This document shows positions 1-51,216 of a stretch of 51,216 nucleotides of DNA, piece by piece; within the stretch, counting starts at the first letter, position 1; each line of letters begins with the position of its first letter. The stretch comes from Eubacteriales bacterium (GTDB lineage: Bacteria; Bacillota; Clostridia; Lachnospirales; Lachnospiraceae): positions 42,680-93,895 of the forward strand of contig JAUNSV010000004.1 of the NCBI GenBank assembly GCA_030539055.1, read 5' to 3'. The translations under genes and the position numbers were made by a program. The notes under the pieces were generated by a model. That model was given only the letters and a program-made list of their open reading frames with translations. It was not told the DNA's origin and did no database searches.

Positions 1-620
1 GGAAGTTCTCTAATATCTTTAATTCTATTTATACAATTTAAATCTTTACCAAAACCATACATAGCCCAAACAAATTCTACATTTGCTTTTTTTGATGCTT
101 CATAATCCATAATTGTATCGCCTACATATATTGGTCTTTTTAAAGAATATTTTTTTATTATATATTTTATATTTTCTTCTTTTGAAAGTCCATTGTCGCC
201 GTTACATATATATTCCGTGTAATATTTATCAAAATGATATTTTTCTATATGCATTTTCATATAAGGAGTTGAACAATTGCTTATTAAAAACAATTTATAA
301 TTTTTATATAGTAATTTTAATGTATCTTCAACTCCCTCGTAAATAAACGCTCCATCGGATAATATAGTATCAAAAGCAGATTGCATACACTCTTTTTCTA
401 CTTCTTTTCTTCTTTTAATACTTAAATTGGGTAATAGTTTTGGATGAACAACTTCAACAGGATATCCACAACCAGCACGAATTTTTTTCTCAGTTATTTC
501 TGGAAGATCTTCTGGTATTTTTTGAATAATTTTTTGCCAACCTTTTGCTACAGATATACAAGCATCCCATAATGTACCATCTAAATCAAATAATAAGCTA
601 TCTACATTTTGTTTGTTCAT
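1..620 (-). CDS. HAD-family hydrolase, phosphoglycolate phosphatase-like (partial)
   Basis: The reading frame starts at ATG 620 behind a GGATAA ribosome-binding site and runs off the window edge after 206 codons, so the C-terminus is missing. It shows the haloacid dehalogenase signature: DLDGT near residues 12-16 (nucleophile Asp12, general acid Asp14), the SNCST motif II at mid-protein, and GDTIMD as the metal-binding motif IV. A helical cap of about 70 residues lies between motifs I and II, as in subclass I phosphatases such as Gph. The substrate is not evident. Its start lies 5 bases after the stop of the unknown gene upstream, so the two are probably co-transcribed from the promoter at 1236-1264. 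Confidence 0.85.
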   Translation of the reverse strand, partial: MNKQNVDSLLFDLDGTLWDACISVAKGWQKIIQKIPEDLPEITEKKIRAGCGYPVEVVHPKLLPNLSIKRRKEVEKECMQSAFDTILSDGAFIYEGVEDTLKLLYKNYKLFLISNCSTPYMKMHIEKYHFDKYYTEYICNGDNGLSKEENIKYIIKKYSLKRPIYVGDTIMDYEASKKANVEFVWAMYGFGKDLNCINRIKDIREL

Positions 621-625
621 TAAAA

Positions 626-1216
626 TTATCCTTTTTCATTTACTATTGTAAATTTTTGTTTTCCAAATGGCATTTTGGTATCCTCAGAAGAATTTTTCAC
701 TAATTGTAAAAACTTTTCATTTGCATACATTAATTCAACACTTAAACATTGTATTATTTCTTCATCTTCATCACTATCTATATTAATGTTGTCTAATATG
801 TATAATGATAATCCTATTATTTCTTCTTTTACTAATGTTTGATCTTTTGAATATGTGTTTTTGCATATCTTTTCTAATATATCATGATTAAATTCATTAT
901 ACATTTTGAATTCACTAAATGAATTGCTTTCTGTAAATATTTCATAAAATATGCCTTTTTCAATCCCCTCAACTAGTTCTGTTATATTTTTTTCGCTTGT
1001 AAAATTCTTTTTACTCTTAAATGATTGTTTGCATAAGAATAATAAAATAGAAAGAATTTCTATCATTCTTTTATGAGTTTCATTGTCTATTATTTTATTC
1101 TCTTCAAAAAGCTTATTATTACTAATTATTCTCAAAAAGAATTCTTCAATAAGCTTAATCCATGTATTTAAGTATTCATCAAATGATACTTGTATAATTG
1201 GTTTTAATATTTTCAT
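626..1216 (-). CDS. Unknown protein, 196 residues
   Basis: I do not recognise this protein. It is soluble and helical by appearance, without signal peptide or convincing membrane span, and has an acidic stretch (DSDEDEE) around residue 150. The start ATG follows a GGGAG site by four bases. It is the first gene of a two-gene unit with the HAD phosphatase, and its promoter is nested in the terminator of the preceding PTS operon. Protein-coding status rests on the clean frame, the ribosome-binding site and tight coupling to the next gene. Confidence 0.7.
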   Translation of the reverse strand: MKILKPIIQVSFDEYLNTWIKLIEEFFLRIISNNKLFEENKIIDNETHKRMIEILSILLFLCKQSFKSKKNFTSEKNITELVEGIEKGIFYEIFTESNSFSEFKMYNEFNHDILEKICKNTYSKDQTLVKEEIIGLSLYILDNINIDSDEDEEIIQCLSVELMYANEKFLQLVKNSSEDTKMPFGKQKFTIVNEKG

Positions 1217-1235
1217 AATACTCCCTTTGGTAATA

Positions 1236-1264
1236 ATTATAATAAAAAAAATACCTACTGTCTA
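1236..1264 (-). promoter_or_regulatory. Sigma-A promoter nested in the upstream terminator
   Basis: On the minus strand, TAGACA (1264-1259), a 17-base spacer and TATAAT (1241-1236) form a near-consensus promoter for the unknown gene and HAD gene. The -35 box coincides with the loop of the terminator at 1244-1277, and the spacer contains that terminator's 3' arm and U-tract. Confidence 0.7.
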
Positions 1265-1277
1265 TAGGTATTTTTTT
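1244..1277 (-). terminator. Intrinsic terminator of the PTS operon
   Basis: The inverted repeat has ATACCTA/TAGGTAT at its core, A-tract and T-tract extensions on both sides, and a 7-base loop. It overlaps the stop codon of the SIS gene at 1276 and is nearly symmetrical, so it could work in either direction. Confidence 0.85.
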
Positions 1278-1833
1278 ATTCTAAATTAGCATGCTTTTCT
1301 TTTACTACTTCTTCATTCCAAGAATTTTTGTGCATTATTTCTAAAGCTATAATATCACAAAGTAGAAACAATTGTTGCTCAAATAGTGTAGACATAGGTT
1401 GAATTGACTTATATTCATTCACATTAGAGAGCTTTGTATGCCCTTTTAATATTAACCTATTATTTGATATTTGGTCAATTGAACTGTCTTTAGTGCAGCC
1501 TATATAAAAAATATTAGCATTGTACTTTTTTGCTTTTTTTGCTATTTGATATGGAAATATGCTTTCTCCTGAGCTGGATGCTACAATCAACAAGTCTGTA
1601 TTTTGTATTGGTTTTTCTGTTTCACTCCCCACAAAATTAATGTCTATGCCCATATGGCATAATCTTTTTACCCAAGATTTTAATGATATTAATACTCTTC
1701 CTACGCCTACAACAAATACTTTTCTTTCCTTTTTGCAAAGCTCTTCTATTAAATCATCCATTTTATTTTCATCAATTGCTAATAGTGTATCATTTAATTC
1801 TAGTAGAATAAGTTTGGTCCAATTTTTTGTCAT
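1276..1833 (-). CDS. SIS-domain sugar-phosphate isomerase, 6-phospho-3-hexuloisomerase-like
   Basis: This 185-residue single SIS-domain protein has the length and layout of HxlB, which interconverts 3-hexulose 6-phosphate and fructose 6-phosphate. Visible features are the first nucleotide-like fold with VFVVGVGR near residues 39-46, the phosphate-binding serine loop ASSSGES near 86-92, and a C-terminal helix with FEQQLF. It is the last gene of the PTS operon and ends in the terminator at 1244-1277. No hexulose-phosphate synthase (HxlA) is adjacent, so formaldehyde fixation is unlikely. A role in isomerising the ketose phosphate made by the neighbouring dehydrogenase fits better. That substrate assignment is inference. 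Confidence 0.75.
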   Translation of the reverse strand: MTKNWTKLILLELNDTLLAIDENKMDDLIEELCKKERKVFVVGVGRVLISLKSWVKRLCHMGIDINFVGSETEKPIQNTDLLIVASSSGESIFPYQIAKKAKKYNANIFYIGCTKDSSIDQISNNRLILKGHTKLSNVNEYKSIQPMSTLFEQQLFLLCDIIALEIMHKNSWNEEVVKEKHANLE

Positions 1834-1851
1834 AACTACCTCTTAGTAATA

Positions 1852-2910
1852 TTATTTTTCATTTTTTGAATAAATTGCTTTGCAAATAGAAATATTTTTT
1901 TTGTATATATCTTCACATAGTTTTGGTAAATTATTTAAATTTGATTTATGAGTAATTAAATTTTTTACTTTCATTTTTTCTTCATCTAGCATTTTAACTG
2001 TATAATACCATTCATTAATAGGTGAATTATTGTAATGAGAATTCCAAGAGCCTTTAATATTTAATTCTTTTCTTAGTATTAAAGAATGATCCGATAATTT
2101 TATATTGGTATCTCTATTTGGATTTCCCATTAATACTATTGTGCCAAATGTTTTGCAACACTCTATAGCTTGACAAAGTGCATTGCCACTTCCTGTACCC
2201 TCAATAATCACATCTGGAAGTTTTTGATTGTTTATTTTTTTGAATTCTTCTTTTATGTCTACTTTTGTACTATTTAAAACAATATGATTTTGTTTTCTTG
2301 CAAATTCTACTTTTTCTTCTACTACATCTACCAAAACAACCAATGAGGCACCAAATATTTTTGCCCAATTTGCTGCCATTTGACCTATAGGTCCTGCTCC
2401 AAAAATTAAAATAGAATTACCTGCTGTAAAATCACTTCTTCTAATAGCATGTTGAGCTACAGTACAAGGCTCCACCATCGACAATTCTTCATCACTCAAA
2501 TTATTATTATTTGATTCTACGAAATGCCAAAGTGAGGGAACTAAACAATATTCACTAAAACCTCCATCACTCCTTGATCCCAAATAATCATAATCTTCAC
2601 ACATTGCATAATGACCAGATAAACATGGATCACATTTTTTACAAGGTATGCAAGGGAATATAGCTCCTCTTTTCCCTATATTTTTTTTATCTACTTTTTC
2701 TCCAACTTCTACTATTTCTCCACAAAATTCGTGACCTATAGTTAAAGGATATTTTTGCTTGCTTGTGCCTAATTCGAAAATACGAGGAATGTCTGATCCA
2801 CATATTCCACAAGAGCCAACTTGGACTAAAATTTGATCTCCCTTAGGAACTGGCTTTGGTACATCAACTACCCTAAAATCTCCTATTTTAAACAATTGAA
2901 CTGCTTTCAT
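1852..2910 (-). CDS. Zinc-dependent alcohol/polyol (phosphate) dehydrogenase, medium-chain family
   Basis: The 352-residue protein is a medium-chain dehydrogenase. It carries the catalytic zinc region CGICGSD and GHEFCGE, the four-cysteine structural zinc lobe (C-x2-C-x2-C-x7-C starting with PCIPCKKC), and the Rossmann motif FGAGPIGQMAA. Overall it looks like galactitol-1-phosphate 5-dehydrogenase or sorbitol dehydrogenase. Placed directly after the PTS IIB gene and before a sugar-phosphate isomerase, it probably oxidises the phosphorylated sugar alcohol delivered by the PTS to a ketose phosphate. The exact substrate cannot be read from sequence. Confidence 0.8.
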   Translation of the reverse strand: MKAVQLFKIGDFRVVDVPKPVPKGDQILVQVGSCGICGSDIPRIFELGTSKQKYPLTIGHEFCGEIVEVGEKVDKKNIGKRGAIFPCIPCKKCDPCLSGHYAMCEDYDYLGSRSDGGFSEYCLVPSLWHFVESNNNNLSDEELSMVEPCTVAQHAIRRSDFTAGNSILIFGAGPIGQMAANWAKIFGASLVVLVDVVEEKVEFARKQNHIVLNSTKVDIKEEFKKINNQKLPDVIIEGTGSGNALCQAIECCKTFGTIVLMGNPNRDTNIKLSDHSLILRKELNIKGSWNSHYNNSPINEWYYTVKMLDEEKMKVKNLITHKSNLNNLPKLCEDIYKKNISICKAIYSKNEK

Positions 2911-2929
2911 ATTGTACTTCCCATATAAA

Positions 2930-3406
2930 TTATTTTATTAAACTTGCCACATCTACTTGCCTTTGTGCTGGAATAATTTGTATTTCTACTTTTATTCCTT
3001 TATCTATTAATTCTTTAAAAATATTTCTTTCTTCATCTGAAGCAGATATATTTTGAAATAATTTTTTTCTTCCTGTAGTCATTCCCATACCACCTACATT
3101 AATAAAATTAATATCTATTCCATTATCTATTATTCTTTTTATTGTTAATGGTAATTTTACAATTATCATTGTAGGTTCAATTAAACCATCTTTAAGAATT
3201 TTTGTTGCATTTTCTACACTTTGTATTTCAATAGTAATATGAGTAGGTACAAGAAGTGAAAACATCTCACTCATAAATGGATCTTTTGATGCATCATCAT
3301 CTATAACTAAAATATGTTTTATACTTGGTATGCTTTTTAACCAAGCAGCGCATACTTGACCATGTATTAAACGATCATCAATTCGTGTAAATTCCAAATT
3401 ATTCAT
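2930..3406 (-). CDS. PTS system IIB component, mannose/fructose/sorbose family
   Basis: This 158-residue cytoplasmic phosphocarrier has the family hallmark RIDDRLIHGQV at residues 8-18. The histidine of IHGQ accepts phosphate from IIA and passes it to the incoming sugar. The length matches stand-alone IIB proteins. Its start overlaps the stop of IIA at 3406, indicating translational coupling. Confidence 0.92.
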   Translation of the reverse strand: MNNLEFTRIDDRLIHGQVCAAWLKSIPSIKHILVIDDDASKDPFMSEMFSLLVPTHITIEIQSVENATKILKDGLIEPTMIIVKLPLTIKRIIDNGIDINFINVGGMGMTTGRKKLFQNISASDEERNIFKELIDKGIKVEIQIIPAQRQVDVASLIK

Positions 3407-3801
3407 TATTTAATCTCCCCAAATTCTTTTATACTATCTTTTCCATTTTCTATAATTAATTTTACTAATTCATCTAATGTATCTTCATTTGTTCTATCCA
3501 TAGAAAGAGACAATAACATTGGTAAATTGACTCCTGTTATTATTCTCATATTATATTTTTGTTTTAATTTAAACATTGTATTATTTGGACTTCCACCAAT
3601 AATATCCACTAAAGCAAGTATACCATCTTCATAACCTAAGTTATTTATTTTCTCTTCTGCTTCATTATAAAAATCTTCTACATTATCACCTGGTTTTAAA
3701 CATACATAGTCCATTTTTTCAGCTACACCTGTAAGCATATCCATAGCGTTAAACAATTCTTTTGCTAATTCTCCATGTGTTGCCACTAATACACTAACCA
3801 C
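3406..3801 (-). CDS. PTS system IIA component, mannose family (GTG start)
   Basis: The protein carries the IIA motif VLVATHGELA, whose histidine (His9 from the proposed start) is the phosphorylation site, followed by DIIGGSP. The open frame extends back to 3858, but those first 19 codons are not family-like. GTG at 3801 lies six bases behind a strong GGGAGG site and gives a 131-residue protein of normal length, so I take it as the start. An inverted repeat separates it from the IID gene upstream. Confidence 0.88.
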   Translation of the reverse strand: MVSVLVATHGELAKELFNAMDMLTGVAEKMDYVCLKPGDNVEDFYNEAEEKINNLGYEDGILALVDIIGGSPNNTMFKLKQKYNMRIITGVNLPMLLSLSMDRTNEDTLDELVKLIIENGKDSIKEFGEIK

Positions 3802-3825
3802 ATCCACCTCCCTCAAAATAATAAA

Positions 3826-3859
3826 ATTGCAATGATATATTTTTATATACCATTGCAAT
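3826..3859 (-). promoter_or_regulatory. Intercistronic RNA hairpin between IID and IIA genes
   Basis: A perfect 9-base inverted repeat (ATTGCAATG/CATTGCAAT) with a 16-base loop is followed by a T-rich run on the minus strand. It sits between the membrane components and the soluble components, so it may adjust their ratio by mRNA processing or partial termination. That function is inference. Confidence 0.5.
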
Positions 3860-3873
3860 TATAATTTAATTTT

Positions 3874-4707
3874 TTATTTTATTACACCACATAATACACC
3901 AAGTCCAACTGTAATAAATGCAAGTAAGAATGATAAAAGAATAATAGTGTTTGGTTTTACTTTATTTCGAAGTAAGCCCCACACTCCAAGAACTAAAGCG
4001 AGAGGTACTAAGCCAGGAAGCAAGGCATCAAATACTGTCTCTTGCAAATTGAATGCAACAGAGCCTAAATCATTGGTTACTGTCCAACCAATAACATTAA
4101 ATCCAAAGCTTACATTTGATGCAGCCATTGACCCTACAACCATAAGCCCCACTATACTAACTAATTCAAGAATTTCATTCAAGACACCTGTTTTTAAAAA
4201 GTCTAATATTGCTGTCTTACCTTTTTTGTATCCCAACATATACATATTGTAACCAAGGGTAAGCATTATTACTTTATATATTACTTCAAAAAGAATAGGA
4301 CCTGCGTAATTGCCAGCTAATGCTAATTGTATACATACACCAGCTAGAATAGGATAAACTATTGATTGAGATACTACATCACCAATACCTGCCAAAGGTC
4401 CCATAAGTGCACTACGAACAGAAATAATCTCATCTGCAGAAACAGTTCCATCATTTGCTCTTTTCTCTTCCATAGCTGCTGTAATTCCATGAATAACTGT
4501 ACCCATATAAGATGGCTCTGTATTAAAGAAATTTAAATATTTTTTAATCTCTTGTGCATACTCTTCTTTTTTATATAATCTTTTTATTATAGGAATAAAA
4601 GCATTTGCATTTCCCAAAGCTTGAAGTCTTTCATAATTATAACAAGTTTCACTTGAATAACCTAAAAGCCAGTTTTTTACTAAATCGGATTTTTGTAATT
4701 GTGCCAT
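3874..4707 (-). CDS. PTS system IID membrane component, mannose family
   Basis: This 277-residue protein is a typical EIID. It has a cytoplasmic N-terminal half with LGYSSETCYNYERLQALG and the conserved segment with MGPLAGIGDVV, followed by C-terminal hydrophobic segments ending in LGVLCGVIK. EIID pairs with EIIC to form the sugar-translocating unit. It follows the IIC gene by two bases with its own AAGGAGG site, in one operon. Confidence 0.93.
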   Translation of the reverse strand: MAQLQKSDLVKNWLLGYSSETCYNYERLQALGNANAFIPIIKRLYKKEEYAQEIKKYLNFFNTEPSYMGTVIHGITAAMEEKRANDGTVSADEIISVRSALMGPLAGIGDVVSQSIVYPILAGVCIQLALAGNYAGPILFEVIYKVIMLTLGYNMYMLGYKKGKTAILDFLKTGVLNEILELVSIVGLMVVGSMAASNVSFGFNVIGWTVTNDLGSVAFNLQETVFDALLPGLVPLALVLGVWGLLRNKVKPNTIILLSFLLAFITVGLGVLCGVIK

Positions 4708-4709
4708 AA

Positions 4710-5450
4710 TTATCTTACCTCCTTTTTAGTATTTTGGAAAAAATAAATCAAAAATGCAATAATTGCTCCAAATACTGTTATAGCCATTGTGCTTAATCCC
4801 ATAAATTTTGCAAGGAAGAAGCCAAGGAAGAAAAATGGTAATATTTTCTTTTGACCAAGATAATTTAAAAGCATTCCAATTCCAAGTGCTGGCAAAATTC
4901 CTCCAACAAGTGCAAATCCTTCGATAACCCATGCAGGCATTGATGATAACCATTCTCCTACTATGGCACCTTTTGTTACGATTAAGAAAGCAGGAATACC
5001 ATTCAATATTAATGAAACGAAGAATGATGGAACATAATTTAAAAATCTTATCATTCCTAAATCTCCTCTTTCTGCTGCTTTATCTGCCATATGAATCCAT
5101 AGTGAATTGATTGACATATAAGCATTCCACATCATTACTGCAACTGATCCAAGGATTACTCCTATAGTTGTTGCTTGATCTGCTGGTAAACCAGATACTA
5201 AACCTAGAGCAGTACCTACAGAGCCTGCGAACATTGCATTTCCAGGCATTGAACCACCAGCTGTAATAAAACCTACATATGGAAGATTAATAGCTGCTGC
5301 TAGCATCATGCCCTCCATTGGTTTACCCATTACAATTCCTACTAAGAAACCAGACCATATTGGATATAGCCATGTTCTTGTGATTACATGCGAAAACCAC
5401 CAAGTAGATATTGTAGCAATTAATGCTACTCCGATTGCTTGTACAATCAT
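4710..5450 (-). CDS. PTS system IIC membrane component, mannose family
   Basis: This 246-residue protein is almost entirely hydrophobic and has several membrane spans. Recognisable EIIC features are the early segment with PIWSGFLVGIVMG, and later AAAINLPYVG and MPGNAMFAG. It forms the permease with EIID. The mannose-family components are separate proteins here rather than fused as in ManX. The substrate is not identifiable from IIC alone. Confidence 0.92.
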   Translation of the reverse strand: MIVQAIGVALIATISTWWFSHVITRTWLYPIWSGFLVGIVMGKPMEGMMLAAAINLPYVGFITAGGSMPGNAMFAGSVGTALGLVSGLPADQATTIGVILGSVAVMMWNAYMSINSLWIHMADKAAERGDLGMIRFLNYVPSFFVSLILNGIPAFLIVTKGAIVGEWLSSMPAWVIEGFALVGGILPALGIGMLLNYLGQKKILPFFFLGFFLAKFMGLSTMAITVFGAIIAFLIYFFQNTKKEVR

Positions 5451-5481
5451 AAAATTCCTCCCTTATATATTTTAATTTTTT

Positions 5482-5748
5482 TTACTCAACTAATTCTTTA
5501 ATATATGTGCTCACTTCATTTATTGCTATTTGTTCATCTTCTCCATCTGCTTCAATACAAATATTTACTCCTTTGCTAAAGCCACCAGCTAGAACAGATA
5601 ATATGCTTTTTGCATTACAATTTTGATTATTTGATGAATTAGTAATTGTAATTTTTGATTTAAATTTTTTGCATAAACCTACTAAATTAGCTGCTGGTCT
5701 TGCATGAAGACCTGTTTCATTTGTAATTATTACTTCATTTTTCGTCAT
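5482..5748 (-). CDS. HPr-family phosphocarrier protein
   Basis: This 88-residue protein has the HPr active site TGLHARPA, with the phosphoryl-accepting histidine near position 16. The AKSILSVLAGG segment provides a serine equivalent to the regulatory Ser46 of Gram-positive HPr. Being inside a sugar-specific PTS operon rather than next to ptsI, it may be a dedicated paralogue. Its start overlaps the stop of the unknown protein upstream by ATGA. Confidence 0.9.
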   Translation of the reverse strand: MTKNEVIITNETGLHARPAANLVGLCKKFKSKITITNSSNNQNCNAKSILSVLAGGFSKGVNICIEADGEDEQIAINEVSTYIKELVE

Positions 5749-6449
5749 TTTTTTTTACCTATCCTTTTCCAAAATTTTAATCTCTCTTTTTTATTTATTT
5801 TTTTTAATTCTTTTTCTAAATCTATTTTTTTAATTCCTACTTCATTACAAAATGAATTATAAAAATCCCATTCTTCTAATACTTTTATATCATTTAATGC
5901 AAGTAATAATATTTCGCTTCTAACTTGTTTTGATTTTACAAATTCTTTTTTCAAATCCATAATACAAATTTCTTTTATGATATTATCTAATTCATATTGA
6001 ATATTTATTCCAAGCTCTCTTTCTAAATTAAATGCATCTTTAAAATAATTTAACATATTTGATAATAAATCATCTGTTTCAATTGAATATTTTAATTCAT
6101 ATTTTTTTAAATCATATATAAAAATTTTGAAAAAATCATACATTACATTTAATATTTTTTTGTACTCTTCATCTGCTTCATTGAGTACTCTTTTTATTTC
6201 ATTTAATACAAAATCTTTTTCATCGAGAGTAATATGATTTTTTAACGCAGCATACTCTTTTTTTTGATAATCATTGCAATTATTATATATTTCACTACAT
6301 ATCAAAGATAAATCTTTTTTAATACTATTTGACAATAACAAAAAATTTGTTATACTACCATTAGATTGAATACTTTTTACTTCATCATCATAATAATTTT
6401 TATATTTTTCCCATTCATTTTTTATATTTGTAGAATGTACTATTGGCAC
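5745..6449 (-). CDS. Unknown helical protein at the head of the PTS operon (GTG start)
   Basis: I do not recognise this protein with certainty. The frame opens at 6482, but GTG 6449 sits five bases after GGAGG and gives 234 residues. The product appears helical, soluble and rich in Lys and Glu, with no membrane span. It overlaps the HPr gene by four bases. The helical pattern around residues 70-125, with ALKNHITLDEKDF, faintly recalls the HPr-binding helical subdomain of Enzyme I, but the Enzyme I active-site histidine motif is absent. That resemblance is a weak inference. Confidence 0.65.
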   Translation of the reverse strand: MPIVHSTNIKNEWEKYKNYYDDEVKSIQSNGSITNFLLLSNSIKKDLSLICSEIYNNCNDYQKKEYAALKNHITLDEKDFVLNEIKRVLNEADEEYKKILNVMYDFFKIFIYDLKKYELKYSIETDDLLSNMLNYFKDAFNLERELGINIQYELDNIIKEICIMDLKKEFVKSKQVRSEILLLALNDIKVLEEWDFYNSFCNEVGIKKIDLEKELKKINKKERLKFWKRIGKKK

Positions 6450-6472
6450 GCTTACCTCCAAGATTTTAATGT

Positions 6473-6501
6473 ATAATATCACAATATTATATACTTGTCA
6501 A
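6473..6501 (-). promoter_or_regulatory. Sigma-A promoter of the PTS operon
   Basis: On the minus strand TTGACA (6501-6496), 17 bases, then TATTAT (6478-6473). It drives the operon starting at GTG 6449 and diverges from the regulator promoter. Confidence 0.8.
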
Positions 6502-6509
6502 TAAAATTC

Positions 6510-6546
6510 GCACAAAAAATTGTTAAATTTAAACATATATTTGTGC
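6510..6546. promoter_or_regulatory. Candidate operator in the divergent PTS/DeoR intergenic region
   Basis: The inverted repeat GCACAAA (6510-6516) / TTTGTGC (6540-6546) lies between the two divergent promoters, its half-sites three helical turns apart. Two further inverted repeats follow: AACAAA/TTTGTT at 6563-6580, inside the spacer of the regulator promoter, and TGTTTA/TAAACA at 6604-6618, just before the regulator start. They are plausible sites for the DeoR-family protein, which would then repress both operons and itself. Confidence 0.5.
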
Positions 6547-6556
6547 ATATTGGTGG

Positions 6557-6585
6557 TTGACAAACAAAAACACCTTTGTTATACT
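6557..6585 (+). promoter_or_regulatory. Sigma-A promoter of the DeoR regulator operon
   Basis: TTGACA (6557-6562), a 17-base spacer and TATACT (6580-6585). The predicted transcript starts near 6592, about 30 bases before the regulator ATG. Confidence 0.85.
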
Positions 6586-6621
6586 ATAAAAAACGAGTGA
6601 TAATGTTTAAAATAAACAAAT

Positions 6622-7374
6622 ATGAACAAAAGACAAAGTGAAATAGTAGATATTATTAATTCTAATAAACATGTCGATACAAAGGATTTAAAAATCAAAT
6701 TTCCAGATATTTCTGATATGACTATTAGAAGAGATCTTGAAGCACTAGATGAGATGGGGCTTATAGTTCGAGTCCATGGTGGTGCTAAATCTTTGGATGC
6801 TATTATTCAATCAGATGAAAAATATGCAAAAAGAGCTGTTTCTCATTTGGAAGAAAAGAACTTGATTGCAAAAAAAGCTTTAAGATATGTGAACGCAGGA
6901 AGCACTATCTTTCTTGATTCAGGAACTAGTCTTTATGCTCTTTCAAAAATACTACCAGACTTACCTATGCTTATATTCACTGGTAATCTTTTTGCTGTAG
7001 TAGAGCTTTCTAAACTAAGTAAACCAACTATAGAATTTTTAGGTGGCAGGTTTAATTCACAATCAATGTGTATAGATGGTGAGAGAAGCTTTGATTATTT
7101 GAAGGATATAAATATTAATGTTGCATTTCTTGGCTCTACAAGCTATGATGAAAGCTCAGGCTTTTCATGTGGTGAAGAGTGTGGATATAAATTAAAAAGG
7201 AAAATAATGGAAAATGCAAGCACTACTATTATATTAATGGATTCTAGCAAAATAGGTTTTACTTCTGCTTACTCTTTTGCAAGACTAGAAGAAGTAGATA
7301 TTGTAATCAGCGATGACAATCTACCAAAAAATATTGCAGAAAAGATGCGTAATAAAGGTGTAAGCGTATTATAA
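6622..7374 (+). CDS. DeoR/GlpR-family transcriptional regulator
   Basis: This 250-residue protein has an N-terminal winged helix-turn-helix (the DMTIRRDLEALDEMG segment is the DeoR recognition region, about residues 33-47). A C-terminal sugar-phosphate-sensing domain follows, with the SGTSLYALSK and DSSKIG motifs. Such proteins usually repress carbohydrate operons and are released by a phosphorylated sugar. It heads a three-gene operon with an epimerase and a SIS protein and diverges from the PTS operon, so it should control this locus. No clear ribosome-binding site precedes the ATG, which is unusual for this window. Confidence 0.9.
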   Translation: MNKRQSEIVDIINSNKHVDTKDLKIKFPDISDMTIRRDLEALDEMGLIVRVHGGAKSLDAIIQSDEKYAKRAVSHLEEKNLIAKKALRYVNAGSTIFLDSGTSLYALSKILPDLPMLIFTGNLFAVVELSKLSKPTIEFLGGRFNSQSMCIDGERSFDYLKDININVAFLGSTSYDESSGFSCGEECGYKLKRKIMENASTTIILMDSSKIGFTSAYSFARLEEVDIVISDDNLPKNIAEKMRNKGVSVL

Positions 7375-7383
7375 GGAGAAAAA

Positions 7384-8052
7384 ATGAAATATAAAATATC
7401 ACCCTCTATGATGTGTGCAAATTTTTTAGATTTAAAAAATCAAATTCTTTCTTTTGAAAAAGCTAATATTGATATGCTCCATATTGATATTATGGATGGA
7501 GCTTTTGTACCAAATATTACACTTGGTGTAGACTTTTGTAATCAACTAAAAAGTGCTACTAAAATTCCACTAGATTTTCATCTAATGGTAGAAAGGCCAG
7601 AAGAAAAAATCAATTATTTTGATTTTAAAAAAAATGATTCAGTTTCTATTCATTATGAAAGCACATATCATGTTCAAAGAGTATTGCAAAAATTAAAAAG
7701 TATGGAAGTAAATGTAGGCTTAGCTCTTTGCCCTGCAACTCCAATAAATGTGTTAGAGAATGTAATGGATGTTTTAGATTTTGTTTTAATAATGACAGTT
7801 AATCCAGGATATGCAGGGCAGGATTTGATTCTTTCTTGCGTAGAAAAAATCCAAAATACAAGAAACTATTTGGATTCACATGGATATAAAAATGTAGAAA
7901 TTGAAGTAGATGGCTGTGTACGATTAAATAATATAAAAGAAATGCAAAATAAAGGTGCTAACATATTTGTTGGTGGATCTGTATTATTTAATAATGGAGA
8001 TATCTTACAAAATGTTAGTGAGTTAAGAAAGAAATTAGAGACAAAGGAGTGA
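7384..8052 (+). CDS. Ribulose/allulose-phosphate 3-epimerase family
   Basis: This 222-residue TIM-barrel epimerase carries HIDIMDGAFVPNITLG, the DFHLMV metal site, the MTVNPGYAGQ phosphate loop, EVDG and the GGSVLF segment. Family members are Rpe and the allulose-6-phosphate epimerase AlsE; the SPSMMC start and the sugar-locus context look closer to AlsE. It would convert a 3-epimeric ketose phosphate to fructose 6-phosphate. It is co-transcribed with the regulator (GGAG site just before ATG). Rpe activity cannot be excluded. Confidence 0.85.
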   Translation: MKYKISPSMMCANFLDLKNQILSFEKANIDMLHIDIMDGAFVPNITLGVDFCNQLKSATKIPLDFHLMVERPEEKINYFDFKKNDSVSIHYESTYHVQRVLQKLKSMEVNVGLALCPATPINVLENVMDVLDFVLIMTVNPGYAGQDLILSCVEKIQNTRNYLDSHGYKNVEIEVDGCVRLNNIKEMQNKGANIFVGGSVLFNNGDILQNVSELRKKLETKE

Positions 8053-8059
8053 TTAATTT

Positions 8060-8686
8060 ATGGAACATATTGATTTATTAATAAAAAATTATCCCAAACT
8101 TAATACTATACGACCAGAGATTGAGAAAGCTTTAAATATATTAATTAATACATATAAAAATAACAAAAAAGTTCTCATTTGTGGTAATGGTGGCTCTGCT
8201 GCAGATTCTTCTCATATTGTAGGCGAACTTATGAAATCTTTTGTAAAAAAAAGACATATTAGTGATGATTTTAAAAATGAATTGTATAATATAGATGAAG
8301 ATTTTGCAAAAAAATATGCTGATGATCTTGAATTAGGTTTAAATACTATAGACTTAACAACAATTTTGTCTTTAAACACTGCACTATTAAATGATAAAAA
8401 CGCAAGTATTATATATGCAAATGCTACTATGAATTATGGATATCTTGATGATACTCTACTTGCTATTTCTACTTCTGGCAATTCTATAAATATTATAAAT
8501 GCTGCAATAGTTGCAAAAGCAAAAAAAATGAATGTAATATCTCTTAGTGGAAATGATGGTGGGAAATTAAAAAATTACAGTGATGTTTCTATTATAGTAC
8601 CAGAGAGTGAAACTTTTAGAGTACAAGAGTACCATTTGCCAATTTATCACGCTTTATGTTTAGAACTAGAAGATTATTTTTTTTAA
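8060..8686 (+). CDS. SIS-domain phosphosugar isomerase, GmhA/DiaA-like
   Basis: This 208-residue protein has the phosphoheptose isomerase core ICGNGGSAADSSHIVGELM near residues 40-58 and a second SIS phosphate loop STSGNS near 139-144. A segment of about 40 residues (roughly 65-105) lies between them. GmhA-type enzymes interconvert aldose and ketose phosphates. No heptose pathway genes are present, so here it more likely acts on the PTS sugar phosphate. It ends the regulator operon, followed by a strong palindromic terminator. Confidence 0.8.
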   Translation: MEHIDLLIKNYPKLNTIRPEIEKALNILINTYKNNKKVLICGNGGSAADSSHIVGELMKSFVKKRHISDDFKNELYNIDEDFAKKYADDLELGLNTIDLTTILSLNTALLNDKNASIIYANATMNYGYLDDTLLAISTSGNSINIINAAIVAKAKKMNVISLSGNDGGKLKNYSDVSIIVPESETFRVQEYHLPIYHALCLELEDYFF

Positions 8687-8715
8687 AAAAATTATTGTAT
8701 AAGCGTGAGTTATAA

Positions 8716-8746
8716 CAAAACTTAAGGTGAATTAGCAAAACTTAAG
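8716..8746. repeat. Two direct copies of CAAAACTTAAG
   Basis: The 11-base sequence occurs at 8716-8726 and 8736-8746, starts 20 bases apart, in the 3' region between the SIS gene and the terminator. No function is evident. Confidence 0.5.
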
Positions 8747-8772
8747 TAAAAAATGATTATAAAAATTTTATA

Positions 8773-8808
8773 AAAAAAGCGAGAATAAATATTTATTCTC
8801 GCTTTTTT
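8773..8808. terminator. Bidirectional terminator between convergent operons
   Basis: A perfect 36-base palindrome (AAAAAAGCGAGAATAAAT and its complement) gives a GC-centred stem with A and T tracts on both ends. It serves the plus-strand SIS gene and the minus-strand tsf gene alike. Confidence 0.95.
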
Positions 8809-8823
8809 ATTATTTAATTTAAA

Positions 8824-9753
8824 TTATTTTGCTTGTGCTGCAACTTCTGCTGCAAAATCATCATGTTTTTTTTCTAAACCCTCTCCTGTTTCATATCTTA
8901 CAAAAGATTCTACATGAAGAGTAGCACCATTTTTAGATGAAATATTTTTAATATATTGATCAACTGTTTGTTTTCCATCTTCACTTCTTACATACACTTG
9001 ATTCAAAAGACAAATTTCTTTTAATTGTTTATTTAATCTACCAGCTACCATACCCTCCAAAACTTTTTCATTTGCATCTGGCTTTTCATTTTTTGCTGCT
9101 TCTAACAAAATTTCTTTTTCGTGTTTTTTGGTCTCTTCTGAAATACCTGATTCATCTATTGCTTTAGGATTAAGAGCTGCTATTTGCATACACACATTTT
9201 TTGCCATTTCTTTTATTTCATCATTTATTTTATCGGTTTTAACTTTTAAAAGAACAGCAATTTTGCCATTTGCATGAGTGTAAGCTGAAATAAAACCATC
9301 TGTTTGTTTTAATAATTCTTTTCTTCTTATTTTAAGATTTTCGCCTATGACAGCAATTTGTGATGCTAGCTCTTCTTTTACAGTTTTTGCTTTATCCAAA
9401 TCCCATTTCTCTTCCAAAAACTCTTCTACATTTTTTGAAATTGATTTTAGTACTTGTGTGCATACATTTGATACATAAGTTCTAAATTTTTCATTTTTTG
9501 CCACAAAATCTGTCTCAGAATTTACTTCTACAATAGCTCCCTCTTTATTATCATCAGAAAGCATAACCATACAAATACCCTCTGCTGCTATTCTTTTTGC
9601 TTTCTTCTCGGCACCTGCTAGACCTTTTTTTCTTAAATATTCAATTGCTTCTTCTATATTACCATTAGATGCTTCCAATGCTTTTTTTGAATCAAGCATA
9701 CCTGCACCAGTTTGCTCACGGAGTTCTTTTACTTGTGTTGCTGTAATTGCCAT
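8824..9753 (-). CDS. tsf: Elongation factor Ts
   Basis: This 309-residue protein is the guanine-nucleotide exchange factor for EF-Tu. It has the N-terminal UBA-like segment with LREQTGAGMLDSKKAL, followed by the conserved VNSETDFVAKNEKF. Length is normal for Firmicutes. It lies 27 bases after rpsB in the usual rpsB-tsf order and ends at the palindromic terminator. Confidence 0.98.
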   Translation of the reverse strand: MAITATQVKELREQTGAGMLDSKKALEASNGNIEEAIEYLRKKGLAGAEKKAKRIAAEGICMVMLSDDNKEGAIVEVNSETDFVAKNEKFRTYVSNVCTQVLKSISKNVEEFLEEKWDLDKAKTVKEELASQIAVIGENLKIRRKELLKQTDGFISAYTHANGKIAVLLKVKTDKINDEIKEMAKNVCMQIAALNPKAIDESGISEETKKHEKEILLEAAKNEKPDANEKVLEGMVAGRLNKQLKEICLLNQVYVRSEDGKQTVDQYIKNISSKNGATLHVESFVRYETGEGLEKKHDDFAAEVAAQAK

Positions 9754-9780
9754 ATTGGTTTCTCCTTTTTCATTAATTAA

Positions 9781-10566
9781 TTATTGTTCGTTCTCTACTA
9801 CTTTTTCTTCTTTATCTTGTTGATGTTGTTCGTTCTGTTCGTCTATTTTTTCTTTTTCTTCAACGCTTGGCTCTACCATTTCTTCACCAGATTTAGCTTC
9901 AATAACAGCATCTGCCATATTTGCTACTATCAACTTAACTGCTCTTATGGCATCATCATTCCCTGGGATTACATAATCTAAGTCTTCTGGATCTGCATTT
10001 GTATCTGCTACGCCTATTAGTGTGATCCCCAATTTTTTAGCTTCCGCTATGCAAAGCTTCTCTTTTTTTGGATCTACTACAAAAATTGCTGTAGGTAATT
10101 CTTTCATTTCTTTAATACCACCAATATTTTGTTCCAATTTATCCATTTCTTTTTTCAATAAAGAAACTTCTTTTTTTGGTAATACATCAAATGTACCATC
10201 TTCGGACATTTTTGTAAGGTCATTTAGTCTTTTTACTCTTGTTTGAATTGTTTTAAAATTAGTTAATGTACCACCAAGCCATCTGTAATCTACATAAAAC
10301 TCACCACATCTTAATGCTTCTTCCTTTATTGCTTCTTGGGCTTGCTTTTTTGTACCAACAAAAAGAACACTCCCTCCATCTTGCACAATTTTAGAAAGAG
10401 CATTGTATGCTTCTTCAACTTTTACTACTGATTTTTGTAAATCGATTATATGGATTCCGTTACGAGCGGTATAGATATATGGAGCCATCTTAGGGTTCCA
10501 TCTTCTGGTCTGATGACCAAAGTGCACACCAGCTTCTAAAAGCTGTTTCATAGAAATAGTACTCAT
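9781..10566 (-). CDS. rpsB: 30S ribosomal protein S2
   Basis: The 261-residue protein carries the S2 motifs [39 protein letters not shown] and GVADTNADP. The C-terminal 35 residues are an acidic Glu/Gln/Lys-rich tail, longer than the core fold needs. The ATG follows AAGGAGG. No promoter is clear directly in front. It lies downstream of four co-directional tRNA genes, so tRNA and ribosomal protein transcription are probably linked. Confidence 0.98.
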
Positions 10567-10676
10567 TAAATTGTCCTCCTTTTTATTAACATCTGCTTAT
10601 TTAATGTAAAGACCACTTGGGCAGGATTTACACAAACAATAAGCATGCCTAATGAGTTTTGGGATTGTTCTCCCAA

Positions 10677-10759
10677 TGCGGGAAAAGGGACTTGAACCCT
10701 CACGTCGTAACCGACACAAGATCCTTAGTCTTGCCTGTCTGCCATTCCAGCATCCCCGC
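10677..10759 (-). tRNA. tRNA-Leu(AAG)
   Basis: An 83-base cloverleaf with 7-bp acceptor stem (GCGGGGA with TTCCCGC, one G-U), a variable arm as expected for leucine, GGTTCAAGTCC in the T arm, and anticodon stem CAAGA/TCTTG around loop CTAAGGA. The anticodon is AAG, implying an A34 that needs deamination to inosine. The 3' CCA is not encoded. Only one base separates it from tRNA-Gly(GCC). Confidence 0.9.
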
Positions 10760-10760
10760 G

Positions 10761-10832
10761 AGCGCGAGACGGGGATCGAACCCGCGGCCTTCGCCTTGGC
10801 AAGGCGACACTCCACCACTGAGCCACTCGCGC
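10761..10832 (-). tRNA. tRNA-Gly(GCC)
   Basis: A 72-base tRNA with acceptor stem GCGCGAG/CTCGCGC, discriminator U as in other glycine tRNAs, T arm GGTTCGATCCC and anticodon loop TTGCCAA (anticodon GCC). CCA is not encoded. Confidence 0.95.
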
Positions 10833-10856
10833 ATAAAACCTTATAATTAAGGTATA

Positions 10857-10929
<73 letters not shown>

Positions 10930-10952
10930 AAAAATGGAACTTTCCATTAAAA

Positions 10953-11023
10953 AGCGGGTGATGAGAATCGAACTCACGTGTTCAGCTTGGAAGGCTGACA
11001 TTCTACCATTGAACTACACCCGC
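10953..11023 (-). tRNA. tRNA-Gly(TCC)
   Basis: A 71-base tRNA, first of the cluster, with acceptor stem GCGGGTG/CACCCGC, T arm AGTTCGATTCT and anticodon stem TCAGC/GCTGA around CTTCCAA (anticodon TCC). Discriminator is U and CCA is not encoded. Confidence 0.95.
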
Positions 11024-11047
11024 ATATTAAAATAATCACAGTCATTA

Positions 11048-11076
11048 ATTTTACTAAAAGTAGTAATTTTTGTCAA
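11048..11076 (-). promoter_or_regulatory. Sigma-A promoter of the tRNA-rpsB-tsf unit
   Basis: On the minus strand TTGACA (11076-11071), 17 bases, TAAAAT (11053-11048). It is 25 bases upstream of tRNA-Gly(TCC), the right distance for a stable RNA promoter. Confidence 0.9.
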
Positions 11077-11080
11077 GTAC

Positions 11081-11106
11081 AAATTCACCCCTTTTGGGTA
11101 AATTCA
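11081..11106 (-). terminator. Probable weak terminator after the hemolysin III gene
   Basis: On the minus strand AATTTACCC pairs with GGGTGAATT (one G-U) around a 5-base loop. The U-run behind it is poor (TTTGTACTT) and leads straight into the -35 box of the tRNA promoter. Termination is likely but may be leaky. Confidence 0.5.
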
Positions 11107-11145
11107 CTAGTATTATATTATCATTAGGATATACATATTCATTTT

Positions 11146-11814
11146 TTACATCACATATAATAGTATACATAAAAAATGCAATAAGCTTCCTATTAGCACA
11201 AATATGTGAAATACAGAATGCATATATTTTGTTTTTTTCATAAATACATAAAAAATTGCACCTATAGAATAAGAAATCCCACCAAACAATAATAATAAAA
11301 ATCCTCTAATATTTAATCCATTTAATACTATTTTGCCAGTTAATATTATGCACCAACCCATTACTAAATATAAAATCATTGATATTATATTATACTTTTT
11401 TAAATCAATTGCATTTAATGTGATACCTAAAATTGCCAAAGCCCAAATTATGCCAAAAATACTCCAGCCTAGTGTTACACTATAATTTCTTAGTGTGCAT
11501 AATGAGAATGGTGTGTATGTGCCAGCTACTAATAAAAAAATAGCACAATGATCGAGTATCCTAAATATTTTTTTTGCTTTTTTATTTGGATTTAAACCAT
11601 GATAAATTGATGACATTGAGTATAATACAATCATCGTAGTACCAAAAATTGCTCCAGATACTATCCCATAAATATTTTTATGTAAGCTTGCAAATATGAC
11701 ACATAAAACTGTAGCTAATATGCCAAGACCCCCACCTACAATATGAGTAATCATATTAAAAATTTCTTCGCCTTTTGTATAATCTGGAATTATAATATTT
11801 TCTATTTTATTCAT
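11146..11814 (-). CDS. Hemolysin III (YqfA/PAQR) family membrane protein
   Basis: This 222-residue protein has about seven membrane spans and the family motifs: HIVGGGLG near the start, SSIYHGL, RILDHCAIFLLVAGTYTPF and a late HSVFHIFV, whose histidines with the Ser/Asp form the conserved metal site. Bacterial relatives are annotated as hemolysin III or YqfA; their physiological role is not settled, though lipid hydrolase-like activity is proposed for the superfamily. It follows the secreted repeat protein gene by nine bases. Confidence 0.9.
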   Translation of the reverse strand: MNKIENIIIPDYTKGEEIFNMITHIVGGGLGILATVLCVIFASLHKNIYGIVSGAIFGTTMIVLYSMSSIYHGLNPNKKAKKIFRILDHCAIFLLVAGTYTPFSLCTLRNYSVTLGWSIFGIIWALAILGITLNAIDLKKYNIISMILYLVMGWCIILTGKIVLNGLNIRGFLLLLFGGISYSIGAIFYVFMKKTKYMHSVFHIFVLIGSLLHFLCILLYVM

Positions 11815-11823
11815 TATTTTCCT

Positions 11824-13677
11824 TTAATATTTTTTAAATTGATGCTCTGCGAATTGGAAATTTAAACAATACTCTTCGCCAAATGTATTAACATCTAAAT
11901 CATAAGCACCTTTTTTCTCATTTCTTTCCAATGTAACAGTATTGCCATGAATATCTAATTCATAAAATGGCATATATTTACTCACAATTTTTGTCTTAGT
12001 ATCATCTGTATAAAATTCTGATTTAAACATATATCCTTTAGAATTATCAAATTTTACTGGTATATCCACTACTTTCATAAAATAATTATCACTTATAATC
12101 CAATAATTTCCAAAACCATCTTTTTTGCATTCGTATCCTGTAATTCGTTTTCCATTTGTATCAACTACAAATAAGGGGTACTCTTCTATATCACTTGTTT
12201 TGTATGATACTATAATAGGATCCTTATAATCAATATCTTTGCTTGGAGTAGAACTTGTAGCATATGCTATCCCATATTTTAAATCTTTATCTGCTTGAAG
12301 AAGAATACCATTGTCATAAATTTTTTTCTCTTTTGATACATATCCATCATAGCCACCTTGCTTGTTTGAATTAAAATATACATCTCTATCTTGGAATGAT
12401 ATTGTTACTAATCCATTTTTTTCCTTGCCCAAATTATAATGAGGCTCAGCTAAATTTACATTTGTATTCTGTGGGTGTATAACACCTTTATCAATTTCAT
12501 TTTTGCTTGCAATATAACTTTTTCTATATTCATTTAAATCAATATGATAAATATTCTCTCCCTCAAAATACAAAAAATAATCACCTGTTTCAAGAGAAAT
12601 TTCTAAATAATCATCACTCCCTGTAACAAAATTTTCAGTAAAAAAACGTTTTAATACAGTAATATCTGACACATCAGTTCTCTCTAAACTTACTTTAGCT
12701 ACATAACGACCCATATAATCAAATAGTATAAGACCAGCTCTCATAATTCCATTTTCATCAAAAGCATAATATGCATTATTGATTCTCTTTATTCCATTTT
12801 TTACTACAGCACCAGAGTTATCTTTATAAAACCATCTAAGAGCATTGTCATCAAATGATGCTTTATCTGCTTTTTCTGTTGGTACAGCATAAAACCACGT
12901 TTTTTTCTTCAAATGTGCACCACCAACTGATACATAATGTGATGAACTGCCTGTACCTACTTTTACACTTGACCAGCCTGTATGCATTACTCCGTTCTTA
13001 TCAAAACTGTATGTTTTATCATCTATTTTCTTTTCTCTGTATTTGTTGTCTTCTGTTCCATCATAATATATTTTTTTAAAATTATTTAAATCAAAATAGA
13101 GCCAAAAATAATTTTTTGATTGATAGCTTTCTATATTTGTATCATTAGTATACTTTACCCATCCAGATTTTAATGCTCCGTCATTTTCTTCTCCTGCATA
13201 ATACATTGCTTTCATAAATGTTTCTTCATCTGTAATAGGAGAATGAATTATGCCATCTACATCAATATATCCAAATAGCATTTGACCATATTCATTAAAT
13301 AAAAATGTTTTTCCATTTACTTTCTTTTTATGAAAGCTTTCTCCTTGATTCGCTTTCATTGCTTTACCATTTGATTGAAAATAATACCAAAATTTTTCTG
13401 GTATTACATCTTGATTAGTATGTACTAGTGATGAGTCTATTTGCACCCATTTTTCTTTTGCTAATACACCCATTTGATCAAAATAATAATAATTTCCATT
13501 GTGCTCTACTAGTGCATCTTTAACCACATTCCCATTTTCATCATATGCTTCTGTTATTTTTGTTTGGTCTAATTCTGTAGAAAAAGTAATATTTGATAAA
13601 AATATTACACATACAAAAAGAGCCAGTATGAAAGTAATATATTTATATATTTTTTGATTCAATATTTTTTTGTTCAT
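11824..13677 (-). CDS. Secreted protein with choline/cell-wall-binding repeats
   Basis: This 617-residue protein begins with a signal peptide (MNKK, hydrophobic stretch to about residue 33). Its N-terminal half carries several aromatic cell-wall-binding repeats of the W-Y-Y-F-D-x-x-G type, for example YYYFDQMGVL, WYYFQSNGKAM, TYSFDKNGVMHTGW and YYAFDENGIMRAG. The C-terminal 270 residues are beta-rich and have no catalytic motif I recognise. It is probably a surface protein held on the wall by the repeats. The ATG follows GGGGGT, with promoter at 13703-13731. Confidence 0.8.
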   Translation of the reverse strand: MNKKILNQKIYKYITFILALFVCVIFLSNITFSTELDQTKITEAYDENGNVVKDALVEHNGNYYYFDQMGVLAKEKWVQIDSSLVHTNQDVIPEKFWYYFQSNGKAMKANQGESFHKKKVNGKTFLFNEYGQMLFGYIDVDGIIHSPITDEETFMKAMYYAGEENDGALKSGWVKYTNDTNIESYQSKNYFWLYFDLNNFKKIYYDGTEDNKYREKKIDDKTYSFDKNGVMHTGWSSVKVGTGSSSHYVSVGGAHLKKKTWFYAVPTEKADKASFDDNALRWFYKDNSGAVVKNGIKRINNAYYAFDENGIMRAGLILFDYMGRYVAKVSLERTDVSDITVLKRFFTENFVTGSDDYLEISLETGDYFLYFEGENIYHIDLNEYRKSYIASKNEIDKGVIHPQNTNVNLAEPHYNLGKEKNGLVTISFQDRDVYFNSNKQGGYDGYVSKEKKIYDNGILLQADKDLKYGIAYATSSTPSKDIDYKDPIIVSYKTSDIEEYPLFVVDTNGKRITGYECKKDGFGNYWIISDNYFMKVVDIPVKFDNSKGYMFKSEFYTDDTKTKIVSKYMPFYELDIHGNTVTLERNEKKGAYDLDVNTFGEEYCLNFQFAEHQFKKY

Positions 13678-13702
13678 ATTGACCCCCTTTGTGTATTCAA
13701 TT

Positions 13703-13731
13703 ATTATAACTCATTTTTTTAATAACAACAA
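13703..13731 (-). promoter_or_regulatory. Probable promoter of the secreted repeat protein
   Basis: On the minus strand a perfect TATAAT (13708-13703) is preceded at 17 bases by TTGTTG, a weak -35. The initiation point would be about 19 bases before the ATG. Confidence 0.55.
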
Positions 13732-13783
13732 TAAAAAAATTTTGTACATTATAAGTATAAAAATATATATATTTATTTTTATA

Positions 13784-13993
13784 TTACTCTATATTTATAA
13801 CTTTGTAATCTTGATCCTCTATTGCTTTTTTCAAAATATCATTTTCTACTTCGTTATTAAGTAAAACTTGAGCTTTTCCATCTTCGTGGCTTACTGTAGC
13901 ACTCTCGACTTGTGGTAAATCCTCTAATGCTTTTTTTACTCTTGCTTCACAATGAGCACACATCATTCCTTCAATAGTTATTATTTTTTTCAT
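13784..13993 (-). CDS. Possible independently translated CopZ-like copper chaperone (internal start in copA)
   Basis: In frame within copA, ATG 13993 is preceded by GGGAG at 14007-14003 with a nine-base spacer. Translation from it gives a 69-residue HMA domain with MCAHC, the exact size of a stand-alone CopZ. The sequence shows the site; that it is used is inference. The alternative is that the Met is simply part of the linker. Confidence 0.45.
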   Translation of the reverse strand: MKKIITIEGMMCAHCEARVKKALEDLPQVESATVSHEDGKAQVLLNNEVENDILKKAIEDQDYKVINIE

Positions 13994-16291
13994 TTTGATT
14001 TTCTCCCTTTTTTTTATTTTTTTATCTTTTTTAGAATCATGAATATTTATATAATTTAATCTTAATGCATTTGATATTACACATACGCTTGACATACTCA
14101 TTGCTGCTGCACCAAACATTGGATTAAGCTTTATATTGAATAATGGTATGAATACTCCAGCTGCAAGTGGTATTCCAATAACATTATAAAAAAAAGCCCA
14201 AAACAAATTTTGATGAATATTTCGTAATGTTAGTTTACTTAATCTTATGGCTGATGGCACATCACTTAACTTATTATTTATTAAAACAACTTGAGATGAA
14301 TCTATAGCTATATCAGAGCCAGCCCCAATTGCTATACCAATATTTGCTAAAGAAAGTGCTGGTGCATCATTTATCCCATCTCCGACCATTGTTACATTAC
14401 CTTGCTTTTTTAATTCACTTATTACATTTTGTTTGCCATTTGGTAGTACTCCTGCAACTACTTCATCTATTCCTACTCTTTCTCCTATTACTTTTGCTGT
14501 TTGTTCATTATCTCCTGTGAGCATTATGACTCTTTTTACTAATTTTTTTAATTGCTTTATAGCATCAATGCTATCCTCTTTTATTTCATCTGCTATTGCT
14601 ATTATACCACATAATTTATTCTCTTTAGCAAAAAATAGTGGAGTTTTCCCCTCCATAGATAAGTTATTTGCTTTATTTAAATATTCATCTTCAATATTTA
14701 TTTTTGTACTAATATATTTTTTGTTTCCTCCATATATTTTTTCTTTTTCCATTGTGGCACTTAATCCATTCCCAGATTCTATAACAAAAGATTCAACTTC
14801 TTTTTTTATAATATTATTTTCTTTTGCTTTTTTTACTATTGCTTTTGCAAGTGGATGCTCACTTTTTACTTCTAATGAATATGCTAATGTAAGCAAGTCT
14901 TCTTCTATGAAATCTTTTGCTGGTATTATATTTGTAATTCCAGGTTCTCCTTTTGTTATTGTTCCTGTTTTGTCTAGTACTACTATTTCTGTTTTTCCTG
15001 TTTGTTCAAGTGCTATAGAGTTTTTAAATAGTATTCCATTTTTTGCACCTATTCCGTTACCTACCATAATAGCAACAGGTGTTGCTAAACCTAAAGCGCA
15101 AGGGCAACTCATTACTAATACAGAAATGCCTCTTGCAAGTGCGAATCCAAATTCCTTGCCACATATTATCCAAACTATGGTAGTAATAATTGATATTACA
15201 ATTACTGTTGGTACAAAAATACTAGATACTTTGTCTGCAATTTTAGCAACTGGTGCTTTTACCATATTTGACTCACTCACCATACGAATTATTTGAGATA
15301 TTGTAGTATCCTTTCCTACTCTTGTTGCTTTGCATTTTACAAATCCATATTGATTTGTTGTACCACAAGACACATTATCTCCTACTTCTTTTTCTACAGG
15401 TATGCTCTCTCCAGTGAGTGCTGCTTCATTTATTACACTTTCTCCCTCTACTACTATACCATCTACTGGTACATTCTCTCCAGGCTTCAAAATAAAAATA
15501 TCATCTAATTTTACATCATCTATTGGTATAATAATTTCTTTACCTTCTTTTTCTATTATTGCTTTTTTAGGGGATAATTTCATTAAGCTCTTTATTGCAT
15601 TTGTAGTTTTTCCTTTGCTTTTTGATTCAAGCATTTTACCTAATGTAATTAAGACTAAAATCATTGCTGCAGATTCAAAATATAAATCATGAAAAATGTG
15701 CATTACTCCACTTACATTCCCTATTTTTTCATAATATGTCATTAAAAATAACGAATAGCTACTGTAAATAAATGAAGCACTACTTCCTAGAGCTACTAAA
15801 GTGTCCATATTTGGAGCTTTATGTATTAAACCATTGAATCCAGAAGTAAAAAACTTTTGGTTTATAATCATTATTATGCTAGCTAAAATAAATTGTACTA
15901 AGCTAATTGCTAAAAAGTTCTCATTAAAAAAATCTGGAAGTGGCAACTGTAGCATAGTATGCCCCATCGAAAAATACATTAATGCAATTAAAAAAATAAG
16001 AGAAATAAAAAATCTTTTTTTCAAAATTGGTGTTTCTAAATCTTTTAATTCATCTTCATTTGAATTATTATTGTTGTAAGAAGTTTTATTATCATTTTTT
16101 AGTATTGCTTTATATCCTGCTTTTTCTACTGCTTTTATTATGTCTTCAATTGAACAAGTGCCATCAACTGCCATAGTATTTGTTAGTAAATTTACAGAAC
16201 AAAGTGTAATATTTGGTAATTTTGATACTGCCTTTTCTATTCTACTACTGCATGATGCACAACTCATACCTATAATGTTAAATTGTATCAT
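13784..16291 (-). CDS. copA: Copper-exporting P-type ATPase with N-terminal HMA and C-terminal CopZ-like domain
   Basis: The 835-residue P1B-type ATPase starts with a heavy-metal domain (GMSCASC, residues 8-14). It shows TGES at 293-296, the transmembrane CPC at 396-398 that defines Cu(I) pumps, the phosphorylated DKTGT (Asp440), SEHP in the nucleotide domain and GDGINDAP. After the last membrane helix comes a lysine-rich linker and a second complete HMA domain (GMMCAHC, residues 775-781) that ends the protein, so a CopZ-like chaperone is fused at the C-terminus. An internal Met767 has its own ribosome-binding site. No CsoR or CopY regulator gene is adjacent. It follows the rRNA methyltransferase gene by 17 bases. 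Confidence 0.93.
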   Translation of the reverse strand: MIQFNIIGMSCASCSSRIEKAVSKLPNITLCSVNLLTNTMAVDGTCSIEDIIKAVEKAGYKAILKNDNKTSYNNNNSNEDELKDLETPILKKRFFISLIFLIALMYFSMGHTMLQLPLPDFFNENFLAISLVQFILASIIMIINQKFFTSGFNGLIHKAPNMDTLVALGSSASFIYSSYSLFLMTYYEKIGNVSGVMHIFHDLYFESAAMILVLITLGKMLESKSKGKTTNAIKSLMKLSPKKAIIEKEGKEIIIPIDDVKLDDIFILKPGENVPVDGIVVEGESVINEAALTGESIPVEKEVGDNVSCGTTNQYGFVKCKATRVGKDTTISQIIRMVSESNMVKAPVAKIADKVSSIFVPTVIVISIITTIVWIICGKEFGFALARGISVLVMSCPCALGLATPVAIMVGNGIGAKNGILFKNSIALEQTGKTEIVVLDKTGTITKGEPGITNIIPAKDFIEEDLLTLAYSLEVKSEHPLAKAIVKKAKENNIIKKEVESFVIESGNGLSATMEKEKIYGGNKKYISTKINIEDEYLNKANNLSMEGKTPLFFAKENKLCGIIAIADEIKEDSIDAIKQLKKLVKRVIMLTGDNEQTAKVIGERVGIDEVVAGVLPNGKQNVISELKKQGNVTMVGDGINDAPALSLANIGIAIGAGSDIAIDSSQVVLINNKLSDVPSAIRLSKLTLRNIHQNLFWAFFYNVIGIPLAAGVFIPLFNIKLNPMFGAAAMSMSSVCVISNALRLNYINIHDSKKDKKIKKREKIKMKKIITIEGMMCAHCEARVKKALEDLPQVESATVSHEDGKAQVLLNNEVENDILKKAIEDQDYKVINIE

Positions 16292-16308
16292 TATTTATTT
16301 TTACTCCT

Positions 16309-17478
16309 TTAAATTTTTATTAATAAAGCTACTACTTCTATATTGTCTGTCCGTGGGAACATATCTACTGGGCATACTTTTGTTAATTTATATCCCTTAG
16401 CTGTAAGCATAAATAAATCTCTAGAGAGTGATTCGCATTTACATGAAATATAAATTATTTTTTTGGCATTCATATTTGATATAATTTGCAAAGCTTTGGG
16501 GTTTACACCAGAGCGTGGTGGATCTAGTATTATTAAATCAACATCTAAATTATTATTTTTATTTATCCATAATAAAACATCATCTTTTACAAAAGTTATA
16601 TTTTTAATATTGTTTGCTAATACATTTTCATTTGCCATTTTTATGGCATCATCTACTATTTCTATACCATATACCTGTTTAGCATCTTTTGATACTATTT
16701 GTGATATTGTACCAGTTCCACAATATAAATCGAGTATTATATCATTATTAATATCTGCATACTCTTTTACTTTTTTATATAATATTTTTGCACCATTAGT
16801 ATTTGTTTGAAAAAAGGATGGAAATGAAATTTTGAATTTTAAACCAAAAAGTTCTTCATATATATAATCTTTACCATAAAGAATTTTAATATTATCATAT
16901 AATACTTTATCTGATAATGAGTCATTGTTTGTATGACAAATACCAGCATATTTTACATCATCAATATTTAAAAGAGTATTTACATAATCTTTTAATAAAA
17001 TATCATAATATTCTTTTTCACTTTCTATACTGGAAGTAGTAATTAGATTTACTAATAATTCATTATTTGTATAAGATCTTCTTATTACAAGATGCCTTAG
17101 ATATCCTTTATTTGTTTTTTTATGTCTATATGATATATTTCTTTCTCTAAAAAAAATTTCACTTTCTTTTACTACTTTTCTTACATCTTCTTCTACTAAT
17201 TCGCAATTAATAGCTTCACATATATTAAAAAAAGAATTCTTTTGATGAAAGCCTAAAACCAGTTTGCCATCTTTAGTTGTATCACCAAAAGAAAACTCTA
17301 ATTTATTTTTATAATATAAAAATTGCTCATTTGATAAAATACTTTCAAAAATTGTGTCTTTATTTATATATTGTTTTAATATTTCTTTTACATTTTGTTC
17401 TTTTATTTGTAATTCTTCTTTATAATCTACATTTGTATAAAAACAACCACCACATTTATTCTTCTCATTACATATCAT
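16309..17478 (-). CDS. 23S rRNA (uracil-5-)-methyltransferase, RumA/RlmD-like
   Basis: This 389-residue enzyme methylates a uridine at C5 with SAM. It has four cysteines of the RumA iron-sulfur cluster type (C3, C9-x2-C12 and a later one near CEAINC), the Rossmann SAM motif LDLYCGTGTIS, DPPRSG and the catalytic-cysteine segment YISCKCESL. The TRAM domain usual at the N-terminus of RlmD is absent, which is common in Firmicutes paralogues. The ATG overlaps the stop of the fructose-bisphosphatase gene (ATGA). The exact rRNA position cannot be told. Confidence 0.88.
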   Translation of the reverse strand: MICNEKNKCGGCFYTNVDYKEELQIKEQNVKEILKQYINKDTIFESILSNEQFLYYKNKLEFSFGDTTKDGKLVLGFHQKNSFFNICEAINCELVEEDVRKVVKESEIFFRERNISYRHKKTNKGYLRHLVIRRSYTNNELLVNLITTSSIESEKEYYDILLKDYVNTLLNIDDVKYAGICHTNNDSLSDKVLYDNIKILYGKDYIYEELFGLKFKISFPSFFQTNTNGAKILYKKVKEYADINNDIILDLYCGTGTISQIVSKDAKQVYGIEIVDDAIKMANENVLANNIKNITFVKDDVLLWINKNNNLDVDLIILDPPRSGVNPKALQIISNMNAKKIIYISCKCESLSRDLFMLTAKGYKLTKVCPVDMFPRTDNIEVVALLIKI

Positions 17479-19412
17479 GATTCTTTTATTATTCCCTCTC
17501 TATAAGCTTTTAATAATTCTCTTAAGTCTTTAATTTTTCTTTTTATTACTATTCCATTATCTGTATCTTTTACTCTTAATCTGTCTTTACTCATTGTTTT
17601 TACTTCTTCCATATCTGGCGTGTTATCTTCATCTTTTTTATAAGGTTTATGTGTAGCAATAGTAATATGTACAGAGTCATATATCATAGTGTATCCAGCT
17701 ATTCCAGTTTTTTCTTGGTAGCTTTTTGATATACCACCATCTATAACAAATAATTTGCCACCTCCCTTTACTGGCGACTCGCCACTTCCTACTTTAACAG
17801 GCACATGACCATTTACTATATGACCATTCTCATTAAGACCAAATTCCTCTAAAATTTTTATACACATTTTTTTATCATTGATATAATCGTAATATGGATT
17901 AAAAATCTCTTTATGAGTAGCTTCATCATCTATAAAATATTTTTCAAATGTAGTTATTTTATCTTTACCAAATAGAGGAGACTTTGGTCCGCACCACAAA
18001 TACCACATTCTGTCTATAGCTCTTTGTCTATCTATTTTATTACTTGTATTATAATACGCTTCCAAAATTTTTTCGTTAAAATAATCTAGTAATTTTTTTC
18101 CCGAATAAAATGTTTTTTCATTGCTTGGATAATGTTTTAAAAATTCAGCGTTATTATCAAATGGTATACAGCCATGATAAAGCAAATTGCCATTAATAAT
18201 TTTATACATTGAGCCATGAGTAATTAGGAATTTTATATGCTCTTGCAATTTTTTTGAGTGCATAAAACTCAATTTTAAATTGGATATTAATTCTTCTTCC
18301 TCTTTTGATAATTTTAATGGGTCATTTTTATTTATAGTTGGAAAAATATTTGTTTTTAATTTGTATTTTTTTCCATCTATATCAATTACTCCCTCATCAT
18401 AATTAATTCTCTCAAGCATTATTCTATTGTCCATTCCATACTCTGGATGTTTTTTTATCAATTGCCCCTCTAGTTTAAATTGCATAATAGCAAGCATCTT
18501 TTGCATTTTGGCTGCTAATTGTGGTTCTATAAGGTCAAATTGATTTTCATCTAAAATATGAGGATAAAAAAGTGTGCAAGGGTCATCTTTATATATTGTT
18601 GATGCTATCATAGAGAGTGGTCGTAAATTGATATTGTAGCCATCTTCTAATACATCAAAAGTGTTATATCTTGAAGCCATTCGCATAACAGAGCAAATCA
18701 ATGCTTCATTGCCAAGGTAGGCTCCTATCCATTCTGCATCATGATTACCCCATTCAAAATCTACATTGCCATAATCAATTAACTCATCCATAATATAATC
18801 TGGTCTTGGACCTCTATCAAAAATATCGCCTAGAATATGCAATGAATCAACTGATAATCTTTGTATTAAATCACATAAACAAATTATAAAATCTTTCGAT
18901 ACTCCAATCTCTATTATATAATTGTATATATCATCATAAAATAATTCTTTTTTATCGTTACTTATTTCACTAAAAATTAATTCTTCAATAATATACGCAT
19001 ACTCTTTTGGAAGAAGCTTACGAATTTTTGACTTACTATATTTTTGTGATATTTTTTTTACTAATGGTACTAAATGCTTTAATATCCTCTTTTGCTCTAT
19101 AAAAGTATTTTTATCATTATAATTTCTGTCTTTTAATTTTTCTTTTGGAAAATAAATTAAATTTGCTAAAGATAAAATATCTTCTTGAGATAATTCTAAT
19201 CCAAACAAATCATATATTTTTTGTTTTATAACACCCGATGCAGACCTTAATAAATGAATAAAGCTCTCATACTCTCCATGCAAGTCAGAAAAAAAGTATT
19301 CTGTACCTTTTGGCAAGTCTAAAATAGCATATAAATTAATAATCTCTGCGGATGTTTCTCTTATATTTTTGAATTGTTTTGATAATAATAATAAATAATC
19401 TAAATCTCGCAT
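17475..19412 (-). CDS. fbp: Fructose-1,6-bisphosphatase class III
   Basis: This enzyme of 645 residues is the gluconeogenic phosphatase of the calcineurin-like type found in Firmicutes. Metal-binding motifs are FSDLHGEYESF near the N-terminus, GDIFDRGPRPD and WGNHDAEWIGAYLGNE, with HGCIPF and NGHVPVK later. The frame is open from 19445, but ATG 19412 follows GGAGAAA and matches the family start, so the first 11 codons are not used. Length is normal. It is in an apparent operon with the secreted protein upstream and the rRNA methyltransferase downstream. Confidence 0.95.
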   Translation of the reverse strand: MRDLDYLLLLSKQFKNIRETSAEIINLYAILDLPKGTEYFFSDLHGEYESFIHLLRSASGVIKQKIYDLFGLELSQEDILSLANLIYFPKEKLKDRNYNDKNTFIEQKRILKHLVPLVKKISQKYSKSKIRKLLPKEYAYIIEELIFSEISNDKKELFYDDIYNYIIEIGVSKDFIICLCDLIQRLSVDSLHILGDIFDRGPRPDYIMDELIDYGNVDFEWGNHDAEWIGAYLGNEALICSVMRMASRYNTFDVLEDGYNINLRPLSMIASTIYKDDPCTLFYPHILDENQFDLIEPQLAAKMQKMLAIMQFKLEGQLIKKHPEYGMDNRIMLERINYDEGVIDIDGKKYKLKTNIFPTINKNDPLKLSKEEEELISNLKLSFMHSKKLQEHIKFLITHGSMYKIINGNLLYHGCIPFDNNAEFLKHYPSNEKTFYSGKKLLDYFNEKILEAYYNTSNKIDRQRAIDRMWYLWCGPKSPLFGKDKITTFEKYFIDDEATHKEIFNPYYDYINDKKMCIKILEEFGLNENGHIVNGHVPVKVGSGESPVKGGGKLFVIDGGISKSYQEKTGIAGYTMIYDSVHITIATHKPYKKDEDNTPDMEEVKTMSKDRLRVKDTDNGIVIKRKIKDLRELLKAYREGIIKES

Positions 19413-19428
19413 ATTTTCTCCATATTTA

Positions 19429-20313
19429 TTATTTTCTATATACAAAGTCTCTTAAGTATACTTTTCTTGCTGTATAATCGCCTGTTATTGAAAGTTCTAA
19501 TCTTACTTTTTTACAATCCTCTGGCAATTCAAATTCAAATTCTTCAGATCTTTGAAAATCAAAATTTTCTATTGATGAAAAATGTACATCATCTAATATT
19601 AAATTAATAGCACAATGTGTAGTATCTGTTGATGCTTTGTATTCATGTGATATTTTGCCTTTTATTTTCCCAAATCCTGGATTTTTGAAAACAATATATG
19701 CTCCATCTCCCTTTAAGCACATTACATCAGTCCAAGTAACTTTTCCTGTAACTCTTGCCGTTACGCTTTTGTCGTAATTCTCTCCACCAACTATATTATC
19801 TGCCATTACTCTGCTTGCACTTTCTGTTTCATCATATTTTAATGTAACTCCGCCCATTACTACTGTTTGATTTTGTAATGCATTAGCTTCTGGACCACCA
19901 GCGATTAATGCATCATCCTGTCTAATGACTCCCATAGAGCTTTGTCCTTGAAAAATATTACTTGAGTTGTTTGTATTTGTATTCTCTTCATGACCATAAT
20001 TATAATTTGATGGCATTTTTTCTTTTACTACTAAACCAAGTCCGTTTAATCTTTGACCATCTTTATTCACAATTAAATAATCAGGGCATATAGTATCTGT
20101 AATTATATATCCCTCTTCATCAAAATAATAATACTCTCCTGTTCCATCTTTATTGCCATCTACTAATTCCCAGCCACCTTTTGGATATGTTCCATCTCCT
20201 CTTTCAAACCACCAGCCTATTGCATTGGAATGCCAACCATAAGCATATAAATTGAAAGAAAAAATACTTATTATTAATAAAAAAATTGGTATAAAAAATA
20301 ATACTTTTTTCAT
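19429..20313 (-). CDS. Secreted protein with one cell-wall-binding-like repeat and a C-terminal beta-sandwich
   Basis: The 294-residue protein has a signal peptide (MKKVLFFIPIF to LYA). A repeat of the WW/YYYFDEEGY kind follows near residues 25-85, then an Asn-rich linker. The C-terminal 140 residues look like an NPCBM/carbohydrate-binding jelly roll (GGVTLKYDETE, VTARVTGKVTW, KKVRLELSI). No catalytic motif is seen. The gene has no ribosome-binding site, and its -10 box lies six bases before the ATG, so the mRNA is predicted leaderless. Confidence 0.75.
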   Translation of the reverse strand: MKKVLFFIPIFLLIISIFSFNLYAYGWHSNAIGWWFERGDGTYPKGGWELVDGNKDGTGEYYYFDEEGYIITDTICPDYLIVNKDGQRLNGLGLVVKEKMPSNYNYGHEENTNTNNSSNIFQGQSSMGVIRQDDALIAGGPEANALQNQTVVMGGVTLKYDETESASRVMADNIVGGENYDKSVTARVTGKVTWTDVMCLKGDGAYIVFKNPGFGKIKGKISHEYKASTDTTHCAINLILDDVHFSSIENFDFQRSEEFEFELPEDCKKVRLELSITGDYTARKVYLRDFVYRK

Positions 20314-20319
20314 AGTAAA

Positions 20320-20328
20320 ATTATATCA
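20320..20328 (-). promoter_or_regulatory. Extended -10 box placing the start site on the ATG
   Basis: TGATATAAT on the minus strand ends six bases before ATG 20313, so the expected first transcribed base is the A of the start codon. The -35 region (TAGTAT) is weak. Confidence 0.6.
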
Positions 20329-20370
20329 TATTAAAAATAAAAATACTATATTAAAAATAATAAAAAATTG

Positions 20371-20379
20371 TGATATAAT
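20371..20379 (+). promoter_or_regulatory. Extended -10 promoter of the RqcH/NFACT gene
   Basis: TGATATAAT with a weak -35 (TTAAAA at 20351-20356, 17 bases away). The palindrome TTAAGA-A-TCTTAA sits over the predicted start site. It diverges from an identical extended -10 box at 20320-20328. Confidence 0.65.
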
Positions 20380-20409
20380 ATATTAAGAATCTTAATAATT
20401 GGAGCAAAA

Positions 20410-22038
20410 ATGGCTTACGATGGACTTTTTATAAGAGCAAGTGTTAATGAATTAAATAAAAAAATTATTAACTCAAAAATAATTAAAATAATTGAACCAA
20501 AGAGAAATACTTTGGAATTTTGTTTGAAAAACCCTAATGAAATACTTACATTAAGTATTTCTACTTTACCAAATTGCCCATTTATTTTATTGAATAACGA
20601 AAAAAATAATGCTCCATATATAGCTCCTGCATTTACTATGATTATGCGTAAATATTTATCGGGTGGAATTATTATTAAAATAGAGCAAATAGAATTTGAG
20701 AGAATAATAAAAATTCAAATTAAGAATACTACAGAAATTGGTGAACTAGAAATTTATAATTTATATGTAGAATTGATGGGCAAATATTCTAATGTAATAT
20801 TGACAAATGAAGAAGATATTATAATAGATGCTATGAAAAAAAGCACTTCACTATTAGAGGATAAAAGATTTATTTTTCCAAAAGAAAAATATGATTTGAG
20901 TAATATTATAAAAAAAGAAATATATACTAAATCGCTTGAAAAAACTCTTAATTATGAAGAATTAAAAAATTTACCAAATGTATTAAATGATATAATAAAA
21001 AAAATTGACAAATTGCAAATTACACCAAATATAATTTATGATGGTAGTATTGCTAAAGATTTTTATATATTTTTACCATCAAAAGAAACATTGAATGAAT
21101 ATAAAAAACCTAATGTAGTAAAATTTAAAACTACTTCAGATATATTATTATCATATTATGAAGAAAAATCGTCTTTATCTTTATTCTCTATTGAAAAAAA
21201 TAAAATGTATGCTTTAGTAGATTCACTAATTGAAAAAAGCATAAAAAAAATAAATATAAAAGAAAAAGATTTACAAAAATGTGAAAATTACGAAAAATAT
21301 AAACTATTTGGTGAATTGATACTTACTTTTTTGTATGATAAAAATCGAATTAAAGACTCGTATTTGATATGCGATAATTATTATGACAATGGTTCTAAAA
21401 TTAATGTTCCTATAGATATTAATATATCTTTAGTAAATAATGCAAATAAATATTTTAATAAATATAATAAATTAAAAAGAACTATAGAAAAATCTACTCC
21501 ACTCTTAATTGAAGAAAAAAATACATTGTCTTATTTATACTCTATAAAAGATAATCTTTCTTATATATCTAATAGTAATGATTTGTTTGATATAAAAAAG
21601 GAAATAGAAGATAATTTTCATATTAAAAATACTTCAAATAAGAATAAAATAAAAAGTAAAAAAACTTCACTTCCACACATTACTCATTTTGTTTCTAGTG
21701 ATAATATTGATATATATATTGGTAAAAACAATTTGCAAAATGAATACTTAACTTTTTCTTTTGCAAAAAAGAATGATACCTGGTTTCATGTAAAAAATGC
21801 ATCTTCATCTCATGTGATTGTAAAATGTGATATTGATACTATTCCCAAAAATACTCTTCTTGAAGCAGCATCACTTTGTGCATTCTACTCTTCTAAACAA
21901 AATGAAAAAAAAGTCGAAGTGGATTATACATCTAAAAAAAATCTTAGTAAAGTAAAAGGTAAACAAGCTGGATTTTGCATTTATCATACCAATATGTCTA
22001 TAATGGTTGAGCCTAAAATTATGGGTAATTTACATTAG
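20410..22038 (+). CDS. rqcH: NFACT-family ribosome quality control protein, RqcH-like
   Basis: The 542-residue protein has the N-terminal FbpA/NFACT-N domain (MAYDGLFIRASVNEL, NCPFILL), a long helical middle region and the C-terminal NFACT-R domain with DTWFHVKNASSSHVIV. In Bacillus, RqcH binds stalled 50S subunits and adds alanine tails to nascent chains. The residues aligned with the essential Asp97-Arg98 pair are Glu97-Arg98 here (EFERII). Length is slightly short for the family. The ATG follows GGAG. It converges on the cardiolipin synthase gene with a nine-base overlap of the 3' ends. Confidence 0.88.
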   Translation: MAYDGLFIRASVNELNKKIINSKIIKIIEPKRNTLEFCLKNPNEILTLSISTLPNCPFILLNNEKNNAPYIAPAFTMIMRKYLSGGIIIKIEQIEFERIIKIQIKNTTEIGELEIYNLYVELMGKYSNVILTNEEDIIIDAMKKSTSLLEDKRFIFPKEKYDLSNIIKKEIYTKSLEKTLNYEELKNLPNVLNDIIKKIDKLQITPNIIYDGSIAKDFYIFLPSKETLNEYKKPNVVKFKTTSDILLSYYEEKSSLSLFSIEKNKMYALVDSLIEKSIKKINIKEKDLQKCENYEKYKLFGELILTFLYDKNRIKDSYLICDNYYDNGSKINVPIDINISLVNNANKYFNKYNKLKRTIEKSTPLLIEEKNTLSYLYSIKDNLSYISNSNDLFDIKKEIEDNFHIKNTSNKNKIKSKKTSLPHITHFVSSDNIDIYIGKNNLQNEYLTFSFAKKNDTWFHVKNASSSHVIVKCDIDTIPKNTLLEAASLCAFYSSKQNEKKVEVDYTSKKNLSKVKGKQAGFCIYHTNMSIMVEPKIMGNLH

Positions 22039-23646
22039 TGGAGCTATTATTCTTAATAATATTCCAGCAATTTTTTCTATCTTATTTAACTTATTTATTT
22101 TTTCTGTATCCATATATATACACTCTTTAAAAGTATCATTGAAGTCTTTATATATATTTTTTATAACTTTTGAATTATAAATATATATACCACATTCATA
22201 ATGCATATATAATGATCTAAAATCTAAATTTGCACTTCCTACAATTGCTCTTTTATTATCTGATAAAAAAACTTTTCCGTGCACGAATCCTTTTTCATAT
22301 TCATATATTTTAATTCCATTTTCACATAAAATGCGATAATAGCTTCTGCTTAATGCAAACGCATATTTTTTATCTGGTATATGTGGTAAAATAATTCTTA
22401 CTTCTACTCCCCTTTTAGATGCTGAAATAATTGTATTAATCATTGATTCATCTATTATTAAATATGGAGTCATAATATAAACATACTCATTTGATGCATT
22501 CAATATATTTTTAAATAATTCATTTGATACATTCTCTAAATCTTTTGGGTAATCTGTGTATGGCATTAAATAGGAATATTTTTTGTTATCATTCCTATCA
22601 ATAATATCTTCTTCTAACGATATATCCTTTAATAAAAATTTATCATAATCAATATCTAGTACTTTTTCTTCTGTCATATTCCATATTTGTAAGAAAAATA
22701 AAGTGAAAGATCTAGCTGCCTCGCCACATATACGAACACCAGTGTCTTTCCATATGCCAAAGCGTTCTATAATATTTGCATACTCATCAGCAATATTAAA
22801 ACCTCCTGTGTATGCAATATTATCATCTATAACAATTATTTTCCTATGATCTCTATTATTGTGATAGCTATCTACAAATGGTGTTAGAGGTTTAAATTTT
22901 TTACATTCTATACCAAGTTTTCTAATATCTTTATCAAAATCTAGTGGTATAGAAATAAGAGAGCTCATGCCATCATACATTAATCTTACTACAACTCCCT
23001 CTTTTATTTTCTTTTTTAATATGTCTAGTATAATATCCAAAATGATACCATTTGATATTATAAAACTCTCAATAAAAATAAATTTTTTTGCATTTTGCAA
23101 ATCAACAAACAAGTCTTCAAAGTAGTCTTTTCCAAATGAATAATATTTTATATTTTCGCTTTTATATGCAAATGAATTTGCATATTTGGTCATATAATTA
23201 AAAATTCCTTGCTCGTCCTTTTCTAAATTACTCTTATAAATTGAGTCAATATCTTTTTTGAAAAATGGCATTGTATTAATAATTGATGTCTCTAAGTTTT
23301 TTGTTACTTTGCTATTATTTAATGATACATATAATAATAAAAAGAATGCTAAACCTACTATTGGTGCACTTAAAAATAAAAGAATCCAAGTTAATTTGTA
23401 TGAATTTTGCAATTTGCTTGTATTAAATAAGTATATAGTTGATATAATTCTTATTATAACTCCAAAAGCACCTCTTAATGCATCATTTAATATAAAGTTT
23501 GATAAAAAAATATAAAAAGCAAATTCAACAACAATAAGAAGCATTATGATGAATGTGCGTGAAAAAATTATTCTTAATACACCATAACTTCTTTTTTTAG
23601 TATATGGTCTTTTTTTTAATTCATTAATTGTTATTCTTTCTTTCAT
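22030..23646 (-). CDS. cls: Cardiolipin synthase (phospholipase D family)
   Basis: This 538-residue membrane enzyme joins two phosphatidylglycerols into cardiolipin. Three hydrophobic segments occupy about residues 28-108. Two HKD catalytic motifs follow: H267-x-K269-x4-D274 (HRKIIVID) and H456-x-K458-x4-D463 (HGKVFLSD), each followed by the GG/GS-N segment. The N-terminus is slightly longer than in many homologues. It overlaps the end of rqcH by nine bases and has a promoter sharing its -10 region with the divergent exporter gene. Confidence 0.93.
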   Translation of the reverse strand: MKERITINELKKRPYTKKRSYGVLRIIFSRTFIIMLLIVVEFAFYIFLSNFILNDALRGAFGVIIRIISTIYLFNTSKLQNSYKLTWILLFLSAPIVGLAFFLLLYVSLNNSKVTKNLETSIINTMPFFKKDIDSIYKSNLEKDEQGIFNYMTKYANSFAYKSENIKYYSFGKDYFEDLFVDLQNAKKFIFIESFIISNGIILDIILDILKKKIKEGVVVRLMYDGMSSLISIPLDFDKDIRKLGIECKKFKPLTPFVDSYHNNRDHRKIIVIDDNIAYTGGFNIADEYANIIERFGIWKDTGVRICGEAARSFTLFFLQIWNMTEEKVLDIDYDKFLLKDISLEEDIIDRNDNKKYSYLMPYTDYPKDLENVSNELFKNILNASNEYVYIMTPYLIIDESMINTIISASKRGVEVRIILPHIPDKKYAFALSRSYYRILCENGIKIYEYEKGFVHGKVFLSDNKRAIVGSANLDFRSLYMHYECGIYIYNSKVIKNIYKDFNDTFKECIYMDTEKINKLNKIEKIAGILLRIIAPLM

Positions 23647-23654
23647 TTTATACC

Positions 23655-23683
23655 TTGTTTTTTTTTATGTATTATTATATAAT
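23655..23683 (+). promoter_or_regulatory. Promoter of the small exporter gene
   Basis: TTGTTT (23655-23660), 17 bases, TATAAT (23678-23683). Its -10 overlaps the -10 of the divergent cls promoter. Confidence 0.7.
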
Positions 23684-23702
23684 AAATTCCATTATTTTGC
23701 AA
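23674..23702 (-). promoter_or_regulatory. Promoter of cls, overlapping the divergent promoter
   Basis: On the minus strand TTGCAA (23702-23697), 17 bases, TATAAT (23679-23674). The two opposed -10 boxes share the 10-base segment ATTATATAAT. Confidence 0.7.
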
Positions 23703-23730
23703 TTTATATGCTTTTTTTAAGGAGATTTTT

Positions 23731-24234
23731 TTGGAATCAATAGTAAGTTTTTTTACAAACAATTTATCGAATTTTGCTACAAATGAAATTATAATTTTTA
23801 TTGTTTCTCTTTTTCCTATATTGGAGCTTAGAGGAGGACTACTTGCTGCATCACCATCATTTTTAAATGTTGATTTTCAAAAAGCAATTATTATTTGTAT
23901 ATTTGGCAATTTGCTTCCTATACCTTTTATATTGCTTTTTATAAGAAAAATATTGTGCCTTATGGAAGCTTGGAACTATACAAAGCCTATTGTAATTTTT
24001 TTAAAAAAGAAAGTTGATAATAAAAAAGATATAATAGAAAAGTATGGTTTTTGGGGCTTAATATTATTTGTATCTATTCCACTCCCTGGAACTGGTGCTT
24101 GGACTGGTGCTCTTATAGCTTCACTTTTACATATGGAGATCAAAAGAACTTTTATAGCTATTGTTATAGGTGTGTTAATAGCAAGTGCAATTGTATCTTT
24201 AATATCATATGGTTTGTTACCAAAAATAATATAA
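23731..24234 (+). CDS. Small multidrug export family membrane protein (COG2426-like), TTG start
   Basis: This 167-residue membrane protein has about four spans with the characteristic ELRGGLLAASP segment after the first span and VSIPLPGTGAWTGALIASL before the last. It belongs to the putative small multi-drug export family; the transported substrate is unknown. The start codon is TTG 23731, behind AAGGAG at 23719-23724; no ATG is available in a sensible place. A strong terminator follows. Confidence 0.85.
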   Translation: MESIVSFFTNNLSNFATNEIIIFIVSLFPILELRGGLLAASPSFLNVDFQKAIIICIFGNLLPIPFILLFIRKILCLMEAWNYTKPIVIFLKKKVDNKKDIIEKYGFWGLILFVSIPLPGTGAWTGALIASLLHMEIKRTFIAIVIGVLIASAIVSLISYGLLPKII

Positions 24235-24240
24235 ATAAAA

Positions 24241-24269
24241 AAGCCTTTGATTTTTCAAAGGCTTTTTTT
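24241..24269. terminator. Bidirectional terminator between exporter and rubrerythrin genes
   Basis: AAGCCTTTGA/TCAAAGGCTT with a four-base loop, flanked by an A-run on the left and T-run on the right, serving both convergent genes. Confidence 0.95.
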
Positions 24270-24272
24270 ATA

Positions 24273-24809
24273 TTAATAATTTACATTTCTTTTTTCAAAA
24301 TAGCTCATTGGGTGTTCACAGCAAGGGCACATCATTGGTGCTTTTGGTCCTATATGAATGTATCCACAATTTCTGCAAATCCAAATTGTATCTTTCTCTC
24401 CTTGGAATACTATTTCATCATTTGTATTTTGTAATAATTTTAAATATCTCTCTTCGTGATGCTTTTCAATATCGCCTACCATTCTGAATTTTGCTGCAAG
24501 CTCTTTGAATCCTTCCTCATCTGCTTCCTTAGCCATTCTTTTATACATATCTGTCCATTCATAATTTTCACCAGAAGCTGCTTCTTTTAAATTGGCTTTT
24601 GTATCTCCTATACCACCTAATTCTTTGAACCACATTTTAGCATGCTCTTTTTCATTGCCTGCTGTTTCTTCAAAAAAACTTGCAATTTGCTCATAACCTT
24701 CTTTTTTTGCTACAGATGCAAAATAAGTATATTTATTTCTTGCTTGAGATTCTCCAGCAAAAGCATCTTGTAAATTTTTTTCTGTTTTTGTTCCTTGGTA
24801 CTTTGACAT
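24273..24809 (-). CDS. rbr: Rubrerythrin
   Basis: The 178-residue non-haem iron protein reduces hydrogen peroxide in anaerobes. The four-helix domain shows the diiron ligand segments with [20 protein letters not shown] and [10 protein letters not shown]. The C-terminal rubredoxin domain has CRNCGY and CPCCEHP. It lies just downstream of a Fur/PerR-family gene, a pairing typical of oxidative stress control. The ATG follows AAGGAG. Confidence 0.96.
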
Positions 24810-24848
24810 TTTTTTGTTCTCCTTTTGTTTTAAAAATTTTTTTGTAAG

Positions 24849-24870
24849 ACTTTTATATTGATATAAAAGT
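24849..24870. promoter_or_regulatory. Palindrome between the Fur-family gene and rubrerythrin
   Basis: A perfect 22-base palindrome (ACTTTTATAT-TG-ATATAAAAGT) lies in the 74-base gap. It has no following U-run, so it is more likely an operator or mRNA-processing hairpin than a terminator. Confidence 0.5.
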
Positions 24871-24883
24871 AATACATATAAAT

Positions 24884-25264
24884 TTAATTATTTAAGCAAT
24901 TATTACAAATACCATATACGATTAAATCGTGTGAATGAACTTTGGACTTGAAATTTTCTTCTATCAATTTGTCCATTGATGCAAATTGTGCATTAATATT
25001 CAAATCAATTATCTTGCCACATTGTTTGCATACAAAATGATGATGCTCTTTTCCTATTGGTTCAAAATGATCTGCACCATCTACAAATGATAATTTTTTT
25101 ACAAATCCATTTTCAACTAGTAAATTTAAATTTCTGTATACTGTGGCTAGAGAAATATTAGAGTCCTCTTTTTTGACTTTTTCATACACTTGATCTACTG
25201 TTGGATGGTCGAAAGAGTTTTTTATAACATTTGTTACTATTTCTCTTTGTCTTGAATATTTCAT
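24884..25264 (-). CDS. Fur-family metalloregulator (PerR/Fur-like)
   Basis: This 126-residue protein has the winged-helix DNA-binding half ([24 protein letters not shown]) and the metal-binding half. That half carries [12 protein letters not shown], with the structural zinc CxxC, and the second pair CNNC near the C-terminus. The Fur-like DNA box directly over its start site suggests autoregulation. The adjacent rubrerythrin gene suggests a peroxide-sensing PerR role, but the box matches the Fur consensus better. I leave the symbol blank. Confidence 0.9.
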
Positions 25265-25288
25265 GTAATTTACTCCTCACAAATATTT

Positions 25289-25307
25289 GATAATGATTAC
25301 TATTATC
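25289..25307. promoter_or_regulatory. Fur box
   Basis: GATAATGATTACTATTATC matches the classical 19-base Fur consensus at 17 positions on the minus strand. It lies immediately downstream of the -10 box, over the predicted transcription start of the Fur-family gene. Confidence 0.75.
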
Positions 25308-25336
25308 ATATTATCAAATTTCTTCAATTTTGTCAA
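25308..25336 (-). promoter_or_regulatory. Sigma-A promoter of the Fur-family gene
   Basis: On the minus strand TTGACA (25336-25331), 17 bases, TAATAT (25313-25308). The -35 begins only seven bases after the stop codon of the TPR gene; no terminator is visible between them. Confidence 0.85.
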
Positions 25337-25342
25337 GCTTTT

Positions 25343-26656
25343 TTAATAACCTCTTGCTTGTTTTGCTCTTGTAGCATAAGTGGAAGCTGGATATTCGCCT
25401 ATTATTTTATCAAAAAGTGCATTTCCCTCTTCTGTTCTGCCATTTCTTTGATATAATCTGCCCAAAAGGAACATATATTCTGGTTCTGCTGGGTTGATTT
25501 GAATAGCTAATAAATAGCATTGCTCTGCTTTGTCAACTTTTCCACCATTCCAATTTTGAGTGCCAAGCTCACATATTTTTGGTGCACCAAGACCCTCTAT
25601 GTATGATTTGCATCTATTTAATAATTCTATTAATGTATCATCAACAACTGCTTCCTTATCTAAATTAACATACAGCTCAGCTGCATCAGATATTCTCCCT
25701 GCATCATAATAATTTATAATATTATTTAATGTTGTATATTGAGTTGTAAAATTTGCATCCTTTTCTTCAAAAGCTTTTAATTTTTGTGAAGCATCTTTTA
25801 ATGATTCATTTATAGATGTATTTTCTTTAGTAAGCTCCAGTATTGTTTTATTTTGTTCATCAACTTTTTCTGCAAATTTTATTGCTTCTTTTTTTACACT
25901 AGTGTAATCGCTCCCTTTTGAACTAGGATTTATAACACTGGTTATAAATATTATTCCAATAATAAAACCACCTATAACAGACATAATAATTTGATTTGTA
26001 GAAAGTTTTACTACTTCCTTTGGCAAAATAACATCATCTGTTTTCATTTGTCTTAAAGAAAAAACTTTTTCATTGATTGAATTTTCTAATTCTTTTTTTC
26101 CTGTTTTGCTTTTTACTATATCAAACAAATATAAAGCTCTATCATTATATTTATCTATTCTCAATAATTTTACCAAAGTATTGCCAGCTTTTTGATATAA
26201 TTCATTTTTTACTTGCAACAAAGCTAACAATAAATAAGCTTTTACATAATTTTTATTGACACTTACTACTTTATATAAATGTTGCATTGCTAAGTCTTCT
26301 CTGCCAATTTGTGCTTCTTGCAAAGCTTGGTTAAATTTTGTTAAAGAGTCATGCAATTCATTTAATTTTTCTTTTTCTTTTTCAGATTCTTTTAAATACT
26401 TAAATGCTGGATTTTTATTTTCATCACTTAAGAAACCCGTAGAAATAATCCATTGAACATAAGCATCGCCTATCTCTCCTATTTCATAAAAAATTAGGCC
26501 TAAAAGATTTCTTGCATTAATATGATATTTATTATACCGAAGTGCTTTTTTTAAATACTTCGTAGCATTAGTAAAATCATTAATGTTTGCTCTCTCTAAG
26601 CCAAAATTATAATATGTATTAGCTATTTGAATGAAATTATTTTTATTCTCTTTCAT
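25343..26656 (-). CDS. Membrane-anchored TPR protein
   Basis: The 437-residue protein has TPR helices on both sides of a single membrane span. The N-terminal TPR region (about 1-200) includes YYNFGLERANINDF and YLKKALRYNKYHINARNLLG. The span is near 222-245 (IIMSVIGGFIIGIIF). A coiled-coil of about 45 residues follows, then C-terminal TPRs (YLLAIQINPAEPEYMFLLGRLY). It looks like a scaffold contacting partners in the cytoplasm and outside. It is the last gene of the cassette with the ExbB-like channel and DUF2149 protein. Confidence 0.8.
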   Translation of the reverse strand: MKENKNNFIQIANTYYNFGLERANINDFTNATKYLKKALRYNKYHINARNLLGLIFYEIGEIGDAYVQWIISTGFLSDENKNPAFKYLKESEKEKEKLNELHDSLTKFNQALQEAQIGREDLAMQHLYKVVSVNKNYVKAYLLLALLQVKNELYQKAGNTLVKLLRIDKYNDRALYLFDIVKSKTGKKELENSINEKVFSLRQMKTDDVILPKEVVKLSTNQIIMSVIGGFIIGIIFITSVINPSSKGSDYTSVKKEAIKFAEKVDEQNKTILELTKENTSINESLKDASQKLKAFEEKDANFTTQYTTLNNIINYYDAGRISDAAELYVNLDKEAVVDDTLIELLNRCKSYIEGLGAPKICELGTQNWNGGKVDKAEQCYLLAIQINPAEPEYMFLLGRLYQRNGRTEEGNALFDKIIGEYPASTYATRAKQARGY

Positions 26657-26659
26657 TTT

Positions 26660-26806
26660 TTATATATTCTCTTTAACAATCTCTTTCATAAGCATAATAT
26701 TTATATCTTTCATATCTGTTAGATCCATATCTTCTATTTCTTTTTGTATATTTGCTATTTCAATAGAGGGTTTAAATTTTTTTATTTCTTTATTAAAATC
26801 TATCAT
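26660..26806 (-). CDS. Small acidic/helical protein, 48 residues
   Basis: A short frame begins at ATG 26806, seven bases behind a perfect AAGGAGG, and ends at 26660, four bases before the TPR gene start. It encodes a charged helical peptide beginning MIDFNKEIKKFKPSIEI and ending MKEIVKENI, with no membrane span. The ribosome-binding site and exact fit between two genes argue that it is real. I do not recognise it; it is likely a fourth part of the channel cassette. Confidence 0.7.
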   Translation of the reverse strand: MIDFNKEIKKFKPSIEIANIQKEIEDMDLTDMKDINIMLMKEIVKENI

Positions 26807-26820
26807 TTTTAATCCTCCTT

Positions 26821-27153
26821 TTAATCCATAATAACATAAGTCTTGCCTGTTTTTGAATCTGTATATACTGTGCCAGATTTTTCATAACTGTTCTGTGCAT
26901 CTTTTGCATTTGTATCTGAATCTTTTAACATATCAAATTCAATCTCTTGCATTTCACTTTGAGATACTTCTGTCATTGTACTTGAACCTTTTGATGATTG
27001 AATATCTATTTTCCAATTTACAACTAAGGCTAGCATTATACCTACAGCGAGTACTAGCATAGCATCGGACAAATTTGATAATCCATCCATAGGATTAATA
27101 TCATCTATAGATATTTCATTCACTCTTCTACTTCCTAATTTATTATTTAACAT
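26821..27153 (-). CDS. DUF2149-type membrane protein, ExbD/TolR/MotB-like
   Basis: The product is 110 residues from ATG 27153, which follows AGAGGA; the frame is open from 27180 but those codons overlap the channel gene more deeply. One membrane span (about 29-46) is preceded by INPMDGLSNLSD and reads DAMLVLAVGIML. This fits my memory of the DUF2149 family, usually found beside MotA/TolQ/ExbB channels. The Asp30 at the span's start lines up with the ion-carrying aspartate of ExbD (DVMLVLL), TolR and MotB. The remaining 60 residues are extracytoplasmic. The start overlaps the channel gene by 11 bases. Confidence 0.75.
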   Translation of the reverse strand: MLNNKLGSRRVNEISIDDINPMDGLSNLSDAMLVLAVGIMLALVVNWKIDIQSSKGSSTMTEVSQSEMQEIEFDMLKDSDTNAKDAQNSYEKSGTVYTDSKTGKTYVIMD

Positions 27154-27778
27154 AATTTGTTCCTCTTTTAGCATTCTCACTCTCTACTAATGCTTCCATT
27201 AAAACATTCATTATAGACATATCATGTGTGTACCATCTTCTTCTAATTGCAGAAATAACTATTGCTACAACAGCACAAGATAAACCTAAAATTGTAGTAT
27301 CAAAAGCTGTTAATAAAGACTGTGATAAAATTTCTGTATTACCTTGACCAAGCGCTATGATTCCTGGACCAAGTGGTATTAAGGTACCTAGTAATCCAAA
27401 AGATGGACCTAGTTTTGCTAATAAGTCTGATTTTTTTATTTTTGTATCTAGTTTCAATTTATATTTTTCTAGGAGTGCTATTGCCAAAGTTTCTCTCATT
27501 TGATTAGATAATTCTTTATTATCTGATATTTCTAGTAATGTATCCTTTTGCAATTTTAAAAGTTTTGCTTTATATATTAATACTTCTGGTGGCAATTCTT
27601 CTTTTCTTATATCATTTACTAATTTAGATAATTTAATATTTAAATATTTTCTTTGTAATACTTCTGCTATTAGATCCCCTATCATTATTATTGTAAATAT
27701 TACGAATAATAATAATATAAAAATTACAGGTTGTTCAAACGACTTAGCAATTTGTCGCATAATATCATTCATTTGCAT
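27143..27778 (-). CDS. MotA/TolQ/ExbB-family proton channel protein
   Basis: The 211-residue protein has an N-terminal span (about 17-40), a cytoplasmic helical region, and the paired C-terminal spans of the MotA_ExbB domain: KLGPSFGLLGTLIPLGPG and LLTAFDTTILGLSCAVVAIV. In ExbB/TolQ/MotA complexes this subunit surrounds a dimer of ExbD/TolR/MotB and converts ion flow to motion. The neighbouring DUF2149 gene would supply that partner. No flagellar or TonB genes are present here, and Gram-positive bacteria lack an outer membrane, so the purpose differs from Ton or Tol. Confidence 0.88.
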   Translation of the reverse strand: MQMNDIMRQIAKSFEQPVIFILLLFVIFTIIMIGDLIAEVLQRKYLNIKLSKLVNDIRKEELPPEVLIYKAKLLKLQKDTLLEISDNKELSNQMRETLAIALLEKYKLKLDTKIKKSDLLAKLGPSFGLLGTLIPLGPGIIALGQGNTEILSQSLLTAFDTTILGLSCAVVAIVISAIRRRWYTHDMSIMNVLMEALVESENAKRGTNYVK

Positions 27779-27797
27779 GTATGTTTTTCCTTTTTAA

Positions 27798-28514
27798 TTA
27801 TATATTTTTTTCTTTTTTCATATGAATCTGTGAAGCAAAAGCTATCATTCTTATTATAAATGAAATTAACAAAATACCAATACTTCCTAAAACAAGCATA
27901 TTGACACTAGAACTTGAGTAGCTTGTATTATCTATACCAAAGCCACCTTTGGTATCTATTTCAAATATTTTCTTTCCACCATTTGAACCGCCTTTATTCA
28001 CATAATCCAAAATAGCAGTCGGAGTGTTCTCTTCATCATCATCTTGATTATCATTTTCATTTGTTTCTTCATTTTGATTAACAGTTTCTTCTATATTTTC
28101 TTCTGTTTCATTTTGTAATCCTGTATTTAACTCTGTAGCATTATTTGTCCCTTGATTAGAAGTGATTTGATTTGTATTTCCACTTCCCAATGCTCCTGCT
28201 CCTCCTCCAGTGCTTGCACTTTGTCCATTAGTAGCATCTGAAGAATCATCTGTTGTTGTAGACCCTCCACCACTTCCACTTCCACCACCACCAGTAGCTC
28301 TGTACCTTGGAGATGTGCCATCGGAGCCATCCTTTTCTACAACTGTTCCACCAAAAGTATGAACCTTAGTTTTTTTAGCTTCGCTCTCTTTTGGTTGCAC
28401 AATAACATTTGCTGCATCTGTCGGAGGATTTACTTCTACATCACTCGCAAAAACATTAAATGAAAAAAATGAATATAATATTATGCAAAAAATTGTTTTT
28501 TTTAATATTTTCAT
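27798..28514 (-). CDS. Secreted Gly/Ser/Asn-rich protein with C-terminal membrane anchor
   Basis: The 238-residue protein has a signal peptide (about 1-23, ending VFA-S). Low-complexity stretches rich in Gly, Ser and Thr (about 73-115) and then acidic Asn/Glu/Asp (about 125-165) follow. A membrane span at about 203-222 ends in a short basic tail (HMKKEKNI). It would be an extracytoplasmic flexible protein tethered to the membrane. It directly precedes the channel gene, so it may be the part moved by the motor or a wall contact. No known domain is recognised. Confidence 0.65.
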   Translation of the reverse strand: MKILKKTIFCIILYSFFSFNVFASDVEVNPPTDAANVIVQPKESEAKKTKVHTFGGTVVEKDGSDGTSPRYRATGGGGSGSGGGSTTTDDSSDATNGQSASTGGGAGALGSGNTNQITSNQGTNNATELNTGLQNETEENIEETVNQNEETNENDNQDDDEENTPTAILDYVNKGGSNGGKKIFEIDTKGGFGIDNTSYSSSSVNMLVLGSIGILLISFIIRMIAFASQIHMKKEKNI

Positions 28515-28524
28515 ATTGTCCTTT

Positions 28525-29889
28525 CTAATTTATTATATTAGTAACTGGCTTAATTTCTATATTATTATAATTCGATAATAATTTTTTATCTATTTTTTCT
28601 AAATTTGCTTTTGGTATAAAAATTTTTTTGTATCCCAATTTCATTGCTTCATTGATTCTTATATTAATTGAATCAATTGCTCTTACTTCACCAGATAATC
28701 CCACCTCTCCACAATATATGCTCTCTGTGTCAGTTGCTTGATTTTTGTATGAAGAAAGTATGGAAACTATGATAGGTAGGTCTAAAGATGGCTCATTTAC
28801 ACGCATTCCACCTGTAATATTAACAAAAATATCATATTCATACAATGGGAGTCCTAATCTTTTTTCTATAATAGCTATAAGTAAATTTAGTCGATTGTAA
28901 TCTGAACCATTGACATTTCTTCTTGGATTACCAAATGAAGTTTTTGTAACAAGGGCTTGGATTTCTAAAAGTATTGGTCTATTGCCATCTAAAATACAAG
29001 TGATAGTGCAACCAGATGCATTTGATGGCTTCCCTTGAAGAAAAATCTCCGATGGATTAGATACACTCTCTAATCCCTTTTCTCCCATTTCAAAAACAGC
29101 TAGAGCATTTGATGAGCCAAATCTATTTTTTTTGCATCTTATTAATCTTAAATTTTTTATATTATCATCTTCAAAATATAATACAGTATCAACCATATGT
29201 TCAAGGATTTTTGGCCCCGCCACTAAACCCTCTTTTGTTATATGTCCTACCAAAAATGTAGCTACTTCAAGTTCTTTACTTAATTTGAAAAAGAATTGCG
29301 ATGTTTCTCTAACTTCTTTTATGGATCCAGGAAGTGAGTCATCATGCCCCATAGACATTGTTTGAATTGAATCAATAATTAGAAGATCATACTTCTCATT
29401 TTTTAATAAAACATTTTTTATTATTTGGATATTATTTGTAGCAATAAACTCTATATTATCACTAAATTTACCAATCCTATCTGCTCTTAATTTAATTTGT
29501 TTTAATGATTCTTCGCCAGATACATATAATATTTTTTTTCCGTTCTTTCCCATATTAGAGCAAAGTTGCAAAAGAAGTGTAGATTTCCCTATCCCAGGTG
29601 AACCACCTAGTAAAATTAGCGATCCTTTTATTATACCACCACCAAGGACTTCATCAAATTCTTTGAAGCCTGTAGTCATTTTATCTTCTTTGTTTGTTTG
29701 AATTTGTGCTAATGCTTTTGGCGTGTACTCTTCGTTAGTTGAAAAATTAATTCCTAAGTCAGAATCTATAGACATATCTCCTACTACAAAAGTATCCCAC
29801 TGTTTGCAAGATGGGCATTGCCCTAACCATTTTGAACTCTCGTATCCACACTCTTTACAAAAGAACGATGTTTTGTTATTTTTTGCCAA
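28525..29889 (-). CDS. radA: DNA repair protein RadA/Sms (probable TTG start)
   Basis: This recombination ATPase promotes branch migration. The N-terminal zinc finger CKECGYES...CPSCKQW is followed by a RecA-like ATPase with Walker A GGSPGIGKST, the RadA signature KNRFGSS and a Lon-protease-like C-terminal domain. The frame is open from ATG 29913 (462 residues). TTG 29889 gives the family-like beginning [11 protein letters not shown] and 454 residues, and overlaps clpC by only 14 bases rather than 38, so I prefer it. Either start keeps the whole domain set. clpC-radA order is usual in Firmicutes. Confidence 0.93.
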   Translation of the reverse strand: MAKNNKTSFFCKECGYESSKWLGQCPSCKQWDTFVVGDMSIDSDLGINFSTNEEYTPKALAQIQTNKEDKMTTGFKEFDEVLGGGIIKGSLILLGGSPGIGKSTLLLQLCSNMGKNGKKILYVSGEESLKQIKLRADRIGKFSDNIEFIATNNIQIIKNVLLKNEKYDLLIIDSIQTMSMGHDDSLPGSIKEVRETSQFFFKLSKELEVATFLVGHITKEGLVAGPKILEHMVDTVLYFEDDNIKNLRLIRCKKNRFGSSNALAVFEMGEKGLESVSNPSEIFLQGKPSNASGCTITCILDGNRPILLEIQALVTKTSFGNPRRNVNGSDYNRLNLLIAIIEKRLGLPLYEYDIFVNITGGMRVNEPSLDLPIIVSILSSYKNQATDTESIYCGEVGLSGEVRAIDSINIRINEAMKLGYKKIFIPKANLEKIDKKLLSNYNNIEIKPVTNIIN

Positions 29890-32308
29890 TCGCCAATTCC
29901 CCTTTTTCGCCAACTACTACTGTTACTTTTGAACCAGGTACAATATCTCCTCTTAATGAAGCTTCTGCTAGTAAGTCCTCCAACATATTTTGTAAGCATC
30001 TTTTTAATGCTCTTGCTCCATAAATTGAATCATATCCTCTTTTTAAAATAAGTGCTTTTGCTTCTTTATTTAATTTTAAATCTATATTCATACTCTCTTT
30101 TGTTCTTTTGCTTATTTCTTTTAATAATAACTCTAATATACCAGATACATCTTCTTCACTTAATTTATGGAATACTACAATATCATCTATTCTATTCAAA
30201 AACTCTGGCTTGAACATTTTTTTTAATTCTTCAAGTACTTTTGCTTTCATATCTTGAAATGAGGCATTGGCATCTTTTTGCGTGGTAAAACCAAGTGTTT
30301 TTGGCTCAATAATATTTTTTGCTCCCACATTTGATGTCATTATTATAATAGAATTTTTGAATGATACCTGTCTTCCTTGTGCATCTGTAATATGACCCTC
30401 ATCTAAAACTTGAAGCAAAATATTAAAAATATCTGGATGAGCTTTTTCTATTTCATCAAAAAGAATAACAGAATATGGATTTCTCCTTACTTTTTCTGAA
30501 AATTGTCCACCCTCTTCAAATCCTACATACCCAGGAGGAGAACCTATAAGTTTAGATACATCAAACTTTTCCATAAATTCAGACATATCTACTCTAATCA
30601 AATTCTCTTCTTTTCCAAACATTACCTCGGATAGTGCTTTACATAATTCTGTTTTACCAACACCTGTAGGTCCTAGGAATAAAAACGAACCTATAGGTCT
30701 TTTTGGATCTTTTATACCTACTCTATTTCTTCTTATTGCTTTAGATACACTTGTTACTGCTTCATCTTGCCCTATAACTCTCTTATGCAATATTTCTTCT
30801 AAATTTTTTATTCGTTCACTCTCTTCTTCTTCAAGCTTTCTTACTGGTATTTTGGTCCAAGATGATACTATATCTGCAATGTCCTCTCCAGTAACTACTG
30901 CACCATTTTTTTCTCTGTTCTTATCTACTTTTTTCTTTCCCTCTTCTAATTTGTATTTTCTTATAGCAATTTTTTTCTTTAAGTCAATTGCTTTATCATA
31001 ATTTTCTTTTATGATTAAGTCTTCTCTCTCATCTTCTAGTTTTTTTATTTCATCCTCTAATACTTTTATACTCTCTGGTATTTTGTAAGACTTAATTTTA
31101 ATTTTTGATGCAGCTTCATCTATCAAATCTATTGCTTTATCTGGCAAGTGTCTATCTGGAATATATCTTATGCTTAGTTTTACAGCACTCTCGATTGCAT
31201 CATCAGAAATAGCAACATTATGAAATTTTTCATATTTGTGTCTTATGCCATCTAACATTTTTATACATTCATTTTCATCTGGCTCTTTTACATCTACAGA
31301 TTGAAATCTCCGCTCTAGGGCTGGGTCTTTTTCTATTTGTTTTCTATACTCATCTGTTGTAGTCGCACCTATAACTTGTATTTCTCCTCTTGCTAAAGCT
31401 GGCTTCATAATATTTGCTGCATCTAGTGAACCCGATGCATTGCCTGCACCTATTATAGTATGAATTTCATCTATAAATAAAATAGTGTCGCCCTCATCTT
31501 GCACTTCTTGAATAACTCTTTTTATTCTCTCCTCAAATTCTCCACGGTACTTGCTACCAGCTACCATTGCACCTATGTCAAGTATTACCAATCTTTTATT
31601 TTTTATAGTATCTGGTACTTCATCTTCTACTATCATTTGAGCTAAGCCCTCTACTACAGCTGTCTTACCAACACCAGGCTCTCCAATTAAACAAGGATTA
31701 TTTTTAGTTCTCCTCGACAAAATTTGTATTACCCTTTGCATTTCTACTTCTCTTCCTACAACAGGATCAAGCTTTCCCTCTTTTGCAAGCATTGTAAGAT
31801 CTCTTGAAAAAGAATCTAGAGTAGCTGTTTTAGATACAAAAGGTGTATTGTTAAAATAAGGATCTGTAGTTTGTTCTATATTAGATACTGTTCCTATAAT
31901 ATCTAAGTGCATTTTTCTAATATCGCCACCTAAAGTATTTATTAATCTTGTAGCAAGAGAATCTTGGTCTTTTAATATTGAAAGCAAAATATGCTCTGTA
32001 CCTATAGAGTTTACATGTAATTTTTGTGCTTCCTTCTCTGCATTTTCCAAAATTCTTTTTGCTGATGGAGAATAACCAGAATTATCTTTTATCATAATAT
32101 CACTGTCAGAGTTTATGAATTTTGAAATCATCTCTCTAACAGAATTTTCTTTTATACCATTATTAATCAAAACTTTACTTGCAAGAGAACCTTTCACATG
32201 AATAAGTGCTAAGAGAATATGCTCTGAGCCTACATAACCATGTGATAATTCTTCTGCAAATTTTATTGCATTATCTAAAACATTTTGTGCGTATTTACTA
32301 TATTCCAT
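29876..32308 (-). CDS. clpC: ATP-dependent Clp protease ATP-binding subunit ClpC
   Basis: The 810-residue AAA+ unfoldase feeds substrates to ClpP. It has the double N-domain ([13 protein letters not shown] and [13 protein letters not shown]), the D1 Walker A GEPGVGKT, a UVR/M-domain region near 420-460, the D2 Walker A GPTGVGKT and the ClpP-loop region after [18 protein letters not shown]. Usual partners ctsR, mcsA and mcsB are not upstream; instead two secreted-protein genes precede it. Its start lies two bases after the previous stop, with no strong ribosome-binding site. Confidence 0.95.
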
Positions 32309-32309
32309 A

Positions 32310-33740
32310 TTATTCTAAGTCTTCGACCTCAGGTTCTAAATCCGTATCTTTATCATTTTGATAATCATAAGAATCTGCGTCTCTATTTGACTCTCTCCTT
32401 TTAATAAAACTATAGTCATCATCATTGTCGTTATCATTATCTTCATAATCTCTATCAAAAGGTTCATCTTCATAATCGAATTTATTGCTTTTACCTTTTT
32501 TTGGCATATCATCAAATTCATCATCATAATTTTCATGGTCATCATAAATTGATTTATTTTTATTATGAGATTTGTTTGTTATAATAAGAGATATTAATAA
32601 TATAATAACTAAAAGTCCTAAAACTGCTATGACTATAAGCATAATTTTATATTTTTGAGTGATTGTGTTGTTTTCATTTTTCAAGTCATTGTTTTCATTT
32701 GTAAGATTATTTACTTCCATAGTCATTGGTGATTCAAAATATCTTTGCAATGTTTCATTCTTGTTGTCATAACAATAATAACCTATATCACCATTTTGAG
32801 CACGACCATATACTATATAATACTCAATATCACTATCTGTTGTGCTACCAGATAATAACCAAGCATCTGTTTGAACTCCATTTGATACCAATGCACTTTT
32901 TACATATCCTTTTGGAATTTGAGCATCCTCTGGGAATTGCATTACAGTAATATACATTGCTTTTGATGCGAGTCTTGTTCCATCTATATTTGATACAGTT
33001 TGTGGGCTAACTCCTGTTTCAAGTTTTTTTACATTGATTGTGTATGTTCTTTTTGTAATATTATCTGCTGCAGTAATTGTTATTTCTACTTTATTATCTC
33101 CAGTAGATAGTGATTTGTTGCCTGTAAGAGCTACTACGGAATCTGCATCCTCTGTTATGGCAGTTATTGGCAATTCTTCTACATTTGATTGAACTTCTAC
33201 AGAGTATTCTAAATTATCAGATGAAAACTCTGGTGTTAATATACCAGAAGAAACTTCTAATGATTTTAATTTTGAATTATTTGAAGAAGTGTTGCTTGGT
33301 TTTACATTAAGAGTTGATGTGCCTAATTTAGTTATTTCTACCAATTGATCATTCACATCATATACTTCTTGACTTTGAATAGATAAAGTATGTTTGCCAG
33401 CAACTAAAGTATTGAATTTTAATTCATACTCCAATATGCTTGATGATACGCCTTGACCTTTTCCCTGAACTCTTATCATACCAGCAGCACCTTGTGCATC
33501 CTTTGCTGGCACAAATTCCAAAGCATTTTGATCATATACAACTGTAATATCTGCTCTTGATAAACGAACCCCTGTTGCTTTTACTTTTAACATTACATTT
33601 ATTGTCTTACCTCTTGTAATAGTTAAATCCGAAAACTCAATTTTTGCTGAACCAGCAGCAAAAGAATTGAATGCAAAAACAATAGATAAAGAGAGTGTTG
33701 CACAAATACTCAACAATATTTTCTTTATTTTCTTACTCAT
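32310..33740 (-). CDS. Cohesin-like/cadherin-like surface protein with membrane anchor and acidic tail
   Basis: The 476-residue protein has a signal peptide (about 1-28). A cohesin-type beta-sandwich occupies about 30-148 (KIEFSDLTITRGKTINVMLK). A cadherin-like beta-1 domain follows at about 155-240 (KLKSLEVSSGILTPEFSSD), then a further domain, a coiled segment, and a membrane span near 367-388. About 85 very acidic Asp/Glu/Asn-rich residues form the cytoplasmic tail. The cadherin-like domain is shared with the glucosaminidase encoded just upstream. It probably displays or receives wall proteins. No dockerin is seen in the window. Confidence 0.75.
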   Translation of the reverse strand: MSKKIKKILLSICATLSLSIVFAFNSFAAGSAKIEFSDLTITRGKTINVMLKVKATGVRLSRADITVVYDQNALEFVPAKDAQGAAGMIRVQGKGQGVSSSILEYELKFNTLVAGKHTLSIQSQEVYDVNDQLVEITKLGTSTLNVKPSNTSSNNSKLKSLEVSSGILTPEFSSDNLEYSVEVQSNVEELPITAITEDADSVVALTGNKSLSTGDNKVEITITAADNITKRTYTINVKKLETGVSPQTVSNIDGTRLASKAMYITVMQFPEDAQIPKGYVKSALVSNGVQTDAWLLSGSTTDSDIEYYIVYGRAQNGDIGYYCYDNKNETLQRYFESPMTMEVNNLTNENNDLKNENNTITQKYKIMLIVIAVLGLLVIILLISLIITNKSHNKNKSIYDDHENYDDEFDDMPKKGKSNKFDYEDEPFDRDYEDNDNDNDDDYSFIKRRESNRDADSYDYQNDKDTDLEPEVEDLE

Positions 33741-33749
33741 ATCTCCTCC

Positions 33750-35810
33750 TTATTCACCAGGCCCTTTATTCGTGGAAACAGATGAATTGTTAATAATATT
33801 ATTTATTATATTTTGATTTGTTGGAGGCCCTTCAATAATTGTAGAGCTTCCAATATCTGTAGGTACTATGATATCATTTGTTATTATAGGAACTTGTGGT
33901 ACAGAAATTATGTTTGAATTATTATTTGTAGTATTTATTCCTACATCTACCTCACTCATATTTCCTATATAACCTTGCCTTGTAATATTTATTGTGTAAT
34001 AGCGTTGATCTTTATTTTCTGCTACAACTAGTATATGAACTTTATTTAATGTAGCTTGCAAACTTATTGTGCCTATACCTGCAATTGCTGCTTTTTTGTC
34101 TAAAAGTGTGGCATTTACTACTACGCTTGATACATTGGTTGGCACAATCAATGAGTATTCTTGTGTATCCATATTGAATGTTGGAGTAAGTATATATCCA
34201 CTAACACCAAGAGATTTTAATTTATTATTTGGAGAACCATCTTTTGTAGGATATTCAACTATTGTACTTGGCATATTATTATAAATTGGAATTTTGAACT
34301 CATGCGAAAATGATTTAACTGTATCATCATATGCTTGTGATAATATTGCTCCCTCGCTAGCTCCACCAGACACATTTGTCATATATTGATGTTTGAACAT
34401 ATTGTCGCCTTGCACATTCCATTTTTTTAAATAAAATGTATCTTGACCTTTTGATACATATCCTGTGGAATAATAATCTGCTGCACCATAAATTGCTTTT
34501 TCTTTTGTATTCCAAGGTCTACCAAAAGTACCCTCTGTTGCAGCATACAATAAACCATTTTCAATTGCACTATATCCACTTCCTGCAAATGCACCTATAT
34601 TTATATAATTATAATTACCTGGAAATTTTTTATTTGTTCCTGTAATAGATTCTGATTTTCCTTCTTTTCCTTGCTCTTGAAATATCATTGATACAAAAGC
34701 ATAAGGATTTATATTTGCTTGTATGCAAGCATTTAATATCACATCTACATAATGATATTGACCTTGAGGCAAATATGTAAAAGTGTTGCCATCACTAGAT
34801 AAAACATTTTGAGATATTACTCCAGGTGATATAATTTGATTTGGAGAATTAGTAATATTTGCACCTGGTCCAATTACTACACTACTATAACCTGTGATTT
34901 CGTTGTCTCTCTCTCCATAGGGGCTTAACCCAGTTGGTGCACCACCTATTATTATAGAGCCAACTTGATTTTGGTCTATAATAGGTGTAGGAGAAATATT
35001 TGTTATATTGTTTATTATATTATTTGAATTGTTATCTGCTATATTATATGACAATCCCTCTGCATTTATATATGAATCAAGAAATGTCCCCTTAACCATT
35101 TGTAGTAAACCAGCTCTAGTTTGAATAAGTGAATTGTATGTTTGCTTTTCGAATTGAAAAATATGAACTTCATTTAAAAAATTTCTTGGGTCCAAATAAT
35201 ATTCTGTTATTTCTTTTGATGCTGCAACCCATGAAGCACCATCAAAGCTTGGCCAGGTTGATGTATTCCAATCATATTTTCCTAAGTCTGTAGACTTGTG
35301 CGATGATATTGCATTTGATCTTACAAGTGTTCTTGTGCCAGATAATTCTTCATTTACTACTTGTGAAAAATCCATATTTATTTTTTGTGCTTTAAAAACC
35401 CAATTAGGAAAACTTTGATGAAGCTCCCTTAAAAATATCTTATAATCCTCTGGAAAGCCCTCATTTGATAATTCATTTTCAAAAGTTTGGTCTAATACAT
35501 AAGCTTGCATTACTCTAACAAAATCTTCTCTTATGTAAGCATTTTTATTTGATAAAAGAAAGCTGTACCACTTATGTCCACTAGTATCATTTTGCGAACC
35601 TGTGATTGATATTCTATTACCTGCTGTTAATTTTCCTATTATAGAATATGATGTACCTGGACCAGAGCGAATATTTACATCTGTTGCATTCACTATTGCA
35701 TAATTTTGTGCATACACTTTATTGGGGCTTGATAGTACGCTAAAAAATGTACACAAAATAAATATGTACATACCATATATTATAAACTTTTTTTTGGAAC
35801 TTTTTGTCAT
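33750..35810 (-). CDS. Secreted endo-beta-N-acetylglucosaminidase with SH3b and cadherin-like domains
   Basis: The 686-residue protein has a signal peptide, then an SH3b domain (NVNIRSGPGTSYSIIG pattern, about 40-98). The N-terminal part of a LytD-like glucosaminidase follows (WVAASKEITEYYLDPRNFLNE). About 100 Asn-rich low-complexity residues lie within the catalytic domain region before its second part (VSMIFQEQGKEG, with candidate catalytic Glu, and NYNYINIGA). Near 545-630 comes a cadherin-like beta-1 domain. It should cut peptidoglycan during growth or separation. No ribosome-binding site precedes the ATG, and the terminator of groESL ends seven bases before it. Confidence 0.85.
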   Translation of the reverse strand: MTKSSKKKFIIYGMYIFILCTFFSVLSSPNKVYAQNYAIVNATDVNIRSGPGTSYSIIGKLTAGNRISITGSQNDTSGHKWYSFLLSNKNAYIREDFVRVMQAYVLDQTFENELSNEGFPEDYKIFLRELHQSFPNWVFKAQKINMDFSQVVNEELSGTRTLVRSNAISSHKSTDLGKYDWNTSTWPSFDGASWVAASKEITEYYLDPRNFLNEVHIFQFEKQTYNSLIQTRAGLLQMVKGTFLDSYINAEGLSYNIADNNSNNIINNITNISPTPIIDQNQVGSIIIGGAPTGLSPYGERDNEITGYSSVVIGPGANITNSPNQIISPGVISQNVLSSDGNTFTYLPQGQYHYVDVILNACIQANINPYAFVSMIFQEQGKEGKSESITGTNKKFPGNYNYINIGAFAGSGYSAIENGLLYAATEGTFGRPWNTKEKAIYGAADYYSTGYVSKGQDTFYLKKWNVQGDNMFKHQYMTNVSGGASEGAILSQAYDDTVKSFSHEFKIPIYNNMPSTIVEYPTKDGSPNNKLKSLGVSGYILTPTFNMDTQEYSLIVPTNVSSVVVNATLLDKKAAIAGIGTISLQATLNKVHILVVAENKDQRYYTINITRQGYIGNMSEVDVGINTTNNNSNIISVPQVPIITNDIIVPTDIGSSTIIEGPPTNQNIINNIINNSSVSTNKGPGE

Positions 35811-35812
35811 TT

Positions 35813-35838
35813 AAAAAGGGTTAGATAATTCCTAACCC
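35813..35838 (-). terminator. Terminator of groESL, ending seven bases before the next gene
   Basis: On the minus strand GGGTTAG pairs with CTAACCC around a seven-base loop and is followed by TTTTT. A consensus promoter lies directly upstream, so its start site falls in the 5' arm of this hairpin. Confidence 0.88.
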
Positions 35839-35841
35839 CTA

Positions 35842-35870
35842 ATTATACTATAATTTATGTTTTGTGTAAA
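35842..35870 (-). promoter_or_regulatory. Sigma-A promoter of the glucosaminidase operon
   Basis: On the minus strand TTTACA (35870-35865), 17 bases, TATAAT (35847-35842). The predicted start at about 35835 lies within the groESL terminator. Confidence 0.82.
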
Positions 35871-35911
35871 GTGATTAAACTGTGTTTGCCCTTGGAAAAG
35901 TTACTTTGGAA

Positions 35912-37570
<1,659 letters not shown>

Positions 37571-37576
37571 TTATTT

Positions 37577-37861
37577 TTATTCAACAATACATAAAATATC
37601 ACTTTGTTTTACTATAACATATTTCTTTTTATCAAATTCTATATCTGAACCTGAATATTTAGAATAAATAACATGTTGACCTACTTTTACTTGCATTGTA
37701 ATATCTTTTCCATCTACTACTCCGCCAGGTCCTACAGCTACTATAACTCCTTGCATAGGTTTCTCTTTTTCTCCACCTGGTAATATAATTCCAGATGATG
37801 TTTTCTCTTCCTCTTTTAATTGTTCCAAAACAACTTTATCAAAAAGTGGTTTTAAATTCAT
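37577..37861 (-). CDS. groES: 10 kDa co-chaperonin GroES
   Basis: The 94-residue co-chaperonin has the N-terminal LKPLFDKVVL, the mobile loop region EEKTSSGIILP that docks on GroEL, and the conserved VKVGQHVIYSKYSG. The ATG follows AAGGAGG and the gene is controlled by HrcA through the CIRCE element upstream. Confidence 0.99.
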   Translation of the reverse strand: MNLKPLFDKVVLEQLKEEEKTSSGIILPGGEKEKPMQGVIVAVGPGGVVDGKDITMQVKVGQHVIYSKYSGSDIEFDKKKYVIVKQSDILCIVE

Positions 37862-37931
37862 ATGATATTTCCTCCTTTATTTTGTATAAAAAATTATTTA
37901 ATATTTTATTTAAAAAAATATTTCGAAACGG

Positions 37932-37960
37932 ATTATAACATAAAATATTAGCACTGTCAA
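37932..37960 (-). promoter_or_regulatory. Sigma-A promoter of groESL
   Basis: On the minus strand TTGACA (37960-37955), 17 bases, TATAAT (37937-37932). The -35 box is inside the CIRCE element, so HrcA binding would block polymerase. Confidence 0.95.
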
Positions 37961-37981
37961 TACTTGAGTGCTAATATTTTA
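37941..37981. promoter_or_regulatory. CIRCE (HrcA operator) within a longer inverted repeat
   Basis: TTAGCACTC-N9-CAGTGCTAA on the minus strand (37974-37948) matches CIRCE with one changed base in the right arm. The symmetry continues outward with AAAATA/TATTTT, giving 15-base perfect arms (37941-37955 and 37967-37981). Confidence 0.93.
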
Positions 37982-37998
37982 TGATTTTTTTGTGTCTT

Positions 37999-38817
37999 TT
38001 AATTTGTATTCATTTTAATACATAATAATACTGCTCCACCCAAGGCACGAGCTTTATCTGATATAGTAAAACAATTATTTCTTTCAGTAATTCTTGGGTC
38101 TATATCAGCTATTTTATAATTTTCCCTTGGAATATTAAAATTATTATGTATTAGGCCTCTTAGTACTCCATCTATAGTAGCTAAAACTGGTGTTTTTGTT
38201 TTATCCTCTTCATTCTCAATAATAGCTATAGTATCACCCTTTTTAACTACATCCCCAATTTGTAAAATATTATGTATTATTCCTTTAGTGCTTGAGTGAA
38301 TTACTCTATCTAAATCATGTGATTCTATAAGCCCTGGCATACCTGTATTCTCTATAGCACTACCTTTTTCATAAATTCTACCTAGTGTATGACCTCTCAT
38401 AGTTTCTATAACAAAATGACAATCTTTCCCTGCTATGAAACCAGGACCTAGAGATATAACTAAATTTGCAAAGTCTTTTCTTGTACCCATATTTTTTTTT
38501 GCTAATATAGCATCTACTACAATCTGAGGGTTTATCTCTTTAATACTATTTGCATTTTCATCAATTAGCATTGCTACTTTTCCACTTTGTGATATTTCAA
38601 TTGCTTCTTTTACATTTGATGCAATTATACTTTCTACACCCTCTATATTAGCTTTGCCATTGTATACACACTCAGAAAAAGATACTGCTCTCCTAATAGC
38701 TGATGGATTTTTGGTTTCAAGAGCTATCACATTATATTTTGCTTTGTGCAAAGTCCAAATTACACCACTTGCTAAATCACCAGCGCCCCTTACTACAATT
38801 ATATTTTGTTTATCCAA
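37999..38817 (-). CDS. YqeB/EF2563-like protein (selenium-dependent molybdenum hydroxylase accessory family)
   Basis: The 272-residue protein starts with a Rossmann-like VVRGAGDLASGVIW motif and contains SLGPGFIAGKDCHFVIETMRGH and a C-terminal lipoyl/biotin-like segment (GDVVKKGDTIAII). These are features I associate with the EF2563 family, usually found with selenium-dependent molybdenum hydroxylase genes. Here no molybdenum hydroxylase or selenium gene is nearby; instead it ends the glutamate-fermentation operon after citF. Its function in this setting is unknown. Confidence 0.8.
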   Translation of the reverse strand: MDKQNIIVVRGAGDLASGVIWTLHKAKYNVIALETKNPSAIRRAVSFSECVYNGKANIEGVESIIASNVKEAIEISQSGKVAMLIDENANSIKEINPQIVVDAILAKKNMGTRKDFANLVISLGPGFIAGKDCHFVIETMRGHTLGRIYEKGSAIENTGMPGLIESHDLDRVIHSSTKGIIHNILQIGDVVKKGDTIAIIENEEDKTKTPVLATIDGVLRGLIHNNFNIPRENYKIADIDPRITERNNCFTISDKARALGGAVLLCIKMNTN

Positions 38818-38839
38818 TTTTGTCCTCCAAAAAATTATT

Positions 38840-40246
38840 TTATTTCAACGCATTTATTGTAGAAATTACATCGCCATCTCTTCCAAATACTTTTGCTACT
38901 ACTCTTCCACTAGATTTGTAAGGTTTTGGAGTACCACAAATTTCTTCAGCTTTTTTCTTCAAGTCTTGAATGTCTACAATATTAATATTACTATCTAATA
39001 ATTTTTCTTTTAACTCTTTATTTTTTTTGTTTATTGCAACTCCATATTGAGTTATTAATACATCTATATCCTCGCCTTTTGTAGAAATACAAGCTACTTC
39101 ATCTGATACAATTGGTAATCTTGCTCTTACTAGAGGTGCTATTATCATCGACATTTTTGCACCCTTAGCTGTATCTGAATGCCCACCCGAGCCACCTATT
39201 ATACAACCATTTGAATCTGTATGAACATTAACATTAAAATTTGTATCTATTTCTGTAGCTCCAAGAATAACTACATCTAGAGAATCTACTATAGCTGATT
39301 TTGAATAAGGTCCAGCATAATGCATAGCTGATACTTCCTTGTGGCGTGGATCTAGTCTTATAGATTCAACAGCACCTAAGTCGAAGCATTGAACATCAAA
39401 TAGAGTTTTAAATAAACCACATTTTAGCATATCTACCATATAAGATGTAATACCACCTAGACCAAATGAGCCTTGTATTTTTTCTTTTAACATAATTTCT
39501 TTTAAGTATTTTGCTGCTGCAAGTGATGCACCACCTGCTCCAGTTTGAAAAGAAAAACCATCCTTTAATAAACCTGAACCTTTAATAACATTTGCTGCAG
39601 TTTTTGCCATAATCAAACCAACTGGGTCTCTAGTGATTTGAGTTGTACCAGACACAATACCACTTGGGTCTCCTATAGAGTCAACTTTTACTACATAATC
39701 TATATAAATTTCTGGTATGCTATAATCTGTTAAAGGGTAGGGTACTAAATTATCTGTAACTACAATTACTTTTTTTGCATAAGTTGCATCAGCAAAAGCG
39801 TATCCCAGGGATCCACAAGCAGAGATGCCATATTTCCCAGAAATATTTCCCATATTGTCTGATGTAGGGGAAGCAATAATTGCAATATCTACTGGTATAA
39901 TTCCTTTTTGCATATCGGAAGCTCTGCCACCATGCGTTCTAAATTCTACTGGACATTCTAATATACCATCTACTATTTTTCTTCCTAGTTGTTTAGACAT
40001 ATAATTGCATTGCAATTTTGTAATTATTTTTTTATTAATACAATTTGATATAGTTTCTGCTTGAATATCAAATATGGATGATGCATTTACAGTTAAATTG
40101 TTTACCCCCATTTTTTCTATAATATCCATTGTCATATTTAAAACATAGTCGCCATTTCTTAAATGATGATGAAAAGAAATAGTTTGACCATTTTTTATGC
40201 CAGCTAGTTTTAGAGCTTCTTCCAAAGATTTTACAATTTTATTCAT
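38840..40246 (-). CDS. citF: Citrate/citramalate lyase alpha subunit (acyl-carrier transferase)
   Basis: The 468-residue subunit transfers the acyl group from acetyl-carrier to citrate or citramalate. Family segments include FHHHLRNGDYV, FRTHGGRASDM, GFSFQTGAGGASLA and GGSGGHSDTA. It is shorter than the roughly 510-residue CitF of enterobacteria, lacking part of the N-terminus. The start overlaps the citE stop as TAATG and follows GGAGG. In this operon, after glutamate mutase and methylaspartase, the substrate is almost surely citramalate rather than citrate. Confidence 0.94.
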   Translation of the reverse strand: MNKIVKSLEEALKLAGIKNGQTISFHHHLRNGDYVLNMTMDIIEKMGVNNLTVNASSIFDIQAETISNCINKKIITKLQCNYMSKQLGRKIVDGILECPVEFRTHGGRASDMQKGIIPVDIAIIASPTSDNMGNISGKYGISACGSLGYAFADATYAKKVIVVTDNLVPYPLTDYSIPEIYIDYVVKVDSIGDPSGIVSGTTQITRDPVGLIMAKTAANVIKGSGLLKDGFSFQTGAGGASLAAAKYLKEIMLKEKIQGSFGLGGITSYMVDMLKCGLFKTLFDVQCFDLGAVESIRLDPRHKEVSAMHYAGPYSKSAIVDSLDVVILGATEIDTNFNVNVHTDSNGCIIGGSGGHSDTAKGAKMSMIIAPLVRARLPIVSDEVACISTKGEDIDVLITQYGVAINKKNKELKEKLLDSNINIVDIQDLKKKAEEICGTPKPYKSSGRVVAKVFGRDGDVISTINALK

Positions 40247-41148
40247 TATAAACCCTCCGAATCATTAATTATATTTTTATTCAGCCCTATACTTTCTGCC
40301 ATAGATATTACTTTTTTTGCTCTACTAACTACTGGTGCATCTATCATTTTACCATTAAGTGCTACTACGCCTTGACCTTTCTTTTTAGCTTCTTCTATAA
40401 TATTTAATACATCATAAGCGTATTTTATTTCTTCTATAGTTGGAGAGAATACTTCATTAATGAATGGAATGTGTCGTGGAGCTATAGAAGACTTGCCACT
40501 AAAACCAAGAGACGCAGCATATTTTGCATCTTGAATTATTCCCTCATCATCATTTACATCTGTAAATGGTGTGTCATATACAAACACACTAGCTGCCTTA
40601 GCTGCAAGCACTATTCTCTTTCTTGCATAATCAATCTCATTACCCTCTTTTGTTCTTTTGCACTCAAGGTCAGATGTTAAATCTTCTCCACCAAGGAATA
40701 AAGCTTTTACTCTTTTAGAGGCAGTAGCAATTTCATAAGCATTCTCTATACCTTTAGCTGTTTCCAAAAGACAAATTAAATTTGTAGAACCTACTTCTAT
40801 ATTTGTTTCTTTTTCTATTTCACTAATTTGTGCATCTATATCATTAACCATCTCTTTTGATGATACTTTTGGAGGCATAATCATAAATGGTTTTAGTGGA
40901 ATAATTTCTCTTAAATCTTTTTTAAAAAATTCTGTTTCTATAGCATTTACTCTAACTATTATTTCGCTTGATATAGGTCTATAATCTTTTATCATATTTC
41001 TAACAAGTATTCTTGCTGCATCTTTTTCACTAATAGAAACAGAGTCTTCCAAATCAAAAATAATAGCATCTGCTAATAGTTCATCTCCATGAATTAAGAT
41101 ATTTGGCTTATTGCCAGGAAGAAAAAGCATACTTCTAATTATCTTCAT
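40246..41148 (-). CDS. citE: Citrate/citramalate lyase beta subunit
   Basis: The beta subunit cleaves the acyl-carrier-bound intermediate to release pyruvate (or oxaloacetate for citrate lyase). Visible motifs are MLFLPGNKPNIL, DLEDSVSISEKDAAR, LLETAKGIENA, LGGEDLTSDL and GFSGKSSIAPRH. ATG 41148 overlaps the citD stop as TAATG and follows GGAGAA, giving 300 residues; the open frame to 41181 is inside citD and unlikely to be used. Confidence 0.96.
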   Translation of the reverse strand: MKIIRSMLFLPGNKPNILIHGDELLADAIIFDLEDSVSISEKDAARILVRNMIKDYRPISSEIIVRVNAIETEFFKKDLREIIPLKPFMIMPPKVSSKEMVNDIDAQISEIEKETNIEVGSTNLICLLETAKGIENAYEIATASKRVKALFLGGEDLTSDLECKRTKEGNEIDYARKRIVLAAKAASVFVYDTPFTDVNDDEGIIQDAKYAASLGFSGKSSIAPRHIPFINEVFSPTIEEIKYAYDVLNIIEEAKKKGQGVVALNGKMIDAPVVSRAKKVISMAESIGLNKNIINDSEGL

Positions 41149-41417
41149 TATTTTTTCTCCTTTGCTCTTTCTATAGCACACTCTATTCGTGATTTTATAA
41201 CCAAATCTAGAGCTCCTCTATCAAAAAGAGAAATTTTAACATTTGATACATCTAATTCTTTTAATGTATTCTCTATAGTTTTTTTTAATTCATCTCCAAA
41301 TTGATTTAATACTATTGATTCTATTTGTATTTCAATTTTTCCACTACCAGGGGACACAGAAACCATACAATCACTCGATTCCATAGTTCCAGACACTGCA
41401 CTTGATAATATTTCCAT
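41148..41417 (-). CDS. citD: Citrate/citramalate lyase acyl carrier protein (gamma subunit)
   Basis: The 89-residue carrier has GTMESSD near the N-terminus, where Ser14 is the attachment site of the phosphoribosyl-dephospho-CoA group. NQFGDELKKTI and DRGALDLVIKSRIE follow, as in CitD. It lies behind a terminator-like hairpin that separates it from the methylaspartase gene. Confidence 0.96.
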   Translation of the reverse strand: MEILSSAVSGTMESSDCMVSVSPGSGKIEIQIESIVLNQFGDELKKTIENTLKELDVSNVKISLFDRGALDLVIKSRIECAIERAKEKK

Positions 41418-41435
41418 TTTACCTCCATATTAATG

Positions 41436-41486
41436 AAAAAACTCCTTAATGAAGAATACCTAAGTAAGTATCACAATAAGGAGTTT
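41436..41486 (-). terminator. Terminator or attenuator between methylaspartase and citD
   Basis: On the minus strand AAACTCCTTA pairs with TAAGGAGTTT, followed by a run of T. A small inner hairpin (ATAC/GTAT) fills the loop. It lies inside an otherwise single transcription unit and could reduce expression of the lyase genes relative to the mutase genes. Confidence 0.65.
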
Positions 41487-41503
41487 ACAAAATTAATTTA
41501 AAA

Positions 41504-42748
41504 TTATTTTCTACTTTTTCTTATAGCAAGTATTCTTTGCATTTCATTATACACTATCATATATCCCTCATCAACACCCATACCAGGTTTCGCTAATATT
41601 TGTGTTGGTTGTGTAGCCATAGCACATTCAGTGCATACTTCTGCAGATCTATTTGTTTCATTGCAAGTACCACCTTGATAAGCACCCATACCATGCTTTT
41701 TGCAATACAACACTGCTTCTATTGTATTATTTATACCACCAAGGTCTGGAGTTTTAATTTGTACCATATGACCTGCTTTGTTATCTGTGAAAAATATTAT
41801 ATCTTCTAAAGTATTGCACCACTCATCTGCAACTAGTTCAACATTTATATTCCTAGAATCAAGCTCTTTTCTTAAATCCCTTAATGCTTCCATTTGACCC
41901 TGTCTTTCTTCTACATCCATAGGTCCCTCTATTCTTAAGTGGAAAGGTTTTGCAGCATCTTCTAATGTTTTTAAATAATCTGCCATTTCTTTATAATTGT
42001 TTGGTCCAAAAGCTTGACCTATAGTACCATAGCAATCAATATGTAGTATTGGATTATAATTTTTATCTTTTCTTTTTGTTTGTATACGATTACTTAACCA
42101 TTTTACATATTCCAATAATTTTTCGCCTTTAGTACCTAATTTCGTTTCTACATTATTTATAAGTGCGTGAGGTAGTACTTGTGCTTCTTTTATTATCATT
42201 TTATCTGAATTATCGTATCTGTCATCACCTGATTGAGTGAAAATATCTATAGCTTTATCTGACACTTCGCAACCATACTCTGTGGCTACTACTTCACATA
42301 TTAATTTGTGATTAGCTTTTGCAACTGCATCCAAGACAGCTTGTGTTACTCCATATCTTATTGCTGTATGAAGTCTTTTACCATCAACTTGTATTGACTC
42401 AATCATTTTAGCTAGATCTCTAAAGTTATTTGCTTCTTTACCTACTAATTCTGGTTTAATATATTTTTCAATTACAGGTATAAAATCTTCAGCGAGGAAT
42501 AATGGATCTCTTCCACCAGCTCCAGAGTATTGCACAGCTGCACAATCTCCAAAAGCAATTTGACCATCTTCAAGTATAATTTGAACAGATATAGCCTCCC
42601 CTGCTTGTCTTATTTGAGTGAAGCCCTCTGTTACAGGGGACCCCTCATAAAAAGTACCATCATGACCTGCACCTTTTTTTATAGCTCTTTGATCATCAAA
42701 ATAAAAACCTGTACGACCTTTAGAACAAATTACATTTGTTATTTTCAT
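41504..42748 (-). CDS. mal: Methylaspartate ammonia-lyase
   Basis: The 414-residue enolase-superfamily enzyme removes ammonia from (2S,3S)-3-methylaspartate to give mesaconate. Catalytic residues match the Clostridium tetanomorphum enzyme with a one-residue shift: His194 (VLPHAL), metal ligands Asp238 (HIDCYG), Glu274 (RIEGP) and Asp308 (ADEW), and the base Lys332 (QIKTPDLGG). It follows the glutamate mutase genes, the usual order. Confidence 0.97.
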   Translation of the reverse strand: MKITNVICSKGRTGFYFDDQRAIKKGAGHDGTFYEGSPVTEGFTQIRQAGEAISVQIILEDGQIAFGDCAAVQYSGAGGRDPLFLAEDFIPVIEKYIKPELVGKEANNFRDLAKMIESIQVDGKRLHTAIRYGVTQAVLDAVAKANHKLICEVVATEYGCEVSDKAIDIFTQSGDDRYDNSDKMIIKEAQVLPHALINNVETKLGTKGEKLLEYVKWLSNRIQTKRKDKNYNPILHIDCYGTIGQAFGPNNYKEMADYLKTLEDAAKPFHLRIEGPMDVEERQGQMEALRDLRKELDSRNINVELVADEWCNTLEDIIFFTDNKAGHMVQIKTPDLGGINNTIEAVLYCKKHGMGAYQGGTCNETNRSAEVCTECAMATQPTQILAKPGMGVDEGYMIVYNEMQRILAIRKSRK

Positions 42749-42778
42749 TTTTTATATTCTCCTTTTTTATTTTTAAAA

Positions 42779-44230
42779 TTAATTTGGGCGACCTACCAAA
42801 TGACCTTTTGATATAGCATATATATCATCAACTGTCATTTGAAATGATACTGGTCTATTTTCTACTTTTGATCTTTCAGCTAATTTGTTTTTATTAAACT
42901 CTTTTATTTCATTTGTAAATGGAATATTTCCAAACTCTAAATATCTTACAGCTCCATAGTTATCTCTAACTGGCATCATCTTTCCAGCATTTGCTTTTGC
43001 TGGAGCAAAAGGTACATCAATAAATCCAGCTTCAACTCCTTTTACACAACCTACAGCTGCATCTCCATTTCCAATTTCCAAGCATTTATCCAGTATGCAT
43101 CGTGTTTCTTGTTTTATTAATTCTTTTTCTTTATCTACTTCTAGACTCGCATATTTTTGATCTCTAAGCATAGTGATAACTTGCTTTGTGCATCTTAATC
43201 CCATAGCATTTGCTTCTTTTGTAGGTATACCAACTGCTTCGTGAGGTGTTTTTACAATTACTTTTGTAGCTTTAGAAAGAGCAGCAACAGCAGAACCCCA
43301 AGATATAACACCAAATGCTTGAGCTTCATCTTCTGGGAAACCACCCATCCATTGATGAAGAACAGTAGTAACATTAATATCTTTAAACCCTAATTTAATT
43401 AAATACTCATTTGTGATTTCTTCAAGAGCTCTAATAGAAGCTACATCTTGAATTAAATTACCACATTGACCATAACCAACAGTAATATTTTTAACACCTT
43501 GAGTTGCAGCAAGAATTGATTCTGTTACAGCTACAGCGTGCGACATAGATGGAGGCACAAGTGTTCCAGTTAAAGGGCCGAAAGGTTCACGGTTAATTGT
43601 GCAACCATTTTCTTCATATATACCAGTCAAACGATCTATATATTGCCAATCAATAATAGTTTTTTCCATAGGAATATTTTTTGCATAAGGAAGATTATAA
43701 GAAACTCCACCACCCTCAAATGATGTAAAACCACCAGCAAGTGTAATTTCGCAAAGTAACCTTGCATCTGGAGTTCCATGACGAACTTGAATAGGAGTAT
43801 TTAATGCTTCTATAACTTTTCTGCAACCTTTTACTCCATGATTTACAGCTGGGAAACCATTCAATAAAGACCTACCCTCTTTCATAGATGCATTGATTCC
43901 ATTCTCTGCTTCTTTAAAAGCACATAGTCTTGTATAAGCATCTATAGTAGATGGAAGTAAATCAGCTTTACCAAATTCTTCCAAGTGTTTTAATAAAACA
44001 ATATGCTCATCAATAAGTGCAACACCAGCTCTTGGTTGAATTAAAGTTTGCCCCTCTTCTTTTGCTTTGTTCAATTTGTCTGTAAATCGTTTGTCGCCTG
44101 TGATACTTTTTTGATATTGAAAACCATCTTCTAAATTTTCTACATCCTTACCTGTAGGCCACATTGTTAAAACATCTTTTCTGATTTTATCAAACTCTTC
44201 TCTTTCTATTTTTTTATTTTGTAATCCCAT
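42779..44230 (-). CDS. glmE: Glutamate mutase epsilon (catalytic) subunit
   Basis: The 483-residue TIM-barrel subunit rearranges glutamate to 3-methylaspartate with adenosylcobalamin bound by GlmS. The length equals that of the clostridial enzyme. Conserved stretches include [36 protein letters not shown] and [12 protein letters not shown]. It overlaps the glmL 3' end by 17 bases. Confidence 0.97.
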
Positions 44231-45617
44231 CTTTTATTAACTCCTTTTTTAATATTCTTAATGCAATATTTGGATATTGTTTGCTTAGTAAACCCATAGA
44301 AGCTATAATATATTTTCTGTCAACATACACTTCGCACTCTTTTGGTCTTAAACTAAATGGATCTGTTTGTTTGTATGTAGCATAAGATGCTATTTCTACA
44401 GATTTTTTGGTATGAATTAATGAACCACCAGTTAACACCATCGTTCTTACATTTTCTAAATCTTTACCATATTGCATATAACTTATACCCATACAAGTAT
44501 AATATTCTTTTAATTCTCCTGAATGTCTTTTTAGGGCAACTTTTGATGCCACTTTAGCTAATGCAATATCTAATTTTTCATCTTCTTCATTTTGTGGCAC
44601 AAGGTCTGTATTCTTTGAAAACTCTTCGATTCTGTTTGTTACAAATTCTTCACTTAGTCCAGATATTTCACTTATTTCATTATCATTTGAAGCATTTAAT
44701 ATTCCATGAATAGAATATCTCATTCCTATATCGCCCTCAACTGTCCGTTTGCAAAAAGGTTCCTTTAATCCTTTTAATACAGTTGAGCCTTTTGTTGGGT
44801 CTCCCTTAGCTATAGAATAAATATCTGTAGTAGCACCACCAACATCAATAGCTACTAATTCACCAAGACCTGTTTCTTCTTTTGTGCCTAAAGAAAGTAA
44901 TTTTATTCCCTCCATAACAGCAAGTGGTGTAGGAAGTACAACACCTGTTATTTCATCTTCTGCTTTATCTAAACCTTTTGCTTTAACTATATTTCTTATA
45001 AAAACATTTCGTATGCACTCTTGCACTTCTTCCACTTTTAATTCGCCAAGACTAGGCATAACATTTTCGCATTTGAAAGTTTCATATCCAGCTGTGTTTA
45101 AAATATCATATGCTTCATCGGTTGCTCTTCTATTGCCTGCAATAATAATAGGGAATAATTTATTATCCTTCTTATTTGCGGATAAAATTTTTGCACTATT
45201 TATTACACACTCCGAATTGCCACCGTCTGTACCACCAGCTAATAAAAAAATATCTGGCTCTAATTTAAATATTTCTTCAACATCATATTTAGTAAGCCCA
45301 TAAGAATATGTTTTAATTATTTTTGCACCAGCTCCTAGTGATGCTCTTTTTGCTGCTTCAGCAGTAAGCGATGGCACTAAACCAGACACAAGCATCCTTA
45401 AACCACCAGCTGCCGAAGAACAAGCAATGCACTTATTAAAAGAAAACTTACCTATCTTTTCTTCCAAAATAGATATTGCATTAGTTAAACCTATTCTTAC
45501 ATCTTTATCTATTGTGGTCCAGCTTTGCTCATGACCTAAAATTATTTCTTTTTCTATATCCACCAATGTGATTTTGGTATAAGTGGAACCAAAATCAACA
45601 AGCAAGATATTATTCAT
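44214..45617 (-). CDS. glmL: Glutamate mutase reactivating factor GlmL/MutL
   Basis: The 467-residue ASKHA-fold ATPase is thought to exchange damaged cobalamin on glutamate mutase. The phosphate-1 motif is [15 protein letters not shown], with AGGTDGGN and the phosphate-2 motif [13 protein letters not shown]. It lies between glmS and glmE as in Clostridium cochlearium and C. tetanomorphum. Confidence 0.95.
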
Positions 45618-45634
45618 CTTATTAACGCTCCAAT

Positions 45635-46045
45635 TTACATATTTAAATCTTCTTTTAATGCTTTCACTGTTATCATAGGGTCAGTTCCTGGACCATACAC
45701 TCTATCAAAACCCATCGCTTTAAATCTTTTTTCTACTTCATCAAATGGTTGTTTACCTATAACAATATTTCCACCTACATAAATTAAAATTCCTTTTAAA
45801 CCTGCTTCATCACATTTTTCTCTAAAACCACGACAGTCAAGTTCACCTTGCCCATAAAGTGATGATACAATAATAACATCAGCTTTTGATTCTATAGCTG
45901 CTTCAATAAATTCTTCTTGAGAAACTTGAACACCCAAGTTAGTTACATCAAAGCCGTTTTCGGAAAATACATGATTCAAAATTTGATTTCCAACAGCATG
46001 TGCATCTGTTCCAATAACTCCAAGAACCATTCTTTTCTTAGACAT
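45635..46045 (-). CDS. glmS: Glutamate mutase sigma (cobalamin-binding) subunit
   Basis: This small B12-binding subunit has the DxHxxG motif as TDAHAVG, with His16 the cobalt ligand, plus [12 protein letters not shown] and the loop [10 protein letters not shown]. The frame opens at 46081, but ATG 46045 follows GAGAGGAG and gives 136 residues, matching the usual length of about 137. Note that this gene is unrelated to glucosamine synthase. It heads the glutamate-fermentation operon. Confidence 0.96.
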
Positions 46046-46104
46046 ATCAATTATACTCCTCTCAAAATTAATATTTGTCATTTATTCCAAAATATGTTAT
46101 ATAT

Positions 46105-46133
46105 ATAATAATATTTTTGTTAGATTTTGTCAA
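46105..46133 (-). promoter_or_regulatory. Sigma-A promoter of the glutamate-fermentation operon
   Basis: On the minus strand TTGACA (46133-46128), 17 bases, TATTAT (46110-46105). The leader to glmS is about 50 bases, too short for a cobalamin riboswitch. Confidence 0.85.
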
Positions 46134-46140
46134 TTAAGAC

Positions 46141-46169
46141 TTGCACATTTTGATATAACAAGGTATACT
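46141..46169 (+). promoter_or_regulatory. Sigma-A promoter of citC, start site on the ATG
   Basis: TTGCAC (46141-46146), 17 bases, TATACT (46164-46169). The -10 ends six bases before ATG 46176, predicting a leaderless mRNA. It stands back-to-back with the divergent glmS promoter. Confidence 0.7.
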
Positions 46170-46175
46170 ATTATT

Positions 46176-47258
46176 ATGATAAAGGTATATAATTATAATG
46201 AACTAAATATCAAAAAAGTACAAATAATCAATGCTTTTTTGTCGAAAAATGGATTAAGTTTTGACAAAAAGCCAGATTATTGTGTTGTAATATATGAGAA
46301 TTTAGATATACCTCAAGCGTATATCAAGGAGGACTTTGCTTCGAATTTTGATATAGTAGCTTTTGGTGCTATAGACAAAAAAGTATTGAAATATTTGTGC
46401 GTAGATGAAAAAAAACAAGGTATGGGTTATTTAGAAAAATTAATTACCATACTAATTGAAGAGTCAATAAAAAACAAAATCGATAATTTATTTATTTTTA
46501 CTAAGCCAAGCAAATGCTATATTTTTATGCAAATGGGATTTTCTTTAATATGCGAAACAAATAAAATTTCTATGCTGGAGCATAAGTCAAATGGCATAAG
46601 TAATTATTTAAATGATATTAAAAATAATACAAAAAATATTAAAATAAATGATGATAAAAATTTGCCTATATCTTCCATAGTTTGCAATTTGAATCCTATG
46701 ACTTTAGGGCACTTGAAATTAATACAAAAAGCAAGTGCAGAATCTTCAATTTTATATATTTTTTTATTAAGTGAGGATAATTCATTTTTTAAATTTGAAG
46801 ATAGATTAGAAATGCTTAAAAAAGAAACTTCTAATTTAAAAAATGTTCAAATAGTATTGGGGAGTGATTATGTAATATCTTCTTCTACATTTCCTACTTA
46901 TTTTATTAAAGATAAAAAAGAAATTGAAATTACTCAAATGGAATTAGATGCTACACTTTTTGCAAAAAGAATAGCTCCATTTTTAAATATAAAAAGAAGA
47001 TATGTAGGAACAGAGCCATTAGATATAGTAACAAGTAAATATAATGAAGTATTAAAAAACACATTTAAAAATCAAAATATACAATTAATAGAAGTAGAAA
47101 GATTTAAAAATAATAATGAAGATATTATTAATGCTACAAAAGTAAGAGAAATTTTAAATTATAATAATTATTCAAATACACAAAAAATAGAATTAATAAA
47201 AAAATATGTGCCATTAAGCACAATAGAAATAATAAAAGAAAAATATTTAAATTTATGA
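46176..47258 (+). CDS. citC: Citrate lyase ligase (acetate:SH-citrate lyase ligase)
   Basis: The 360-residue enzyme acetylates the thiol of the CitD prosthetic group with ATP and acetate, activating the lyase. An N-terminal GNAT-like part contains VDEKKQGMGYLEKL. The nucleotidyltransferase domain begins at CNLNPMTLGHLKLI, with a TxGH motif, and ends with the INATKVREIL segment. It diverges from the lyase operon it serves and overlaps the next gene by ATGA. It lacks a good ribosome-binding site. Confidence 0.94.
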   Translation: MIKVYNYNELNIKKVQIINAFLSKNGLSFDKKPDYCVVIYENLDIPQAYIKEDFASNFDIVAFGAIDKKVLKYLCVDEKKQGMGYLEKLITILIEESIKNKIDNLFIFTKPSKCYIFMQMGFSLICETNKISMLEHKSNGISNYLNDIKNNTKNIKINDDKNLPISSIVCNLNPMTLGHLKLIQKASAESSILYIFLLSEDNSFFKFEDRLEMLKKETSNLKNVQIVLGSDYVISSSTFPTYFIKDKKEIEITQMELDATLFAKRIAPFLNIKRRYVGTEPLDIVTSKYNEVLKNTFKNQNIQLIEVERFKNNNEDIINATKVREILNYNNYSNTQKIELIKKYVPLSTIEIIKEKYLNL

Positions 47259-48691
47259 TAAATAATAATTTAATCAAAATATTGAAAGAAAAAGAAGAAA
47301 GAGTAAATATGCGTACTCTTTTTTTAAGTAAATATAAATCTCCAATAATACAAATTACAATGAATATACCAGGAGAGAATAAAAACAGTTTTTTAATATC
47401 TTTTTGTTTTAATTATTTTATTAAACATTTTGATAAAAAATTTTGTAAATTAATAAAAGAAAAAAAGTGTGAATTAAAAATTACTAAATTTTTTGTTTGT
47501 ACAAATAAAAATCTTAATGAAATTAAAAAAGAGTTAATACATATAGAAGAAAAAAATGACTTTGGGAGACTCTTAGATATAGATTTGTTTGATGAAAAAG
47601 GCAAAAAAATATCGAGAGGATATAATAGGAAATGCTTACTATGTGATAAAGAAGCATTCGTTTGTGCAAAAAATAAAGCTCATTCTTATAATGAATTACA
47701 AAAAAAAGTAAATGCTATATTATTAAATGAAGCAAAAAATATTATTAGTAAAGAAATGTATAATGCTTTATTAAAAGAATTATATACTACTCCCAAATTA
47801 GGTTGCGTTTCTAAAACAAGCAATGGTTCGCATAAAGATTTAAATATTGATATATTAAAAAAAAGTGCAAAAGTTATTTCTAGTATTATTCCAAAAAAAA
47901 TATTTGAAAGTGATACATCTTCCTTTTCTACAAAATACAAATTAATATACTCTAATAATAAATATTTTATAAATAAAGAGTATTTTTTGTTTTTGCAAAA
48001 AGTTGGATTAGAAGCAGAATATGAAATGTATAAAAAAACAAAAAATATAAATACACATAAGGGAGCAATTTATATTTTTTGTATATTAATTGGCTCTTTA
48101 TTTTTTTTGTTTAATTTAAAAATAGATGATGAATATGCTTTTTATAATAAAAATAAACAAGAAATACTACTAAATATATTATGCAATATATCAAAATATA
48201 TAGCGACTCCAGTATTTGATTTTGATAAAGAAATAGGGGTAAAAAAAGAAAATCTGCTAGGCTTCCCACATATAAAAATAGCATTTGATGTTTTGAGTAA
48301 ATGTAATATTATTTTTGATGAAGCTATAATAAAAGAAAAAATGACTAATGAAAAAGTATATATAGAAAACAAAAAATATAAAAAAGAATTAGAAAATTTA
48401 AAACAAATAATTGCATACTTACATATAACAAAAAGCTTATATGACACAACTACAATACATAGGGGTGGCAAAAGTGGGTTAGCGTATGTCCAAAATGAAG
48501 TAAAAAAAATAATACAAAAATATGAATTATTTCATAAACAAAATAATTATAATATAACTTTTGACATAGAAAAATATGAAAATTTAATAAAAGATATAAA
48601 TATATTGAATGATAAAATGATTGAAAAAAATTTGACTACTGGCGGGGGCTGCGATGTTCTGTGTATTGGCATGCTATGCACAGTAACTTAG
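47255..48691 (+). CDS. citXG: CitX-CitG fusion for lyase prosthetic group synthesis
   Basis: In this 478-residue fusion the CitX part (about 1-165: phosphoribosyl-dephospho-CoA transferase, with RLLDIDLFDEKGKKISR and RKCLLCDKEAFVC) precedes the CitG part (triphosphoribosyl-dephospho-CoA synthase, with GCVSKTSNGSHKDL, NTHKGAIY and TTGGGCDVL). Together they make the CoA-like group and load it on CitD. The extreme C-terminus (CIGMLCTVT) departs from the usual hydrophobic CitG ending. Base composition also rises there, next to the foreign-looking region, so the 3' end may have been altered. Confidence 0.9.
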   Translation: MINNNLIKILKEKEERVNMRTLFLSKYKSPIIQITMNIPGENKNSFLISFCFNYFIKHFDKKFCKLIKEKKCELKITKFFVCTNKNLNEIKKELIHIEEKNDFGRLLDIDLFDEKGKKISRGYNRKCLLCDKEAFVCAKNKAHSYNELQKKVNAILLNEAKNIISKEMYNALLKELYTTPKLGCVSKTSNGSHKDLNIDILKKSAKVISSIIPKKIFESDTSSFSTKYKLIYSNNKYFINKEYFLFLQKVGLEAEYEMYKKTKNINTHKGAIYIFCILIGSLFFLFNLKIDDEYAFYNKNKQEILLNILCNISKYIATPVFDFDKEIGVKKENLLGFPHIKIAFDVLSKCNIIFDEAIIKEKMTNEKVYIENKKYKKELENLKQIIAYLHITKSLYDTTTIHRGGKSGLAYVQNEVKKIIQKYELFHKQNNYNITFDIEKYENLIKDINILNDKMIEKNLTTGGGCDVLCIGMLCTVT

Positions 48692-48901
48692 GGTTGATTT
48701 TTGCGCCCGAAACTATTTAGGGTAATTAAAAAATGGCTAGGTTTGATAGTAAAAATAATCTCCTTGTTAATTTTTTTCAATATTTAATGATTATTATTCT
48801 AAAGTTGTGCCTACCTTATACATGCGTATTTTATATCATTTAATAAATTTTCTGCTTCCGATACGCAAACTTATTTTTATATTGCAAAGGTTTAGAGCAA
48901 A

Positions 48902-49543
48902 TTATCGGTCTTCTATCGTCACGTAAGCATAAATGGGATTATAAGAACCAGTGCCTGCGCTTGGTTGCAAGCAGACCACCTCTCCTTTTGATACTTTAAG
49001 CCGGAACACAGTTAGAGACAAGGTATTATACCCCACGTTACTCGTTGCCGCAGTTATGGTTTCCGTGACCCCGTTCTCAATAGTCCGAAGCCTGATAGTG
49101 GTGTAGCCATCGTCAGGCGACCACATACATGTACTAAATGACATGTAACAATCTACAAGAACAGTAAATATGTTAGTTTGGCCCGTGATAGTTGTTCGGC
49201 CCGTTACGTGGCAATTAATATATGCGTTTGTCGCACTAGGTGTCCCAGACCATAGTGGTTGAGTCATTTTTATAGTAAACTTATTATTAGTAATATTTTT
49301 TTCTAAGGTTATACCGGGCCCACCTTCGTAAGGTAATTCATTATTTGCAAAATATTCGACAATTTTTGTCTCCACTATCGACTCTATATTATTAATTTTA
49401 GCATTAATATTATTAATAACATTGTCAAATTCAGATCTGGTTATATATGTGCTAGTATCGGTTACACCGATTGAAAAAGTACTTATAGAAAGAAATAACA
49501 TAATACTTAAAAATACAAATATATTTAATTTTTTATGTTTCAT
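48902..49543 (-). CDS. Mosaic secreted protein with coiled coil and variable C-terminal domain
   Basis: The 213-residue protein begins with a signal peptide (MKHKKLNIF, hydrophobic to about residue 25). A short coiled coil follows (about 35-65, EFDNVINNINAKINN), then a beta-rich C-terminal domain of about 130 residues that I do not recognise. By hand count, bases 49501-49560 hold 6 G/C of 60, whereas 48961-49020 hold 27 of 60, so the two halves have different origins. The ATG has no ribosome-binding site, and the 43-base leader around it is repeated in inverse orientation at 51162-51204. Confidence 0.65.
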   Translation of the reverse strand: MKHKKLNIFVFLSIMLFLSISTFSIGVTDTSTYITRSEFDNVINNINAKINNIESIVETKIVEYFANNELPYEGGPGITLEKNITNNKFTIKMTQPLWSGTPSATNAYINCHVTGRTTITGQTNIFTVLVDCYMSFSTCMWSPDDGYTTIRLRTIENGVTETITAATSNVGYNTLSLTVFRLKVSKGEVVCLQPSAGTGSYNPIYAYVTIEDR

Positions 49544-49580
49544 TCAATAATTTATATGTATAAACCAAAATGTAATTTAA
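49538..49580 (-). repeat. Conserved gene leader, copy A (inverse of 51162-51204)
   Basis: Forty-three bases, identical to copy B in inverse orientation, span the upstream region and first two codons of the secreted gene. After one changed base the identity resumes for ten bases. It includes TATAAA seven bases before ATG, so it may be a leaderless promoter. Confidence 0.9.
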
Positions 49581-49620
49581 TTTTAATGTATTTTTTATAA
49601 AAAAAATATAATTCTTACTC

Positions 49621-49641
49621 TCCCGCCCATCCCCAGTTTAT
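49621..49641 (-). repeat. GC-rich block, copy A (inverse of 51102-51122)
   Basis: A 21-base identity centred on GGGGATGGGCGGG read on the minus strand. C-runs at 49666-49680 can pair imperfectly with it, forming a GC stem in AT-rich surroundings. It lies 78 bases before the ATG, versus 77 in copy B. Confidence 0.88.
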
Positions 49642-49863
49642 GAAATGCAAATAACGGATTTTAAAGGGTAGGGTTGGGGATTAATTATTTTTATAAAAAA
49701 TTATACAAAAGACACTTTTATAATTTTTATTAGTTTATTTAGTTTATTAAAATCTATATGAAATTTTTTTTCCTAAACCTACATAGATTTAGCCTTAATC
49801 TATATTATTAGTTATCTAAAACTTACATTTTTTCATTGGATTTATCATATATATCACAAAAAG

Positions 49864-49903
49864 AAAAAAGATGATTTCATTTTATTATGAATTCATCTTT
49901 TTT
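49864..49903. terminator. Strong bidirectional terminator downstream of abiE
   Basis: AAAAAAGATGA and TCATCTTTTTT with a further TTTCAT/ATGAAT extension (one mismatch) make a 17-bp stem with a six-base loop. It lies downstream of the truncated abiEii gene. Confidence 0.88.
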
Positions 49904-50005
49904 AATAACATATACATAAATCCTAATCTACACTTTATTTAGAAAAATCTATATTTATTTTTTATCAAAATACTACATTAATTTATTAGTATACCACAAC
50001 AATTC

Positions 50006-50146
50006 TTATTTTGCATTATTAATTGAAATTCGCTCTAATATTCTTTCTAACATATAATTTTGCATAACGAGCTGGGCAGAAATCTTCTTTTCTGTTGCTT
50101 TCTTTTTGATAAATGCTTTAAATTGCATTGGATTTTTAGTAATCAT
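50006..50146 (-). pseudogene. Truncated AbiEii-type toxin gene
   Basis: A 46-codon frame starts at ATG 50146 behind GGAGG and overlaps the antitoxin stop as ATGA. The text NPMQFKAFIKKKA, ISAQLVMQNYMLERILERIS matches the N-terminus I know for AbiEii nucleotidyltransferase toxins. It then stops after INNAK, before the KGG nucleotidyltransferase core. Downstream bases show no continuation in any frame. The toxin is therefore inactive here and only its first 40 or so residues remain. Confidence 0.8.
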
Positions 50147-50736
50147 AACAAGACCTCCATATAATGCAACACTTTAGGCTTAACACGAAATTGCTCTGCG
50201 TATTGTAACAATTTGTGTATGTCTTTTTCTTTTGAAACAGCATATCGCTTCATAGCATCCACAATAATTTGAATATCGCTACCACTGCCACGCAAAATGT
50301 CGCATAATGTTCGTTCAAGATTATAAATGCGAATTGGATTGCCACTAGGTGATTTTATTTCTATAATTCCAATGGGATAATTTTGGGGTACAACACGCTT
50401 CACAATTAAATTTTCATGTTTCAAAGATATTGCATTGTATCCTTTGGGAAATGTCATCGTATATTTTGCTGGTGCACGGTCAGAATAACCGAGTAGATAT
50501 AGTGCTATTTCATGCGAATAAATTCCACGCTTATACTTATGCTGCAATAGAAAAAAATCATCCTCCCATGCGTTATTTTTTACATATAAACCACGCCCAA
50601 AGCGATATATTTCCCCTTTTTCAACAAGCTTCTGTAACATGCTTCGATGTATTCCTGCGGAGGATACTTGTGATGAGCTTATCATTCCATCAGTGGATGC
50701 ATTGAGAAACTCTTTTATTTGTTCACTATCATTCAT
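50143..50736 (-). CDS. AbiEi-family antitoxin/transcriptional regulator
   Basis: The protein has 197 residues from ATG 50736, which follows AGAGGT; the frame is open to 50766. It has the AbiEi N-terminal winged helix (MISSSQVSSAGIHRSMLQKL, then GEIYRFGRGLYV) and the C-terminal antitoxin domain (RGIYSHEIALYLLGYSD, NLERTLCDILR). In type IV abortive-infection systems it represses its own promoter and counters AbiEii. Here the toxin gene is truncated, so only the regulator is intact. Base composition is higher than in most of the window, consistent with transfer. Confidence 0.85.
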   Translation of the reverse strand: MNDSEQIKEFLNASTDGMISSSQVSSAGIHRSMLQKLVEKGEIYRFGRGLYVKNNAWEDDFFLLQHKYKRGIYSHEIALYLLGYSDRAPAKYTMTFPKGYNAISLKHENLIVKRVVPQNYPIGIIEIKSPSGNPIRIYNLERTLCDILRGSGSDIQIIVDAMKRYAVSKEKDIHKLLQYAEQFRVKPKVLHYMEVLL

Positions 50737-50753
50737 AACATTTACCTCTCTTC

Positions 50754-50842
50754 TTGACAAATACACATTATAATATATAAAAATAATGCTTGTTTGTCAA
50801 TAAGTAAAAAAATAGCACATTATTATATCTGGAAATAATGTG
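50754..50842. promoter_or_regulatory. abiEi promoter with candidate AbiEi operators
   Basis: On the minus strand TTGACA (50800-50795), 17 bases, TATATT (50777-50772). TTGACAAA (50754-50761) and TTTGTCAA (50793-50800) bracket the promoter. CACATTATT/AATAATGTG with a nine-base spacer lies at 50816-50842, and CACATTAT recurs at 50764. AbiEi proteins are known to bind inverted repeats at their promoter. Confidence 0.65.
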
Positions 50843-50905
50843 TGTATGTCTAGATATTATATGCATTTATCTTATCATATTCTTTAGTGTTAAAGTAAAT
50901 AAAAA

Positions 50906-51001
50906 AATGTAGGTTTTGGCTAAAAAATTAATGTAGGTTTTAGTTAAAAAATTTATGTAGACTAGATCTAAAAAAATAATGTAAGCTTATAATAAAAATA
51001 T
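50906..51001 (+). repeat. Four tandem degenerate 24-base repeats
   Basis: Units begin at 50906, 50930, 50954 and 50978. The first two read AATGTAGGTTTTGGCTAAAA and AATGTAGGTTTTAGTTAAAA, each ending AATT; the third and fourth are diverged but keep ATGTA and the A-run. Related units occur in inverse orientation at about 49752-49830 and 49922-49984. Confidence 0.75.
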
Positions 51002-51101
51002 TATAAAGTATTGTGTAAACTATATTAAGTATCTGTTGAATTATTTTGTTTATAATATTTCACCCCAGCCCCCAACCCCTAATTCCCATAATTTGAATTT
51101 T

Positions 51102-51122
51102 ATAAACTGGGGATGGGCGGGA
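51102..51122 (+). repeat. GC-rich block, copy B
   Basis: Identical over 21 bases to the inverse of 49621-49641, centred on GGGGATGGGCGGG. C-runs at 51064-51079 can pair with it imperfectly. Confidence 0.88.
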
Positions 51123-51161
51123 CTAATAAAATAATTGTTTTTTTATAGAAACATTTTTTTA

Positions 51162-51204
51162 TTAAATTACATTTTGGTTTATACATATAAATTATTGAAT
51201 GAAA
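51162..51204 (+). repeat. Conserved gene leader, copy B
   Basis: Identical over 43 bases to the inverse of 49538-49580 and leads into the partial gene at 51199. Confidence 0.9.
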
Positions 51205-51216
51205 AATAAAAAATTG
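51199..51216 (+). CDS. Start of a second leader-family secreted protein (partial)
   Basis: Only six codons (MKNKKL) lie inside the window. They match MKHKKL of the secreted protein at 49543, and the upstream leader is identical, so a paralogue with the same signal peptide very likely continues beyond the edge. Confidence 0.6.

Follow-up and report, generated by a model that had tools for sequence, protein, structure and literature searches.

A putative ion-driven motor of an ExbB-type channel, a DUF2149 protein and a tail-anchored surface protein in a Lachnospiraceae genus

Described systems and how the locus compares

In the ExbB-ExbD-TonB system, the ExbB threonines T148 and T181 are called essential, and the D-box of TonB pairs as a strand with ExbD (cited passages of PMC12905483 and PMC12215075, respectively). 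ExbB-family proteins are also annotated in Gram-positive bacteria, and a 2022 review states that whether and how they work without ExbD awaits tests (PMC9389320, section cited). The linkage of a channel gene of this kind with a DUF2149 gene is already in print. In Bacteroidota, the ExbB-like channel of the Hmu system (HmuS-HmuT-HmuU-HmuV) is HmuU, and its DUF2149 protein is HmuV (excerpt of PMC10434189, and plasmid loci); the hmu operon in which DUF2149 is listed belongs to Porphyromonas, Prevotella or Bacteroides (PMC10434189 among the sources excerpted). HmuS is exported and has N- and C-terminal transmembrane (TM) helices (passages of PMC12583661 and PMC13227078). In Pseudomonas aeruginosa, the DUF2149 gene PA1925 is listed beside the 'exbD' gene PA1924 (entry in PMC9431628), and a methanogen DUF2149 is described as 'linked to biopolymer transport protein TolQ' (passage of PMC9425974). 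In the open-access papers searched, no proposal of DUF2149 as a motor peg is found.

The locus described here lies in the window, meaning the whole stretch of 51,216 nucleotides that was analysed. It carries a cassette of three genes, P1-channel-DUF2149, that resembles a pared-down relative of the ion-driven motors by which Gram-negative cells power nutrient uptake. The cassette bears on the working of such motors in cells that have no outer membrane, and it acts, it seems, on a surface-tethered protein. The host is an uncultured bacterium, kin of rumen species. Similar to ExbB-ExbD-TonB, the cassette has the channel fold with its threonines, an Asp in a single-span partner, and a third, anchored protein that combines a long tether with a strand-like motif, set off from the TM helix by about 12 or more residues on the outer side. 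In contrast, the partner is DUF2149 and not ExbD, and the anchor of P1 is C-terminal while that of TonB is N-terminal. Compared to Hmu, CobN/HmuS is not found in the 13 genomes of the window's genus (PF02514, 0/13), the partner is a Gly-rich tether, and no outer-membrane Omp85 is found (0/13). ExbD (PF02472) is likewise found in 0/13, and the absence of ExbD and Omp85 agrees with an earlier suggestion that the job is neither Ton nor Tol; the search for Ton machinery covered these two.

The same channel/DUF2149 pair is present in CobN-DUF2162-channel-DUF2149 clusters (Firmicutes-type loci and a Trichlorobacter plasmid). Their exported CobN has PF02514 in 6/6 scanned and a C-terminal TM helix, whereas this chelatase domain is not found in the window's genus. 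Another relative is a locus of Eubacterium oxidoreducens (L100) comprising FecCD, an ABC ATPase, Peripla_BP_2, a Big_2 protein, the channel and DUF2149. Its channel falls in the sister group of the genus channels (support 100/98), and the order effector, channel, DUF2149 is the same. On the other hand, it is embedded in a siderophore/B12-type ABC operon, and its effector is an Ig-like protein.

Components of the P1-channel-DUF2149 cassette

Five tightly packed, co-directional genes follow radA (TIGR00416), as described previously, all on the minus strand:

28514-27798, minus strand: P1, open reading frame of 238 aa
27778-27143, minus strand: MotA/TolQ/ExbB-type channel, 211 aa, PF01618
27153-26821, minus strand: DUF2149 protein, PF09919, 110 aa from an ATG or, if a GTG at 27180 is the start, 119 aa
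26806-26660, minus strand: 48-aa protein, outside the motor, opening a separate 48-aa/TPR pair
26656-25343, minus strand: TPR protein with TPR Pfam matches, outside the motor

By coordinates, radA and P1 are separated by 10 bases and P1 and the channel by 19, and the channel and DUF2149 genes overlap by 11 bases. The gaps further downstream are 14 bases (DUF2149/48-aa) and 3 bases (48-aa/TPR). A Shine-Dalgarno-like sequence is seen by eye upstream of the DUF2149 ATG.

The cassette is present in 11/13 genomes of one Lachnospiraceae genus. The Gly/Ser-rich P1, which the preliminary description had counted as part of the unit, keeps that place in the window and in 10/10 other genus loci read. The gene order is P1-channel-DUF2149 in all ten, at varying chromosomal places, and no adjoining metal-uptake genes are recognised in the loci read. 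Exactly one PF01618 channel per genome occurs in the same 11/13 genomes as DUF2149, always in the cassette, with no second channel detected in the 13. Across the window's phylum, 32/398 genomes have DUF2149, a figure that counts the window's own genome, and outside the genus a channel lies beside it in 33/34 phylum loci, the exception being L055. A wider, redundant set pairs a channel with 92/97 DUF2149 ORFs, and four of the five unpaired ones are misses of the ORF filter. The channel-DUF2149 pairing is thus well supported. Natural fusions of the two were sought, and none occurs among the ORFs examined. Elsewhere, the gene next to the pair usually encodes an exported protein with a C-terminal anchor, which is a CobN-like chelatase, an Ig-like protein or P1, and some relatives of the pair sit in metal, cobalt or corrinoid uptake loci.

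The channel was assigned to the MotA/TolQ/ExbB type from the outset, and both profile and model bear this out. It matches PF01618 at E 7.2e-9 (35.9 bits, curated cut-off 22.9), a PDB profile search matches MotA/ExbB, and its AF2 model (mean pLDDT 92) has ExbB/TolQ as best Foldseek matches (prob 1.00). Moreover, T132 and T162 correspond in the alignment to ExbB T148 and T181 and are conserved in 42/42 and 41/42 sequences, respectively. A phage origin was considered and set aside, as the channel is without a match in the phage collection.

The 110-residue protein matches the DUF2149 profile PF09919 above the cut-off (E 6.7e-12, 46 bits, curated cut-off 27.1). It consists of a TM helix with Asp30 at the start of the span, DAMLVLAVGIML (110-aa numbering), a linker of about 50 residues and a C-terminal hairpin, GTVYTDSKTGKTYVIM; the position of Asp30 had been read correctly before. 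The intramembrane Asp column contains 41 D and 1 E among 42 members (loci found by Pfam profile), and plasmid copies have D in 3/3; alignment A3 is excluded from this count because the scan behind it had selected for the Asp motif. The AF2 model has a helix at 19-44 and a C-terminal beta-hairpin after a disordered linker, with a mean pLDDT of 63 and low confidence outside the helix. By Foldseek against the PDB, it has no match with E <= 0.001.

The preliminary description took this protein for the stator-peg partner of the channel. The near-constant channel neighbour and the retained Asp speak for that role, whereas kinship with ExbD finds no such backing. There is no PF02472 match among the 42 members, the DUF2149 profile has no ExbD match in the PDB, and the HHalign probability for DUF2149-ExbD is 5%, with the Asp in register, against 0.1, 0.3 and 9% for unrelated controls. 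True homology to ExbD is therefore unsupported by Pfam, PDB profile, Foldseek and HHalign. DUF2149 remains a candidate peg because its Asp is conserved, the position of that Asp fits, and the gene pairing is near-constant.

P1 comprises, by eye and hydropathy, a signal peptide, a long low-complexity extracytoplasmic tether rich in Gly, Ser and Glu, a C-terminal TM helix and a short basic cytoplasmic tail. At other genus loci, P1 measures 283-510 aa and its low-complexity tether roughly 180-440 residues. A known domain was sought in P1 and rejected, with no Pfam match for the window P1 or for a 510-aa relative in L020, and no family at E <= 5 for P1. About 20 residues before the C-terminal TM helix lies the motif GKKIFEI, and the spacing in genus P1 proteins is 19-21.

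The CobN-like, Ig-like and P1 classes often have a strand-like motif in common, V/I-Y/F-E-I/L, which lies on the outer side of the C-terminal anchor at a distance of about 12-24 residues. Neither this motif nor the link to CobN/Hmu and other uptake loci figured in the preliminary description. The motif pattern was picked after the sequences were seen, and with it 33/52 adjacent tail-anchored proteins match against 1.25 expected from shuffling. Near the anchor its density is 33 per 2600 residues, against 3 per 25353 elsewhere in the same proteins. An inclusive census finds it in 46/89 neighbours, with a gap to the TM helix of 12-24; the 43/89 without it include some wrongly picked genes. Among further loci it is present in 5/8, seven of these eight coming from a class that had already supplied training sequences. 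A looser pattern occurs in 34/52 near and 3/13 far cases (Fisher p 0.011), and two of the three far matches are module genes. In the CobN of CobN-DUF2162 clusters the motif itself is found in 6/6, with the near-form GFEM in Trichlorobacter. In contrast, the motif is absent from both Bacteroidota HmuS tails read. Measured the same way, the TonB D-box lies 12 residues from the TonB TM helix, so the P1-type motif resembles the D-box in spacing, without sequence identity, and is a candidate D-box-like strand only. A common tail domain across the effector classes was rejected, since profiles of one class did not find the other two significantly; for this reason only the short motif is claimed.

A proposed motor and the competing readings

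The reading preferred here, with a probability of roughly 0.55, is that P1, channel and DUF2149 form a motor driven by the proton-motive force, in which a minimal peg pulls a tail-anchored surface protein directly, with no outer membrane. The motor would be of the general ExbBD/TolQR/MotAB kind, driven by protons (or sodium). The channel would form the ring, and DUF2149 the peg, with Asp30 facing the channel threonines. Outside the membrane, the C-terminal beta-hairpin of DUF2149, on its flexible linker, may grip the P1 strand KKIFEI as ExbD grips the TonB D-box, a step suggested by the motif being common to the classes at like spacing. DUF2149 would thereby dock on P1 and exert force on it: ion flow would turn or tilt the peg, and P1, whose tether would extend into the wall, would be pulled or twisted. 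Where other bacteria have the pair next to uptake genes for metals, cobalt or corrinoids, its load may be a CobN/HmuS-like chelatase or a surface protein of the Ig-like kind. It follows from this neighbourhood that the ancestral task was likely to act on a surface protein during the scavenging of tetrapyrroles or metals.

More tentatively, and somewhat short of even odds, DUF2149 may define a separate class of ion motor. In this class, a minimal peg (Asp helix, flexible linker, beta-hairpin) would take hold of a D-box-like strand close to where a surface protein is anchored by its C-terminus; such proteins would be exchangeable, and the motor would do without TonB, ExbD and an outer membrane. 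Its range would be single-membrane bacteria, Bacteroidota, where HmuUV would act on HmuS, and perhaps methanogens; in the window's genus, the load would have been exchanged for a Gly-rich tether that spans the wall. For the question raised by the 2022 review, one answer is offered, namely DUF2149 as peg and, as load, a tail-anchored exported protein marked by a short strand, and the question of Gram-positive ExbB-family channels without ExbD becomes testable. If true, the membrane gradient would power HmuS-type heme dechelation, and single-membrane bacteria would be able to do mechanical work on their own surface.

P1 could instead be a passive wall anchor, like the wall-binding part of MotB, with channel and DUF2149 as the motor and the real load encoded elsewhere. 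The low-complexity tether without a known domain fits such a role, as do the two exported proteins that precede clpC-radA-P1 in 7/10 other genus loci. However, the equivalent gene of other lineages encodes either a CobN-like chelatase or an Ig-like protein, anchored in the same way and often carrying the motif. Such a product resembles a driven protein more than a wall peg, which makes the passive anchor unlikely.

Distinctly unlikely, too, is a reading of the pair as gated ion channel or sensor, in which a DUF2149 plug would be opened by tension on the anchored protein and no external work would be done. The data do show pairing and a conserved pore rather than force, and the low-confidence DUF2149 model is without an ExbD-like globular domain. 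Yet the partner type recurs, with extended extracellular portions and a strand motif at close to the D-box spacing, and the relatives belong to uptake operons, for which energising is the better fit.

It is very doubtful that the Gram-negative pair (HmuU/HmuV; Pseudomonas PA1924/PA1925) energises a TonB-dependent receptor and that the Gram-positive copies are relics or have an unrelated role. HmuV and HmuU are indeed depicted powering HmuR (depiction in PMC12583661), and PA1924, adjoining PA1925, is listed as receptor energy support (entry in PMC9431628). On the T. lovleyi (Trichlorobacter) plasmid, however, a full ExbB-ExbD-TonB set adjoins the pair as a separate part of one cluster, and the pair thus need not be the TonB energiser there. 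Relics are unlikely because DUF2149 and its paired channel recur in phylum and genus, at the frequencies given above.

The 48-residue/TPR pair

The five genes of the window are two units, the P1-channel-DUF2149 core and a 48-aa/TPR pair. They had been presented as one unit with the TPR protein as scaffold, and that view does not hold across the genus. The TPR gene is present in 13/13 genus genomes, but adjoins the motor only in the window's genome and lies in a different place in the other 12, where a relative of the 48-aa gene stands directly upstream of it in 12/12 (profile search). A five-gene machine scaffolded by the TPR protein, for which the tight spacing in the window speaks, is scarcely tenable, because the neighbourhood separates the 48-aa/TPR pair from the motor in those 12 genomes.

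Promoter and terminator scans give no usable excess: promoter-like sites number 34 where 28.5 are expected, and terminator-like sites 2 where 1.4 are expected. By eye, the TPR protein has a hydrophobic span at about mid-protein.

Gene layout and extent of the cassette

Five co-directional genes follow radA (identified by TIGR00416) on the minus strand of the window, as the preliminary description had stated, with successive gaps of 10, 19, -11, 14 and 3 bases. The genome comprises 1.5 Mb in 83 contigs.

Genes after radA, in order, with results of the Pfam scan
28514-27798, minus: P1, a Gly-rich exported protein with a C-terminal transmembrane (TM) anchor; no significant match
27778-27143, minus: MotA/TolQ/ExbB-type ion channel; MotA_ExbB, above the curated cut-off
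27153-26821, minus: DUF2149 protein, the proposed peg; DUF2149, above the curated cut-off
26806-26660, minus: 48-residue ORF; no significant match
26656-25343, minus: TPR protein; TPR repeats

The identities first given to the channel and its DUF2149 neighbour are thus borne out, whereas the proposal that all five genes form one conserved unit is rejected by the neighbourhood survey. The order P1, channel, DUF2149 is kept in all 10 other loci read from the same Lachnospiraceae genus (10 other genomes). Downstream of DUF2149 these loci carry ftsH-like, opposite-strand rpsT-like (both named by eye) or other genes, or reach the contig end. The TPR gene is present in 13/13 genomes of the genus and located elsewhere in the 12 besides the window's, where in all 12 it is immediately preceded by a relative of the 48-residue gene; eight relatives were read off first, and a profile from those and the window's copy then recovered L167, L168, L171 and L177. 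Because the downstream neighbours vary and the TPR and 48-residue genes sit elsewhere in the 12 others, the cassette consists of three genes. The 48-residue/TPR pair adjoins it in the window's genome only, as far as sampled. This pair (25343-26806, minus), encoding a 48-56-residue protein and the TPR protein, is itself a genus-wide two-gene unit.

Other genes of the window were also recorded. The TPR gene is immediately followed (24273-25264, minus) by genes for rubrerythrin and for a Fur/PerR-family regulator; the regulator is called solely from matches below curated cut-offs. Two exported proteins precede clpC-radA-P1 (32310-35810, minus), likewise in 7 of the 10 other genus loci; one has SH3_3 and cadherin-like domains, and the other is cadherin-like with a TM helix and an acidic tail. 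The genes at 41504-46081 (minus) for methylaspartate mutase S, GlmL, mutase E and methylaspartate ammonia-lyase are a cobalamin-dependent glutamate fermentation set, and the organism therefore probably needs corrinoid.

The channel and its DUF2149 partner

A same-strand channel adjoins DUF2149 in 33 of 34 loci across the phylum, the exception being L055 with none. In a wider, redundant set it lies beside 92 of 97 DUF2149 ORFs, and in 4 of the 5 others a channel is present but hidden by the ORF filter. The predicted channel fold (pLDDT 92) matches ExbB and TolQ chains in Foldseek with probability 1.00 and TM-scores up to ~0.68. Profile alignment to E. coli ExbB places T132 on T148 and T162 on T181, both named essential in PMC12905483; T132 is threonine in 42/42 channels and T162 in 41/42. 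Beside this pore threonine, Asp160 is near-invariant in DUF2149-linked channels (41/42), and the position is Leu in the aligned ExbB.

The intramembrane Asp30 of DUF2149 proved conserved as predicted: of 42 homologues found by the Pfam profile, 41 carry D and the remaining one E, and all three plasmid copies carry D. Kinship with ExbD was not detectable by profile searches or profile-profile comparison; a weak alignment with TolR sets the Asp exactly on the TolR Asp, at a probability of 5% against 0.1, 0.3 and 9% for controls. The DUF2149 model (mean pLDDT 63, hairpin ~75) covers a 108-residue stretch and predicts a helix at residues 19-44, joined by a disordered linker to a hairpin at 93-96/103-106. 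The channel and DUF2149 probably form one ion-driven unit (probability about 0.75), in which DUF2149 would sit in the channel pore. In the Bacteroidota HmuS/T/U/V system, HmuU/HmuV is this pair. In Pseudomonas aeruginosa, the DUF2149 gene PA1925 comes after PA1924, which PMC9431628 lists under exbD as a gene for a proton channel.

Partner proteins and a shared tail motif

In 89 of 106 loci with a channel, a gene beside the pair encodes a protein that is exported and carries a TM helix at its C-terminus, the other 17 lacking a tail-anchored neighbour, by a loose hydropathy rule that picked some genes wrongly. In the window's genus this partner is P1. One group of loci has CobN-like chelatase partners (PF02514 in 6/6 scanned), and others have Ig-like partners, with Big_2 in 4 of 5 scanned (L061, L085, L106 and L100; absent in L078). 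The CobN-like effector of L054 (1951-7017, minus) also has three Big_2-type stretches and bridges the two types. Further neighbours scanned include DUF2162 at L057, cobalt ECF transporter genes (PF09819, CbiQ) at L085, and FecCD/ABC/Peripla_BP_2 at L100. The plasmid cluster of Trichlorobacter lovleyi runs TonB receptor, DUF2162, channel, DUF2149, CobN, ExbB, ExbD, TonB, so that the DUF2149 pair there has a full Ton motor for a neighbour. The tail-anchored protein is slightly more likely than not the direct load of the pair; the exertion of force and the function of P1 are presumed.

A short, strand-like motif, put as the pattern [AVILMQ][YF][ED][ILMV] in a post hoc expression written after viewing the tails, occurs in the 50 residues that adjoin the C-terminal TM on its outer side in 33/52 adjacent tail-anchored proteins. 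By class, it is found in 9/11 genus P1, 6/6 CobN-like and 18/35 other proteins, against 0.40, 0.09 and 0.76 expected from shuffling the same segments. Its density is 33 per 2600 residues near the anchor versus 3 per 25353 in the remainder of the same proteins. An inclusive census finds it in 46/89 neighbours, with 12-24 residues between motif and TM. Eleven stretches yielded eight further loci (2 were already known and 1 lacked a DUF2149 ORF by the profile used), of which five match the pattern, two have the near-variants RIYQM and HIIEV, and the last lacks a tail-anchored neighbour; seven of the eight belong to a class that had supplied training sequences. Besides the post hoc choice of the expression, several points count against the motif: it is absent from the two Bacteroidota HmuS tails read, it takes only a diverged form in a group of Clostridiales/Bacillota MAG effectors, and tails of the effector classes are unrelated by profile comparison. 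Effectors of L112, L119, L121, L130, L144 and L156 have M-x-x-D-(A/S)-x-A-L-D before the TM in place of the YE motif, perhaps a diverged docking segment.

Measured likewise, the D-box of E. coli TonB starts 12 residues past the TonB TM; in PMC12215075 the D-box forms a strand paired with ExbD. Because of this spacing and pairing, the tail motif is read as a docking strand with mirrored topology: in ExbB-ExbD-TonB the strand lies outside the N-terminal TonB anchor, whereas here the motif lies outside a C-terminal anchor. Binding of the motif by the DUF2149 hairpin is a tentative proposal, somewhat short of even odds.

Distribution and descent

The DUF2149 profile matches 11 of 99 sampled relatives, all within the genus (11/13, the other two genomes being 75% and 81% complete), and 0/48 same-family genomes outside it. 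Matches number 32/398 genomes across the phylum and 4/342 in the window's class (each counting the window's own and one below cut-off), and 14/50 in one other class, centre genome counted. The same 11/13 genus genomes have exactly one PF01618 channel each. ExbD and Omp85 are each found in 0/13 genus genomes, in agreement with the earlier statement that this is not a Ton or Tol system. CobN is likewise found in 0/13, and FecCD-type permeases match in 13/13, one genome solely below cut-off.

In the channel tree the genus is a single clade (100/99), with E. oxidoreducens and two uncultured relatives as sister (100/98). The E. oxidoreducens pair (L100) lies downstream of a FecCD-ABC-Peripla_BP_2 operon; L097 resembles it by eye, and L107 has a carboxylase-like gene upstream. 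Since the family's other sampled genomes show no DUF2149, the simplest reading is that the cassette was gained by transfer and its load changed. The L115 channel comes from a MAG that bears the label Parabacteroides but clusters with Anaerovorax in this tree, and its contig is therefore probably misbinned.
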